Of a DNA stretch of 50,842 nt, positions 1 through 50,842 are shown piece by piece. The notes beneath the pieces were generated by a model that was not told the origin of the DNA, searched no databases, and worked only from the letters and a program-made list of their open reading frames with translations. The stretch is from Dehalococcoidia bacterium (lineage in GTDB: Bacteria; Chloroflexota; Dehalococcoidia; DSTF01; JACRBR01). Position 1 is the stretch's first letter. Every line of letters begins with the position of its first letter. The stretch is from positions 1-50,842 of the forward strand of contig JBBDXD010000004.1 in NCBI GenBank assembly GCA_040902535.1, given 5' to 3'. The position numbers and the translations under genes were made by a program.

Positions 1-19
1 GAAGGACCCGGTCGGACTC

Positions 20-352
20 TCACAATGAGTGGACCAAAGATCGGGGGCAGGTCACGACATCAATCCAGCGTCGCAGCGCCGGACCGCGCGTCACACCCGC
101 GCTCGATACGTAGAGCATGCCGGTCGTCACACGGCCGGTGAAGTCCATGGGACGGGCGTGCGTGTTGTCGAGCGCGTCGTGATAGCGTTCCTTGCCTGAG
201 CGCACGACGAGCTCGTCGTTGAGCACGCCGACGCACATCTTGCCATCGAGCAGAAACGCAATGCCGCCGAACATCCTGCGCTCGGTGATGCCCGCGTGCT
301 GCGCAAGCACCGCACGCACACGGCCGGCCAGCCGCTCATCGTATGCCATCAA
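20..352 (-). CDS. TfoX N-terminal domain protein
   Basis: A complete 110-residue protein. The segment RRMFGGIAFLLDGKM near residues 25-39 and the following short strands match the TfoX/Sxy N-terminal domain, a small alpha/beta fold. Stand-alone copies of this domain are common in bacteria and their role is unknown; only the longer Sxy/TfoX proteins are linked to competence regulation. No C-terminal TfoX domain follows, so a competence role should not be assumed. It lies 6 nt downstream of the DinB-like gene on the same strand, so the two are probably co-transcribed. The family call is firm; the function is unknown. Confidence 0.8.
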   Translation of the reverse strand: MMAYDERLAGRVRAVLAQHAGITERRMFGGIAFLLDGKMCVGVLNDELVVRSGKERYHDALDNTHARPMDFTGRVTTGMLYVSSAGVTRGPALRRWIDVVTCPRSLVHSL

Positions 353-358
353 CGCACC

Positions 359-880
359 TCATAACGGGAAGCCTTTGCCGCCGCGCAGCCCCTTGAGCGC
401 GCAGATCTCGCCCCAGTGCGACGTTACGTGCCCGAGCACGCCGGAGCCAAGCGTCCATGCGAGCGTCACATGTCCGAATCCCGCCTCGGAGAAATCGATG
501 TCACGCTCAAGATCGGCGGGCGCCAGCGAGGCGAGCCAGGCGTCGGTTTCGTCCGCGACCGCCCGCGCGTACGGACGAACGGCGTCGAGATCCAGGCTCA
601 GGCGCGCGGCCCATGCGCCCCAATCGGCATCGGGCGGCGGCAGTTCGCTGAGGCCCGTTTTTCCGGCCCAGGCGCCCGCGAACAACGGCGAGCCGCCGCG
701 CAGCAGGCCGTTTACGAAGCCATCTTCGCCGGTGACAAGGTGGCCGTACGTAGCGGCGATCGAGTTGCCCTTGCCCGGCGGACGCGCGTGCGCGTCGTCG
801 GCGCTCACGTCCGCCATCGTCGTCTCCAGAAAGGCGCGAGCCTGCTGTAGCTGCTCGCGGATGAATGCAATCGTGTCCAT
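359..880 (-). CDS. DinB-like four-helix protein
   Basis: A 173-residue protein that resembles the DinB/YfiT-like four-helix-bundle superfamily. It has an N-terminal helix (MDTIAFIREQLQQAR), a conserved histidine in 'TYGHLVTGEDG', and a C-terminal histidine in 'VLGHVTSHWGE' spaced as expected for metal ligands. Members of this superfamily include thiol transferases (bacillithiol, mycothiol) and many uncharacterised stress proteins. The ATG at 880 was chosen because the reading frame upstream is rich in Pro/Arg and looks non-coding. A weak GGGAAG lies upstream of this ATG. It is followed 6 nt later by the TfoX-like gene. The substrate cannot be read from the sequence. Confidence 0.75.
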   Translation of the reverse strand: MDTIAFIREQLQQARAFLETTMADVSADDAHARPPGKGNSIAATYGHLVTGEDGFVNGLLRGGSPLFAGAWAGKTGLSELPPPDADWGAWAARLSLDLDAVRPYARAVADETDAWLASLAPADLERDIDFSEAGFGHVTLAWTLGSGVLGHVTSHWGEICALKGLRGGKGFPL

Positions 881-1061
881 ATTTACTCGCTTCCCGCCGT
901 CAAGCTTAGGATGCTTTCCTGGCCGGCAGTAGGTGGCGGCCCAATGCGGCGGTGGGACTCCTGCCACCATCCTGTCAGCGTGACCGCGGCATTGCCTCTA
1001 TGGAGCCGACTATCTACGGTTGGTACCCGTGCAGGTGAGCTACCAGAGGCGGAGGAATCAC

Positions 1062-2405
1062 ATGCCCGACATGCTGCTCAAGGACACGATCGCCAACCTG
1101 ATGCCCACGGCACAGGCTGATCTTGAGCGGCTCGTGCGGATACCTTCGTGTGCGTTCCCGGGCTTTCCTTCGGAGCCCGTGTACGAGGCAGCGAGGGCGG
1201 TCGCCGGGATGCTCGAGACCGCAGGCGTTGGCGATGCACGGCTGCTCGAGATACCGGATGGCTATCCCGCGGTGTATGGCGAGGTCGCAGGCCCACCGGG
1301 CGCGCCCACCGTGCTCCTCTACGCGCACTACGACATCCAGCCGCCGGGCAAGGAATCGGCGTGGACATCGCCGCCGTACGAGCCGGCGGTTCGCGACGGG
1401 CGGCTCTACGGCCGCGGCGCCGCAGACGACAAGTCCGGCGTCGTCATGCACGTCGCCGCGCTACGGGCGCTCGCCGGGCGGTTGCGCGTCGGCGTCAAGG
1501 TGGTGATCGAGGGCGAAGAGGAAACGATGAGTCATTTGGGCGACTACGTCCTAAAGTATCCGTCACTCTTCCGCGCCGACGTCGTGATCTCCGCTGACGC
1601 CGGCAACGTGCGCGTCGGCAGGCCGACGCTCACGACGGCGCTGCGCGGCGTCACGAGTTGCAGCGTCGAGGTGCGCACGCTCGCCGGGCCGGTGCACTCC
1701 GGCCAGTTCGGCGGACCGGCGCCGGACGCGCTCATCGCACTTTCGCGCATGATCGCGTCGCTGCACGACGATAGAGGCAACGTCGCGATCGAGGGGTTGA
1801 TCGCCGGCGCGTGGCCGGGTGGCGGAGAGCTTTCCGAAAACGGCTTCCGTCGCGGGGCCGACGTGCTGGAGGGCGTCGAGCTGATCGGCGAGGGCCCGAT
1901 CGCCGACCGGCTGTGGTCGAAGCCGTCCGTCAACGTGATCGGGATCGATGCGCTCCCGTACGATGGTGCGGCAAACGCACTCGTCCCCGTGGCTAGGGCG
2001 CGTGTGAGCCTGGGCACCGCACCCGGCGAGGATGTGCGTCACGCGCTGGAACTGCTGGTGGAACATCTGCGCAAGGCGGCGCCGTGGGGCGTGCAGGTGG
2101 AGATCACGCCGGGCGGCGCCGGGCCGGGCTTCGCCGCGAAGACGGACGGACCCGCTTACGCGACGGCGCGACGCGTGCTCGATGATGTCTTCGGCGCGGC
2201 GACAATCATGGGCGGCGCGGGCGGCACGATCCCGCTGATGAACGTCTTTCAGCGCGTCTCGCCGGATGCCGAGATCATCACCTGGGGCGCCGAGGACGGC
2301 GCTGCGGCAATACACGCTCCGAACGAGAGTGTTGACCTCGGCGAACTGGAACACATGATCCTCGCCGAGGCGATGCTGTTGGAGGCGCTTGGATCGAAGG
2401 CATGA
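1062..2405 (+). CDS. M20 family dipeptidase/peptidase
   Basis: A 447-residue cytosolic metallopeptidase of the M20 family, close to the dipeptidase/carnosinase-like branch. The di-zinc site can be followed along the chain: HYD in 'LYAHYDIQP', Asp in 'GRGAADDKSG', the Glu pair in 'IEGEEE', Asp in 'SADAG', and a C-terminal His in 'IHAPNES'. The dimerisation or lid domain is present ('GPVHSGQFGG'). The start ATG is preceded by GGCGGAGG at good spacing; the reading frame extends 14 codons further upstream without a ribosome site. It probably hydrolyses dipeptides or related N-acyl amino acids, but the substrate is unknown. A hairpin follows the stop, so it appears to be a single-gene unit. Confidence 0.85.
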   Translation: MPDMLLKDTIANLMPTAQADLERLVRIPSCAFPGFPSEPVYEAARAVAGMLETAGVGDARLLEIPDGYPAVYGEVAGPPGAPTVLLYAHYDIQPPGKESAWTSPPYEPAVRDGRLYGRGAADDKSGVVMHVAALRALAGRLRVGVKVVIEGEEETMSHLGDYVLKYPSLFRADVVISADAGNVRVGRPTLTTALRGVTSCSVEVRTLAGPVHSGQFGGPAPDALIALSRMIASLHDDRGNVAIEGLIAGAWPGGGELSENGFRRGADVLEGVELIGEGPIADRLWSKPSVNVIGIDALPYDGAANALVPVARARVSLGTAPGEDVRHALELLVEHLRKAAPWGVQVEITPGGAGPGFAAKTDGPAYATARRVLDDVFGAATIMGGAGGTIPLMNVFQRVSPDAEIITWGAEDGAAAIHAPNESVDLGELEHMILAEAMLLEALGSKA

Positions 2406-2426
2406 TGAAAGAGTGAGCACGAAGAT

Positions 2427-2448
2427 GAACAGCCGGGGGCGGCTGTTC
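2427..2448 (+). terminator. Hairpin after M20 peptidase gene
   Basis: GAACAGCC and GGCTGTTC form a perfect 8-bp stem with a 6-nt loop about 20 nt after the stop codon. No T-run follows, so it may act as an mRNA 3' stabiliser or a weak terminator. Confidence 0.45.
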
Positions 2449-2591
2449 TCCACGCTTCGCGTCGCGTGGCTGCGCGCGTTGTGTGTGGTGGTGTTCGGAC
2501 GCAGTCTTGTATCGGCGGCTTCGAAATACGGCGCGACGGAGGAGATGCCGTCGGCGTAGGATTGGATAGTCCGGAGTTTCAGGAGACGACC

Positions 2592-3362
2592 ATGGCAGTG
2601 CACTACGAAGTGAACGGCGAAATCGCCGTCGTCACGATCGACCGGCACGAAGTGCGGAACGCCGTCGATGGACCGACAGCAGCGGAACTCGCCGCTGCGT
2701 TCCGCCGCTTCGATGCGGACGACGCGCTGAAGGTCGCCGTGCTCACGGGAGCGCATGGGACGTTTTGCGCGGGCGCCGACCTGAAGGGCGTATCGGACGG
2801 CCGCGGCAATCGCGTCAATGCAGACTCAGACGGGCCGATGGGGCCGACGTTCATGCTGCTCTCAAAGCCCGTCATCGCGGCGGTCGAAGGCTTCGCCGTC
2901 GCGGGCGGGCTCGAACTGTCGCTGTGGTGCGACCTGCGCGTCGCAGCGCGCGACGCCACGTTCGGCGTGTATTGCCGGCGCTGGGGCGTGCCGCTGGTCG
3001 ATGGCGGCACGGTGCGCCTCCCGCGGCTGGTCGGGCATAGCCATGCGCTCGACATGATCCTCACAGGACGCGGCGTCTCCGGCGAAGAAGCGCTACGAAT
3101 GGGACTCGCAAACCGTCTCGTCGAGCCCGGCCAGGCGCTCGATGGCGCATTGCAGCTGGCGCGCGAGTTGTGCGCATTCCCGCAACTGTGCTTGCGCTCA
3201 GATCGCATGTCGTCGTATGAGCAGTGGGGCATGCCGGTGCGCGACGCGATCGCGAACGAAACACGCCTCGGTATCGAGACGATCCGGTCGGGCGAGACGC
3301 TCGCCGGGGCGCAGCGCTTTGCGTCGGGCAAGGGGCGCCACGGTAAGTTCGACGACATTTGA
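2592..3362 (+). CDS. Enoyl-CoA hydratase/isomerase (crotonase) family protein
   Basis: A 256-residue crotonase-fold protein. The CoA-binding/oxyanion-hole motifs 'FCAGADLKG' and 'AVAGGLELSLWCD' are intact, and the Glu in 'GGLEL' matches the first catalytic Glu of enoyl-CoA hydratases. The position of the second catalytic Glu is not acidic ('RRWGVPLVDGGTVRL'). The protein may therefore not be a classical hydratase; isomerase, hydrolase and dehalogenase activities also occur on this fold. The start at 2592 is supported by AGGAGA 6 nt upstream. There is no acyl-CoA gene cluster around it, so the pathway cannot be named. Confidence 0.85.
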   Translation: MAVHYEVNGEIAVVTIDRHEVRNAVDGPTAAELAAAFRRFDADDALKVAVLTGAHGTFCAGADLKGVSDGRGNRVNADSDGPMGPTFMLLSKPVIAAVEGFAVAGGLELSLWCDLRVAARDATFGVYCRRWGVPLVDGGTVRLPRLVGHSHALDMILTGRGVSGEEALRMGLANRLVEPGQALDGALQLARELCAFPQLCLRSDRMSSYEQWGMPVRDAIANETRLGIETIRSGETLAGAQRFASGKGRHGKFDDI

Positions 3363-3386
3363 GTTGTCAGTGGTCAGTCGTCAGTT
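3363..3386. repeat. Short CAGT-rich intergenic repeat
   Basis: The gap between two convergent genes is filled by reiterated GTCAGTGGTCAGTCGTCAGT-like units. Related GGT/CAGT-rich elements lie at 24923-24975, 39071-39112 and, in another form, at 40833-40892. Confidence 0.45.
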
Positions 3387-4646
3387 TCAGTCGCGACGCG
3401 ATGACGAACGCGCGACCTCGATCGCTGCTGCGGCGGCTAACACGGCAATCACCGGCGCGATGGGGACGTGGTATCGCGGCTCTCCCGCGAACACCGTGTG
3501 CAGCGCGACCCAGGCGGCGATCGTCGCCCAGAGCGCCCACCATTCGCGCGTACGCCTCACGAACACGAGCGACGCCGCCGCCAGCCCGAGCATCGCATAC
3601 CAGTACACGTCGCCGATGAGCACGTACGCATCGCGCCCGCGCTCCAGCGGGGTGCGGCCAAGGCTCTCCGACCAGTCGATCGATGCGGCGGCATCCGATT
3701 CGAGCAGGTACAGCACGCGCTTGACCGCCAGCTCCATCTCGCGGCCGGGATGCGCGAGCGCGTAGTCGATCGCCCGTTCGCGGCCGAGGTCGTCGAACAG
3801 GAGTTCGCGCTCCTTGAACGAGATGCCCGGCTGCTCGTCCCACAGATCCTGCGGCGGTATCGACGTCCCCGTCGAGTAAGGCGCGTGCGCGAGGCGCAGG
3901 TTGTAGCCGAGGTTGTTGTTGATCAGCGTCGGCTCGCCCATGACGGCCTGGTTCCGGATCGCCCATGGCACGACGAACAGCGCGATCGCCGCGGCGACGG
4001 GCGCCATCGTACGTACGACGGTGCGCCAGTCGTACGAGCGCACGAGCAGCAGTACGACTGGCACCAGCAGCAATAGCCCCTGCGAACGCACGAACGCCGT
4101 CGCGATCAGCGCGATGCCGGCGGCGAAGCACCACGCGACGCTCGAGCGGCCGCCAGCGTGCATCGCCAACGCGAGCGTCGTCGCGACGCCGAGCGTGAAC
4201 AGCGGCTCGCTGAATGCCGACGCCGTCCAGAAGACGAGCGCCGGCAACAGAGCAAAGAGCGTCGCGGCGAGCAGCCCACAGGCGTCGCCGCGCAGCCGCC
4301 GGCCGATGAAGAACACCGGCACGACCGTCAGCGCGCCGGCGATTGCATTGAACGCCTTCGCGACGCCGGGTTCGGCGCCGAAGAGCTTGTAGAACGGGGC
4401 GAGCGCGACCGAGAAGCCCGGCGCCCAGAACGCCGTGCCCTCGCTTTGCGGGCCGGCGACGAAGCCCCGCTCATCGACCGCGACGCTGTAGCCGCGCCCC
4501 TCGGCGATGTTCGTGGCGGTCGCGTGGTAGTACTGCGGGTCGGACAGCGGCGGGATCACCGTGTCCGTCTCGAGGAGCCAGAGCCCCCGCAGCACCAGCG
4601 CAACGACGAAGATCGCGGCAATCGCGAGCACGCTTAGCGGCGGCAT
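3387..4646 (-). CDS. GT-C type membrane glycosyltransferase (PMT/ArnT-like)
   Basis: A polytopic membrane protein of about 419 residues with roughly nine to eleven hydrophobic helices. After the first membrane segment comes an acidic loop ('LSDPQYYHATATNIAEGRGY'), the usual place of the catalytic Asp in GT-C enzymes that use polyprenyl-phosphate sugars (family GT39 and relatives). The later segment 'PGREMELAVKRVLYLLES' is a typical soluble-domain feature. The frame stays open to a GTG at 4751, which would abut the divergent gene start at 4754. No good ribosome site is visible for any start. I chose the ATG at 4646 because it sits just before the first helix. Donor and acceptor are unknown. 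Confidence 0.7.
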   Translation of the reverse strand: MPPLSVLAIAAIFVVALVLRGLWLLETDTVIPPLSDPQYYHATATNIAEGRGYSVAVDERGFVAGPQSEGTAFWAPGFSVALAPFYKLFGAEPGVAKAFNAIAGALTVVPVFFIGRRLRGDACGLLAATLFALLPALVFWTASAFSEPLFTLGVATTLALAMHAGGRSSVAWCFAAGIALIATAFVRSQGLLLLVPVVLLLVRSYDWRTVVRTMAPVAAAIALFVVPWAIRNQAVMGEPTLINNNLGYNLRLAHAPYSTGTSIPPQDLWDEQPGISFKERELLFDDLGRERAIDYALAHPGREMELAVKRVLYLLESDAAASIDWSESLGRTPLERGRDAYVLIGDVYWYAMLGLAAASLVFVRRTREWWALWATIAAWVALHTVFAGEPRYHVPIAPVIAVLAAAAAIEVARSSSRRD

Positions 4647-4753
4647 GGGGACTCGCCGGCGAGCCGCGAGTACACTGGCAACGTCATCGCTCGTGAGCGC
4701 ACGCACGAGCGTGATGATAGCCGAGCAGGATGCTACGAGGGCGAGGAGCACCC

Positions 4754-5173
4754 ATGGATGCGACAGCGGAAGCCAACGTCCAGACCGTCATGAGCCTGTA
4801 TGCGGCGTTTGAAAAGGGCGACGTCGAAGGCATGCTCGTCGCGCTCGATCCCGCGATCGACTGGGAGTTCTACGGCCCAAACACCATCCCTCTCGCCGGC
4901 CGCTACCACGGCCACGACGAGGTGCTGCGCTTTATCGGGATGATCGGAGATTCGTTGGACATCCAGAACTTCAGCCCCGACGTCGCGGTCGTCGCCTCGG
5001 GCGATGGCGTGGCAGTCACGGGTAAGGAAAGCGGCCTCGCCCGTCCAACGGGCCGTCCATTCGAATCGCACTTCGTGCACATGTTTACGCTCCGCGGCGG
5101 CAAGATCGTCGCGGCGCGGGAGTACTACGACACGGCCGCCCTTGTCACGGCGTTCACAGGAGCGGGCGACTGA
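4754..5173 (+). CDS. SnoaL-like / NTF2-fold protein
   Basis: A 139-residue protein with the SnoaL/nuclear-transport-factor-2 cone fold: an N-terminal helix 'VQTVMSLYAAFEKGDVEGM', then 'LDPAIDWEFYGPNTIPLAGRY', and C-terminal strands ending 'LRGGKIVAAREYYDTAALV'. The fold serves polyketide cyclases, ketosteroid isomerases and many proteins of unknown role. The start ATG has GAGGAGC just upstream. Its stop codon overlaps the proposed AUA start of the next gene (TGATA), which points to translational coupling with the membrane glycosyltransferase. Family call is firm; substrate unknown. Confidence 0.8.
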   Translation: MDATAEANVQTVMSLYAAFEKGDVEGMLVALDPAIDWEFYGPNTIPLAGRYHGHDEVLRFIGMIGDSLDIQNFSPDVAVVASGDGVAVTGKESGLARPTGRPFESHFVHMFTLRGGKIVAAREYYDTAALVTAFTGAGD

Positions 5174-6468
5174 TAGCCGAGTCGCCGCAAACGCAGCACG
5201 CGCCGCAATCGACGCTCGAACCGTCGCGCGAGGCCCCGGCATCGCGTCGCGACGTCCTGATCCTCGCGGCCATCGTCGCAGTGGCGGTGGCCGTACGCAC
5301 GGCGTGGATCGCGTACGTCAACGTGCACCCCTTCGACGGCCGCGCCGACGACACGGTCTTCTACTACGCCTCGGCGCGCGCGCTCGCCGACGCGTTTGAG
5401 TATCGCGACCAGTTCGGCAGATTCTCGGCGCACTGGCCGCCCGGCTACGCGCTGACGCTGGCGGCGGCGTTCTTCACGGCAGGTCCGCACCTCGCCGTGG
5501 CGAAGGCGCTCAACGTCGCGATCGGGGCCGCGACGTGCGTCCTCGTGTACGCGATCGGCGCGCGCGCGTTCGGACGTGCGGCGGGCCTCCTCGCGGCACT
5601 GATCCTCGCGCTGCTGCCCGGCCACGCGTTCTGGTCGACGCTGGTCATGACGGAGACGCTCTTCACGTTCGTCTTCCTACTGTGCCTGTACCTGCTGCTA
5701 ACATGGACGCTCGATAACCACGACGCGCGCGCATGGCAGCTCGCGACGCTGGGCTTGCTGCTCGGCTACGCGACGTTGATCCGCGCCGAAGCCGTCCTGC
5801 TGGCACCGCTGTTCGTGCTGTTGTGGCTCGCCGTGCTGCCCCGCTGGCGCACGCCGCTGCGATACGGCGCGATCGTGTGCGCGGCGTTCGCCGTCGTGCT
5901 CGGCGCGTGGACCGTCCGGAATGCCGTCCGATTCGACGACTTCGTGCTGCTGCGGACCGGCGCGCCCGGCGCCGTCTCAAACGCGCTCGATCCGAACTAT
6001 CTCGACCGACCGGCGCGCTTCACCGCGCCCGCGCCGCCGCTTGAAGACACGCTCGGAAACATCGCACGCCACCCATGGGAGATCGCGCCGCTCGAGCTGA
6101 ATAAGCTGCGTCACCTCTATCGCAACGACCACGAGGCGGTCGACTGGGCCATGCACGAGCGGCCCCCCATGAGCGAGGCGGAGGCAACGAGGTGGCGACG
6201 TGTCGCCGACGTCCCATACGCGGTGCTGATGCTCGCGGCGCTGCTGGCCGCACCGTTATGGCTCCGCGTGCGCGAACGGCCGCGGTTGGTGCTAGCGTTC
6301 GGCCTCCTCGCCTGGACGGCGATCGAGATCACGTTCTGGCCGGAGCCGCGCTACCACACGCCGGTGCTACCGCTGCTGAGCGTGTGCGCCGCGGCCGGCG
6401 TGGCGTGGTTGGCCGGCACCGTCATCAATCGCACTCGGCGTATCGAACTAAGCCCGGACGACCCCTAA
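5173..6468 (+). CDS. GT-C type membrane glycosyltransferase, apparent AUA start
   Basis: A polytopic membrane protein of about 431 residues. The loop after the first helix carries 'FDGRADDTVFYYASARAL', the acidic region expected for a GT-C (GT39-like) enzyme, followed by 'HWPPGYALTL' and multiple hydrophobic helices. The first standard start codon in frame is GTG at 5281, but that lies inside the first membrane helix ('DVLILAAIVAVAVAVRTAW') and would remove its beginning and the basic residues before it. An AUA at 5173 overlaps the stop of the previous gene (TGATA) and has AGGAG 10 nt upstream, so I take it as the likely start. Its 3' end overlaps that of ileS by 21 nt. Confidence 0.7.
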   Translation: MAESPQTQHAPQSTLEPSREAPASRRDVLILAAIVAVAVAVRTAWIAYVNVHPFDGRADDTVFYYASARALADAFEYRDQFGRFSAHWPPGYALTLAAAFFTAGPHLAVAKALNVAIGAATCVLVYAIGARAFGRAAGLLAALILALLPGHAFWSTLVMTETLFTFVFLLCLYLLLTWTLDNHDARAWQLATLGLLLGYATLIRAEAVLLAPLFVLLWLAVLPRWRTPLRYGAIVCAAFAVVLGAWTVRNAVRFDDFVLLRTGAPGAVSNALDPNYLDRPARFTAPAPPLEDTLGNIARHPWEIAPLELNKLRHLYRNDHEAVDWAMHERPPMSEAEATRWRRVADVPYAVLMLAALLAAPLWLRVRERPRLVLAFGLLAWTAIEITFWPEPRYHTPVLPLLSVCAAAGVAWLAGTVINRTRRIELSPDDP

Positions 6469-9400
6469 CGTCACCTCTCGCCCGTCGACGTTCGCCGTCT
6501 CTGCGTGGGCAGCGGCCGGAGGCGGCGCTTGTTCGAGCGCGACCGAGAGCGTCTCCTGGCGCACGTAGTCGCCGAAGCGCTCCATGACGTCGCGTAGGTT
6601 GCCGTCGCCGGCGTAGTAGGTGCGGATGCGGTCGGCGATTTCGAAGCCGGCGTCTTTGCGCAGGTTCTGGATGCGGTGCACGATCTCGCGCGCGAGCCCC
6701 TCCTGCTCCAGTTCCGGCGTCATCTCCGTCGAGACGATGACCACGACGCCGTCGTCGGACGCGGACGCGAAGCCCTCCTTCTCGCGACCGTTGACGAGCA
6801 GCTCGTCCGGCTCCAGCGTCTTGCCGGCGATGTCGACCGTGCGGCCGTCCTGCACGGCGCGGGCGACGTCCGCGAGATCAGCGGCGGGCATCGACTGCAG
6901 CGCCTTCGCGATGTCCTGCACCTCGCGACCGTACTTCTGCCCCAGCGCCTTGAGGTTGGGCTTTACCTCGAAGCGCAGGAAGTCCGTCTCGTCGCGAATG
7001 ATCCGGAGATCCTTGACGTTCAGTTCGTCGAGCAGTTGCGGCGCCAAGTGTTCGAGTGCGTGCTCCTCCATCATCGTCGGCAGCTTCACGAAGAGCTCCG
7101 CGACCGGCTGCCGCACCTTGAGTTGCGCCTTCGCGCGGGCGGCGCGGCCGAGCGAGGCGACGCGCATCACAAGCTTCGTCTCGTCCGAGAGCGTGCGGTC
7201 GACCTTCGACTGGTCCGCGACGGGCCAGTCAGTGAGGTGCACGCTCTGGGGTTCGGAGGCGTCGAACGAGCGGACGAGGTTTTGGTACATCTCTTCGGCG
7301 AGGAACGGCGTGAACGGCGCGAGCAGCCTGGCCGTCGTCAGCAACGCCTCGTACAGCGTCGCGTAAGCCGCCTGCTTGTCGGTGTCGCTCTCAGACTTCC
7401 AGAAGCGACGGCGGCTGCGACGCACGTACCAGTTCGACAGGTTTTCGACGAAGCTTTCGAAGCGCTTCGTGGCTGCGAGCGCGTCGAAGTCGTCGAGCGC
7501 TGCGGTAACGTCGACGACGAGCTGGTGCAGCTCGGAGAGCAGCCATCGGTCGAGTTCGGTGTAGGGAATTGCTTCTTCGGCTGGTGTGGTGTCAGTACCG
7601 TTGATCCGCGCGGGCTGAAAGCCCGCGCTCGATTCGGATAGCGGGGACCAGCCGTCGAGCGTGGCGTACGTCACGAAGAAGGCGTACGTGTTCCAGAGCG
7701 TCAGGAACAGGCTGCGGCGCACCTCATCGGCAGGGCCGTATCCGAAGTTGATGTTGTACGCGGGGTTCTGACGGAAGAACATCCACCGCATCACATCGAC
7801 GCCCATGTTGTCGGCGGCGTCCTCGAACCAGATGGCGTTGCCCTTGCTCTTGTGCATCTCCTCGCCGTGCTCGTCGCGCACCATGGCGTGGCCGAGCACG
7901 CAGCGAAACGGCGGTCGATGTTCGAGCGCCGTCGCCATGGTGAGCAGCGAGTAAAACCAGTTGCGAAATTGCCCCGGAAAAGCCTCGGTGATGAAGTCCG
8001 CCGGGAACCATTGCTCCCAGTGCGAGCGATCGTGACGATAGTTCAGCGTCGAGAACGGCACGATGCCCGCATCGAGCCACGGGTTGCCGACGTCAGGGAT
8101 GCGCGACACGGCTTCGCCGCACTTGCCGCACGCGATCTTCACGGCGTCGATCCATGGCTTGTGCGGCGAGTGGCCCTCGAACTGCTCCCAGCCCGCGACA
8201 GCGCGCTCCTTGAGTTCCACTTCGCTGCCGATGACCTCGAATGTGCCGCAGTTCGTACAGTCGTAGATCGGCAGCGCGAGGCCGTAGTAGCGCTTCTTCG
8301 AGATCATCCAGTCGTCCATGTTCTTCAGCCAGTCGAGCTCCCGCGCCAGGCCGAAGTCGGGGATCCAGCGGATCTCCTTCGTGACCTCGGCGATCTGGTG
8401 CCGCAGCTCGTCCATGCTGATGAACCACTCGTCGACCAGACGAAAGATCAGTTCCGTGCCGCATCGCCAGCAGTGCGGATAGCGATGCAAGTACTGCTGC
8501 GTGCGATACATCGCGCCCTTCTGGCGAAGGCTGTCGAAGATCGCGTCGCGCGTGGCGTCGTCGGAGACTGAGCGTCCGCTGAGCGCATCGAAGCCTTCGA
8601 GGTAGACGCCTTCATCGTCGGTCGGCGCGATGACGGCGAGCCCGAGTTCCTTGCTGAGCGCAAAGTCCTCCTTGCCGCAGCCCGGCGCGATGTGGACGAT
8701 GCCGGTGCCCTCGTCGTCGGAGACCTCGTCCCACGAGATCACGGTGTGCTCGATGCCCGCTTGAGCAGGCAGCTCATCGAACGGCCCCGAGTACCGCAGT
8801 CCGACGAGCGAGGCACCCGTCACTTCGGCGAGCACCTCGTGGTCGCCCTTCAGCGCGGTCTTCGCAGCGCCCTTCGAGACGTAGAGCACGTCTTCGCCCT
8901 GCCGCACTTTGAGGTACGTCAGTTCAGGATGCACCGCCGACGCAACGTTGCCGGGCAACGTCCATGGCGTGGTGGTCCAGACGAGCAGTGACTCGCCGGC
9001 GCGGTCAAGCAGCGGGAACTTCACGTACACGCTCGCGTGCGTGACCTGCTGGTAGCCCTCAGTGACGATCTCGTGCTCGGAGAGGCCGGTGGCGCAGCGA
9101 GGACACCACGGCATGACGTCGTGGCCTTTATAGACGTAGCCCCGCTCGAAGCATGTCTTGAGAAAGTGCCAGATCGTGTAGTTGTTCTCGTCGGAGTTCG
9201 TGTAGTACGAGTTGTCCCAGTCCATCCAGTAACCGAGCCGGATCGACTGCTCCGTCTGGATGCCGGCGAAGCGCTGCACGCGCGCCTTGCAGTCGTCGAC
9301 AAACTTGTCGATGCCGTAGGCGATGATGTCCTTCTTGGATTTGAACCCGTGCTCCTTCTCGACCTCGACCTCGATCCAGAGCCCCTGGCAGTCGAAACCG

Positions 9401-9651
9401 TTCTGATAGCGCTGCTTCTCACCGAGCATCGTGTGGTAGCGCTGGTAGAGGTCCTTGTACGAGCGTCCCCACGCGTGGTGCACGGCCATCGGGTTGTTGG
9501 CCGTGATCGGTCCGTCGATGAACGACCAGCGCCGCTCCGACGCGTCGTTGCGGCTGATGTACTTCTCGATCATGCGCTCCTGCCGCCACCACTCGAGCAG
9601 ACGCTTCTCCATGTCGACGAAGGATGGTCGCGTGGATACGGGTTGGAGCAT
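6448..9651 (-). CDS. ileS: Isoleucyl-tRNA synthetase with altered HIGH motif
   Basis: A class Ia aminoacyl-tRNA synthetase of 1067 residues that charges tRNA-Ile. The catalytic start 'FIDGPITANNPMAVHHAWG' aligns with the HIGH region, but the four residues are A-V-H-H (about residues 56-59) instead of H-x-G-H. The KMSKS loop is 'MHKSKGN' near residue 600. CxxC pairs ('CPRC', 'CWRC', 'CTNC', 'CGKC') are present, and the C-terminal extension is long as in type-2 IleRS. The ATG at 9651 was chosen over one at 9660: AAGGA lies 8 nt before it, the ribosome site overlaps the stop of the DUF559 gene, and 'MLQPVS' matches the usual IleRS N-terminus. An isoleucine T-box lies upstream. Confidence 0.95.
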   Translation of the reverse strand: MLQPVSTRPSFVDMEKRLLEWWRQERMIEKYISRNDASERRWSFIDGPITANNPMAVHHAWGRSYKDLYQRYHTMLGEKQRYQNGFDCQGLWIEVEVEKEHGFKSKKDIIAYGIDKFVDDCKARVQRFAGIQTEQSIRLGYWMDWDNSYYTNSDENNYTIWHFLKTCFERGYVYKGHDVMPWCPRCATGLSEHEIVTEGYQQVTHASVYVKFPLLDRAGESLLVWTTTPWTLPGNVASAVHPELTYLKVRQGEDVLYVSKGAAKTALKGDHEVLAEVTGASLVGLRYSGPFDELPAQAGIEHTVISWDEVSDDEGTGIVHIAPGCGKEDFALSKELGLAVIAPTDDEGVYLEGFDALSGRSVSDDATRDAIFDSLRQKGAMYRTQQYLHRYPHCWRCGTELIFRLVDEWFISMDELRHQIAEVTKEIRWIPDFGLARELDWLKNMDDWMISKKRYYGLALPIYDCTNCGTFEVIGSEVELKERAVAGWEQFEGHSPHKPWIDAVKIACGKCGEAVSRIPDVGNPWLDAGIVPFSTLNYRHDRSHWEQWFPADFITEAFPGQFRNWFYSLLTMATALEHRPPFRCVLGHAMVRDEHGEEMHKSKGNAIWFEDAADNMGVDVMRWMFFRQNPAYNINFGYGPADEVRRSLFLTLWNTYAFFVTYATLDGWSPLSESSAGFQPARINGTDTTPAEEAIPYTELDRWLLSELHQLVVDVTAALDDFDALAATKRFESFVENLSNWYVRRSRRRFWKSESDTDKQAAYATLYEALLTTARLLAPFTPFLAEEMYQNLVRSFDASEPQSVHLTDWPVADQSKVDRTLSDETKLVMRVASLGRAARAKAQLKVRQPVAELFVKLPTMMEEHALEHLAPQLLDELNVKDLRIIRDETDFLRFEVKPNLKALGQKYGREVQDIAKALQSMPAADLADVARAVQDGRTVDIAGKTLEPDELLVNGREKEGFASASDDGVVVIVSTEMTPELEQEGLAREIVHRIQNLRKDAGFEIADRIRTYYAGDGNLRDVMERFGDYVRQETLSVALEQAPPPAAAHAETANVDGREVTLGVVRA

Positions 9652-9656
9652 TGACT

Positions 9657-10088
9657 TCATCCTTGATTCGGCGGCTTGCGCGTGCGAACCTCACCCCGCG
9701 GCCCCCTCTCCGTCGAACGGAGAGGGGGAGCTTGGGGTGTGAGGTTGGTATTGATGCTGGTGAGTACGCGTTCGATGTCGGTGCGCACTAGATCGTCAGA
9801 GACGCGAATCACGCGGTATCCGAGGGACTCGAGGATCTGCTGGCGTTCTTGATCGGCGCTCCTCTGGGACTCGTGGATCCCACCGTCTACTTCGACGATG
9901 AGGCGCTCGTCGGAACAGAAGAAGTCAACGACGAACGTCCCGTTAGCGTGCTGGCGACGAAACTTTCGACCATCGACACGTCGTCCACGCAGATGCTGCC
10001 ACAAGATCTGCTCGCCGGGAGTCGACGATCTCCTCAGGTTGCGCGCGACCTCCAGCATGCGCAGGCGCACGCCATTCGGAACATGCAT
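9657..10088 (-). CDS. DUF559 (Vsr-like nuclease fold) protein inside the ileS unit
   Basis: A 143-residue DUF559-type protein. The restriction-endonuclease-like core is clear: 'RSSTPGEQILWQHLRGRRV', then 'FVVDFFCSDERLIVEVDG' with the Asp and E-x-D acidic residues of a PD-(D/E)xK site, then 'DQERQQILESLGYRVIRV'. The last about 20 residues (from 'LTPQAPPLRS') are encoded by a palindromic repeat, so the tail is probably acquired with that repeat. The ATG at 10088 is the first in the conserved part; the frame stays open upstream only through repeat and T-box sequence. It sits between the T-box terminator and ileS, and its stop overlaps the ileS ribosome site. Catalytic activity is not proven for this family. 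Confidence 0.8.
   Translation of the reverse strand: MHVPNGVRLRMLEVARNLRRSSTPGEQILWQHLRGRRVDGRKFRRQHANGTFVVDFFCSDERLIVEVDGGIHESQRSADQERQQILESLGYRVIRVSDDLVRTDIERVLTSINTNLTPQAPPLRSTERGPRGEVRTRKPPNQG
9687..9746. repeat. Palindromic repeat, DUF559 3' copy
   Basis: The sequence reads CCTCACCCC, then CCCCCTCTCCG, a TCGAA loop, CGGAGAGGGGG and GGGGTGTGAGG: a long hairpin with two nested stems. It lies inside the DUF559 reading frame. A second copy of the same motif family is at 10118-10166 on the other side of the gene. Confidence 0.75.
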
Positions 10089-10117
10089 ACGTTCGCGCTG
10101 ACTTGCCAAGTCTCTGT

Positions 10118-10166
10118 CCTCGCTTCCCCCTCTTCGCGTGACGGAGAGGGGGTTAGGGGGTGAGGT
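10118..10166. repeat. Palindromic repeat, DUF559 5' copy
   Basis: On the minus strand this reads CTCACCCCCTAACCCCCTCT followed by a complementary GAGGGGGAAGCGAGG arm. It is the partner of the repeat at 9687-9746. Together they bracket the DUF559 gene. Confidence 0.75.
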
Positions 10167-10202
10167 CCTTCGTCGCCTCGCCCGATTCCATCTCGCGGGA
10201 CA

Positions 10203-10478
10203 AACGAAAAACCCGCCCTCTGACACAGTCAGGGACGGGTCGAACGATCGCCCGCGGTACCACCCTGGTTGCCCGCTTGCACAGCGAGCCACCTCATCCG
10301 GACGCCAACACGCCCTGCCCTGCTAACGGGGGATTCCGGAGCGGCTTACTTCGCCCGCTGGCGGTTCTGCTGCCCGGCTCGGGAGGGATCTTCGATCGTC
10401 GCGTCTGCGTCCGGCTCGCACCGTGCCCGGACTCGCTTGGCAGCGTGTGACGACGTACTCGTCTCCGTCATCGCCTGT
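10203..10478 (-). promoter_or_regulatory. T-box riboswitch, isoleucine specifier, ileS unit
   Basis: A tRNA-sensing leader on the minus strand. The invariant antiterminator sequence AGGGTGGTACCGCG lies at 10252-10265 (reverse complement). The Stem I signature GGTGCGAG is present. The specifier region reads GAAG-ATC-CCTCCCGAG, placing an AUC (Ile) codon at 10389-10387. An intrinsic terminator follows. The established mechanism is that uncharged tRNA-Ile pairs with the leader and favours read-through. The first gene downstream is DUF559 and not ileS. Confidence 0.92.
10207..10239 (-). terminator. T-box attenuator terminator (ileS unit)
   Basis: On the minus strand CCCGTCCCTGAC pairs with GTCAGAGGGCGGG and is followed by TTTTTCG. 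It immediately follows the T-box motif and is its terminator arm. Confidence 0.85.
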
Positions 10479-10484
10479 GCACGC

Positions 10485-10513
10485 AGTATAGGAAAGCGGC
10501 GTTAACGCGACAA
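10485..10513 (-). promoter_or_regulatory. Promoter of the T-box/DUF559/ileS unit
   Basis: Minus strand: TTGTCG (10513-10508), 17-nt spacer, TATACT (10490-10485). The expected transcript start near 10478 matches the 5' end of the T-box fold. Confidence 0.65.
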
Positions 10514-10541
10514 ATCAGGGTTTACCCGAACGTCGCGAGGT

Positions 10542-11738
10542 TCAGATGCGGTCGCTGTTCCAGAAGTGCAGGGGCGCCTGTCGGAATAGCGAGTCGATGC
10601 GACGGGCGGCGTCGGCGGGCGGGCGCGGACGCACCAGCTTCGTCGCTCGCCGCTGGCCGAGCAGCGCGGCGAGCGTGCCAGCTTCATCGAGCGCGTACGC
10701 GCCGTTGCGGCGGCGGATAGAAACGCTCGCGCCGCTCACGGCGAGCGTCGCCTGTTCGCCGTCCGGTGCGTGCAGCGTGAGCGAAAACGGCTCCCCGCGA
10801 TGTGTCCGCGCACGGTCACGGATCTGCGGCAGCAGCGCGTCGAGCAGGCGATCGAGCGAGACGACGCGCATCATCATCGGATGCGCGACGTGGTCGATGC
10901 CCGTCGACCAGGTGGTCGATGGCAACGAGCGCAGCGCCGTCGCGAGCGCGTGGTCCCCCGGCACCGAGGCCACCAGCGGTGCGCGGAGCGCCTTCGCTCG
11001 CCGTCCGGCCGTCGCGAGCAACGGCGCGATCGCCGGGTCGTGCCCGGGCATGTGCTCACCTTCGAGGATCTGATAGTCGTCGGGACGCGATCGAGCGCGA
11101 AGGTATGCGACGGGGCGACCCGCCCGCTCGGCAACGACGCATCCAGCGTGATCCTCTCCGAGCCACGTTTGCGCATCACGCCAGATCGATTCGGTGCGGA
11201 CGATCGCCCCCGACGTTCCGACGGTCGCCGTGCGATAGATGCGCAGCAGCGACGCTACGTCGTCGGGTTCGACCGGCCGGATGGCGTAGATGCCATCTAC
11301 CGGTGTGGCCGCGGCTTCCTGAGGGCGGACACGGAAACCAGGCTGCTCGACCACGCGAAATCCGACGCGCTCGTAGAAGCTCACGCGGTCCGTGAACAGG
11401 TACGCGACCACCATGCCCAGCCGGTGCATCTCCTGTATTGCGTCGTACAGCAGGACGGTCGCGTAGCCGCTGCCCTCGTGCTGTGGCAGCGTGGCGACGG
11501 AACCGATGCCCCCGGCGCGCACGGGTGCGCCGCGCACGAGCATCGTCCGCGCAAAGACGCGCACATGTGCGACGATCCGCCCATCGACCTCGGCGACGCG
11601 CGCATGGCGCCAGCGGCACGTCGAATCGCGTTCGGTCTGCGCCATGAACAGCTCAATCGGCGTATCGAACGCCGCGTTGAGCACGTCGTAGATCTGGGGG
11701 AGGTCGCCGGGGCGAGCGGAGCGGATACGAAGCGCCAT
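10542..11738 (-). CDS. Eis-like GNAT acetyltransferase
   Basis: A 398-residue protein built like the Eis family: an N-terminal GNAT domain, a second GNAT-like domain, and a C-terminal sterol-carrier-like domain. The acetyl-CoA loop is seen in 'VATLPQHEGSGYATVLLYDA' (V-x-x-x-x-x-x-G/S-x-G/A form), followed by 'YLFTDRVSFYERVGFRVV', the Eis-type tyrosine/phenylalanine block. Eis proteins acetylate amines, including those of aminoglycosides; whether this one does so is unknown. The chosen ATG at 11738 opens the conserved 'MALRIRSARPGDL'; the 12 codons upstream look non-coding. It is divergent from the cofG promoter. Confidence 0.85.
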   Translation of the reverse strand: MALRIRSARPGDLPQIYDVLNAAFDTPIELFMAQTERDSTCRWRHARVAEVDGRIVAHVRVFARTMLVRGAPVRAGGIGSVATLPQHEGSGYATVLLYDAIQEMHRLGMVVAYLFTDRVSFYERVGFRVVEQPGFRVRPQEAAATPVDGIYAIRPVEPDDVASLLRIYRTATVGTSGAIVRTESIWRDAQTWLGEDHAGCVVAERAGRPVAYLRARSRPDDYQILEGEHMPGHDPAIAPLLATAGRRAKALRAPLVASVPGDHALATALRSLPSTTWSTGIDHVAHPMMMRVVSLDRLLDALLPQIRDRARTHRGEPFSLTLHAPDGEQATLAVSGASVSIRRRNGAYALDEAGTLAALLGQRRATKLVRPRPPADAARRIDSLFRQAPLHFWNSDRI

Positions 11739-11794
11739 CGGCGCGGATCGTAGCACGTCGGTTCCCACGCCCAACTTCCGCCTGTGGCGTCCAG

Positions 11795-11823
11795 TTGACC
11801 CGCCACGCTGCGCTGCGTAAGAT
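11795..11823 (+). promoter_or_regulatory. cofGH promoter
   Basis: TTGACC (11795-11800), a 17-nt spacer and TAAGAT (11818-11823) make a good housekeeping-type promoter. A transcript start near 11830 would give a leader of about 130 nt before cofG. Confidence 0.7.
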
Positions 11824-11829
11824 CGGTAG

Positions 11830-11936
11830 GTTAACTCTGGTTATTCGACCTGGCGGGTCGTACCTGCCGGCGGTGAGAGCCGGTCGCCGGGCCGTGGAGC
11901 GCACAGGAATGCGCGTCTTGCGGTGCGGCTTTTTTG
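11830..11936 (+). promoter_or_regulatory. Structured cofGH leader with possible attenuator
   Basis: The leader holds several hairpins: GGCGGG/CCTGCC (with one G-U pair), CCGGCG/CGCCGG, and GCGCA (11899-11903) with TGCGC (11910-11914). A T6 run stands at 11930-11935. The pairing CGCAC (11900-11904) with GTGCG (11923-11927), next to the T-run, would exclude the GCGCA/TGCGC hairpin, so two alternative folds are possible. No known riboswitch class is recognised. Confidence 0.35.
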
Positions 11937-11959
11937 TCGCCCGCACAGGTCGAGGACGG

Positions 11960-13156
11960 ATGACACAACTCGTCGAAACAGGCATTCCGGATATCCTTCG
12001 CCGCGCTGAGCGAGGCGAGCGGTTGTCGCCGCATGACGGCTATCGCCTGCTCAACGCCGACGCTACGGAACTGACGGAGATCATGGCGGCCGCGTCGCGC
12101 CTGCGCGATCGTGTCCATGGCCGCACGGTCACGTACTCGCGCAAGGTGTTCATCCCCCTGACGAACCTCTGCCGCCAGAAGTGCGGCTACTGCACCTTCG
12201 CCCGCGGCCCGCGCGACCCGATCGCGCACACCATGTCGCCGGACGAAGTGCTCGCCGTCGCGCGGCAGGGCGCGCGGCAGGGTTGCAAGGAGGCGCTGTT
12301 CTCGCTCGGCGAGCGCCCCGAAGAGATCTACGACTTCGTCCGCGACGATCTTGCGCGCTACGGTCACACGACCACGTCGTCGTACCTGCGCGAGATGTGC
12401 GACCTGGTGCTGCGCGAGACCGGGCTGATGCCGCACGTCAACCAGGGCGTCATGGAAGCCGACGAGATCACTGCGCTGCGCGACGTCAGCGTGTCGATGG
12501 GGATGATGCTCGAGACGGTGTCGATGCGGTTGCACGAGAAGGGCATGGCGCACTGGAACTGCCCCGGCAAGATCCCCGAAGAGCGCCTGCGCACGATGCG
12601 CTTCGCCGGCGAACAGAAGGTCGCCTGGACGACAGGCATCCTCATTGGGATCGGTGAGACGCGGGAAGAGCGTGTCGACTCGCTGCAGGCGATCCGCGAC
12701 CTGCACGACGAGTACGGCCACATACAGGAAGTCATCATCCAGAACTTCCGTGTCAAGGAAGACATCGCGATGCGGCACAAGGACGAGCCGAGCGTCTTCG
12801 AGATGCTGCGCACCATTGCCACCGCTCGCTTGATGCTCGGCTCAGAGATGAACCTCCAGGCGCCGCCGAACCTGACTCCCGACGCGCACGGTATGTACCT
12901 GCTCGCCGGCATCAACGACTGGGGCGGCATCTCGCCGGTCACGAAGGACTTCATCAACCCGGAACGGCCATGGCCCGCGCTTGCCGACTTGCGCGAGACA
13001 TGCGCCGATGCCGGCTTCGAGCTGCGTGAGCGGCTCGGACTTTATCCGGAATACATTCGAGAGGACACAGGCTTCATACCCGAGGCGTTCCGCCCGGCGA
13101 TCGGTCGCCTTGCGGACGCGGATGGACTCGTGAAAAGAGAGGAAGAGCGATGGTGA
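11960..13156 (+). CDS. cofG: FO synthase subunit CofG (radical SAM)
   Basis: A 398-residue radical SAM enzyme. Together with CofH it makes 7,8-didemethyl-8-hydroxy-5-deazariboflavin (FO), the light-absorbing core of coenzyme F420. The 4Fe-4S ligands are in 'NLCRQKCGYCTF' (C-x3-C-x2-C, about residues 72-79). The segments 'LMPHVNQGVM', 'TGILIGIGETREER' and 'DWGGISPVTKDFINPERPWP' are CofG family marks. The ATG at 11960 follows CGAGGACGG; the open frame upstream runs through the leader. The gene overlaps cofH by 7 nt, so the two are translated together. CofG and CofH are separate here, unlike the fused FbiC of actinobacteria. Confidence 0.93.
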   Translation: MTQLVETGIPDILRRAERGERLSPHDGYRLLNADATELTEIMAAASRLRDRVHGRTVTYSRKVFIPLTNLCRQKCGYCTFARGPRDPIAHTMSPDEVLAVARQGARQGCKEALFSLGERPEEIYDFVRDDLARYGHTTTSSYLREMCDLVLRETGLMPHVNQGVMEADEITALRDVSVSMGMMLETVSMRLHEKGMAHWNCPGKIPEERLRTMRFAGEQKVAWTTGILIGIGETREERVDSLQAIRDLHDEYGHIQEVIIQNFRVKEDIAMRHKDEPSVFEMLRTIATARLMLGSEMNLQAPPNLTPDAHGMYLLAGINDWGGISPVTKDFINPERPWPALADLRETCADAGFELRERLGLYPEYIREDTGFIPEAFRPAIGRLADADGLVKREEERW

Positions 13157-14475
13157 ACGGTGACACGAACAGGGCAGAAACCGGCGACAGTGTCGCGTGG
13201 TCGCGCGCGATGCCCGTCGAGGGCGAGATCGCGCGAATCCTCGACCGCGCGTTGGATGGCGAAGATATCAACGTCGACGAAGCGACGGCGCTTTTCGGGG
13301 CACAGGGCGCGTCGCTCAACGCCGTGATCCTGACGGCTGATGAGCTGCGGCGACGCACCGTCGGTGATGTCGTGACGTACGTGATCAACCGCAACATCAA
13401 CTTCACGAACGTCTGCATCAAGCACTGCGGATTCTGCGCGTTCAGCCGCGACCACCGCACCGAAGAGGGCTACTTCCTTCCGATGCACGAGGTGATTCGG
13501 CGCGCGCGCGAGGCGTATGACCTGGGGGCGCGTGAGATCTGCGTGCAGGCGGGGTTGCCGCCGAAGATGGACGGCTACTACTACGTCGAGCTGACGAAGG
13601 CGATCAAGGCCGAGATGCCCGACATGCACATCCACGGCTTCTCGCCCGAAGAAGTGCTCTACGGCTCGATACGCGCCCGCTGTTCGATCGAGGAGTATCT
13701 CGTCGCGCTCAAGAACGCCGGCGTCGGCAGCCTGCCCGGAACCTCGGCCGAGATCCTAGACCAGGATGTGCGCGACAAGATCGCGCCCGGGCGTATCACG
13801 AAAGATCAGTGGATCGACGTCGTGACGACAGCGCACCGGGCGGGCATCCCGACGACCTCGACGATTATGTACGGCCACATCGAGACGCTGCGGCAGCGCG
13901 CCGCGCACATCGTGCTGCTCCGGGACATCCAGCAGGAGACCGGAGGGTTCACGGAGTTCGTGCCGCTGAGCTTCGTGCACAGCGAAGCGCCGATGTACGA
14001 GAAGCAACTCATCGAGGGCATCGCGCCCGGCGCGACGGGCGCCGAAGTGATGAAGATGTACGCCGTGTCGCGCATCGTGCTGAACAACTGGATCCCGAAC
14101 CTGCAGGCATCGTGGGTGAAGGAAGGACCGAAGCTCGCGCAGATGGCACTCAACGCCGGATGCAATGACTTCATGGGCACGCTCATCAACGAGAGCATCT
14201 CCACATCGGCGGGCGCGATCTACGGTCAGCGCATGGCACCCCGCGAGATGCGCGACGTCATCCGTGACATCGGACGGATCCCGGCCGAGCGCAACACGTT
14301 GTACGGCATCGTCCGCGAGTTCGGCTCAGCGCCCGATGACCATTACGACCCTCTGGACCACGTGATCGGCGAAGGGGACGCGCGATTCGGATCGTACGTC
14401 CAACTCGTCGAATCGACGGACTTCAAGTTCGCGGACCATTATCGTCCGGCACAGCCGGCGGCGGCGCCACGCTGA
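13150..14475 (+). CDS. cofH: FO synthase subunit CofH (radical SAM)
   Basis: A 441-residue radical SAM enzyme that joins tyrosine-derived and ribityl-uracil parts in FO synthesis. The cluster ligands are in 'NVCIKHCGFCAF' (C-x3-C-x2-C). 'AREICVQAGLPPKMDGYYY', 'DMHIHGFSPEEV', 'SLPGTSAEILDQDVR' and 'TSTIMYGHIE' are typical of CofH. It overlaps the end of cofG. Its presence implies that the cell makes F420 or FO, which fits the luciferase-like oxidoreductase at 32-33 kb. No cofC, cofD or cofE was found in the window, so the later steps must be encoded elsewhere. Confidence 0.93.
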   Translation: MVNGDTNRAETGDSVAWSRAMPVEGEIARILDRALDGEDINVDEATALFGAQGASLNAVILTADELRRRTVGDVVTYVINRNINFTNVCIKHCGFCAFSRDHRTEEGYFLPMHEVIRRAREAYDLGAREICVQAGLPPKMDGYYYVELTKAIKAEMPDMHIHGFSPEEVLYGSIRARCSIEEYLVALKNAGVGSLPGTSAEILDQDVRDKIAPGRITKDQWIDVVTTAHRAGIPTTSTIMYGHIETLRQRAAHIVLLRDIQQETGGFTEFVPLSFVHSEAPMYEKQLIEGIAPGATGAEVMKMYAVSRIVLNNWIPNLQASWVKEGPKLAQMALNAGCNDFMGTLINESISTSAGAIYGQRMAPREMRDVIRDIGRIPAERNTLYGIVREFGSAPDDHYDPLDHVIGEGDARFGSYVQLVESTDFKFADHYRPAQPAAAPR

Positions 14476-14668
14476 ACAGAATGCCGCTCCTCGCGGCGCT
14501 GCGCATGGATGCGCGTTCCAGCGGCTAATAGCTCCCGCCGCGAGCTTTGTAGCCGAGTCGCGGTTGACGGCCGCCAGCGTTTGTCGTGCTCTTAACGAGT
14601 TTGAAGCACCCTCCTTGCGTCCCGTTCGTCATACTGGATCACGACACAAGGCGGCGGAGGAGGTCGGC

Positions 14669-15841
14669 GTGCAGTACGGATATCAATACCCGGAGCCTGA
14701 GTCCCAGCCACGGCGGCCGCGCTTGGGCGCGACGTTCCTCACGGTCGTCTTGAGCATGATCGTCGGCGGATTGATCGTCGGGGGCGTCACCTGGGCGATC
14801 GAGGACGACGGCGGCGGCGGCAGTCCGGCGACCGTCTCCGACAACACCGGCGTGCCGGTCAGCGAAGGCGACGACAATCCGGCAGTCGTGACGACCGATT
14901 TCACTGAGTTGTACCAGTCGGTGCGGGATTCGGTCGTGCGGATCACCACGGGTGACGTCGATAGCAGCCCGTTCTCGGTGCCGCAGGAGGGACTCGGATC
15001 CGGCGTGGTCATCGACGCCGAGGGCAACATTCTCACAAACTTCCACGTCGTCCGCGGCTTCGAGCAGGTGACGGTCACGTTCGCGGACGGCTCGACTGCC
15101 GCCGGCGAGGTCGTCGGGAGCGACCCGGGCAATGACATCGCCATGGTCCAGGTCGACGTCGATCCGGACGTGCTCAGCCCGGCGACGCTCGGCGATTCGA
15201 GCGCGGTCCGCATCGGTGAGTCGGTAGCGGCCCTCGGCAATCCGTTCGGCCTCGACGGCTCGTTCACCACCGGCGTCATCAGCGGCACCGGCCGCACGCT
15301 GGCTTCGAGCAGCACCGGCCGCCCGATCCGCAACCTGCTTCAGACGGACACGGCCGTGAATCCTGGCAACTCGGGCGGGGCGCTGTTCAACCTTCGCGGT
15401 GAGGTCATTGGCATCAACACGGCGATCGAAAATCCCAACGGCACCGGCTTCGTCGGGATCGCGTACGCGGTGCCGATCAACACGCCGAAACGCTTCCTTA
15501 CCGAACTGATCAGCGGTGAGGGCATCGATCACCCACGGCTCGGCATCTCCGGGCGCACGTTGACGCAGTCCGAAGCGGCGGATCTCAGCGTGCCGCATGG
15601 CGTAGCGGTGATCTCCGTCGATCCGGACAGCGCTGCCGACGACGCTGGGCTGCGGCCATCCGAGAACGGCGGCGGCGACGTCATCGTCGAAATAGACGGC
15701 CAGGCCATGGAGTCGTTCGAAGACCTCGCCGATTACATCGATTCAAAGAGCACCGGCGACGGCGTGACGCTGAAAGTACACAGGGACGGCGAGGACATCG
15801 AGTTGCAGGCGACGCTGCGCTCGTGGGACTCGTCGGCGTAA
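14669..15841 (+). CDS. HtrA/DegP-like membrane-anchored serine protease
   Basis: A 390-residue protein: a short cytoplasmic tail, one membrane segment ('FLTVVLSMIVGGLIVGGVTWA'), a low-complexity linker, a trypsin-fold protease domain and a C-terminal PDZ domain. The catalytic triad is visible: His in 'TNFHVVRG', Asp in 'DPGNDIAMVQ' and Ser in 'NPGNSGGALF'. The PDZ domain carries 'RLGISGRTL' and 'AGLRPSENGGGDVIVEIDG'. Such proteases handle misfolded proteins outside the membrane. The GTG at 14669 was chosen because a perfect GGAGGAGGT lies just before it; the frame upstream is open but lacks such a site. A strong terminator follows. Confidence 0.9.
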   Translation: MQYGYQYPEPESQPRRPRLGATFLTVVLSMIVGGLIVGGVTWAIEDDGGGGSPATVSDNTGVPVSEGDDNPAVVTTDFTELYQSVRDSVVRITTGDVDSSPFSVPQEGLGSGVVIDAEGNILTNFHVVRGFEQVTVTFADGSTAAGEVVGSDPGNDIAMVQVDVDPDVLSPATLGDSSAVRIGESVAALGNPFGLDGSFTTGVISGTGRTLASSSTGRPIRNLLQTDTAVNPGNSGGALFNLRGEVIGINTAIENPNGTGFVGIAYAVPINTPKRFLTELISGEGIDHPRLGISGRTLTQSEAADLSVPHGVAVISVDPDSAADDAGLRPSENGGGDVIVEIDGQAMESFEDLADYIDSKSTGDGVTLKVHRDGEDIELQATLRSWDSSA

Positions 15842-15905
15842 CGAGGCGACATCGCAGGCCGGCCGGTTCCCCGCCACCAACCCGGCCGCTTGCGTTGCGA
15901 TCAAG

Positions 15906-15940
15906 GAGGCCCGCCGATCGGATCGGCGGGCCTCTTGCTT
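15906..15940 (+). terminator. Intrinsic terminator after the HtrA-like gene
   Basis: GAGGCCCGCCGATC and GATCGGCGGGCCTC form a perfect 14-bp stem with a 1-nt centre, then TTGCTT. It sits between convergent genes and may serve both. Confidence 0.8.
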
Positions 15941-15962
15941 GCACAGGCTACGCACACGGCGG

Positions 15963-16346
15963 TCACGTCCGCGCCGTTGCTCCAGCGATGCCCTCGCCCG
16001 AAGGCAGTTCCGCCTCCCAGCCGTCGTACTCGCCCTTCTGCGACAGAGCGAGTTCGTGCAACGACGCGCGTAGCACGCGGATCGCGTCTCCATCGGGTGC
16101 GTCCGCGCGCCGCGCCACCACAAGGAGGCCGCTATTCATCGGGGCGTCCAACAGGTCGATGTCGAATCCCTGCTTGACGAGTTGCGCCGCTACGACGCGC
16201 GCCTCGTACTCGAGCGCAAAGTAGAGAAAGTGCCGCAACATCAGCGGTCGCGTCATGTCGACGCCGCGCTTGCGCAGTGCGTTGATGGCCACGCCGTCCT
16301 TGTCGGTCTTCGGCCTGTTGCGGAACAGATTGAGAATGAAGCCCAT
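15963..16346 (-). CDS. RraB-like (ribonuclease E inhibitor B family) protein
   Basis: A 127-residue protein resembling the RraB domain family: 'GVDMTRPLMLRHFLYFALE' followed by 'YEARVVAAQLVKQGFDIDLL' gives the typical pattern of a beta strand, 'H-F-Y-F', then a helix with A-x-x-V-A-x-x-L-x-x-x-G. In enterobacteria RraB binds RNase E; outside that group the domain is widespread and its partner is unknown. The ATG at 16346 opens 'MGFILNLFRNRPK'. It starts 19 nt after leuD on the same strand and may be the last gene of the ilv-leu transcript. Confidence 0.65.
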   Translation of the reverse strand: MGFILNLFRNRPKTDKDGVAINALRKRGVDMTRPLMLRHFLYFALEYEARVVAAQLVKQGFDIDLLDAPMNSGLLVVARRADAPDGDAIRVLRASLHELALSQKGEYDGWEAELPSGEGIAGATART

Positions 16347-16365
16347 AGCCGGCCTCGCGCTCGGA

Positions 16366-16962
16366 TCAATGCGCCGCGATCGTGCGGGGCTTGTAATGAG
16401 GTCGCGACGTTTCAAAACTATCGATTGCGCCGCTGTCTTGCAAGGTCAGGCCGATCTCGTCTAGCCCGTTCAGCAGGCTGTGCTTCACAAACGCATCAAT
16501 GTGGAATCCGCGGACCTCGCTGCCGAAGCGCACGGTCTGGGACTCAAGGTCCACTTCCGCCTCGAATCCCGGCGCGTCTTCGGCCCGCGCGACGATCTGG
16601 TCAACGTCAGGCTGCGGCAGGACGACCGTGAGCAGACCGATCTTCGCGCAGTTGTTGCGAAAGATGTCCGCGAACGACGGCGCAATGATCGCGCGCAGTC
16701 CCATATCTTGCAGCGCCCACGGCGCGTGCTCACGTGAGGAACCGCACCCGAAGTTCGGGCCGGTCACGAGGATCGGCGAGGAATCATAGCGCCGGTCGTT
16801 CGTTACGAATGACGGATCTTTACGCCATTCCTCGAACGCGAACCGTCCGAAGCCGCTCCGCTCGATGCGCTTGAGGTACTTGGCCGGGATGATCTGGTCC
16901 GTATCGACGTCGGCACGGTTCAGCGGCATGACTCTGCCGCGAATGTTACGCACGACTTCCAT
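16366..16962 (-). CDS. leuD: 3-isopropylmalate dehydratase small subunit
   Basis: A 198-residue small (swivel) subunit of isopropylmalate isomerase, the second step of leucine synthesis. 'RADVDTDQIIPAKYLKRIE', 'GPNFGCGSSREHAPWAL' and 'APSFADIFRNNCAKIGLL' are LeuD signatures. The start ATG overlaps the leuC stop (TGATG), and GGAGGAG lies upstream inside leuC, so translation is coupled as expected for subunits of one enzyme. The same strand continues into an RraB-like gene. Confidence 0.95.
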   Translation of the reverse strand: MEVVRNIRGRVMPLNRADVDTDQIIPAKYLKRIERSGFGRFAFEEWRKDPSFVTNDRRYDSSPILVTGPNFGCGSSREHAPWALQDMGLRAIIAPSFADIFRNNCAKIGLLTVVLPQPDVDQIVARAEDAPGFEAEVDLESQTVRFGSEVRGFHIDAFVKHSLLNGLDEIGLTLQDSGAIDSFETSRPHYKPRTIAAH

Positions 16963-18368
16963 CAGCCGCTCCTCCACTCGCGAATGTCGACGAAGTGCCC
17001 TGCGATCGCGGCGGCGGCCGCCATCTGCGGACTGACGAGATGCGTGCGGCCGCCGCGCCCCTGCCGGCCTTCGAAGTTCCGGTTCGAGGTCGATGCGCAA
17101 CGTTCGCCCGGAAGCAGAATGTCGGGGTTCATGCCAAGGCACATGGAGCAGCCCGCCTCGCGCCACTCGAATCCGGCGTCGACGAATACGCGATCGAGGC
17201 CCTCCTGCTCCGCCTGCGCCTTTACCAGCCCCGAACCCGGCACCACCATCGCGTGCACCGTCGGAGCGACGTGCTGTCCGCGCACTACGGCAGCGGCCGC
17301 ACGCAGGTCTTCGATGCGGGAGTTCGTACACGACCCCAGGAACACGCGGTCGATGCCGATGTCCTGGATGGACGTGCCGGGCTTCAGTTCCATGTACGCC
17401 AGCGAGCGCTCCGCCAGTTCGCGTACGCGCTCGTCGTCGAAACTCGCCGGATCGGGCACGCGGCCCGTGACCGGCACACTCTGCGCCGGCGTCGTGCCCC
17501 AGGTGACGCACGGCTCAATCTCTTCAGCGCGCAGCGACACGACGGCGTCGAATGTCGCGTCATCGTCCGAGGGGAGGGCTCGCCACTCGTCGAGGGCCTT
17601 CTCCCAGTCGGCGCCACGCGGAGCGAACGGGCGGCCTTCCACATACGCGAACGTCGTTTCGTCCGGCGCGACGAGACCGGCGCGCGCGCCCGCCTCGATC
17701 GACATGTTGCAGATCGTCATGCGGCCTTCCATGGAAAGCGAGCGAATGGCGTCGCCGCGGTACTCCATGACGTGGCCGATCCCACCCGAAACGCCGATTT
17801 TTCTGATGATCGCGAGGATCACGTCCTTCGCGGTCACGCCTTCGTGCAGTTCACCGTCCACGGCGATCGCCATCGTCTTCGGCGTCGCTTGCGCCAGCGT
17901 CTGCGTCGCGAGCACGTGTTCTACCTCCGACGTGCCGATGCCGATCGCGAGCGCGCCGAACGCGCCGTGCGTCGACGTGTGACTGTCACCGCAGACGATC
18001 GTCATGCCGGGCTGCGTCAGCCCCTGCTCCGGCCCGATGACGTGCACGATGCCCTGTCGCACGTCGCGGACGCCGAACATCGGCACGTCGAACTCCTCAC
18101 AATTACGCTTGAGCGTCGCGACCTGCAGCGTCGAGAGGGGGTCAGTCCACTCCTGATCCCGGTCGATCGTCGGCACGTTGTGGTCGACGGTCGCGAGCGT
18201 CAGTTCGGGGCGGCGCACGCGGCGGCCGGCAATGCGCAGGCTTTCGAAGGCCTGGGCGGACGTGACCTCGTGCACCAGATGCAGATCGACGTAGAGGAGG
18301 TCGGGCTTGCCGTCCTCGCGCCGGACGACGTGCTGATCCCAAATTTTCTCGGAGAGTGTCTTCGCCAT
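16962..18368 (-). CDS. leuC: 3-isopropylmalate dehydratase large subunit
   Basis: A 468-residue aconitase-superfamily protein, the catalytic large subunit of isopropylmalate isomerase. '[22 protein letters not shown]' style N-terminus, '[20 protein letters not shown]' and '[19 protein letters not shown]' are family marks. The 4Fe-4S ligands are in 'FLGSCTNSR' and 'CSMCLGMN'. It overlaps leuD by one base and lies 7 nt after the PIN toxin gene, which therefore sits inside the same transcript. Confidence 0.95.
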
Positions 18369-18375
18369 GTGTGCC

Positions 18376-18849
18376 TCAGTTCGTGTCGGCGAAATCGTCC
18401 AGATGGAGGTACTTCGGCACCGGGAGCCGCTTGCGGCCGGCGGTGAGCAACTCGACGCCGTCCAGCGCGTTTAGCACATCGAACCGGCGGTCGTTGCCGA
18501 CGATCGCGTCGCTGCCGCTTACGGTGGCGGACGCCGCGACGAGCGCATCGGGCGTCTTCAAGTTGGTGATCGCCCGGATGCCCGCCGCGGCAAGCAACAC
18601 CTGCTCGCTGATGTCGACGGTGCTCACGCCGGGCTGCTCGTGCGTCAGGCCGCGAATCATCGCCATCTCGCGCATGTCGCCGGAGCGGTACGGCCGCACC
18701 AGCAACTCGAGGTGGACGATCCCCGGAAGTTCGACCTGCAACGTACTCTGCGCGGCCATCTCGAGAAGTTTCCTCACCGGCGGGAATCGGCGCGAATCAC
18801 CCTGCAGAAAGTAGATGCAGCCCGCCGTGTCCAGCGTGATATGCCGCAT
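18376..18849 (-). CDS. PIN-domain toxin (VapC-like)
   Basis: A PIN-domain protein of about 157 residues. The four acidic positions of the nuclease site are present: Asp in '[12 protein letters not shown]', Glu in '[10 protein letters not shown]', Asp in '[10 protein letters not shown]' and Asp in 'VGNDRRF'. PIN toxins are RNases held inactive by a partner antitoxin. The frame also starts at a TTG at 18885 that overlaps the upstream AbrB-like gene by 10 nt; I prefer the ATG at 18849, which begins right at the fold, but the longer form is possible. It stands between the antitoxin and leuC in the leucine operon. Confidence 0.82.
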
Positions 18850-18875
18850 GCCCTTCAGCGCGACGACGAACTCGC

Positions 18876-19253
18876 TTACTCCCAACTATCCCGCTCGCGG
18901 CGGACGTAGGTATCGATGTCGTCGTCGGTCTTCCATTCGGCAACGTGGGCCATCGAGCCGGCGAGGCGATCGACCCACGCTTGCGGCGTCCGTGGCCGCA
19001 GTTCGACGCGGATAGCCTCCCCGACGACCGTGAGATCCAGCTCGTCGCCCGCCTCCAGGCCGAGATGGCGGACCATCGCCACCGGGAGCGTGATCTGGTT
19101 CTTGCTGCTGAGGCGCGTCGTGCCGCGCGCTATCGCCGGGTCCTCGTGATCGAGGACGAGATAGGGTGCGCCGATCTCGGCCACGCGCCGCCAGCCGCGC
19201 CCGTGTTCCACGGGATACGGTGCGCCCTTTGGGGTAGCATCATTGTCACTCAT
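18876..19253 (-). CDS. AbrB-type antitoxin
   Basis: A 125-residue protein with a swapped-hairpin AbrB/SpoVT domain near residues 44-80 ('TRLSSKNQITLPVAMVRHLG', 'AGDELDLTVVGEAIRVEL'), preceded by an extension of about 40 residues and followed by a C-terminal helix ('WVDRLAGSMAHVAEW') that would bind the toxin. AbrB-PIN pairs are a known type II toxin-antitoxin arrangement in which the antitoxin also represses its own promoter. The start ATG has AAGGAGG upstream. A 90-nt gap separates it from leuA and contains an inverted repeat (19289-19318) that could be its operator. Confidence 0.85.
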   Translation of the reverse strand: MSDNDATPKGAPYPVEHGRGWRRVAEIGAPYLVLDHEDPAIARGTTRLSSKNQITLPVAMVRHLGLEAGDELDLTVVGEAIRVELRPRTPQAWVDRLAGSMAHVAEWKTDDDIDTYVRRERDSWE

Positions 19254-19288
19254 CGTCTGCCTCCTTGGTCTGCCACCACATTACCAAG

Positions 19289-19318
19289 AAGGGCTACCCA
19301 AAGTAAAGGGCAGCCCTT
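19289..19318. promoter_or_regulatory. Inverted repeat upstream of the AbrB/PIN pair
   Basis: AAGGGCTACCC (19289-19299) and GGGCAGCCCTT (19308-19318) form an 11-bp stem with one mismatch in the gap between leuA and the antitoxin gene. It lacks a clear T-run on the minus strand. It could be an AbrB operator, a partial terminator or an mRNA processing site. Confidence 0.5.
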
Positions 19319-19342
19319 GTCTGCTTGGCGCGGAGATTATGT

Positions 19343-20890
19343 CTACGGATTCGTCCTGACTTCGCTGTCGCGCCGTCGCTCGATTGCCATCATGCGGTTC
19401 AGCGCATTCATGTACGCCTTGGCCGAAGCGACGATGATGTCCGTATCGGCGCCACGCCCGACGTAGCTCCGCTCCGCGCTCTCGATGCGGATCGTCACCT
19501 CGCCCTGGGCGTCGATGCCCTCGGTCACGCTCTTCACGGAGAATTCCGTCAATTCGTTCGGCACATCAATGATGCGGTTGATCGCCCGGTAGACCGCATC
19601 GACGGGCCCGGTGCCGAGCGCGGCATCGGAGCGAATCTGGCCGTCCGGCGCGATGAGGCGGACGGTCGCCGTCGGCGTCGCGTGGTCGCCGCACGTCACC
19701 TGGACGAAGTCGAGCCGGTAAATTTCGTCGTGCGTCCGCAGCTTGTCCGCGACCAGCGCTTCCAGGTCGCGATCGTCGATCTCCGCTTTCTTGTCCGCCA
19801 GATCCTTGAAGGCCAGGAACGCGCGCGACAGCTCTTCGGGCGTCAGCTCGTAGCCCAGCTCTTCGATCCGCGACTTGAATCCGTGCCGCCCGGAGACCTT
19901 GCCAAGCACGATCTCCGCGCCGCCCGTCGGCCAGCCGATGTCCTTCGCGTCCATGATCTCGTACGTCTCGCGCATCTTCAGGATGCCATCCTGGTGGATG
20001 CCCGACTGATGGCGAAAAGCGTTCGCACCGACGATCGCCTTGTTAGGCTGCGTGCTCATGCCGGTCAGATCCGAGACGAGACGGCTGGTGCGGTACAGCT
20101 CCTGAGTCCTGATGTTCGTCTCGACGTCGAAAAAGTCGCGGCGCGTCTTAATCGCCATCGTTACTTCTTCGAGCGCAGCGTTCCCGGCGCGTTCGCCGAT
20201 GCCATTGATGCACGTTTCGACCTGCCGCGCGCCGGCCTTCACCGCAGCCAGCGAGTTTGCGACAGCAAGCCCCAGGTCGTTGTGGCAATGCACTGAAATA
20301 CGCGCCTTATCGATGTTAGGCACGTTGTTCATGATGTCGCGAATGAACTCGGCGAACTCCTCCGGCACCGTGTAGCCGACGGTGTCCGGGATGTTCACCG
20401 TCGTCGCCCCCGCCTCGATGCACTGCTCTAGCATCCAGTACACATAGTCGCGGTCACTGCGCGTCGCGTCCATCGGGCTGAACTCGACATCGGAGCAATA
20501 GGCGGCGGCGCGCGCAACCATGGTCCGCGCCATTTCGAGCACCGTCTCCTTGTCTTTCACGAGTTGGTGCATGATGTGAATGTCGGACGACGACAGGAAG
20601 ACGTGAATGCGCGGCGCCTCGCCCACCTTCACGGCGTTCCAGCAATCGTCGACCGCTTCGGGGTTCGCGTGCGCCAGTCCGGCGATCTGAGCACTACGCA
20701 CCTCGCGTGCGATGGTCTGCACCGCCTCGAAGTCGCCGGGCGAGGTGCGGGGGAAGCCCGCCTCGATGACGTCGACGCCCAGCTTGGCGAGCTGGTGTGC
20801 GATCTCCAGCTTGTCCGGTGTCGTGAGGGCTACGCCGGGCGACTGCTCGCCATCGCGCAGCGTCGTGTCGAAGATGATGACCTTATCCAT
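19343..20890 (-). CDS. leuA: 2-isopropylmalate synthase
   Basis: A 515-residue enzyme that condenses acetyl-CoA and 2-oxoisovalerate in the first committed step of leucine synthesis. The N-terminal '[19 protein letters not shown]' and the metal-binding '[20 protein letters not shown]' with '[14 protein letters not shown]' are diagnostic. The C-terminal part (from about residue 390) is the LeuA regulatory dimer domain, which normally senses leucine. Length agrees with the bacterial type. It lies between ilvC and the AbrB/PIN pair on the minus strand of the T-box operon. The 162-nt gap to ilvC shows no gene. Confidence 0.95.
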
Positions 20891-21052
20891 GTATCGATGC
20901 CTCCGTTCGCCCGAAGCGCGGGCGCAATTCCACAGTGCGCCGGTGGCCCTCCGCCCGCCAGGCGAGCGAGGGCCGCCGAAGTGTGAGCATCGCCTCCCGG
21001 TGCAGCGCTGGAGTTGTCGATCGGTCCATCTCTACGCCCACATCCCGATCCC

Positions 21053-22051
21053 TTATCGGCTCTTCTTCAGCCACGCCATCATGCCGCGCAGTTCGGCGCC
21101 CACCTGTTCGATCGGATGCTCGGCGTTCAGCCGCCGCAGGGCGTTGAAGCTCGGACGCCCCGCCTGGTTCTCCAAGATCCATTCGCGCGCGAACGTGCCG
21201 TCCTGGATCTGGTCCAGCACCTTGCGCATGTTCTCTTTCACGTGCGCGTCCACGACGACGGGGCCGCGCGTGTAATCTCCGAACTCCGCGGTGTCGCTGA
21301 TCGAATAGCGCATGTACTCCATGCCGCCCTCGTACATGAGGTCGACGATCAACTTCAGTTCGTGCATGCACTCGAAGTACGCCAGCTCCGGCTGGTAGCC
21401 CGCCTCGGTCAGCGTCTCGAAGGCTTTCTTCACGAGCGACGTGACGCCGCCGCAAAGCACGCTCTGCTCTCCGAACAGGTCGGTCTCCGTCTCCTCCTTG
21501 AAGGTCGTCTCCAGCACGCCGCTGCGCGTGGCGCCGATGCCCTTCGCGTAGGCGAGCGCGATCTGGCGCGCGTTCTCGGTGGCGTTCTGGTGCACCGCGA
21601 AGAGCGCCGGCACGCCGCCACCCTCGACGTAGACGCGCCTTACCAGGTGGCCCGGACCTTTCGGCGCGACCATCGTCACGTCGACGTCGTCGGGCGCCGT
21701 CACCTGGCCGTAGTGAACGTTGAAGCCGTGCGCCCACATCACCATGTTGCCCGGCTTCAAGCCGTCGGCGATAGCGCCGTAGTACACCTCGCGCGCGACC
21801 TGGTCGGGCGTGAGGATCATGATGATGTCGGACTGCTCGGCAACTTCGCGCACCGAGCCGACGCGCAGCCCTGAGTCCTCGACGGCCTTCCACGACTTCG
21901 AGCCGGGATACAGGCCGACGGCGACGTCGAGGCCGCTGTCCTTGAGGTTCAGCGCGTGCGCGTGCCCCTGGCTCCCGAAGCCGATGACGCCGATCTTCTT
22001 CCCGTGCAGGACGGCGAGGTCGGCATCCTTGTCGTAATACATCTCAGGCAT
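21053..22051 (-). CDS. ilvC: Ketol-acid reductoisomerase
   Basis: A 332-residue class I ketol-acid reductoisomerase, which converts acetolactate to dihydroxyisovalerate with NAD(P)H and Mg. The Rossmann loop is '[20 protein letters not shown]', the serine and basic residues after it ('GLYPGSKSW') are typical of NADPH users, and the metal site is in '[20 protein letters not shown]' with '[15 protein letters not shown]'. Gene order ilvB-ilvN-ilvC-leuA is standard. The start has no strong ribosome site nearby. It is separated from ilvN by 51 nt. Confidence 0.95.
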
Positions 22052-22102
22052 GTGTCCGTGTCTTCCCGTGTTGTTCGCTCGATGCGAGTCTGTGGCCTCT
22101 GA

Positions 22103-22684
22103 CTAAATCAGGCTCCCGACCTTCGGCTTGCCTTCGCCCGCCGACCGGTGCGGGCGCTGCTCCGCGCCGTCCGTCGGCGGCGCCTTCACCGTCGTTGTGC
22201 CGCCGCGGACCATCGCCACGCGGCCAGTGCGCACCAATTCCTTCAGCCCGAACGGCGACAGCATCGCGACGATGGCGTCGATCTTGTCCTCCGTGCCCGT
22301 GGCTTCGATCACCAGCGAGTCGGATCCGACATCGACGATCTTCGCGCGGAAGACGTCCACGATCTCGATGATCGAACCGCGGGTTTCCTTCGTCGCGCCG
22401 ACTTTGACGAGCGCCAATTCGCGCGCCACGACCTGCTCCGACGTGACGTCGGTGATCTTCACCACCTCGATCACTTTGTAGAGCTGCTTCGTCACCTGCT
22501 CGATGTCGTTCGAGGCGCCATCGACGGTAAACGTCATCCGCGAGAGCCCGGGGATCTCGCTGTGCCCGACGGTCAGGCTCTCGATGTTGAACGCCCGCTG
22601 GCGCCACTTGCTGGCGATCTTGTTCAGGACGCCGGGGCGGTCCTGCACCAGCGCCACGATCGTGTGCAGTCGTCGGTTGCTCAT
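22103..22684 (-). CDS. ilvN: Acetolactate synthase small subunit
   Basis: A 193-residue regulatory subunit of acetohydroxyacid synthase. The N-terminal ACT domain ('HTIVALVQDRPGVLNKIASK', 'RAFNIESLTVGHSE') binds valine in characterised homologues, and the C-terminal domain has the expected 'RGSIIEIVDVFRAKIVDV' pattern. It begins with a 4-nt overlap with ilvB (ATGA), so the two subunits are translationally coupled. The last about 25 residues (from 'APPTDGAEQRP') are a low-complexity tail beyond the usual family end. Confidence 0.94.
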   Translation of the reverse strand: MSNRRLHTIVALVQDRPGVLNKIASKWRQRAFNIESLTVGHSEIPGLSRMTFTVDGASNDIEQVTKQLYKVIEVVKITDVTSEQVVARELALVKVGATKETRGSIIEIVDVFRAKIVDVGSDSLVIEATGTEDKIDAIVAMLSPFGLKELVRTGRVAMVRGGTTTVKAPPTDGAEQRPHRSAGEGKPKVGSLI

Positions 22685-24381
22685 CGCGCGTACTCCGGCT
22701 GATTCACGGGCGGTTGATCGATCGTCTCAGAAAGGCTGACGCCGGGCGGCATCATCGGGAAGCAGTCCTCCGCTTCTTCCACCTGGAAGTCGATGAGGAC
22801 GGCGCCCGGGTGCTGCAGTGCCGCCTCGATGGTCGATTCGACCATCGACTTCTCGCTCACCCTGAGGCCGACCATGCCCATCGCCTCCGCCAGCTTCACA
22901 AAGTCAGGCTGGAACATGCGGACCGACTGCTTGTTGCCGTCGTAGTAGTGGTCCTGCCACTGGCGCACCATGCCCAGGTAGTTGTTGTTGATGATGGCGA
23001 ACTTCACCGGCAACTCGTACTCGGTGCAGAGCGCCAGCTCTTCCATCGTCATCTGGAAGCCGCCGTCGCCGCAGAACGACCACACCGTCGACTGCGGCTT
23101 CGCCACCTGGATGCCGATCGCCGCCGGCACTTCGAAGCCCATCGTGCCGAGTCCGCCCGACGTCACGAACGAATACGGGTTGTCGCCCCAGAAGTACTGC
23201 GCCGCCCACATCTGGTGTTGCCCGACGCCCGTCGCGTAGTACGCCTGCGGCCCCGACAGATCGTAGATCTTCTTGATCACGTACTGCGGCAGGATCTTGT
23301 CCGTCTCCGGGATCGCGATCGAAGGGTGGTCGCGGCGGATGTCATCGATCCACCGTCGCCACGCGTCGTGGCGCGCCGGGCTGACGTGCGGGATTAACTG
23401 CTGCATCACCGTCTTCACATCGCCGACGATCGGCACCGCCGTCTTCACGTTCTTCGAGATCTCCGCCGGGTCGATGTCGATGTGGATGATCCTGGCTTTC
23501 GGCGCGAACTCCTTGAGCGCGCCGGTCACGCGGTCGTCGAACCGCATGCCGATGCCGATCAGGACGTCGGCTTCCTGGATCGCCATGTTGTTCCAGTACA
23601 TGCCGTGCATGCCCGGCATGCCCATGTTCAGTTCGTGCGACCCGGGGAACCCGCCCAGGCCGAGCAGCGTCGTGATGACGGGTATCTGCGCCTTCTCCGC
23701 AAGCTCCTTCAGCTCTTCGGCCGCCCGCGCGATGACCACGCCGTGTCCGGCGAGGATCAGCGGCCGCTCCGCCTCGTCGATGAGTTGCGCGGCTTTCTTC
23801 ACCTGCTGCGGGTGACCGGTCGTGGTCGGCTGGTAGCCGGGCAGGTCGACGCTATCGGGGTAATTGAACTCCGCGAGTTGCTGTTGCACGTCGCGTGGGA
23901 TGTCGACGAGCACCGGGCCCGGCCGCCCTGTCGTCGCGATGTGGAACGCCTCGGCGATCGCCGGCGCGATCTGCTCGACGTCGAGCACCAGTTCGTTGTG
24001 CTTGACGATCGGGATCGTGATGCCGGTGATGTCTGCTTCCTGGAAGCCATCGCGGCCGAGCAGCCACGAGACGACGGCGCCCGTGATGCAGACCAACGGC
24101 ACGGAGTCCATCCACGCATTCGCGATGCCCGTCACCAGGTTGGTCGCGCCGGGTCCCGACGTCGCCCAGACGACGCCGGCCTTGCCGCTCACGCGTGCGT
24201 ACGCGTCGGCGGCATGTGCTGCCGCCTGCTCGTGACGGACGAGGATGTGCTTGATGTCGGGATACTTCTTCAGCGCGTCGTACATCGGGAGGTTGGCGCC
24301 GCCGGGGTAGCCGAAGATGACGTCGACTCCCTCCTTGCGAAGGCACTCCATGATGATCTCTGCGCCCTTGATCTTGGTCAT
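22681..24381 (-). CDS. ilvB: Acetolactate synthase large (catalytic) subunit
   Basis: A 566-residue thiamine-diphosphate enzyme that starts valine/isoleucine synthesis. 'FGYPGGANLPMYDALKK' holds the start of the pyrimidine-binding domain; 'LVRHEQAAAHAADAYARVSG' contains the catalytic Glu; 'VTSGGLGTMGFEVPAAIG' and the ThDP motif 'GDGGFQMTMEELALCTEYELP...NNNYLG' are clear. The ATG at 24381 was chosen because GCAGGAGA lies 5-6 nt upstream; a start 5 codons earlier has no such site. It is the first large gene behind the T-box, separated by a 270-nt leader. Confidence 0.96.
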   Translation of the reverse strand: MTKIKGAEIIMECLRKEGVDVIFGYPGGANLPMYDALKKYPDIKHILVRHEQAAAHAADAYARVSGKAGVVWATSGPGATNLVTGIANAWMDSVPLVCITGAVVSWLLGRDGFQEADITGITIPIVKHNELVLDVEQIAPAIAEAFHIATTGRPGPVLVDIPRDVQQQLAEFNYPDSVDLPGYQPTTTGHPQQVKKAAQLIDEAERPLILAGHGVVIARAAEELKELAEKAQIPVITTLLGLGGFPGSHELNMGMPGMHGMYWNNMAIQEADVLIGIGMRFDDRVTGALKEFAPKARIIHIDIDPAEISKNVKTAVPIVGDVKTVMQQLIPHVSPARHDAWRRWIDDIRRDHPSIAIPETDKILPQYVIKKIYDLSGPQAYYATGVGQHQMWAAQYFWGDNPYSFVTSGGLGTMGFEVPAAIGIQVAKPQSTVWSFCGDGGFQMTMEELALCTEYELPVKFAIINNNYLGMVRQWQDHYYDGNKQSVRMFQPDFVKLAEAMGMVGLRVSEKSMVESTIEAALQHPGAVLIDFQVEEAEDCFPMMPPGVSLSETIDQPPVNQPEYAR

Positions 24382-24477
24382 TTTGCTCTCCTGCACGCCC
24401 GCTCGCGCGGGATCAGTGTGCGCCGGTTGACTGGTTAGAATCGCCTTCCTGTCGCGCGCAGGGCGGACCGAAGGCTG

Positions 24478-24627
24478 TTAAAGCGGGAGGGCCAGCAGTA
24501 CGAGCGGAAGCAGCGCGCTCGAAGGGCGGCCCGGGGAGGGCTGTACGACGCGGCCGCGTGACGTCCACGTGGCGTGGAGTGCCGCGGCCGAGGAAACCTC
24601 CTGGGGAACCGATCCGTACGTCTTCAT
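24478..24627 (-). CDS. Candidate Leu-rich leader peptide ORF
   Basis: A 49-codon ORF between the T-box terminator and ilvB. It has AGGAG 3 nt before its ATG. The last 12 residues are A-L-L-P-L-V-L-L-A-L-P-L: seven leucines and one valine just before the stop. This recalls leader peptides of attenuators for branched-chain amino-acid operons. Only a weak CCCGC/GCGGG hairpin follows before ilvB, without a T-run, and the tight SD spacing is a point against it. GC-rich DNA can give Leu/Pro runs by chance, so the call is tentative. Confidence 0.3.
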   Translation of the reverse strand: MKTYGSVPQEVSSAAALHATWTSRGRVVQPSPGRPSSALLPLVLLALPL

Positions 24628-24649
24628 GTGCTCCTGGTGGCCGTTCGCG

Positions 24650-24887
24650 GACTAACAAAAAACCCGCCCACAAAGGGGCGGGATTGCGGCCCGCGGTGCC
24701 ACCCTTCTTCTCGCCCGAAGGCGAGCGCTCGAGGCGGTGTAACGGCCGCTACCCCGGACAGGGCTACTGCTTCACCCCGTCGGCTCCGCGCCGAGTTCGG
24801 TCCGCTCTTGCCGCCGGTCTCGCACCATCACCGGCTCGCTCTGGGGCTGACTTCGGACCTACTGGTGCGCTTCTACGCCAGTATCGG
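24650..24887 (-). promoter_or_regulatory. T-box riboswitch, leucine-type specifier, ilv-leu operon
   Basis: The antiterminator motif GGGTGGCACCGCGG lies at 24704-24691 (minus strand). The Stem I signature GGTGCGAGACC is present. The specifier region reads CCGAA-CTC-GGCGCGGAG, so the specifier codon appears to be CUC (Leu, 24795-24793). The terminator follows directly. Uncharged tRNA-Leu would thus promote expression of ilvBNC, leuA, the toxin-antitoxin pair and leuCD. The specifier assignment is by alignment of flanking motifs, by eye. Confidence 0.9.
24655..24682 (-). terminator. T-box attenuator terminator (ilv-leu operon)
   Basis: On the minus strand CCCGCCCC-TTTG-TGGGCGGG followed by TTTTTTGT is a strong intrinsic terminator, 8 nt after the T-box motif. 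Confidence 0.88.
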
Positions 24888-24892
24888 GCCGG

Positions 24893-24922
24893 AGTATATC
24901 GAGCGCATAACGAAGGTGTCAA
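24893..24922 (-). promoter_or_regulatory. ilv-leu operon promoter
   Basis: Minus strand: consensus TTGACA (24922-24917), 18-nt spacer, TATACT (24898-24893). The same TATACT -10 box is used by the ileS T-box unit. The predicted start near 24886 matches the 5' end of the riboswitch. Confidence 0.8.
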
Positions 24923-24975
24923 ACTGGTCGGCTGGTGGCTGGTCACTGGTGACTGGTGGCTCAGGCGGCTGGTAA
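24923..24975. repeat. CTGGT/CACTGG intergenic repeat
   Basis: Reiterated CTGGT-type units (CTGGTGGCTGGTCACTGG, GTGACTGGTGGC) lie just upstream of the ilv promoter. They include a small palindrome, GTCAC-TG-GTGAC. Similar units occur at 39071-39112. Confidence 0.5.
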
Positions 24976-25036
24976 CGAGGAGCGGCTCGCTGCGGGAGCC
25001 GCGTCTCCTTCGTCCGCCTTCCCGAACGCCCGGGCG

Positions 25037-25327
25037 TCAGTCCGCCGAAGGGAGCACCTTGGGCTGCATGAGTTCCATGGGCTCGTTGTTGTACTTGAGG
25101 TCGAGTGCGCCGGGCTTGATGCACAGCACTTCAACCGCACCATCGCCCGATGCGTAGCGCTTGCCCAGCGCGACCTCGCCGCCGCCGTTGGAGCCGTCCG
25201 CCGGCGGCCCGGCTTCCTTGATGTTCAGCGGCGTGTCGCCGTCCTGGAGCGCGCCATCGCCGCCCTTCGTCACGATCAGTTCCGCACCGCTCGCCGCGAT
25301 GTAGCGCTTGCCGACCTGTGCTGGCAT
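25037..25327 (-). CDS. Tandem desulforedoxin-like repeat protein lacking metal cysteines
   Basis: A 96-residue protein with two copies of one motif: 'VGKRYIAASGAELIVTKGGD' (residues 6-25) and 'LGKRYASGDGAVEVLCIKPG' (about residues 54-73), each followed by a short turn ending in a P-L or P-M pair. The pattern G-K-R-Y-x(4)-G-x-E-(V/L)-x-V-x-K-x-G resembles the desulforedoxin/rubredoxin-like N-terminal iron domain, but the expected paired cysteines are replaced and only one Cys is left. This resemblance is by eye. The ATG at 25327 has CGGAGGG at proper spacing. It is a single gene between the ilv promoter region and the bc operon end. Function unknown. Confidence 0.6.
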   Translation of the reverse strand: MPAQVGKRYIAASGAELIVTKGGDGALQDGDTPLNIKEAGPPADGSNGGGEVALGKRYASGDGAVEVLCIKPGALDLKYNNEPMELMQPKVLPSAD

Positions 25328-25427
25328 CGTCATCCCTCCGTCTTGTATCAAACGCGAGGACGCGTCCTGTGACTGAACGCGTCCTGCGACATGAGTCTAG
25401 ATTCAGCCGTTTCGGCGCGTCAAGCCG

Positions 25428-26702
25428 CTACGGCACCACCGGATCTGTCGTCACGGGATCCTCGGCGCCGCTGCCTTCCCCTGCGGCGTCGCCGCTCTGG
25501 TCCGCCGTGCCTGCCGTCAGCACGCCCTCCATGTTGGGGTGCACCTCGCAGTAGTAGAAATAGTCTCCGACCGCCAGCGGCCCGAAGTTCAGCGTCTGCG
25601 TCACCGGCCCGTTCTCAATGTCCGTGCGCACGATCTCGTCGCCGCCCGGCTCCGCGCCCTCGAAGAAGACGATGTTGTGCGCGATGCCGTCGTCCTGGTT
25701 GTCGACCGTCAGCGTCAGCGGTCCGTCCGGCAGCGCGAACAACTGCGTCTTGTTCCAGGCGGTGCCCGAAGCAACGATCGTCAGTTCAGCCGAAGGCGGC
25801 TCGGGCGCCGCCGTCGGTACCGCCGACGCCGTCTGTCCGCACGCTCGTTCGGTGATCGCCGGCGGGTCCGGCGGCACCGGCGGTTCCACGACGAACGTGC
25901 CCGCTTCGTGCGGCGCCGGGTCGGTCGTCCCGAGTCCCCGCTCGACCGTCACGACGCCCGTCTCCGCGTCGACCGATAGGACGAGCATCAGTTCTTCGGC
26001 CATTTGCAGCCGCAACCCCTCGCCCGTCGCCTCGGCGGGGTTCACGACCGGTGACGTCAGCGTGAGTTCGGTAGCATTCGCGTCGATCGATTCGGCCAGG
26101 TGCAATTCGTCCTGCGTGTCGGGGCTGTGCAGGTCGAACTCGGGCACGCCCTCGAAGGCGTAGATCTCGGCGATCTCCCAGGCGTTCTCAGGTTCGGCTT
26201 CTTCCTCTTCCTCGCCGTTCTCTTCGGAGCCTTCCGCCGCCTCTGCCGCCGCCTTCGCCAGTTCTTCCTCGTGGACGGCCTGCGTAATGAAGGTGGTGAG
26301 TTGCTTGATCTGCTCCTCGTTGAGCGTGCCGCCCTGTGATTGACCCCACGTCGGCATCGCGCGCCCGACGCGTCCGCAAGTGATCGTGTCGAACACGAGG
26401 TCGTAGGCCTGCGTCAGGAGTGCCGTTTCGAATCCGTCCTCGCCGACGCCGCGCAGGTCGGGGCGATTCAGCGGCGGCGCCGCGCGCAACCGGTTGCTGG
26501 CACCGCCGCCCTCGCCTGTGTTCCCGTGGCAGACGCGGCAATTCTGCGCGTACAGCCAGGCGCCGCGTTCGATCGTCGCTTCGAGCTGGCGGTCGCGAGC
26601 GGACGATGCGCGGTCAGGGTCGATCAGCCAGTATGCGCCTGTCAGCACGACGGAGGCGAACACCATCAGGAGCATGATGTTGATCTGCTTGTTGGTGTTC
26701 AT
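25428..26702 (-). CDS. Membrane-anchored cytochrome c - cupredoxin fusion
   Basis: A 424-residue extracytoplasmic electron carrier anchored by an N-terminal helix ('IMLLMVFASVVLTGAYWLI'). Residues about 40-150 are a class I cytochrome c with the heme site 'CRVCHG' and a likely Met ligand in 'AMPTWGQ'. An acidic, Ala/Glu-rich linker follows, then a small domain with 'GLRLQMAEELMLVLSVDAET' and 'VERGLGTTDPAPHEAGTFV', a motif often seen in phage-tail-like beta proteins. The C-terminal domain is a cupredoxin: copper ligands His in 'GIAHNIVFF', then 'YYCEVHPNM'. It overlaps the Rieske gene (ATGA) and ends the bc operon, so it probably takes electrons from the bc complex to a terminal oxidase. Confidence 0.88.
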   Translation of the reverse strand: MNTNKQINIMLLMVFASVVLTGAYWLIDPDRASSARDRQLEATIERGAWLYAQNCRVCHGNTGEGGGASNRLRAAPPLNRPDLRGVGEDGFETALLTQAYDLVFDTITCGRVGRAMPTWGQSQGGTLNEEQIKQLTTFITQAVHEEELAKAAAEAAEGSEENGEEEEEAEPENAWEIAEIYAFEGVPEFDLHSPDTQDELHLAESIDANATELTLTSPVVNPAEATGEGLRLQMAEELMLVLSVDAETGVVTVERGLGTTDPAPHEAGTFVVEPPVPPDPPAITERACGQTASAVPTAAPEPPSAELTIVASGTAWNKTQLFALPDGPLTLTVDNQDDGIAHNIVFFEGAEPGGDEIVRTDIENGPVTQTLNFGPLAVGDYFYYCEVHPNMEGVLTAGTADQSGDAAGEGSGAEDPVTTDPVVP

Positions 26703-27373
26703 GCGGGCATCACACCGCGAGACGCGTTGTCGATGCCGCCGGGTGTGATGTTACCCGTGTTCACGGTGATGTTGCCACCGTCGACCGTCAGAGCAAACGT
26801 GTCCATGGAACGCGGTGCGGGCCCGAAGACGCGGACGCCGGCATCGCTATACGTCGATCCGTGGCAGGGACAGAGGAACCAGCCTGCATAACGCTGCCCG
26901 TTGCGCGGATCCTCGCGCGAGTAGTCAGCGCGATACGGCACCGTGCACCCCAGGTGCGGGCACTTCTGGTACAGCGCCAGGATCGCGCCCTCCTGCCCGC
27001 CGTTGCGTTCGGCCTGCGTCGCATCGAGCCGCACGATCCAGACCTTCGCCTCGACGTTCTTGAATTTCTGCCCCGGCTCGATTTGATCCACCGTGCCGAC
27101 GAAGATCGAGCCGCCAAAGCCCTTCACGTTGCGCGGATAGAGCGAGTTGACGACCGTCGCGGCGATGCCTACCAGTGCCGCGCCCATGCCCGCCCAGAAG
27201 CCGATGAGCACGACGTTGCGTCGCGACACCTTCGGAAAGATCGGCGTGCTGACCGGCGCGGGCTGCGCGATCACGACGGCGTGGCCGCCGGCCCCTGCCG
27301 CCACCGGCTGCGCGGCTCGGCGCGCCGGCGCCTTCTCCTGTTGCTCTTGCTGTTCCGTCTCGTCGTCAGCCAT
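26699..27373 (-). CDS. Rieske iron-sulfur protein of cytochrome bc complex
   Basis: A 224-residue Rieske subunit. A charged Gln/Glu-rich cytoplasmic N-terminus leads to a twin-Arg-free membrane segment ('NVVLIGFWAGMGAALVGIA') and a soluble domain. The 2Fe-2S ligands are in 'KCPHLGCTV' and 'LCPCHGSTY'; the two Cys that form the stabilising disulfide are within these boxes. The Pro loop is 'GPAPRSM'. The ATG at 27373 overlaps the end of the cytochrome b C-terminal gene by 8 nt, and its own stop overlaps the cytochrome c gene by 4 nt. A longer frame upstream would run into the preceding gene and was not chosen. Confidence 0.93.
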   Translation of the reverse strand: MADDETEQQEQQEKAPARRAAQPVAAGAGGHAVVIAQPAPVSTPIFPKVSRRNVVLIGFWAGMGAALVGIAATVVNSLYPRNVKGFGGSIFVGTVDQIEPGQKFKNVEAKVWIVRLDATQAERNGGQEGAILALYQKCPHLGCTVPYRADYSREDPRNGQRYAGWFLCPCHGSTYSDAGVRVFGPAPRSMDTFALTVDGGNITVNTGNITPGGIDNASRGVMPA

Positions 27374-28508
27374 GCATCTCGTTCCCGGATCGTCGGTCGA
27401 TGAGTACGTATGGTGCGTCCGGCGGCGGCTCATAGTTGCGGATCGCCGGGTTGCCTTCCAGGTTCGGCACCTTCCAGAACGGCACGAGCTGTTGCCCTTC
27501 GCCGCGGAACGCCACGCCGATGATCGTCAGTGCGAAGTACACCAGGATGAAGCCGGTGAAAAACGCGATCACAGCGTCACGCGTCGTATGCGCCCAACCT
27601 AGCTTGAACAGGATCCCGATCATGAGCGCGATCAAGAGGATGATCGTGACGCTCGGCATCACGTACTCGGCCGTGATCGCCGGGATGTCGAGGTGCGCGT
27701 CGTACGGATACGCCATCGCTCTGAGCCATCCCGGCATCCATGAATCGACGGGGTCCTCCCACTGGAAGATCCACGTGCCATTCAAGGGTAAGGGGACGTT
27801 CTGGAAGTCCTGCGGCCAATCGAGATGACCGTCGTGCGGACCGCTGCCGGGCTGGAAGGGCACCGGCATGCTCCACTCCCACGTATCGCGCACGGCGACG
27901 CGGTTCTCCAGGAACGCGAAGTCCCAGACGACGCGAGCGGCGTCACCGCCGGGCCAATCTTCGAAGAACAGCGTGCCTTTCTCGCCCGGCCACTCGATCA
28001 TGTCGTCGCCGGACTGCGTGCCCGGGATGAGGTACGGCAAGCGCTCGTACACGCGCACGTGCGCGCCGTCGTCCCAGAGGACGGTCCACGTCACCCATAC
28101 GGATGCCCATACGAAGGCGAACGTCGTAATGCGGACGGCGTACTTCGTCCCGAACCACGACCCCTGGCCATCGTTGTCGCGGTCGATGTACGGGATCGCG
28201 AAAAGCGCGACCAGCAGAAGCGTCGGGACGATCACGCCCGCAAGCCCGGGGTCCATGTGCAGGAGCAGTTCCTGCAGGTTCATGAAGTACCAGGGCGCCT
28301 TCGAGGGGTTCGGCGTGATATCGGCATTGGCGCGGTTGAGCAACGGCGCATTGACGAACGTCGAGAGGATGACGAACGAAATCGTGAAGAGGACAGCACA
28401 GATGAACTCAACGAAGACCAAGTCTGGCCAAACAAGGAGTTCTTGATCCCGGTCGCGGCGTTGCCGTACCGTCTCGCGGGCGCCGGCTGCAGGGGTAGCT
28501 ACCGCCAT
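27366..28508 (-). CDS. Cytochrome b C-terminal subunit (subunit IV-like) with large insertion
   Basis: A 380-residue membrane protein equal to the C-terminal half of cytochrome b. The quinol-site motif is 'PNPSKAPWYFMNLQEL', where 'APWY' takes the place of PEWY. Helices: about residues 30-56, 90-108, 120-145, 280-305 and 315-340. Between the third and fourth helices lies an extra extracytoplasmic segment of about 130 residues rich in Trp, Asp and Pro ('DWPGGDAARVVWDF', 'DTWEWSMPVPFQPG'), not found in the usual short subunit IV. It lies 15 nt downstream of the cytochrome b N-terminal gene. The complex oxidises menaquinol by inference from the organism type. Confidence 0.9.
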   Translation of the reverse strand: MAVATPAAGARETVRQRRDRDQELLVWPDLVFVEFICAVLFTISFVILSTFVNAPLLNRANADITPNPSKAPWYFMNLQELLLHMDPGLAGVIVPTLLLVALFAIPYIDRDNDGQGSWFGTKYAVRITTFAFVWASVWVTWTVLWDDGAHVRVYERLPYLIPGTQSGDDMIEWPGEKGTLFFEDWPGGDAARVVWDFAFLENRVAVRDTWEWSMPVPFQPGSGPHDGHLDWPQDFQNVPLPLNGTWIFQWEDPVDSWMPGWLRAMAYPYDAHLDIPAITAEYVMPSVTIILLIALMIGILFKLGWAHTTRDAVIAFFTGFILVYFALTIIGVAFRGEGQQLVPFWKVPNLEGNPAIRNYEPPPDAPYVLIDRRSGNEMHG

Positions 28509-28523
28509 CTTCCCGTTACCTCA

Positions 28524-29279
28524 CTAGAGCGGACGGGCGAGCCCGCCATCGCGCCTGATCCGCCAGAAGTGCACCGACATGAAGATCGCGGCAAGCAATG
28601 GCAACGCGATCACGTGCAGCGTGTAGAAGCGGATGAGCGCCGCATCGCCGACCTCGAAGCCGCCAATCATCACGAAGCGCGTCTCACTGCCCAGCACCGG
28701 CGCCGTGCCGGCGATGTTCGTACCGACGGTGATCGCCCAGAGCGCCAGTTGATCCCAGGGAAGCAGATAGCCCGTAAACGAGAGCAACAGTGTCAGCACC
28801 AGCAAGATCACGCCGACCACCCAGTTGAACTCACGTGGCGGCTTGTACGCGCCCATGTAGAAGACGCGCATCATGTGCAACAAGACCGTCAGCACCATGC
28901 CGTGTGCCATCCAGCGGTGCAGGTTGCGGATCAGCATGCCGAAGCGCACGTTCGTCTCCAGCGCCTGCATATCCGTGTACGCGCGGTCGACGGACGGCAC
29001 GTAGTAGAACATCAACATGACGCCGGTGACGGTGAGCCCCAAAAACATGAAGAAGCTCAGTCCGCCCAGGCAGTACGTGTGCGTGATCTTGACGTGCGTC
29101 TTGTGAATGCGCGTCGGGTGCAGGTGCAAGAAGACGTTCGTGGCGATGGCGAGCATCTGGTTGCGCGGCGTGTTCGGGTATCCCGAACGAAACACCGATC
29201 GCCAGACGTAATTGTGGAAGAGCTTGTCGTAGAGGAAATCGCCCAGGCCCGGGCCCTTTGGCTGCTCCGTGCGCGCCAT
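28524..29279 (-). CDS. Cytochrome b N-terminal subunit
   Basis: A 251-residue membrane protein with four helices and the two heme-b ligand pairs: His in '[20 protein letters not shown]' and His in '[20 protein letters not shown]' followed by '[10 protein letters not shown]'. '[20 protein letters not shown]' is the Qo-side signature. The N-terminal amphipathic part '[20 protein letters not shown]' is long, as in b6-type proteins. GGGAGG stands 6 nt before the ATG. It follows a 40-residue membrane peptide gene by 16 nt and heads the electron-transfer part of the operon. Confidence 0.94.
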
Positions 29280-29295
29280 TCCGAACCTCCCGGCC

Positions 29296-29418
29296 CTAGC
29301 GGGACCACCAGGCGCCGAACGCGATCATAAGGCCGAACGAAATCGCCATGGCCAGGAGCACGAACACGAGCTCCTCGTAGTCCTTGCCAACGAACCCTTC
29401 GATCGCGAGGGACAACAT
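29296..29418 (-). CDS. 40-residue single-helix membrane peptide of the bc operon
   Basis: A 40-residue ORF, first in the bc operon. It has one hydrophobic helix ('[20 protein letters not shown]') preceded by '[10 protein letters not shown]' and ends 'WWSR'. The ATG at 29418 has GGAG five nt upstream, and the stop is 16 nt before cytochrome b. Single-helix subunits are known in cytochrome b6f and bc1 complexes; a subunit role is an inference from size and position only. The frame is open further upstream but without a ribosome site. Confidence 0.6.
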
Positions 29419-29488
29419 GGAGACTCCAGCGGTGCCGCCCGGACCAGGCTCAGCTCTGCGCGACAAGCCCGGCGCGAGTGCCATTTGT

Positions 29489-29536
29489 GAATCCCGTATC
29501 AAACGGGAATCTAGCATCGGCCCCTACTAGTGTCAA
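29489..29536 (-). promoter_or_regulatory. bc operon promoter with 5'-end hairpin
   Basis: Minus strand: consensus TTGACA (29536-29531), 17-nt spacer, TAGATT (29514-29509). At the predicted transcript start CCCGT and ACGGG form a hairpin (29507-29493), which may protect the 5' end of the mRNA. Confidence 0.78.
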
Positions 29537-29671
29537 GGCAATTTGAATCCAGCGCGCGCCTTAACGCGGCTCTGCAACGTCGGTTCGAGCCCGTCCTCAA
29601 TGTCCTCGCCAAGGGAAGATCAGGGGAGGATCGGCAGGCCCCTCAGGCGCGTAAACGCACCCCTGCTTCGA

Positions 29672-30175
29672 TCAGCTTGCGGCGGCACACGGCCCGAATG
29701 GCTCGTTCACGAGCCGCTCGCGCGCCGTGATGTGAAACTCGCCGATGATCTGCGACAGGATCGGCGTCGCCGCCGAGAAGGCGTAGCCAACGTTCACTTC
29801 GATCGCGTCGCACTGCTCCCCCGGGCTATCGTCGAGGGCCGGGTTCGCGTAGGCGGGATAGTCCCAGCTTCTGAAGCCCACCGTCAGGTCGCCCGCCGGA
29901 TTGTTCAAGCCCTCGGTCTGCGTGCGCGCCACGTGCTCGATGCACGCCTCGCGCGTTGGCGATGCGATGTTGCAGTCGGCGCGGCCCGTGACGCCGTAGC
30001 GCGCGCCCTCGCGTGCGGCGTGCTGGATCGTCACCCACGACTGGTACAGGCGCGCCATGTCGATGAATCCAAAAACCAGCAGGAAGAAGATCGGCGCCAC
30101 GAGCGCGAACTCGGCCAGCGTCTGCCCTCGCTCGCGGCGGCGGCGTCTTCGGCTGCTTCGGACGTTCGTTTGCAT
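29672..30175 (-). CDS. TadE-like pilus assembly protein
   Basis: A 167-residue TadE-family pseudopilin-like protein. A basic N-terminus ('RRRRRRERGQ') leads to 'TLAEFALVAPIFFLLVFGFI', the TadE membrane segment with the conserved Glu, then 'VTIQHAAREGARYGVTG'. Such proteins are extracytoplasmic parts of Tad/Flp pilus systems. The ATG at 30175 is preceded by TAGGAAG, which contains the stop codon of the upstream gene, so translation is probably coupled. No tadA, tadB or flp gene lies in the window. The 150 nt between this gene and the bc promoter hold no feature I can see. Confidence 0.85.
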   Translation of the reverse strand: MQTNVRSSRRRRRRERGQTLAEFALVAPIFFLLVFGFIDMARLYQSWVTIQHAAREGARYGVTGRADCNIASPTREACIEHVARTQTEGLNNPAGDLTVGFRSWDYPAYANPALDDSPGEQCDAIEVNVGYAFSAATPILSQIIGEFHITARERLVNEPFGPCAAAS

Positions 30176-30182
30176 CATCTTC

Positions 30183-31475
30183 CTACTCAATCAGCCGGAA
30201 CGCGATGGCGTGCGCGATGTCTTCGAAGACCGCCGGCAGGTCTTCTGCCGTCGGTACGCGGTAGAAGTGGTCGTTCGTGTTCAGTGTCGACGATGCGATG
30301 CACTTCACAGCCTCTGGTCAGCCGTCGTGTCGGGATCGTTGTTCCCGATTTGGCCGCCGTTCGAGTCCGTCTTGCATTGATCCGCGGTGTACACGGTGTT
30401 GTTGTTGGAGGATCCGCACGCGCCGAACGCCACGACGTAAATCTCGATGTCCTGATTCTTCAGCGTGACGGCGAGATCGCGCGTCTTGCGATCCAACGAT
30501 CGCTCGCGCGTCTCTGAGTTCGAGCCCGGGTTGGAACTCGATGCCGAACCGGAGTTAGCCGCCGAGCAGCCGGTGCCGACGAAGGCATCGGAAGACGTGA
30601 AGTTGCTTTCCGGCCGGCCGGCAGGTCGTCGGCGGCGTTCCCTCGCTGCTCGAATAGGAAGCGCTGTTGTAGGTGTTGTCGCCGTCCGTCAGGATCACGA
30701 TCGAGTTGAGCGTATTGCTCGCTGTCTGGGCGTTCGGCCCGTCGAACATCTCCTGCGCCTTGTACAGCGCCAGACAGACGTTCGTGCCCGTGCCGCCGAT
30801 CGCCGTAGTGTCGTCGATCGCGCCTACGATGTCGTTCAGGTCGACGGTGAGGTCTTCGAGCATGTTGTCGGTGACGCAGCCGCTGTGCGTGCGTGGCGGG
30901 TTATGGCAGCCACGAAACGGCGTATAGCCGACCTGCGTGAAGCCGCTTGCATCGGCCAGGAAGAAGTCAGCGAAGCCTTCGGCTGCGTCCTTCGCTTCCT
31001 TAATAGGGCAGCCGGAGTTGCTGTCGGAGCTGTTGCACGGACTCGCCCCCATGCTTCCGGTCGAGTCGACGAGCAGCACCGTATCGGCGGGGACGATCCC
31101 GAAGCCGGCCGCCGCGCTCGCCGTGATGTCCAGGTCCTCGAACCCGACGATGCGCATGAATAGCATGCCCACGTTGCGCGTGCCTTCGACGCGGAATTGA
31201 TTCTCACTCGCCGCCGGGAAGCTGAGCGTCGCATCGGACTGGTTCTCCGTCATGTAGGCTGTCGCGCGCGTCTGCGCGTCAGCGATATCCGGCAACTCCA
31301 GCACGCCGGCGAGCGCGGCCGCGTCCAGAGCGCGCGTCAGTTCGGCGCGCGCCACGTACACCCGTCCCGCATCGATCGCCAGTCCCGTCATCGCCATAAA
31401 TGTGACGAGGAGCATGACGAACATCGGGAGCACTTGTCCCCGTTCACTGCGCAGGTGGCGCACGATGCGCAACAT
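30183..31475 (-). pseudogene. TadG-like vWA-domain pilus protein with two frameshifts
   Basis: The N-terminal part (31475 to about 30620) is a TadG-like protein: 'SERGQVLPMFVMLLVTFMAM' membrane segment, 'RAELTRALDAAALAG', and a von Willebrand A domain with the metal site 'VLLVDSTGSMGAS' and 'IVILTDGDNTYNS'. After 'PTTC' the frame breaks at a (CCGG)3 run (30609-30622 region). The next part continues in another frame ('DLAVTLKNQDIEIYVVAFGA' to 'NNDPDTTAD'). A second break at an AGAG sequence near 30310 returns to the first frame, which ends 'HFYRVPTAEDLPAVFEDIAH' and a TAG at 30183. Deleting one CCGG and one AG gives a continuous protein of about 428 residues. It may be a true pseudogene, a variable gene or a sequencing error. 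Confidence 0.75.
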
Positions 31476-31495
31476 CTCGGTACTCCTTCCGCCGC

Positions 31496-31936
31496 TCAGT
31501 TCGTCGACGGCGGGAACGCCCGCATCGCGGTTGCGCTGCAGATCCGGAGCGTGTCCGGAACGATGAGCGGAACATCAAGCAGGGGTTCGTAGTCGTTGCA
31601 CACTTCGACCTTGACGGCGTTAACGCCATCGATCTGGTTGTGTGTAACGGCGATATCAGTAAGGGGGTTGATCGGGTTTCGGAGACGCTCGGTCTCGATC
31701 ACCACGAGGTTCTTGATCTCGTCGTCGGTCGCCAACCCCTTGGAGCCGAGGCGGGCGCCGTCGCGTGCCGTCGAGATCACGGTCACGTACGCGTTCATGG
31801 CGTTCGTCACTTCGACGACGCCGATGATGAGGACGAGGAAAATGGGCAGCAGAAAGCCCATCTCAACGAGCGTCTGTCCGCGCTCGCTGTGGCGGCTCCG
31901 CTTACGCCGGAAAGCGTTCGCGATGACTCTCCCCAT
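31496..31936 (-). CDS. TadE-like pilus assembly protein
   Basis: A 146-residue TadE-family protein and first gene of the pilus cluster. 'SRHSERGQTLVEMGFLLPIF' holds the basic N-terminus, the conserved Glu and the start of the membrane helix; 'TVISTARDGARLGSKG' follows. The ATG at 31936 lies in the loop of a GACTCT/AGAGTC hairpin, and the frame is open a little upstream without a better start. A TadG-like gene follows 20 nt later and a second TadE-like gene after that, the usual TadE-TadG-TadE type of minor-pilin block. Confidence 0.82.
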   Translation of the reverse strand: MGRVIANAFRRKRSRHSERGQTLVEMGFLLPIFLVLIIGVVEVTNAMNAYVTVISTARDGARLGSKGLATDDEIKNLVVIETERLRNPINPLTDIAVTHNQIDGVNAVKVEVCNDYEPLLDVPLIVPDTLRICSATAMRAFPPSTN

Positions 31937-31943
31937 CAAGAGT
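31924..31943 (-). promoter_or_regulatory. Hairpin enclosing the first tadE start codon
   Basis: On the minus strand GACTCT and AGAGTC form a 6-bp stem, and the ATG of the first TadE-like gene lies in its 8-nt loop. Upstream come CCGG-(7 nt)-CCGG and GGTGATGCAAAG. The arrangement could regulate translation. Confidence 0.35.
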
Positions 31944-32209
31944 CTTCCGATCTTTGCATCACCGGACCTTCCCCGGCGCTGCTGCATCGGCCCCGGTACC
32001 GGTGCCGATATGACGGGAACCGCGCTCGCTCAGTTATGTGAAGTACCAAACGGCTGAGGTCGGGTATGCCGGAGCGTCGGATCCATCCTTGCCGGCGGTC
32101 TCTCCCTAGGTGATCTATCGGCCGTACAGGGTCCCTTCTGTACGTCCCCGGACTCCGGCTCAAACGCGGCGGCAGGGGCTTTCGTTGCACGCCCGCGAGT
32201 GGAGGGAGC
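31944..32209 (-). other. Gene-free leader region upstream of the pilus cluster
   Basis: About 270 nt without a convincing gene. It contains stems CGTACAG/CTGTACG (32123-32144), CCGGA-C-TCCGG (32148-32158), and GCCGG/CCGGC arms around 32070-32095. It is probably the promoter and untranslated leader of the tad genes and the 3' flank of the luciferase-like gene. No known RNA class is firmly recognised. Confidence 0.35.
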
Positions 32210-33217
32210 CTAAGCGAGCAGGTGCTCCAGGATGCGGCCCATCTCGACCTCATCCTTACCGGGCATCGTGATGATCGGCAGGTCCATGCCGAGCGCCCGC
32301 CGCTCGTCGATCTCCGCCTTGCACTTCTCGAGCGGACCTACGACTGCTGTCTGATCCAGCATGCGGTCGGAGACCGCCTCGGCGGCGCCGCGCGCGTCTC
32401 GATTCGCCCAGGCCGCCCGGATCTTCTCCACCTCATCTCCGAAGCCGTTGCGGGTCAGCATCTCGTAGTAGAAGGTACCCATGCGGCCGACGTAAAACGC
32501 GATCGGCCCGCGGGCCTGCGACAGTATCGATGCCTCATCGCCCGCTTCGGTGAGCTGCATGACGAGCGCGGGAGCGACCGTGAGGTCGGCGCGTGTTTTG
32601 CCGGCCTTTGTCGCGCCCTGCATCAAGAGGTCGATGCCCTGCTTGATCTTGTCCTTGGGCCAGTAGATGGGAATCCAGCCATCCGCGATTTCGCCGGTCT
32701 GCACCATGCTCTTCGGAGTTATCGAGGCTATATAGGTCGGAATGTGGTCGCGCAGCGTCGGGAACTGCATCGTGAAGCCCCGCTCGAACTTGAAGATCTG
32801 GCCATCGTACATGAGCTTCTCGCGCTGCATGATCATGTTCAGGATCTCGATGTATTCGCGCAGACGCGTCGCCGGCTTCTCGAACTTCACGCCGTGCCAG
32901 TGCTCGACGACGTTCGCGCCCGAACTCCCCAGCCCGATGATCGCCCGCCCGCCGGAGAGCTCGTCCAGCGTCCCGAACGTCATCGCCAGCATGGCCGGCG
33001 TGCGGCTGAATACGTTGACGATGGCGGTACCGAGTTGAATCTTCTTCGTGTTCAATGCAAGCTGCGTCAGGATGCTGAACGCATCTCGCCCCCACGCCTC
33101 CGCGACCCAGGCGGATTCGACACCCAGATCGTCGGCCACCTGCACACGCTTGATGATGTCCTCCCGCTCTTGAGGGCTTCCGGCGAACCCGATCTGCAAC
33201 CCGATGCGCTGCGGCAT
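32210..33217 (-). CDS. Luciferase-like (LLM class) F420-dependent oxidoreductase
   Basis: A 335-residue TIM-barrel flavin/F420 oxidoreductase. 'RIGLQIGFAGSP' opens the barrel; 'AWVAEAWGRDAFSILTQLAL', 'IQLGTAIVNVFSRTPAMLAM' and 'GRAIIGLGSSGANVVEHWHG' are marks of the LLM family branch related to methylene-tetrahydromethanopterin reductase and F420-dependent dehydrogenases. The presence of cofG and cofH in this window makes F420 the likely cofactor, but FMN is not excluded by sequence alone. The ATG at 33217 has AGGAGA 7 nt upstream. The substrate is unknown. Confidence 0.85.
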   Translation of the reverse strand: MPQRIGLQIGFAGSPQEREDIIKRVQVADDLGVESAWVAEAWGRDAFSILTQLALNTKKIQLGTAIVNVFSRTPAMLAMTFGTLDELSGGRAIIGLGSSGANVVEHWHGVKFEKPATRLREYIEILNMIMQREKLMYDGQIFKFERGFTMQFPTLRDHIPTYIASITPKSMVQTGEIADGWIPIYWPKDKIKQGIDLLMQGATKAGKTRADLTVAPALVMQLTEAGDEASILSQARGPIAFYVGRMGTFYYEMLTRNGFGDEVEKIRAAWANRDARGAAEAVSDRMLDQTAVVGPLEKCKAEIDERRALGMDLPIITMPGKDEVEMGRILEHLLA

Positions 33218-33335
33218 GGCATCTTCTCCTGTGCTGCACACTTGACCGGCGCATGATCAATCCCGTCGCACCAGGGGTCAAACCGTCACCTCGCCAGGGC
33301 GCCGTCGTCGAAGTCCACTTGCTACGATTGCCTTC

Positions 33336-34058
33336 ATGCGCATACAGGTCGTGCCAGACGAACAATCACTCGCCCGCCTCGCCGCCGATGCGATTTGCGG
33401 TGCGGTCGGCGCCGCGCCATACGCGCTGATCGCGCTGCCCACCGGCATGACGCCGATTCACGCCTACGCGGAAGTCACGGCGCGCGTGGCCCGCGGCGAT
33501 GCCGACCTGAGCGGCGCCACGGTCTATGCCGTCGACGAGTTCGTCGGCGTGACAGCCGCGACGCCCGGCTCCAACACCGTGTTTTATCGCGACCACCTCA
33601 CGTTTCCGCTCCGCGCGCTGCGCGTCCCCAATCCGTCGGCAGACGATCCGGATGCGCACATCCGCGACTTCGCGCGTGCGATCGTGACCGCTGGCGGCAT
33701 CGATTTCTGCTTGCTCGGGGTCGGCACAAACGGACACGTCGCCTTCAACGAGCCGGGTTCGACGCGTGATTCGCACGCGCGCACCGTCGACCTCGCGCCG
33801 GCGTCGCGAGAAGTGCACGCGGCGACGTTCGGATCGATAGACGCGGTGCCCGACCGCGGCATGACGCTCGGCATGTCTGATCTCCTCGCGGCGCGCGCCG
33901 TGCTGGTGCTCGCGAGCGGCGCCCACAAAGCGGCGATCGTCCGGGACGCGATCGAAGGTCCCGAAACAGAAGACGTACCGGCTTCGCTGCTGCGATCGCA
34001 CGCGGATCTCACGTGGGTGCTCGACGAGGCCGCGACCTCGCAGCTCAGTCGCCGCTGA
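33336..34058 (+). CDS. nagB: Glucosamine-6-phosphate deaminase-like protein
   Basis: A 240-residue NagB/RpiA-fold sugar-phosphate isomerase. 'ALPTGMTPIHAYAEV' is the phosphate loop, 'VYAVDEFVGV' holds the catalytic Asp, and 'LLGVGTNGHVAFNEPGS' matches the NagB active-site block of Gram-positive type (N-G-H). It converts glucosamine-6-phosphate to fructose-6-phosphate and ammonia in known homologues. No amino-sugar transport or nagA gene is adjacent, so the role may be salvage. No strong ribosome site precedes the ATG. It overlaps the end of the convergent transporter gene by 14 nt. Confidence 0.85.
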   Translation: MRIQVVPDEQSLARLAADAICGAVGAAPYALIALPTGMTPIHAYAEVTARVARGDADLSGATVYAVDEFVGVTAATPGSNTVFYRDHLTFPLRALRVPNPSADDPDAHIRDFARAIVTAGGIDFCLLGVGTNGHVAFNEPGSTRDSHARTVDLAPASREVHAATFGSIDAVPDRGMTLGMSDLLAARAVLVLASGAHKAAIVRDAIEGPETEDVPASLLRSHADLTWVLDEAATSQLSRR

Positions 34059-34989
34059 CCGGTGTGCCCGCGCCATGATCAGGCGCACCCGGTGCATGAC
34101 GCTGCGCCACGCCGTTCACCAGCAGCATCCCGACGATGATGAGCGCAAGCCCGACGAACAGGTTCACGCTAATCTGCTCGTCGAGCACGGCCCAACCCAT
34201 GACGGTCGCAACGAGCGGAATCAGATAGCTCACCAGCGAGATCGATGTCGCCGACATGCGCTGCACCAGCGTAAAGAAGATCACGTACGCAAGGCCCGAT
34301 GACAGCGCCCCCAGCCCGATCCACGAAAGGGAAGCCTGCGCCGAGATCGAAAGGTCCGGAGATCCATCGATCGCCAGCGCGAGGGGGACGGCGATCAGCG
34401 CGCCAAAGATCATCTGGCCACTTGCGAGCGAAATCGCATCGCCTTGCAGCTTCTGGCGCGCGATGACGGTTGAGACCGCATAGCCCGCCGATCCGCCAAG
34501 CACAGCCAGGTCGCCAAGGGCGTCCGAGCTGGTGATATCGGCAAGGTCAGGCCCGATCAGCACAACCGCGCCCAGGAAGCCGACCACGACGCCCAGCGCG
34601 CGGTCTGGCGCCGGACGCTCTGTGCCAGCGGCCGCCGCGATGGCAAAGGTCATCAGCGGCATCGTCGCGTTGAGCGTGGCGGCCAGGCTGCTCGCAATGT
34701 GCTGCTGCGCCCACGTGATCAGCGTGAACGGCACCAGGTTATTGAGCACCGCCAGCACCAGCAGCACGCCCCAGGCCGACGGCGGCGGCAGCGAGCGGCG
34801 AAAGAGCACGACCGCCGCGCCGAGGAGCACCGCCGACAGCAGCAGGCGCCCGGCGACGATCGTGAACGGATCCACCTCGTCGACCACAACGTCGTTCATC
34901 GTGAACGCCGAACCCCAGATGACGCTCAGCGCGACGAGTGGGAGGGCGTCCGCTGCCTTCAATCGTCTCTCCGCCCTACCATCCGCCAC
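34045..34989 (-). CDS. EamA/DMT-family transporter
   Basis: A 314-residue inner-membrane protein with ten hydrophobic helices in two EamA repeats: the first starts at 'LPLVALSVIWGSAFTMNDVV', the second near 'LGDLAVLGGSAGYAVSTVIA'. 'TLNATMPLMTFAIAA' and 'PLVATVMGWAVLDEQISV' are typical family segments with conserved Pro and Glu. Members export amino acids, sugars or other metabolites; the substrate cannot be told. It is divergent from thiE, with a 33-nt gap, so the two promoters overlap. Confidence 0.88.
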   Translation of the reverse strand: MADGRAERRLKAADALPLVALSVIWGSAFTMNDVVVDEVDPFTIVAGRLLLSAVLLGAAVVLFRRSLPPPSAWGVLLVLAVLNNLVPFTLITWAQQHIASSLAATLNATMPLMTFAIAAAAGTERPAPDRALGVVVGFLGAVVLIGPDLADITSSDALGDLAVLGGSAGYAVSTVIARQKLQGDAISLASGQMIFGALIAVPLALAIDGSPDLSISAQASLSWIGLGALSSGLAYVIFFTLVQRMSATSISLVSYLIPLVATVMGWAVLDEQISVNLFVGLALIIVGMLLVNGVAQRHAPGAPDHGAGTPVSGD

Positions 34990-35022
34990 AGCCGCGTATC
35001 ATCGCATTGTGAGCGATTCGCG

Positions 35023-35667
35023 ATGACTCCAACACCTGCCAACCGTATCAGCGGCCTCTACGTGATCGTCGACCCGGACGCCTGTGGCGGACGCAGCGCC
35101 TTCGATGTGGCGGAGGCCGCGGTGGCCGGCGGCGCCACGATGATCCAATGGCGAGACAAACGGCGCGACAAGGGCGATCAACTCGCCGAGGTGCGCGCAA
35201 TCGCCGCCCTCTGCCGCGAGAAGGGCGCGACTTTCATCGTCAACGATCACGCTGACCTGGCGATGGCCGCCGGAGCCGACGGCGTCCACCTCGGTCAACA
35301 CGACCTGCCGATCGCTGCCGTCCGCCCGATCGTGCGGGCTGACATGATCGTCGGCATTTCGACGAATAACGTCGACGAAGCGCGCGCGGCCGCGACGGAT
35401 GGCGCCGCTTACATCGCAGTAGGCGCCATGTTCTCAACATCGTCGAAGGACGACACACGGCCGGCGGGACTCGAACGGCTGGTTGAAATCAAGGCAGCCG
35501 TCGACGTCCCCGTTGTCGCGATCGGCGGCATCAAAGCATCGAACATCACGTCCGTCATTGGGGCCGGCGCTGATGCCGTCGCCGTAATCAGCGCCGTTTG
35601 CGGCGCGCCCGATCCGCGCGCGGCGGCAGCAGCGTTGAGCGCGGCGTTCGGACGCAGGCAGGACTAG
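35023..35667 (+). CDS. thiE: Thiamine-phosphate synthase
   Basis: A 214-residue TIM-barrel enzyme that joins the thiazole and pyrimidine parts of thiamine. 'GATMIQWRDKRRDKGDQL' gives the Gln/Arg/Lys pyrophosphate site (usual form Q-x-R-x-K), 'FIVNDHADLAMAAGADGVHL' followed by 'GQHDLP' is the Mg-binding Asp region, and 'VAIGGIKASNI' closes the barrel. No TPP riboswitch is visible in the short upstream region and no other thi gene is adjacent. The ATG at 35023 was chosen because it starts right before the fold; the open frame upstream lies opposite the transporter gene. Confidence 0.92.
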   Translation: MTPTPANRISGLYVIVDPDACGGRSAFDVAEAAVAGGATMIQWRDKRRDKGDQLAEVRAIAALCREKGATFIVNDHADLAMAAGADGVHLGQHDLPIAAVRPIVRADMIVGISTNNVDEARAAATDGAAYIAVGAMFSTSSKDDTRPAGLERLVEIKAAVDVPVVAIGGIKASNITSVIGAGADAVAVISAVCGAPDPRAAAAALSAAFGRRQD

Positions 35668-35700
35668 CCAGAGCGGGGCGATGCCGCGCGGGAGCCGCAT

Positions 35701-36636
35701 TCAGACGGTGTACACTCGCTCGTCCGGGCCCTTGAGCACCAACGCGCTGGCTTCGCCGGGACGCCAGAACGGCCCGACGAGATTGTCATTCGTATTCGAC
35801 GCCAGTGCGTCGATCGAGCGCCCGTCGTAGCGGAACAACGCCCCTCGCTCGCCGCAGATCAGTGCGTGCGCCCCGTCGGGGCGCCACGCCGCGCCGAGCA
35901 GCGCGGCGGGCGCCTCGACGGGCGTCGTCGCGAACGTCGAGCCGTCGTACTCGAAGAGCTTATTGGCCACCGCGTCGTTGTCTCGATAGGCCACCGACAG
36001 CACGAGCGCGCGCGGGGGCTGCGTGCCCGGCCGAAACGCGATCGCCACGGCGTCGTCCTGGTCGTCAGTCGCCAGCAGCGCCTGCGTGTAGCGGCCGTCG
36101 CAGCGATACAGCATGTGCGGTCGCGGATATCCGGCGTACGCGCTCGAATACGCCCCGATGAGCGCATAGGCGCCGTCGGGCCGCCACGCGATCGAGCGCA
36201 TTGTGTGCGCGCGATCCCCCGGTAGCGGCAGGAGCGCCCCCGTGTCGCGATCGAAGCGCAGCACCACACCGCCGTTGCCGATAATCAGCGCGCACGAGTT
36301 GTCCGGGGCCCACGCCACGCGCCGCAGATTCTCGGCCGTGACCGATGGCAATTCATGGAAGCGCTGACCGTCGTACAAAAGCACCGCGCCGCGATTGCCG
36401 GCGAGCAGCGCGAGAGCGCCGTCGGGGGACCAGGCGGCGCCACGCAGATTGTGCGAGCTCTGGGAGGGCAGATCGTCGAAACGGCCCTCGTCGAATCGGA
36501 ATACCTGGCCGCGATTCCCGACGAGCAACGCATACTCGCCGTGCGGCCGCCACGCCGCCCAGCGCAATCTTCGCGCCGACTCCGGCGACGCGATGCCGCG
36601 TAGTTGATCGCCGTCGAAGAGATAGACGCTCGCCAT
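35701..36636 (-). CDS. Beta-propeller repeat protein
   Basis: A 311-residue protein made of about six to seven repeats of roughly 43 residues. Each repeat has the pattern L-R-x-(A/V)-A-W-x-P-(D/H)-G/N-x-x-A-L-(L/I)-x-G-N-x-G-x-(V/L)-x-x-(Y/F)-D-G/D, for example 'LRGAAWSPDGALALLAGNRG' and 'LRRVAWAPDNSCALIIGNGG'. This is a WD40/YVTN-like propeller. No signal peptide or membrane segment is visible, so it is probably cytosolic. It lies 30 nt downstream of a lipoprotein gene on the same strand. Binding partner and role are unknown. Confidence 0.75.
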   Translation of the reverse strand: MASVYLFDGDQLRGIASPESARRLRWAAWRPHGEYALLVGNRGQVFRFDEGRFDDLPSQSSHNLRGAAWSPDGALALLAGNRGAVLLYDGQRFHELPSVTAENLRRVAWAPDNSCALIIGNGGVVLRFDRDTGALLPLPGDRAHTMRSIAWRPDGAYALIGAYSSAYAGYPRPHMLYRCDGRYTQALLATDDQDDAVAIAFRPGTQPPRALVLSVAYRDNDAVANKLFEYDGSTFATTPVEAPAALLGAAWRPDGAHALICGERGALFRYDGRSIDALASNTNDNLVGPFWRPGEASALVLKGPDERVYTV

Positions 36637-36666
36637 GCGCACCAGTCTAGGCGATTGGCGGTGCGC

Positions 36667-37176
36667 TCACTCTCCCGTCGTGACGATCTCGCCGTCACCT
36701 GCGATGAAGATGACCGGGATGCCTTCGAACTCCTGGACGACGCCATTCACGCAGACTTCGACTCCCGCGTACAACTCCGCCGGGGGCTGCGCGAACTCGT
36801 CCAGGACGCGGTCCGGAATCGCGATGGCGAACGGGACATCGCCGCCTTCCTCGCCGAATTCCAGCAGGGTCAGCGGTTCGTGCGGTCCTGCCGCCTTGCG
36901 GACGTTGACGACATCGCCGATAACCGTCTGCCGCGTGCCCGGCTCAACGATCGCCGCCGGCACCGCCTCCCCACAGGGATCGATGGCCGGCGTCAGTGTG
37001 TTACCGCCGGCACTGTCCGTCGGGACGCCGCCGAACTCCTCGCCCGGCGGCGGCGCGGGTGCGGTCGTGTCCGGATCGTCGCCCTCGATGCAGGCAGTCA
37101 GCGCCACCACGACGACGAGTAGCGCGAACAACATCACGGGTGGCAGGACGAGCGGAATCGGAGGTTTGCGGTGCAC
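36667..37176 (-). CDS. Lipoprotein with OB-fold-like domain
   Basis: A 169-residue exported lipoprotein. The signal peptide ('VMLFALLVVVVALTAC') ends in the lipobox L-T-A-C, followed by a Pro/Asp-rich linker. The C-terminal domain ('VIGDVVNVRKAAGPHEPLTL', 'GDVPFAIAIPDRVL', 'YAGVEVCVNGVVQEFEGIPV') resembles OB-fold domains that occur next to nucleases or in nucleic-acid-binding proteins; this is a by-eye match. The start is a GTG at 37176 because it places basic residues before the hydrophobic core; no clear ribosome site is seen. It is followed by the propeller gene. Confidence 0.7.
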   Translation of the reverse strand: MHRKPPIPLVLPPVMLFALLVVVVALTACIEGDDPDTTAPAPPPGEEFGGVPTDSAGGNTLTPAIDPCGEAVPAAIVEPGTRQTVIGDVVNVRKAAGPHEPLTLLEFGEEGGDVPFAIAIPDRVLDEFAQPPAELYAGVEVCVNGVVQEFEGIPVIFIAGDGEIVTTGE

Positions 37177-37274
37177 GCAAGCATTGTGCCGTAGACGCCG
37201 ACAAGCAGGAGTCGATGCATGCGTCGCGGGCATGTCAGAAGCGTGTACGCAGAAATGTTGCCTAGCTATGTTGC

Positions 37275-37454
37275 TCAGCGGTAGAACACGTCCGCGACCT
37301 TCGCCATGTACGAAAGCATCGCAGCGGGTTCGAGGCCGTACGCCGGCACGGAGAGCGTCGCCGAGTCGGCGTGCTGCCAGATCGCGGATACGCGCTCGCG
37401 CACGTCTGCCGGCAGCGGCGCGATGATTCCCCAGTACCTCGGCTCATTCGGCAT
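37275..37454 (-). CDS. Small protein of unknown function (59 residues)
   Basis: A 59-codon ORF ('MPNEPRYWGIIAPLPADVRE' start, ends 'AKVADVFYR') with an AAGGAG ribosome site 7 nt before the ATG. No family is recognised and no membrane segment is present. It is divergent from the coiled-coil/capsid pair, with a gap of about 170 nt that holds both promoters. It could be unrelated to them. Confidence 0.5.
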   Translation of the reverse strand: MPNEPRYWGIIAPLPADVRERVSAIWQHADSATLSVPAYGLEPAAMLSYMAKVADVFYR

Positions 37455-37621
37455 GTCGGCGCTCCTTCGAGAGTTCACGACGATCGCGGTTAGCGGCGAT
37501 AGCGTAGCCCGACCCCCGTGTACGGCACACACCCGCCCGGGTGACACGCAGCGCTTTGCGATCGACGCGATGCGCCATATCGTCGCGTCATCGGCAACCG
37601 AAGAGGAAAGGGAGGTGGACG

Positions 37622-38107
37622 ATGGCCGAACAGGACCCCGCAGGAGGGGACACGGCACCGGACGACCTGGAGACAGCGCGGGCGGAAGTCGGCAGGTTGG
37701 AAGCGGCGGCTGCGCAGGCAGCCGACGAAGCAGCCTCGCTGCGATCCGCATTGGCGGAAGCGCAGGCAGCGAGCGAAACGTCGTCGAGCGAGGCGGAGGA
37801 CCTGCGCGCGCAGATCGCCGAAACCGCGCAGCGCGAACGCGACGCCGCGACACGGTACCGGGAGCTTGCGATCCGCGCCGAGCCGGCGCTTCCGGCCGCC
37901 CTCATCGCCGGCGACACCATCGCCGCGGTCGATGCGTCGCTCGTCGCCGCGCGCGACGTCGTCGGGCGCGTGAGGTCGCACATCGAAGCGCAGGCGAGCG
38001 CGACGCGCGTGCCCGCCGGCGCCCCGCAGCGTTCATCAACCGACCTCAGCGCGATGACGCCTCAGCAGAAGATTCGCTACGGACTCGAACAACGGGCGCA
38101 AGGATAG
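37622..38107 (+). CDS. Coiled-coil protein paired with capsid gene (possible scaffold)
   Basis: A 161-residue acidic protein. Residues about 15-90 form a long coiled coil rich in Ala, Glu and Arg ('ARAEVGRLEAAAAQAADEAA'). The C-terminal half contains 'ALIAGDTIAAVDASLVAARD' and ends 'DLSAMTPQQKIRYGLEQRAQ'. Phage scaffold proteins and the N-terminal delta domain of HK97 capsids are also coiled-coil, and the next gene encodes an HK97-fold capsid, so a scaffold or cargo-adaptor role is the best guess. AGGGAGGTGG stands before the ATG. The capsid gene starts 74 nt downstream with its own ribosome site. Confidence 0.6.
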   Translation: MAEQDPAGGDTAPDDLETARAEVGRLEAAAAQAADEAASLRSALAEAQAASETSSSEAEDLRAQIAETAQRERDAATRYRELAIRAEPALPAALIAGDTIAAVDASLVAARDVVGRVRSHIEAQASATRVPAGAPQRSSTDLSAMTPQQKIRYGLEQRAQG

Positions 38108-38181
38108 CAACCCCTCGCGCCGGCAGCGTGCGTCGCTGGCGACGCACCCGTTTCCCCAATCATTGACTAAGGAGACTACGC

Positions 38182-39069
38182 ATGGCACTCACACTCGCGG
38201 AAGCAGCCAAGCTTTCGAACGACACGGTTCTGCAGGGCGTGATCGAGACGGTCATCCTGGACTCGCCCGTGTTGCAGTTGTTGCCGTTCGTCGAGATCAC
38301 CGGCAACGGACTCACGTACAACCGGGAGAACGCAGCCCCGACCGCCGCGTTCTTCGACGTCGGCGATACCTGGACCGAAAGCACACCGACGTTCACACAG
38401 ATCACTGCCACGCTGAAGATCGTCGGTGGCGATGCGGACATCGACAACTTCCTGCTCACGACGCGCAGCAACGTTCAGGATCTGCAGTCAGCCGTGATCA
38501 GCCTCAAGGCGAAGGCCGTCCAGCGTAAGTTCGAAGACACGTTCGTGAACGGCGATACAGCCGTCGATGCCAAGTCGTTCGACGGCATCGACAAGCTCGC
38601 GACCGGCGGGCAGGCCGCCACCATGGGCACGAACGGCGCGACGCTTTCGCTCACGAAGCTCGACGAGTTGATCGACCTGCTGAAGGGCGGCCGCCCCGAC
38701 ATGCTCCTGATGAGCAAGCGGACGCGCCGCGGCCTCAATACGCTCGCGCGCGCCTCCGGCGGCTTCCTGGAGACGGACCGCAACGAATTCGGCCAGATGG
38801 TGCAGTGGTACGACGGCATCCCGGTCGGCGTGTCGGACCACATCTCGGACGCGAAGACCGTCGGATCGAGCACTGACTGCTCGACGATCTACGCCATGTC
38901 GTTCGGCGAGGGCGGGCTCGCGGGGATCACGGCGCCGGGCGGCCTGATCGTCGAGACCGTCGGCAGCCTGGAGACGAAGGACGCGACGCGCACGCGCGTG
39001 AAGTGGTACGTCAGCGTCGCGCTCTTCAATGCGCTCAAGCTCGCGAAGCTCGTCGGCGTCAGGCCCTGA
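38182..39069 (+). CDS. HK97-fold major capsid protein, isolated
   Basis: A 295-residue protein of HK97 capsid type. The N-terminal arm 'LSNDTVLQGVIETVILDSPV' leads to the E-loop-like region 'GNGLTYNRENAAPTAAFFDV', then 'TATLKIVGGDADIDNFLLTT', a spine helix 'LKAKAVQRKFEDTFVNGD', the P-domain 'GRPDMLLMSKRTRRGLNTLA', and the C-terminal A-domain strand 'RVKWYVSVALFNALKLAKL'. There is no protease-cleaved delta domain; the separate coiled-coil protein upstream may replace it. AAGGAG stands 8 nt before the ATG. No terminase, portal, protease, tail or integrase gene is near, so this is either a prophage remnant or a domesticated shell of encapsulin kind. Confidence 0.75.
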   Translation: MALTLAEAAKLSNDTVLQGVIETVILDSPVLQLLPFVEITGNGLTYNRENAAPTAAFFDVGDTWTESTPTFTQITATLKIVGGDADIDNFLLTTRSNVQDLQSAVISLKAKAVQRKFEDTFVNGDTAVDAKSFDGIDKLATGGQAATMGTNGATLSLTKLDELIDLLKGGRPDMLLMSKRTRRGLNTLARASGGFLETDRNEFGQMVQWYDGIPVGVSDHISDAKTVGSSTDCSTIYAMSFGEGGLAGITAPGGLIVETVGSLETKDATRTRVKWYVSVALFNALKLAKLVGVRP

Positions 39070-39070
39070 T

Positions 39071-39141
39071 CTGGTCGCGAGGTCGCTGGTGATTGGTCGT
39101 TGGTGACTGGCGGAGGGGGCCGGGCGTTGCCCGGCCTTCCC
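39071..39141 (+). terminator. GGT-type repeat and GC-rich hairpin after the capsid gene
   Basis: Repeated GGTCG/TGGTGA units (39071-39112) are followed by GGCCGGGC-GTT-GCCCGGCC (about 39118-39136), a perfect 8-bp stem with extra G-C pairs around it. No T-run follows. It probably ends the capsid transcript. Confidence 0.5.
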
Positions 39142-39216
39142 CGCTGCCCCACGACTGCGCGCGCAAGGTTGACATCGCTGCAGCAGGGACGGCCCCGGTT
39201 GAGGTAGCATCGGGAT

Positions 39217-39846
39217 ATGGACGCCGCCCACGTTATGTCCGCGCTCGGGAACATCGCGGCCTCCGCCGGCCTGGCGATCGCCGGTCTGTGCGCGCTGCTG
39301 ATCGCGTTCAGCGGCCCTCGACGCCACATCCTGCCGTTCCGCCTGGCGATCGCATCAGGCGCCGGCCTCATCGCGCTGGCGGCCGATGAAGGCCTCGAAT
39401 TGCACGATCGAGCGGGGCGTTGGCTGTATCAGGAACATGGCGTCGTGGCGCCGGGGCCGATCAACCATGTCGACGACCTCTTCGTGATCGGATATCTCGC
39501 AGCCGGCGTGGCGGTGCTCGCCGTGTACGCACGGAGGCTGCTCCGCACGCCGCGCTTTTTCGGCGGGCTCATCGCGGCTGGCGCGCTGCTGGCGACCGGC
39601 ACCGGCCTGGACGCCCTGGGCACGACAGGCAGTTGGACGGACGCCGTCGAGGAAACACTGGAAGCAGGCGGCGCATTGCTGCTCGCGGCGGTCTTCGCCC
39701 GCGAAGCGCTCGGGCTACAGCAACTTGACGCGGCGAGGGCGTTTCTGTCAGAGTCCACGCCACGAGGGACAGCGAAAGGAGGTGCAGGTGAGTTGGAAAG
39801 CAAGGCTCCACAACCAGACAGCCGCGTGCATCTCCGGCCTATGTGA
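39217..39846 (+). CDS. Five-helix membrane protein of unknown function
   Basis: A 209-residue membrane protein with about five helices. Charged residues lie at or in the helices in a conserved-looking pattern: 'ALAADEGLELHDRAG' after the second helix, 'INHVDDLF' before the third, and 'AVEETLEAGGALLLA' at the fifth. Acidic and His residues at membrane faces suggest a metal-dependent hydrolase-like site or proton-coupled function, as in the ceramidase/CREST superfamily, but this is only a resemblance. The C-terminal 40 residues are polar. GAGGTAG precedes the ATG. It follows the capsid gene after a hairpin, so linkage to it is uncertain. Confidence 0.6.
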   Translation: MDAAHVMSALGNIAASAGLAIAGLCALLIAFSGPRRHILPFRLAIASGAGLIALAADEGLELHDRAGRWLYQEHGVVAPGPINHVDDLFVIGYLAAGVAVLAVYARRLLRTPRFFGGLIAAGALLATGTGLDALGTTGSWTDAVEETLEAGGALLLAAVFAREALGLQQLDAARAFLSESTPRGTAKGGAGELESKAPQPDSRVHLRPM

Positions 39847-39877
39847 ATAGCTGATCCCGCTCGTCGCGATCATCTCA

Positions 39878-39902
39878 GGCCCGATGCATGCGTCATCGGG
39901 CC
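39878..39902 (+). terminator. Hairpin after membrane protein gene
   Basis: GGCCCGATG and CATCGGGCC pair over 9 bp with a 7-nt loop, followed by GTTCTG. It stands 30 nt after the stop codon and probably ends that transcript. Confidence 0.6.
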
Positions 39903-39985
39903 GTTCTGCACCCTTCGACGGCCCACTCCGTGAACGAACCGCAAGTATAGCGACCGCCCGTTGCGGCGGCCGAAGGAGTGTTGCC

Positions 39986-40822
39986 ATCAACGAAACGCAA
40001 ACAACTGATCAACCGAACACCGAACATGAGTACCGGCGCTGGCTGGGCCAGATGCATTCCCCCGCACACGCCCGTCGCACGGCGCAACGCAACGCCGCGT
40101 TCCTCCTGCCGCACCTCACGCCCAATATGCGGCTGCTCGATGTCGGATGCGGGCCGGGGAGCATCACGATCGGACTCGCTGCTGCGCTCGCGCCCGGTGA
40201 GACGACGGGCGTCGACGCAAGCGATGAAGCGATCGATTCGGCCCGGCGTCGCGCCACCGAAGAGAACTGCACGAACGTCCGCTTCGAGGTCGCTGACGCG
40301 TACGCGCTGCCGTTCGAAGACGCGACGTTCGATGCGGCGTTCATGCACGCCGTACTCCAGCATCTCGCCGACCCGCTCGCCGCGCTGCGAGAGGTACGGC
40401 GCGTGCTCAAACCCGGCGGCGTCATCGGCGTGGCGGACGCGGACTACGACGGCTCCATCATCGCGCCCGATGATCCGATGCTCCGTCGGTCGTTCGACGT
40501 GATGGCGGCGCTGCGGGAGCGTGGCACCGGCGATGTGCGCGTCGGCAAGCGGCTGCGCTCGCTGTTGCACGAAGCAGGCTTCGAGCGCACGGTCGCTTCG
40601 GCGAACGCGCAGTCAGACGGCACCGCCGACGCCGTGCGATGGACCGGTGAATTCCAGGCGCAGTACTACGCCGCACCGGCGTTCGTCGATCACGTCGCGT
40701 TGACCGGCATCGCCACGCGCGACGAGATGGACGCGATGAGCAATGCGTGGCGCGCGTGGTCGACGCATCCCGGGGCGTTCTGGGCGCGCTTCCATTGCGA
40801 AGCCGTCGGGTGGCGGAGCTAG
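39986..40822 (+). CDS. Class I SAM-dependent methyltransferase, apparent AUC start
   Basis: A UbiE/class I methyltransferase of about 278 residues. Motif I is 'LLDVGCGPGSITIGLAAAL', the acidic loop is 'TGVDASDEAI', 'FEVADAYALPFEDATFDAAF' is motif II, and 'LREVRRVLKPGGVIGVAD' is motif III. The substrate is unknown. No ATG, GTG or TTG begins the conserved N-terminus ('ETQTTDQPNTEHEYRRWLG'). Instead an AUC at 39986 stands 7 nt after a perfect AAGGAG. The frame is open further upstream, but through the terminator hairpin. An ATG 30 codons later would cut into the conserved N-terminal part. Confidence 0.8.
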   Translation: MNETQTTDQPNTEHEYRRWLGQMHSPAHARRTAQRNAAFLLPHLTPNMRLLDVGCGPGSITIGLAAALAPGETTGVDASDEAIDSARRRATEENCTNVRFEVADAYALPFEDATFDAAFMHAVLQHLADPLAALREVRRVLKPGGVIGVADADYDGSIIAPDDPMLRRSFDVMAALRERGTGDVRVGKRLRSLLHEAGFERTVASANAQSDGTADAVRWTGEFQAQYYAAPAFVDHVALTGIATRDEMDAMSNAWRAWSTHPGAFWARFHCEAVGWRS

Positions 40823-40832
40823 CTGTCCGCCA

Positions 40833-40892
40833 AACAACGGGCAACGGACGACAGAGGGGATTCCTCCCTCGGTCGTCCGTTGTCTGTTGTCG
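40833..40892. repeat. Imperfect palindrome with GGACGAC/CAACGG units
   Basis: The element reads AACAACGGGCAACGGACGAC, then GAGG-(loop)-CCTC, then GTCGTCCGTTGTCTGTTGTC: two arms that pair over about 18 bp. It fills the space between methyltransferase and cupin genes and may act as a terminator. Confidence 0.55.
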
Positions 40893-40943
40893 GTCCTGCG
40901 CTCTTCGCGTTGTCGTCTTTGGGCCTGACCGCTACGCTTGGGC

Positions 40944-41453
40944 ATGACCGCTGATGCGACGCAGCCCGGCATACTCGTGCGCGCCGGCGAGGCCGAAACG
41001 CTCACGTTGCCGAACAACAGCGCCACGCTCTTCGCGGAAGGTAAGGACACAGGCGACGCTTTCAGCGCGTTGCGCTTCACCATGGGCCCTGGCTCCGACG
41101 GCGCGCGGCCGCACCACCATGCCAAGGCCTCGGAGCTCTTCTTCATCATCGAAGGCGCCGTGGACATTCTTGTGGGCGACAGCATCCTCACCGCGCGGGC
41201 GGGTGACCTCGCAGTCGTCGTGCCCGGCGCCATGCACGCGTTCGCGAACGCGAGCGCGACCGACGGCGCCGACGTCCTGATCATCTTTGGACCGGCGATC
41301 GAGCGTTTCGACTACTTCCGCATGCTGCGCGACGTGGTTGCCGGCAAGACGCCGGGTTCCGAGATCCTCGCGACGCAGGAGCGGTTCGATAACTGGTTCA
41401 GCGGCAGCGAAGCCTGGAGTGCGCACCGGGCGGCGGCGCAGCAGCGCGGCTGA
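40944..41453 (+). CDS. Cupin-domain protein
   Basis: A 169-residue protein with a single cupin barrel. The metal-binding motif 1 is 'GSDGARPHHHAKASELFFII' with three His and one Glu, and motif 2 contains 'AVVVPGAMHAFANAS' with the last His. The C-terminal helix region ('FDYFRMLRDVVAG') is typical of small quercetinase-like or sugar-isomerase-like cupins. The reaction is unknown. The ATG at 40944 lacks a clear ribosome site; a TTG two codons earlier is also possible. It converges with the aconitase gene 8 nt downstream. Confidence 0.82.
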   Translation: MTADATQPGILVRAGEAETLTLPNNSATLFAEGKDTGDAFSALRFTMGPGSDGARPHHHAKASELFFIIEGAVDILVGDSILTARAGDLAVVVPGAMHAFANASATDGADVLIIFGPAIERFDYFRMLRDVVAGKTPGSEILATQERFDNWFSGSEAWSAHRAAAQQRG

Positions 41454-41461
41454 TACCTCGG

Positions 41462-44254
<2,793 letters not shown>

Positions 44255-44428
44255 GCGGGACTCCTTTCGCCGGGCGCGGCGATGCTCCGGCGGACAACAT
44301 GGCTACCTCATTCTACCGCGACGCCGAGCGTAAGTTCGTCCTGTAGCTATTGCAGGCGATAGATTGCGGGAGTAAAGTCCGCTCATCCGACTTCTCATGT
44401 GCGACGCGACCATGATAGGGGCTGCAGG

Positions 44429-44929
44429 ATGAGCCAACGACACGACGAACTGCGACAGAGCGTCACCAGCGGCTACGAGGACATGCGCGCGCTCTTCGGG
44501 CAACTCACGCCCGAGGCGATGCAGCGCCCGGCAACAGATGGCTGGACCGTCGCACAGCTTGCCGGACACATCGCCGTATCGCCACGCGGGCAGATCTTCC
44601 TGATCAACCGCCTGCGCAAAGGGCGCAACGCCACCGTACCGAAGCCACTTGCGTTCATCGTCAATATTCGCAACTGGTGGATGGTGCGCGGATTCAAGAA
44701 CCCGACGCGGGAAGAGCTGATCAGCGCGCTCGATGACGCGCACGGAGAATTGCTCGCCTGCATCGAAGGCATCAGCGACGAGGAACTGGACAACGCGGGC
44801 ACCGTCTTCAACAGCGGCTATCAGACCGTGTTCGAAAGCGTCAAGGGCGGCGCTGACCATTCGCGCGAGCACGCTGCCGTGCTGCGGGCCGCCGCCGGCG
44901 TCGAAAGCGCGGTTGCCGCGACTCCGTGA
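44429..44929 (+). CDS. DinB-like four-helix protein
   Basis: A 166-residue protein of the DinB/YfiT-like superfamily. The N-terminal helix ends in 'GWTVAQLAGHIAVSPRGQIF' with the first conserved His, and the last helix has 'GGADHSREHAAVLRAAAG' with two more His, the typical three-His metal site. It is a second, divergent member of the superfamily in this window (the other is at 359-880). The ATG at 44429 follows AGGGGCTGCAGG. The role is unknown. Confidence 0.78.
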   Translation: MSQRHDELRQSVTSGYEDMRALFGQLTPEAMQRPATDGWTVAQLAGHIAVSPRGQIFLINRLRKGRNATVPKPLAFIVNIRNWWMVRGFKNPTREELISALDDAHGELLACIEGISDEELDNAGTVFNSGYQTVFESVKGGADHSREHAAVLRAAAGVESAVAATP

Positions 44930-44962
44930 CGAGTCTGCGAGGGTCGCCTGACTCAGTATGTG

Positions 44963-46243
44963 CTACTCGTGCCGCAGCGCCTCGATCGGGTCGAGCCGCG
45001 ACGCACTCCACGCCGGATAGACGCCGGCGACGATACCCGTAAACGCCGACACGAGCAGCCCGACGAACACCCAGCGGGCCGTCACCGTGTACTGCGTGTC
45101 GCTGCCGCCGATCTCCCATGCCTCGGCGATCTGCGTCGCCGCCCAGCCTCCCGCGACGCCGATCGCGCCGCCGATCAGCGTCACCAGGAACGCTTCGACG
45201 AGGAACTGCATGAGGATGTCCATGCGTCGCGCGCCGATCGCTTTGCGGATGCCGATCTCGCGCGTCCGTTCGGTCACGGACACGAGCATGATGTTCATGA
45301 TCCCCAACCCGCCCACGACCAGCGAGATCAGCGCGATCGAAAGCACCAGCACCTGCAGCGACCGCTCGACCTCCGTGGCCGTCGACAGCAACTCGCTCTG
45401 GCTCTCGATGCGGAAGTCGTTATCGACCGTACCGCGGGCCTCTCGCAACACACCTGCGATCGCCTCGCGCGTCTCGTCGGTCTTGCCGCGGTCCTCGAGC
45501 TTGATGTTGATCTGGTCAATGTTCGTGAAGCCGTTCGGGTTGCGCACCAGCGCCACGCGCGCCTGCACCGATGGCAGCGGCACGAAGACGCGCTCATCCT
45601 CGTTGCCCAGGGCGCTGCCGCCGCGCGCCTCCATAACGCCGATCACAGTGAAATTGAAGGTGACGCCGAACTGGCCGACGCCCGCGAAGATGCGGATGCT
45701 CTCGCCGACCGGATCGATATCGCCGAACAGCTCGCTCGCCGCGTCGGAGCCGAGCACGACCACGAGCGCCTTCTTCGTGATGTCGTCCTCGCTGATAAAA
45801 CGTCCGCGTGCGACGTAGAAATCGCGCACAAACTGGTACGAGGACTCCGCGCCCACCATCACCGTGGAGAAGTTCTCGCTGCGGTAACTCGCCCGCACCT
45901 GGATGATCTCGCCCGGTTCGCCGACCACTGCCTGTGAGGCGATGCCGTCGATGTTCGGGAGCGCCGCCAATTTAATGGCGTTCGCGTCCTCGAAGAACAG
46001 GCTCGGCCCCTGCCCCGGGAACGATGGGCCCTCATCTTCCTCCACGCCCGGCTTCACGAACAGAAGATTGCTGCCGAGGCCGCGGATGCGCTCGCCCACG
46101 CCCTGCTGCGCACCCTCGCTGGCCGCTGTCAGCACGATCACCGCTGCCACGCCGATGATGATGCCGAGCATCGTGAGGAACGTGCGCAATACGTGGCTGC
46201 GCAGCGCCGTCGTCGCGGAGAGGAAGACATCGATGAGTGTCAT
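44963..46243 (-). CDS. MacB-like ABC transporter permease
   Basis: A 426-residue FtsX/MacB-type permease: an N-terminal helix ('LRTFLTMLGIIIGVAAVIVL'), a large extracytoplasmic domain (about residues 50-290), and three C-terminal helices with 'GGLGIMNIMLVSVTERTREI' and 'GIRKAIGARRMDIL', the coupling segment. 'YPAWSASRLDPIEALRHE' ends the protein as in all family members. It forms the third gene of an efflux operon and overlaps the ATPase gene (ATGA). MacB-like systems export peptides, lipids or drugs; the substrate here is unknown. Confidence 0.93.
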   Translation of the reverse strand: MTLIDVFLSATTALRSHVLRTFLTMLGIIIGVAAVIVLTAASEGAQQGVGERIRGLGSNLLFVKPGVEEDEGPSFPGQGPSLFFEDANAIKLAALPNIDGIASQAVVGEPGEIIQVRASYRSENFSTVMVGAESSYQFVRDFYVARGRFISEDDITKKALVVVLGSDAASELFGDIDPVGESIRIFAGVGQFGVTFNFTVIGVMEARGGSALGNEDERVFVPLPSVQARVALVRNPNGFTNIDQINIKLEDRGKTDETREAIAGVLREARGTVDNDFRIESQSELLSTATEVERSLQVLVLSIALISLVVGGLGIMNIMLVSVTERTREIGIRKAIGARRMDILMQFLVEAFLVTLIGGAIGVAGGWAATQIAEAWEIGGSDTQYTVTARWVFVGLLVSAFTGIVAGVYPAWSASRLDPIEALRHE

Positions 46244-46962
46244 GGCGCCGCGGGATCCGCTGCGACGGCCGCCGGTTGCGCGTACGAAGGCACGTTGGGC
46301 ACGTCGCTGACGATTTTGCCGTCGCGAAACGACACGACCCGCCTCGTGTACGCCGCCACCTCATGCTCGTGCGTCACAAAGGCGATGGTGATGCCTCGCA
46401 CTTCGTTGAGCCTGCGGAAGATCTCCATCACGTCGTGACTTGTCTTCGTATCGAGCGCGCCGGTCGGTTCGTCGGCAAGGATGATCGTTGGATTGCCGAC
46501 AAGCGCCCGCGCGATCGCGACGCGCTGCTGCTGGCCACCCGATAGCTGCGTGGGTTTGTGGTCGGCGCGATTCTCGAGCCCGACGAGGCGCAGCGCCGCC
46601 ATCGCCGCGCGCTTGCGGCCGGAGACGCCGCGATACAGCAGCGGCAGCGCCACCTGGTCGACGGCGCGCAGGCGCGGCAACAGGTTGAACGATTGGAACA
46701 CGAAGCCGAGCCGCCGATTGCGGATCTTCGCCAATTGCGCATCGCCGAGCCGGCTGACATTGATGCCATCGAGCTGATAGACGCCGTCCGTCGGCCGGTC
46801 CAGGCACCCCACGATGTTCATCAGCGTCGACTTGCCTGAGCCCGACGGCCCCATGATCGCCAGGAACTCGCCGTCTGCGATGTCGAGGTCGACGCCGTTG
46901 AGCGCTGGCACCTGCTGCGATCCGACGCGATAGATCTTCTTGATGCTGCGCAGGCGGATCAT
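46240..46962 (-). CDS. MacB-like ABC transporter ATP-binding protein
   Basis: A 240-residue ATPase subunit. Walker A is '[20 protein letters not shown]', the Q-loop is '[20 protein letters not shown]', the signature is '[15 protein letters not shown]', Walker B is '[13 protein letters not shown]' and the H-loop is '[11 protein letters not shown]'. The order and spacing match the LolD/MacB subgroup. It starts one nucleotide after the adaptor stop and overlaps the permease gene by 4 nt, so all three are translated in one block. It powers the efflux pump. Confidence 0.95.
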
Positions 46963-46963
46963 G

Positions 46964-48865
46964 TCAGCTCACGCCGCCCGGCAGCGGCTCGAACTCATCC
47001 TCGTCGTTTTGCGCACCGGCGTTCAGCACAGGCGCCACCACGATGTCGCCGTCTTGCAGGCCGGTGAGGATCTCCACGTTGTTCTGGTCGGAAAGTCCGG
47101 TCGTCACCACGACCTCCTGCACCGTGCCGTCGCGGCGCGCGTCGACGACCTGCGCCTGGCCGTTGTTCCGGATCGCTCGCGGCGGCACGGTGAGCACGTC
47201 CGGCTTCGACTCGGTGGTGATCTGACCGCGTGCGTTCATTCCCGGCGACGGACGGGACGCGCCAACAACAAGGTCGGCCTTGACCTTGTAGGTAACGACG
47301 CCCTGGTTCTGCGTGGGCGCTAACCCGATCTCGGAAATCGTGAAGGGGTAGACGCCGCCAGCGTCGAAGAGCGCGACTCCGGACTGACCAACCTCTACGC
47401 TCTGATAGTCGCTTTCGCTGATGTCCATCTCAAGGTGCATGCGGTCGGGCGTCAGCAGGATGATCGCGGGGTCGACATTCGCAGGCCCGAAGAACTCGCC
47501 CGCCGTGATGTTCACCGCCGCCACCGTGCCATCGAACGGCGCGATGATCTGCGCCTCTTCAAGACGGATCTCCGCCGCCACGACGCTGAGCGCCGCCGTC
47601 CGCACCGCCTCCTGCGCCTGCGCGATGGCGTTCGCCGTCGGCCCATCAAGCGCTTCGTCGTAGCGCGCTTCCGCCGATGCGAACGAGGCTTCCGCGCTCG
47701 ACACGGCGGCGTCGGCCGTCGCGAGCTGCTCGGGCGTTGCGCCCGCACGCGCATCGGCGAGTTTTTCTTCCGCCGCCCGCAGCGACGCCTGCGCGGCAGC
47801 GACCGCCGCATCGACTGCGGCCCTGTCCGTGCTCGAAGGCCCGTCTTCGAGCGCGGCGAGCTTCGCTTCGGCAGATTCGAGCGCGTTCTCCGCCGAGTCG
47901 ACCGAAGCCTCAGCCGAGTCGCGCGTGTTCACGGCGTTCAGGTAGGCGCTATTCGATGAGATCACCGTCAGCGCCGCCGATGCGTTCGCCCCGGCCAGTT
48001 GCCCGTCCAGGTACGATCCGTCGGCGCCGGAGATCGGCGCGGGGTACGCGCCGCAGAAAGCGGGCGCGCCATCGGCGCCGCAGTACAGCACCTGCGCGTT
48101 CTTTAACGCCGCGGCCGCCGACACCACGCTGTTGCCGGCACTCGCCAATGCGTTCTCCGCGGAGGTCAACGCTGTTTCGGCCGCGGTCACCGCCGCTTCC
48201 GCCCCGATCACCTCCGCATCGTCTGCGCCATCTATGAGCTGCTGCTGATTCGACTGCGCCGTCGCTAGCTGTGACCGCGCGCTCTCGACTGCCTGCTCCG
48301 CCGCCGCGAGGTCCGCCGCCGACGCGCCGTCGATCAGCTCCGTACGGTCGTTGCCGGCCTTCACGAGCGCCGCGCGCGCCGTCTCGACTGCCTGGAACGC
48401 AGCCGCGAGGTCGGCGTCCGTCGAACCGTCGAGCAGATCTTGCAGGCGCAGTTGCGCTGTCCGCTGGCTGGTCTGCGCGGACGCGACGTTGTTGGCGAAG
48501 TCGTCCGACTCCATCGCCGCCAACACCTGCCCTTCCCGGACTTCGTCGCCAATCTTCACGTTGACGCTGGCGACCTTGCCGGACGACTGGAACACCAGGT
48601 CGCTGTTGAGCTGGGCGTCTGCCACACCCGATATGAGGAGCGTTGCGCTGATGGTCTTCCGCTCGACGGGGATGTCTTCCGTCGCCCGCGCCACCGTCGC
48701 TTCCTCGCGAACGAAGAAGTAGTAGACGGCGGCGGCTGAGAACGCCACCACCAGCAGGAGGATCGCGAAGCTGATCACCCTGGCGCGCCAGGGACTCTCG
48801 TCGATCGTCAGGTCGTCGTCGAGGTCGAACGTAGCGGCCACAGCATCCTCTTCAATGAATGTCAT
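46964..48865 (-). CDS. Periplasmic-adaptor-type efflux protein with long coiled coil
   Basis: A 633-residue HlyD/MacA-family membrane fusion protein, first gene of the efflux operon. A cytoplasmic acidic tail (residues 1-25) leads to one helix ('VISFAILLLVVAFSAAAVYY') and the lipoyl/barrel domains: 'GVADAQLNSDLVFQSSGKVA' and 'IIAPFDGTVAAVNITAGEFF'. Between the lipoyl halves lies an unusually long coiled-coil hairpin (about residues 115-430) with repeated units such as 'LLDGSTDADLAAAFQAVETA' and 'LIDGASAADLAAAEQAVESA'. The start codon lies inside a perfect palindrome, the likely operator. In a monoderm-like cell it would bridge to the cell wall or act outside the membrane. Confidence 0.9.
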   Translation of the reverse strand: MTFIEEDAVAATFDLDDDLTIDESPWRARVISFAILLLVVAFSAAAVYYFFVREEATVARATEDIPVERKTISATLLISGVADAQLNSDLVFQSSGKVASVNVKIGDEVREGQVLAAMESDDFANNVASAQTSQRTAQLRLQDLLDGSTDADLAAAFQAVETARAALVKAGNDRTELIDGASAADLAAAEQAVESARSQLATAQSNQQQLIDGADDAEVIGAEAAVTAAETALTSAENALASAGNSVVSAAAALKNAQVLYCGADGAPAFCGAYPAPISGADGSYLDGQLAGANASAALTVISSNSAYLNAVNTRDSAEASVDSAENALESAEAKLAALEDGPSSTDRAAVDAAVAAAQASLRAAEEKLADARAGATPEQLATADAAVSSAEASFASAEARYDEALDGPTANAIAQAQEAVRTAALSVVAAEIRLEEAQIIAPFDGTVAAVNITAGEFFGPANVDPAIILLTPDRMHLEMDISESDYQSVEVGQSGVALFDAGGVYPFTISEIGLAPTQNQGVVTYKVKADLVVGASRPSPGMNARGQITTESKPDVLTVPPRAIRNNGQAQVVDARRDGTVQEVVVTTGLSDQNNVEILTGLQDGDIVVAPVLNAGAQNDEDEFEPLPGGVS

Positions 48866-48871
48866 TCATTG
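48853..48871. promoter_or_regulatory. Palindromic operator over the efflux adaptor start codon
   Basis: CAATGAATGTCATTCATTG is a perfect palindrome with 9-bp arms around one central base. It covers the start codon of the adaptor gene and lies just downstream of its promoter. Its form suits a dimeric TetR- or MarR-type repressor. No regulator gene is adjacent within the window. Confidence 0.6.
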
Positions 48872-48880
48872 CAGAGAGAG

Positions 48881-48909
48881 AGGCTACGGATACCTAACCC
48901 TTACGTCAA
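48881..48909 (-). promoter_or_regulatory. Efflux operon promoter
   Basis: Minus strand: TTGACG (48909-48904), 17-nt spacer, TAGCCT (48886-48881). The -35 box is good and the -10 box weak. Transcription would start near 48875, only about 10 nt before the ATG, so the mRNA would be almost leaderless. Confidence 0.5.
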
Positions 48910-49085
48910 CAGTATTGCCGCCACTTTGAAGCTGAAAACATCTGTTGAAAGGCACGAAGTCAAGTCTGGCGGGCACGTCGGCTGCCCAGTCAAACCCTTA
49001 GGGACGCTTAAGGGAGCACCCTCAGGGGCCGACATTGACTGAAGGAGTCAGGCACGCAGGGTCCGAAATGGGGACGGGGGAGTTC
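48910..49085. other. Intergenic region before the subtilase gene
   Basis: No gene is seen. It contains a CCCTTA/TAAGGG hairpin (48995-49014, 8-nt loop) and a GACT-GAAGG-AGTC hairpin near 49040-49052, upstream of the GGGGGAG ribosome site of the subtilase gene. The promoter of the subtilase was not identified with confidence. Confidence 0.35.
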
Positions 49086-50842
49086 ATGCGTCTTGAGATT
49101 GCCATCGCCGTACTGACGCTCGTGGCCGCAGCCGCGATGATCGACCGGCAGACGTTCGTCGCCGAAGCACAGCAGGCAACGCCCGCGCTCACCGGCGACG
49201 TCATCGTGAAGTTCAAGGATGGCACGACCCTCGCCGGGGTTGGCGCCGCCATCGAGCAGGCAGACGCCGCGCCGGTGCAATCGACGCCTTCGGGCGCCGT
49301 ACTGCTGGAGCCGGACGCCGGCCAGACCGTCGATGAAGCACTCGCATCACTGAACGCCGACCCGAACGTCGCATACGCCGAGCCCGACGTGCTGGTCACG
49401 ATCGATGTGACGCCGAACGACACGTACTACGGCGGCTACCAGGCCTGGCACTTCGATCAAATCAACGCGCCCGCCGCATGGGACAGCGAGACTGGCGCGC
49501 CGGGCACCGTCATCGCCGTCATCGATACAGGCGTGCAGAGCGTGCATCCGGACCTCAATGGCAACATGGTGTCGGGCGCGAATTTCGTCACCGTGCCGGT
49601 CGCTAGCTCTTCGAACTCCGGCGGACAGGTGCGCGTCACGACGAATACGCCGCATCCCTACCTCACCGGCGAGCAGGTGACGATCAGCGGCCACAGCGTC
49701 GCCGGCGTGAACGGCACGTGGACGATCTCGATGCCGGCCGCGTTGACGATCAGCTCGTCGACGCTCAGCGCCGGCACGATCACCGTGACGACGACTGCCG
49801 CGCACAACCTGCTCGTCGGCGACTACGCCATGGTGCGCGGCCATTCCATCGGCGGCGCGAACGGGCAGTGGACGGTGACCGCCGTCCCCAGCGCGACGCA
49901 ATTCCGCTATTCCTGCAGTCCCGCATGCACCACCGGCAGCGGCACCGGCGGCGTTGCCAAACAGGCGACGTGGTTCAACCTGTCCGGCTCGACGTATTCC
50001 AGCGCCGGTACATCCGGTAACGCGTTGAACACCAGCCCCCGCGACGATGAGGGGCACGGTACGTCCGTCGCCGGGTTCATCGCTGCGGAGTCGAACAACA
50101 GCCAGGGCGTGGCAGGCGTCTGCTGGACGTGCAAGATCATGCCCGTGAAGGTGCTCGGCGCGACCGGATCCGGTTCCAGTCTCGCCGTCGCTGCGGGCAT
50201 CGAGTGGGCGGCCGACAACGACGCCGATGTCATCAACCTCAGCCTCAGTTCGCCTTCGCACTCGCAGGCCATGCTCGACGCCGTGGACTACGCGTGGGGC
50301 CTCGGCGCGATCGTCGTCGCGGCGAGCGGCAACGACGGCGACACGCTCGATCCCTCCGTGCGTTATCCCGCGAAGTATCCGAACGCAATCGCCGTCGGCG
50401 CCACGAATGCCAGCGGCCTGCGCGCATCATTCTCGAATTACGGCCCCGAGCTCGACATCGTCGCGCCCGGGGAGAACGTCACGAGCACATCGGCCACGGG
50501 TTTCGGCGACAGCGGCGGCTGGTACGCGTCGGGCTCCGGCACGTCGTTCGCGGCGCCGCACGTCGCGGGCGTCGTCGGCCTGATGATCTCGCACGGCATC
50601 ACCAACAAGACAGACATCGTGAACGGACTGACCTCGACGGCCGCCGATGCCGGCGCCGCCGGGCTTGACGACCTGTACGGCCACGGGATCGTGGATGCGG
50701 CGGCGGCGGTGGGTGCTGGTGCGGATACGACGCCGCCGACCGCTTCGATTACGTCCATCGCGGACGGCGCGACGGTGTCCGGCCGCGTCGAAATATGGGC
50801 CTCGGCTAACGACGACAGCGCCGTCACCAAGGTCAGCTTCTA
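49086..50842 (+). CDS. Secreted subtilase (S8 peptidase), 3' end cut by window
   Basis: At least 585 codons; the gene runs off the window. A short signal peptide ('LEIAIAVLTLVAAAAM') leads to an I9-type propeptide ('GDVIVKFKDGTTLAGV', 'NPDPNV'-like 'NADPNVAYAEPDVLV'). The catalytic residues are Asp in 'IAVIDTGVQSVHPDL' (about residue 147), His in 'DDEGHGTSVAGFIAAES' (about 323), Asn in 'VVAASGNDGD' and Ser in 'GSGTSFAAPHVAGVVGL' (about 486). Between Asp and His there is an extra segment with two beta repeats, each with a 'GHS-x-x-G-x-NG-x-WT' core. After the protease comes a bacterial Ig-like domain ('DTTPPTASITSIADGATVSG'). GGGGGAG precedes the ATG. Confidence 0.93.
   Translation, partial: MRLEIAIAVLTLVAAAAMIDRQTFVAEAQQATPALTGDVIVKFKDGTTLAGVGAAIEQADAAPVQSTPSGAVLLEPDAGQTVDEALASLNADPNVAYAEPDVLVTIDVTPNDTYYGGYQAWHFDQINAPAAWDSETGAPGTVIAVIDTGVQSVHPDLNGNMVSGANFVTVPVASSSNSGGQVRVTTNTPHPYLTGEQVTISGHSVAGVNGTWTISMPAALTISSSTLSAGTITVTTTAAHNLLVGDYAMVRGHSIGGANGQWTVTAVPSATQFRYSCSPACTTGSGTGGVAKQATWFNLSGSTYSSAGTSGNALNTSPRDDEGHGTSVAGFIAAESNNSQGVAGVCWTCKIMPVKVLGATGSGSSLAVAAGIEWAADNDADVINLSLSSPSHSQAMLDAVDYAWGLGAIVVAASGNDGDTLDPSVRYPAKYPNAIAVGATNASGLRASFSNYGPELDIVAPGENVTSTSATGFGDSGGWYASGSGTSFAAPHVAGVVGLMISHGITNKTDIVNGLTSTAADAGAAGLDDLYGHGIVDAAAAVGAGADTTPPTASITSIADGATVSGRVEIWASANDDSAVTKVSF

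Follow-up and report, generated by a model that had tools for sequence, protein, structure and literature searches.

Family 2 encapsulins such as SrpI and Mmp1 are HK97-fold shells that hold cargo enzymes and come without portal, terminase or scaffold. Gene transfer agents (GTAs), for which the current classification recognises three families, are defined by six features: particle proteins derived from caudoviricetes; a genome fully endogenised in the host, often over several loci; mostly vertical inheritance, with host co-diversification; incomplete packaging of that genome, the head size being limited; packaging of mostly random host DNA; and delivery of DNA to other cells (PMC9662315). The RcGTA-like agents (Rhodogtaviriformidae) have an HK97-fold capsid, a portal and a chromosomal terminase, are vertically inherited and often occupy several loci, and the genome of the Brachyspira agent (BhGTA) is likely dispersed over several loci as well (PMC9662315).

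The window (the whole 50,842-nucleotide stretch of Dehalococcoidia DNA that was analysed) holds a pair of genes on its forward strand, which the initial annotation had described as a stand-alone capsid gene directly preceded by a coiled-coil partner. Both open reading frames were confirmed. The first (37622..38107) encodes a 161-aa protein made of a variable coiled coil and then a conserved C-terminal segment, and the second (38182..39069) a 295-aa HK97-fold major capsid protein. Each has a good ribosome-binding site, read from the sequence on the same strand (GGAGG at 37611..37615 for the ATG at 37622, AAGGAG at 38169..38174 for the ATG at 38182). No promoter-like or terminator-like site was seen around the pair.

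The capsid assignment was upheld by three family libraries, Pfam Phage_capsid (1.6e-12), PHROG_212 major head protein (1.6e-73) and NCBIfam MCP_gp7_epsi_15 (2.8e-64), and by the predicted fold. Over its full length, the protein is 43% identical to Pseudomonas phage head proteins. Its AlphaFold2 model (pLDDT 81) retrieved HK97-fold shells, with family 2 encapsulins giving the best Foldseek scores; searching the PDB with the sequence gave chance-level matches only (E>0.2). As the initial annotation had it, the delta domain is missing: no such domain, of about 100 residues, stands ahead of the fold in the model.

Neighbours of the pair in the window are metabolic and transport genes. For the 41 other window proteins, family searches (partly among the 25 most frequent families listed) recognised no gene of terminase, portal, integrase or tail type, a tRNA search of the window found none, and PADLOC returned coiled-coil noise only. 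The absence of the usual phage genes from these 50 kb, amid housekeeping genes, was thus rightly noticed, and one copy each of several of them lies elsewhere in the genome (see below). The window genome (G000) shares the surroundings of the pair with G001, a genome of a different genus: a gene for a propeller protein lies on one side, aconitase and MacB on the other. The window also contains part of a Tad pilus locus (29672-31987, reverse strand), with two pilus proteins of TadE type and another protein having a similar hydrophobic N-terminus.

In other families, the capsid gene has four companions in its clusters: genes for a portal of SPP1 type, an adaptor of SU10 type, the large terminase and a protein of about 656 aa. 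Profiles of these four proteins were run against the window genome, and other phage genes were searched by family. The capsid gene is single copy there, and one each of the four others was found on a different contig, C28, at two loci with 180 kb between them (our loci L073 and L074). The SU10-like adaptor (C28:3832-4422) and the ~656-aa protein, a predicted tail hub (C28:1017-2978), lie together with a 73-aa protein at 0.6-4.6 kb. The portal (C28:184650-185960) and the large terminase (C28:186895-188241) lie at 184.6-188.9 kb with a 113-aa ORF and a Cys/HTH protein. The scaffold and capsid genes on contig C4, which carries the window, form the remaining locus. All four C28 genes are open frames; adaptor and portal match the families SU10_adaptor and SPP1_portal, and the terminase keeps its Walker A (ARQGGKNE) and Walker B (LLEVDEAQD) motifs and its acidic nuclease residues. 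Beside the loci of the window genome, no gene for lysis was recognised. Small conserved ORFs stand ahead of the terminase at several loci (L027 9010-9231, L033 1089-1340, L074 12556-12897), encoding an XhlA-like membrane protein or a protein of about 113 aa in the usual position of a small terminase.

The coiled-coil protein belongs to a family of at least 21 members, which adjoin portal and/or capsid genes; in compact clusters, a member always stands between the two. Within the family, the C-terminus is conserved and the coiled coil is variable. The window protein ends in MTPQQKIRYGL, and the protein in scaffold position of Acinetobacter phage HHU4 in MTPAQKIAAGL. An ending of the form (K/R)(I/L)xxGL was found in the ORF directly upstream of a same-type capsid in 6 of 11 phages, versus 1 of 311 control ORFs from the same stretches, the pattern being looser for phages than for controls and the motif having been spotted in one phage before the others were counted. 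In two of the 11 phages the upstream ORF is annotated as a scaffolding protein, and one of these two, Pseudomonas phage Ab18, has the motif. Compared directly by BLAST, the coiled-coil protein and the Ab18 scaffold gave no match; the kinship of the former with phage scaffolds is proposed because the C-terminal motif is shared. On sequence grounds the coiled-coil protein is the scaffold of the capsid, with its C-terminal end presumably binding the capsid; the KIRYGL codons (residues 150-155) of this end lie at 38069..38086 on the forward strand, as placed by family alignment and phage comparison. An HK97-type capsid with a separate scaffold, encoded just upstream and conserved at its C-terminus, is what the pair presents, and the suggestion that a coiled-coil protein takes the place of the delta domain is borne out by the position of the family and by the phage scaffold motif.

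The nature of the hub rests on its fold, because tblastn of the protein against phages gave no matches. The model of the ~656-aa protein, built from a relative (L097), is of high confidence (pLDDT 91.5). Over about 340 residues it resembles known tail hubs, namely Mu gp44, the MuSo2 43-kDa protein and VgrG (E ~1e-15, viral models agreeing), with a TM score of about 0.7 by target for Mu-type hubs, and a six-bladed propeller resembling a fucose-binding lectin is inserted at residues 42-335 (Z 26.6, rmsd 2.7 over 259 residues). The protein is thus predicted to be a tail hub of the gp27/Mu-gp44 kind, into which a lectin-like beta-propeller has been inserted. The compact clusters showed neither a tape measure nor a tail tube protein, and from this absence the tail is likely to be short.

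The five genes for capsid, terminase, portal, adaptor and hub (the kit) were then counted in 40 related genomes. All five are present in 20 genomes, four in nine, three in four and none in seven, an all-or-none pattern. A capsid ortholog occurs in 25 of the 40, in none of them as the sole kit gene. The initial annotation would have taken the pair for a prophage remnant if homologues always lay inside complete prophages, or if it were missing from close relatives and flanked by att sites; in the family of the window, six of the seven other genomes carry the capsid (77-85% identity), outside any recognised prophage. Across the class, it was found in 170 of 393 sampled genomes and 113 of 226 genera, nearly always in single copy. 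A species-wide genome collection yielded 33 loci, by title from Chloroflexota or Dehalococcoidia except for an unplaced bacterium and a contig that bears the label Aminicenantes.

Assembly errors do not account for the dispersal, since it is seen in closed genomes: in the Dehalococcoidia chromosome OX638292.1, capsid and adaptor are adjacent and the terminase is 370 kb off, and in G136 and G157 the gap between capsid and terminase is about 0.6 Mb. Loci hundreds of kb apart could not fit into one phage-sized headful. In G013, the kit genes remain colinear across 25 kb and host genes lie between them; this looks like an intermediate state. Five genomes that are at least 97% complete lack all five kit genes, and the closed, reductive-dehalogenase-bearing genome G030 retains remnants only (L092 6676-11203: truncated portal and hub, full-length terminase, no capsid), so the kit is dispensable. 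The G030 locus is a remnant of the same element after internal deletion. Closed genomes with 21-50 reductive-dehalogenase matches carry the kit. Two closed genomes (G084, G206) have two terminase genes at separate sites. In three closed, high-GC genomes (G076, G162 and G191; loci L271, L276 and L277), only the capsid and a divergent terminase were recognised, with one long reverse-strand ORF between them.

A tree of the five kit proteins, concatenated, was compared with the rpoB tree in 22 genomes. Thirteen of 19 splits were common to both, versus a maximum of two after label shuffling, and the patristic correlation was 0.70. Disagreements fell mostly at weak rpoB nodes, except for two deep, well-supported ones around G020 and G038, which, judged from these trees, may reflect transfer. 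Values of dN/dS were considered for close pairs only, because high GC compresses dS and makes between-genus values unreliable. They were mostly 0.05-0.3, showing purifying selection, and those of the capsid (0.05-0.10 in the two closest comparable pairs) were near those of rpoB. Even among close pairs, the hub and some terminase pairs exceeded 0.3. The hub evolves fastest, with 0.28 in G006/G007 and more in distant pairs; its dS is raised in G006/G007, possibly by recombination.

Part of the wider family is mobile. Many IMG/VR contigs show the order terminase-portal-scaffold-capsid-adaptor-hub, several with a tyrosine integrase gene upstream, and one 49.7-kb contig (L297) has this type of terminase together with primase-like genes. 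In the TerL tree, the sequences from the window's taxonomic order group together, largely from chromosomes, and most integrase-bearing contigs fall elsewhere. Since integrase-bearing relatives exist in other Dehalococcoidia, and given this tree, domestication is claimed for the window's order alone. Kit genes occur on short IMG/VR viral contigs (L126-L181, L283-L352); where these belong to the chromosomal clade, they may be pieces of host DNA classed as viral. On two of the contigs (L126 4936-7295, L127 926-3282), a serine recombinase gene immediately precedes a short portal ORF of 214 aa, giving the impression of an insertion into the portal gene.

Taken as a whole, the pair is best explained, with a probability of about 0.6, as the module that supplies scaffold and capsid to a dispersed GTA-like system, derived from a phage, inherited vertically and encoded here at three chromosomal loci. 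The lone capsid gene is thus probably a piece of a gene transfer agent rather than an isolated shell. A stand-alone shell, as first supposed, is contradicted by four genes at other sites of the same genome (terminase, portal, adaptor and tail hub), which co-occur with the capsid in relatives. The same findings suggest a particle that packages DNA and speak against an encapsulin; a domesticated shell of encapsulin type, in which the coiled-coil protein would serve as cargo adaptor, is hardly credible. Its attraction lies in the fold, family 2 encapsulins being the best structural matches; the sequence families of the capsid, however, are those of phage head proteins, the coiled-coil protein has a phage scaffold motif, in the 40 relatives the capsid never goes without packaging or tail genes, and where an encapsulin would have a cargo enzyme and no DNA-packaging genes, the neighbour here is a scaffold, with portal and terminase co-occurring. 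A phage-derived particle with another use, such as bacteriocin-like killing, phage interference or DNA storage, and no gene transfer, is quite improbable too. The lectin-like propeller could target kin, and the genes are under purifying selection, but a protein-only device needs neither the portal nor the terminase, both of which are kept, the terminase with intact-looking motifs, and a tailocin-type tube or sheath was not seen.

The remaining alternatives concern the state of the phage itself. In favour of an ancient prophage that was broken up, its pieces decaying at different speeds, are the clear phage ancestry of the capsid, the dispersed genes and the case of G030, where portal and hub are truncated and the capsid is gone. 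Yet open frames are kept across genera and families, dN/dS of close pairs is mostly low, with the capsid near rpoB, and five genes are co-retained at separate loci, so that the degraded prophage of the initial annotation is poorly supported and we consider it unlikely. Nor do integrase, packaging, head, tail and lysis genes form one block, the genes being at three loci. That Dehalococcoidia have an active family of temperate phages or satellites, of which the window copies would be mobile-element parts merely looking vertical, is rather unlikely. In its favour, compact integrase-bearing clusters of the same genes are present in metagenome viral contigs, and the capsid diverges by 15-23% between genera of the window's family. 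Against it, integrase, tRNA and replication genes are absent near the loci in the window, distances between loci reach 0.6 Mb in closed genomes, the kit tree is congruent with rpoB, and the TerL tree sets the window's order apart from most integrase-bearing contigs. The domesticated setting that had been suggested is favoured by rpoB-congruent inheritance, purifying selection and chromosomal loci in the window's taxonomic order, and GTAs, already named as possible relatives, agree with packaging, head and tail genes that are dispersed and vertically inherited.

Under the preferred reading of a dispersed GTA-like system, scaffold and capsid would build a procapsid on the portal, into which the terminase would pump chromosomal DNA. 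The adaptor would then seal the head and bear a minimal tail, a trimer of the hub, which would bind recipient cells through its built-in lectin-like propeller. We infer in this way particle formation, host-DNA packaging, release and transfer. That Dehalococcoidia (Chloroflexota) possess a functional GTA which arose independently, its genome exploded and its minimal tail reduced to one hub protein with the lectin-like propeller, and that it moves host genes, including those for reductive dehalogenases, between organohalide-respirers, is put forward tentatively, as possible rather than probable. No report of a GTA in Chloroflexota was found in the literature searched, which left out most subscription journals, and the GTA-like particle is apparently the first in this phylum. 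GTAs are known from few lineages, and a class-wide case in Dehalococcoidia would add an independent exaptation. Within one class, the steps from a compact integrase-bearing element to scattered chromosomal genes can be compared. As carriers are found among closed genomes with numerous reductive-dehalogenase matches, the system may be testable in culture, and may bear on the spread of dehalogenase genes.

Compared with described systems, the closest mobile relatives (L175, L299, L327, L345 in IMG/VR) have the same terminase-portal-scaffold-capsid-adaptor-hub order, but are compact, carry a tyrosine integrase and fall mostly in another TerL clade. Phage Ab18 and its relatives (Mesyanzhinovviridae) resemble the window system by a 43% identical capsid and an annotated scaffold directly upstream with the same C-terminal motif; in contrast, they are complete viruses with tape measure and long-tail genes. 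Family 2 encapsulins share the HK97 fold. BhGTA has other proteins and another host phylum, and is experimentally shown, whereas the window system is predicted from its genes. Relative to RcGTA-like agents, the window system belongs to an unrelated phylum, has a capsid of the epsilon15-gp7/PHROG_212 type with a separate scaffold, shows neither tail tube nor tape measure among its genes, and splits head and packaging genes over three loci. With the GTA definition it has in common caudoviricete-derived proteins (capsid, portal, adaptor and hub, matched as families or folds from the genes), endogenisation over several loci (three here, with gaps of 0.37-0.6 Mb in closed genomes) and vertical inheritance (13/19 rpoB splits, two deep nodes disagreeing). 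On three of the six features, then, the window system would work like a GTA, and it stands as a candidate member of that group.
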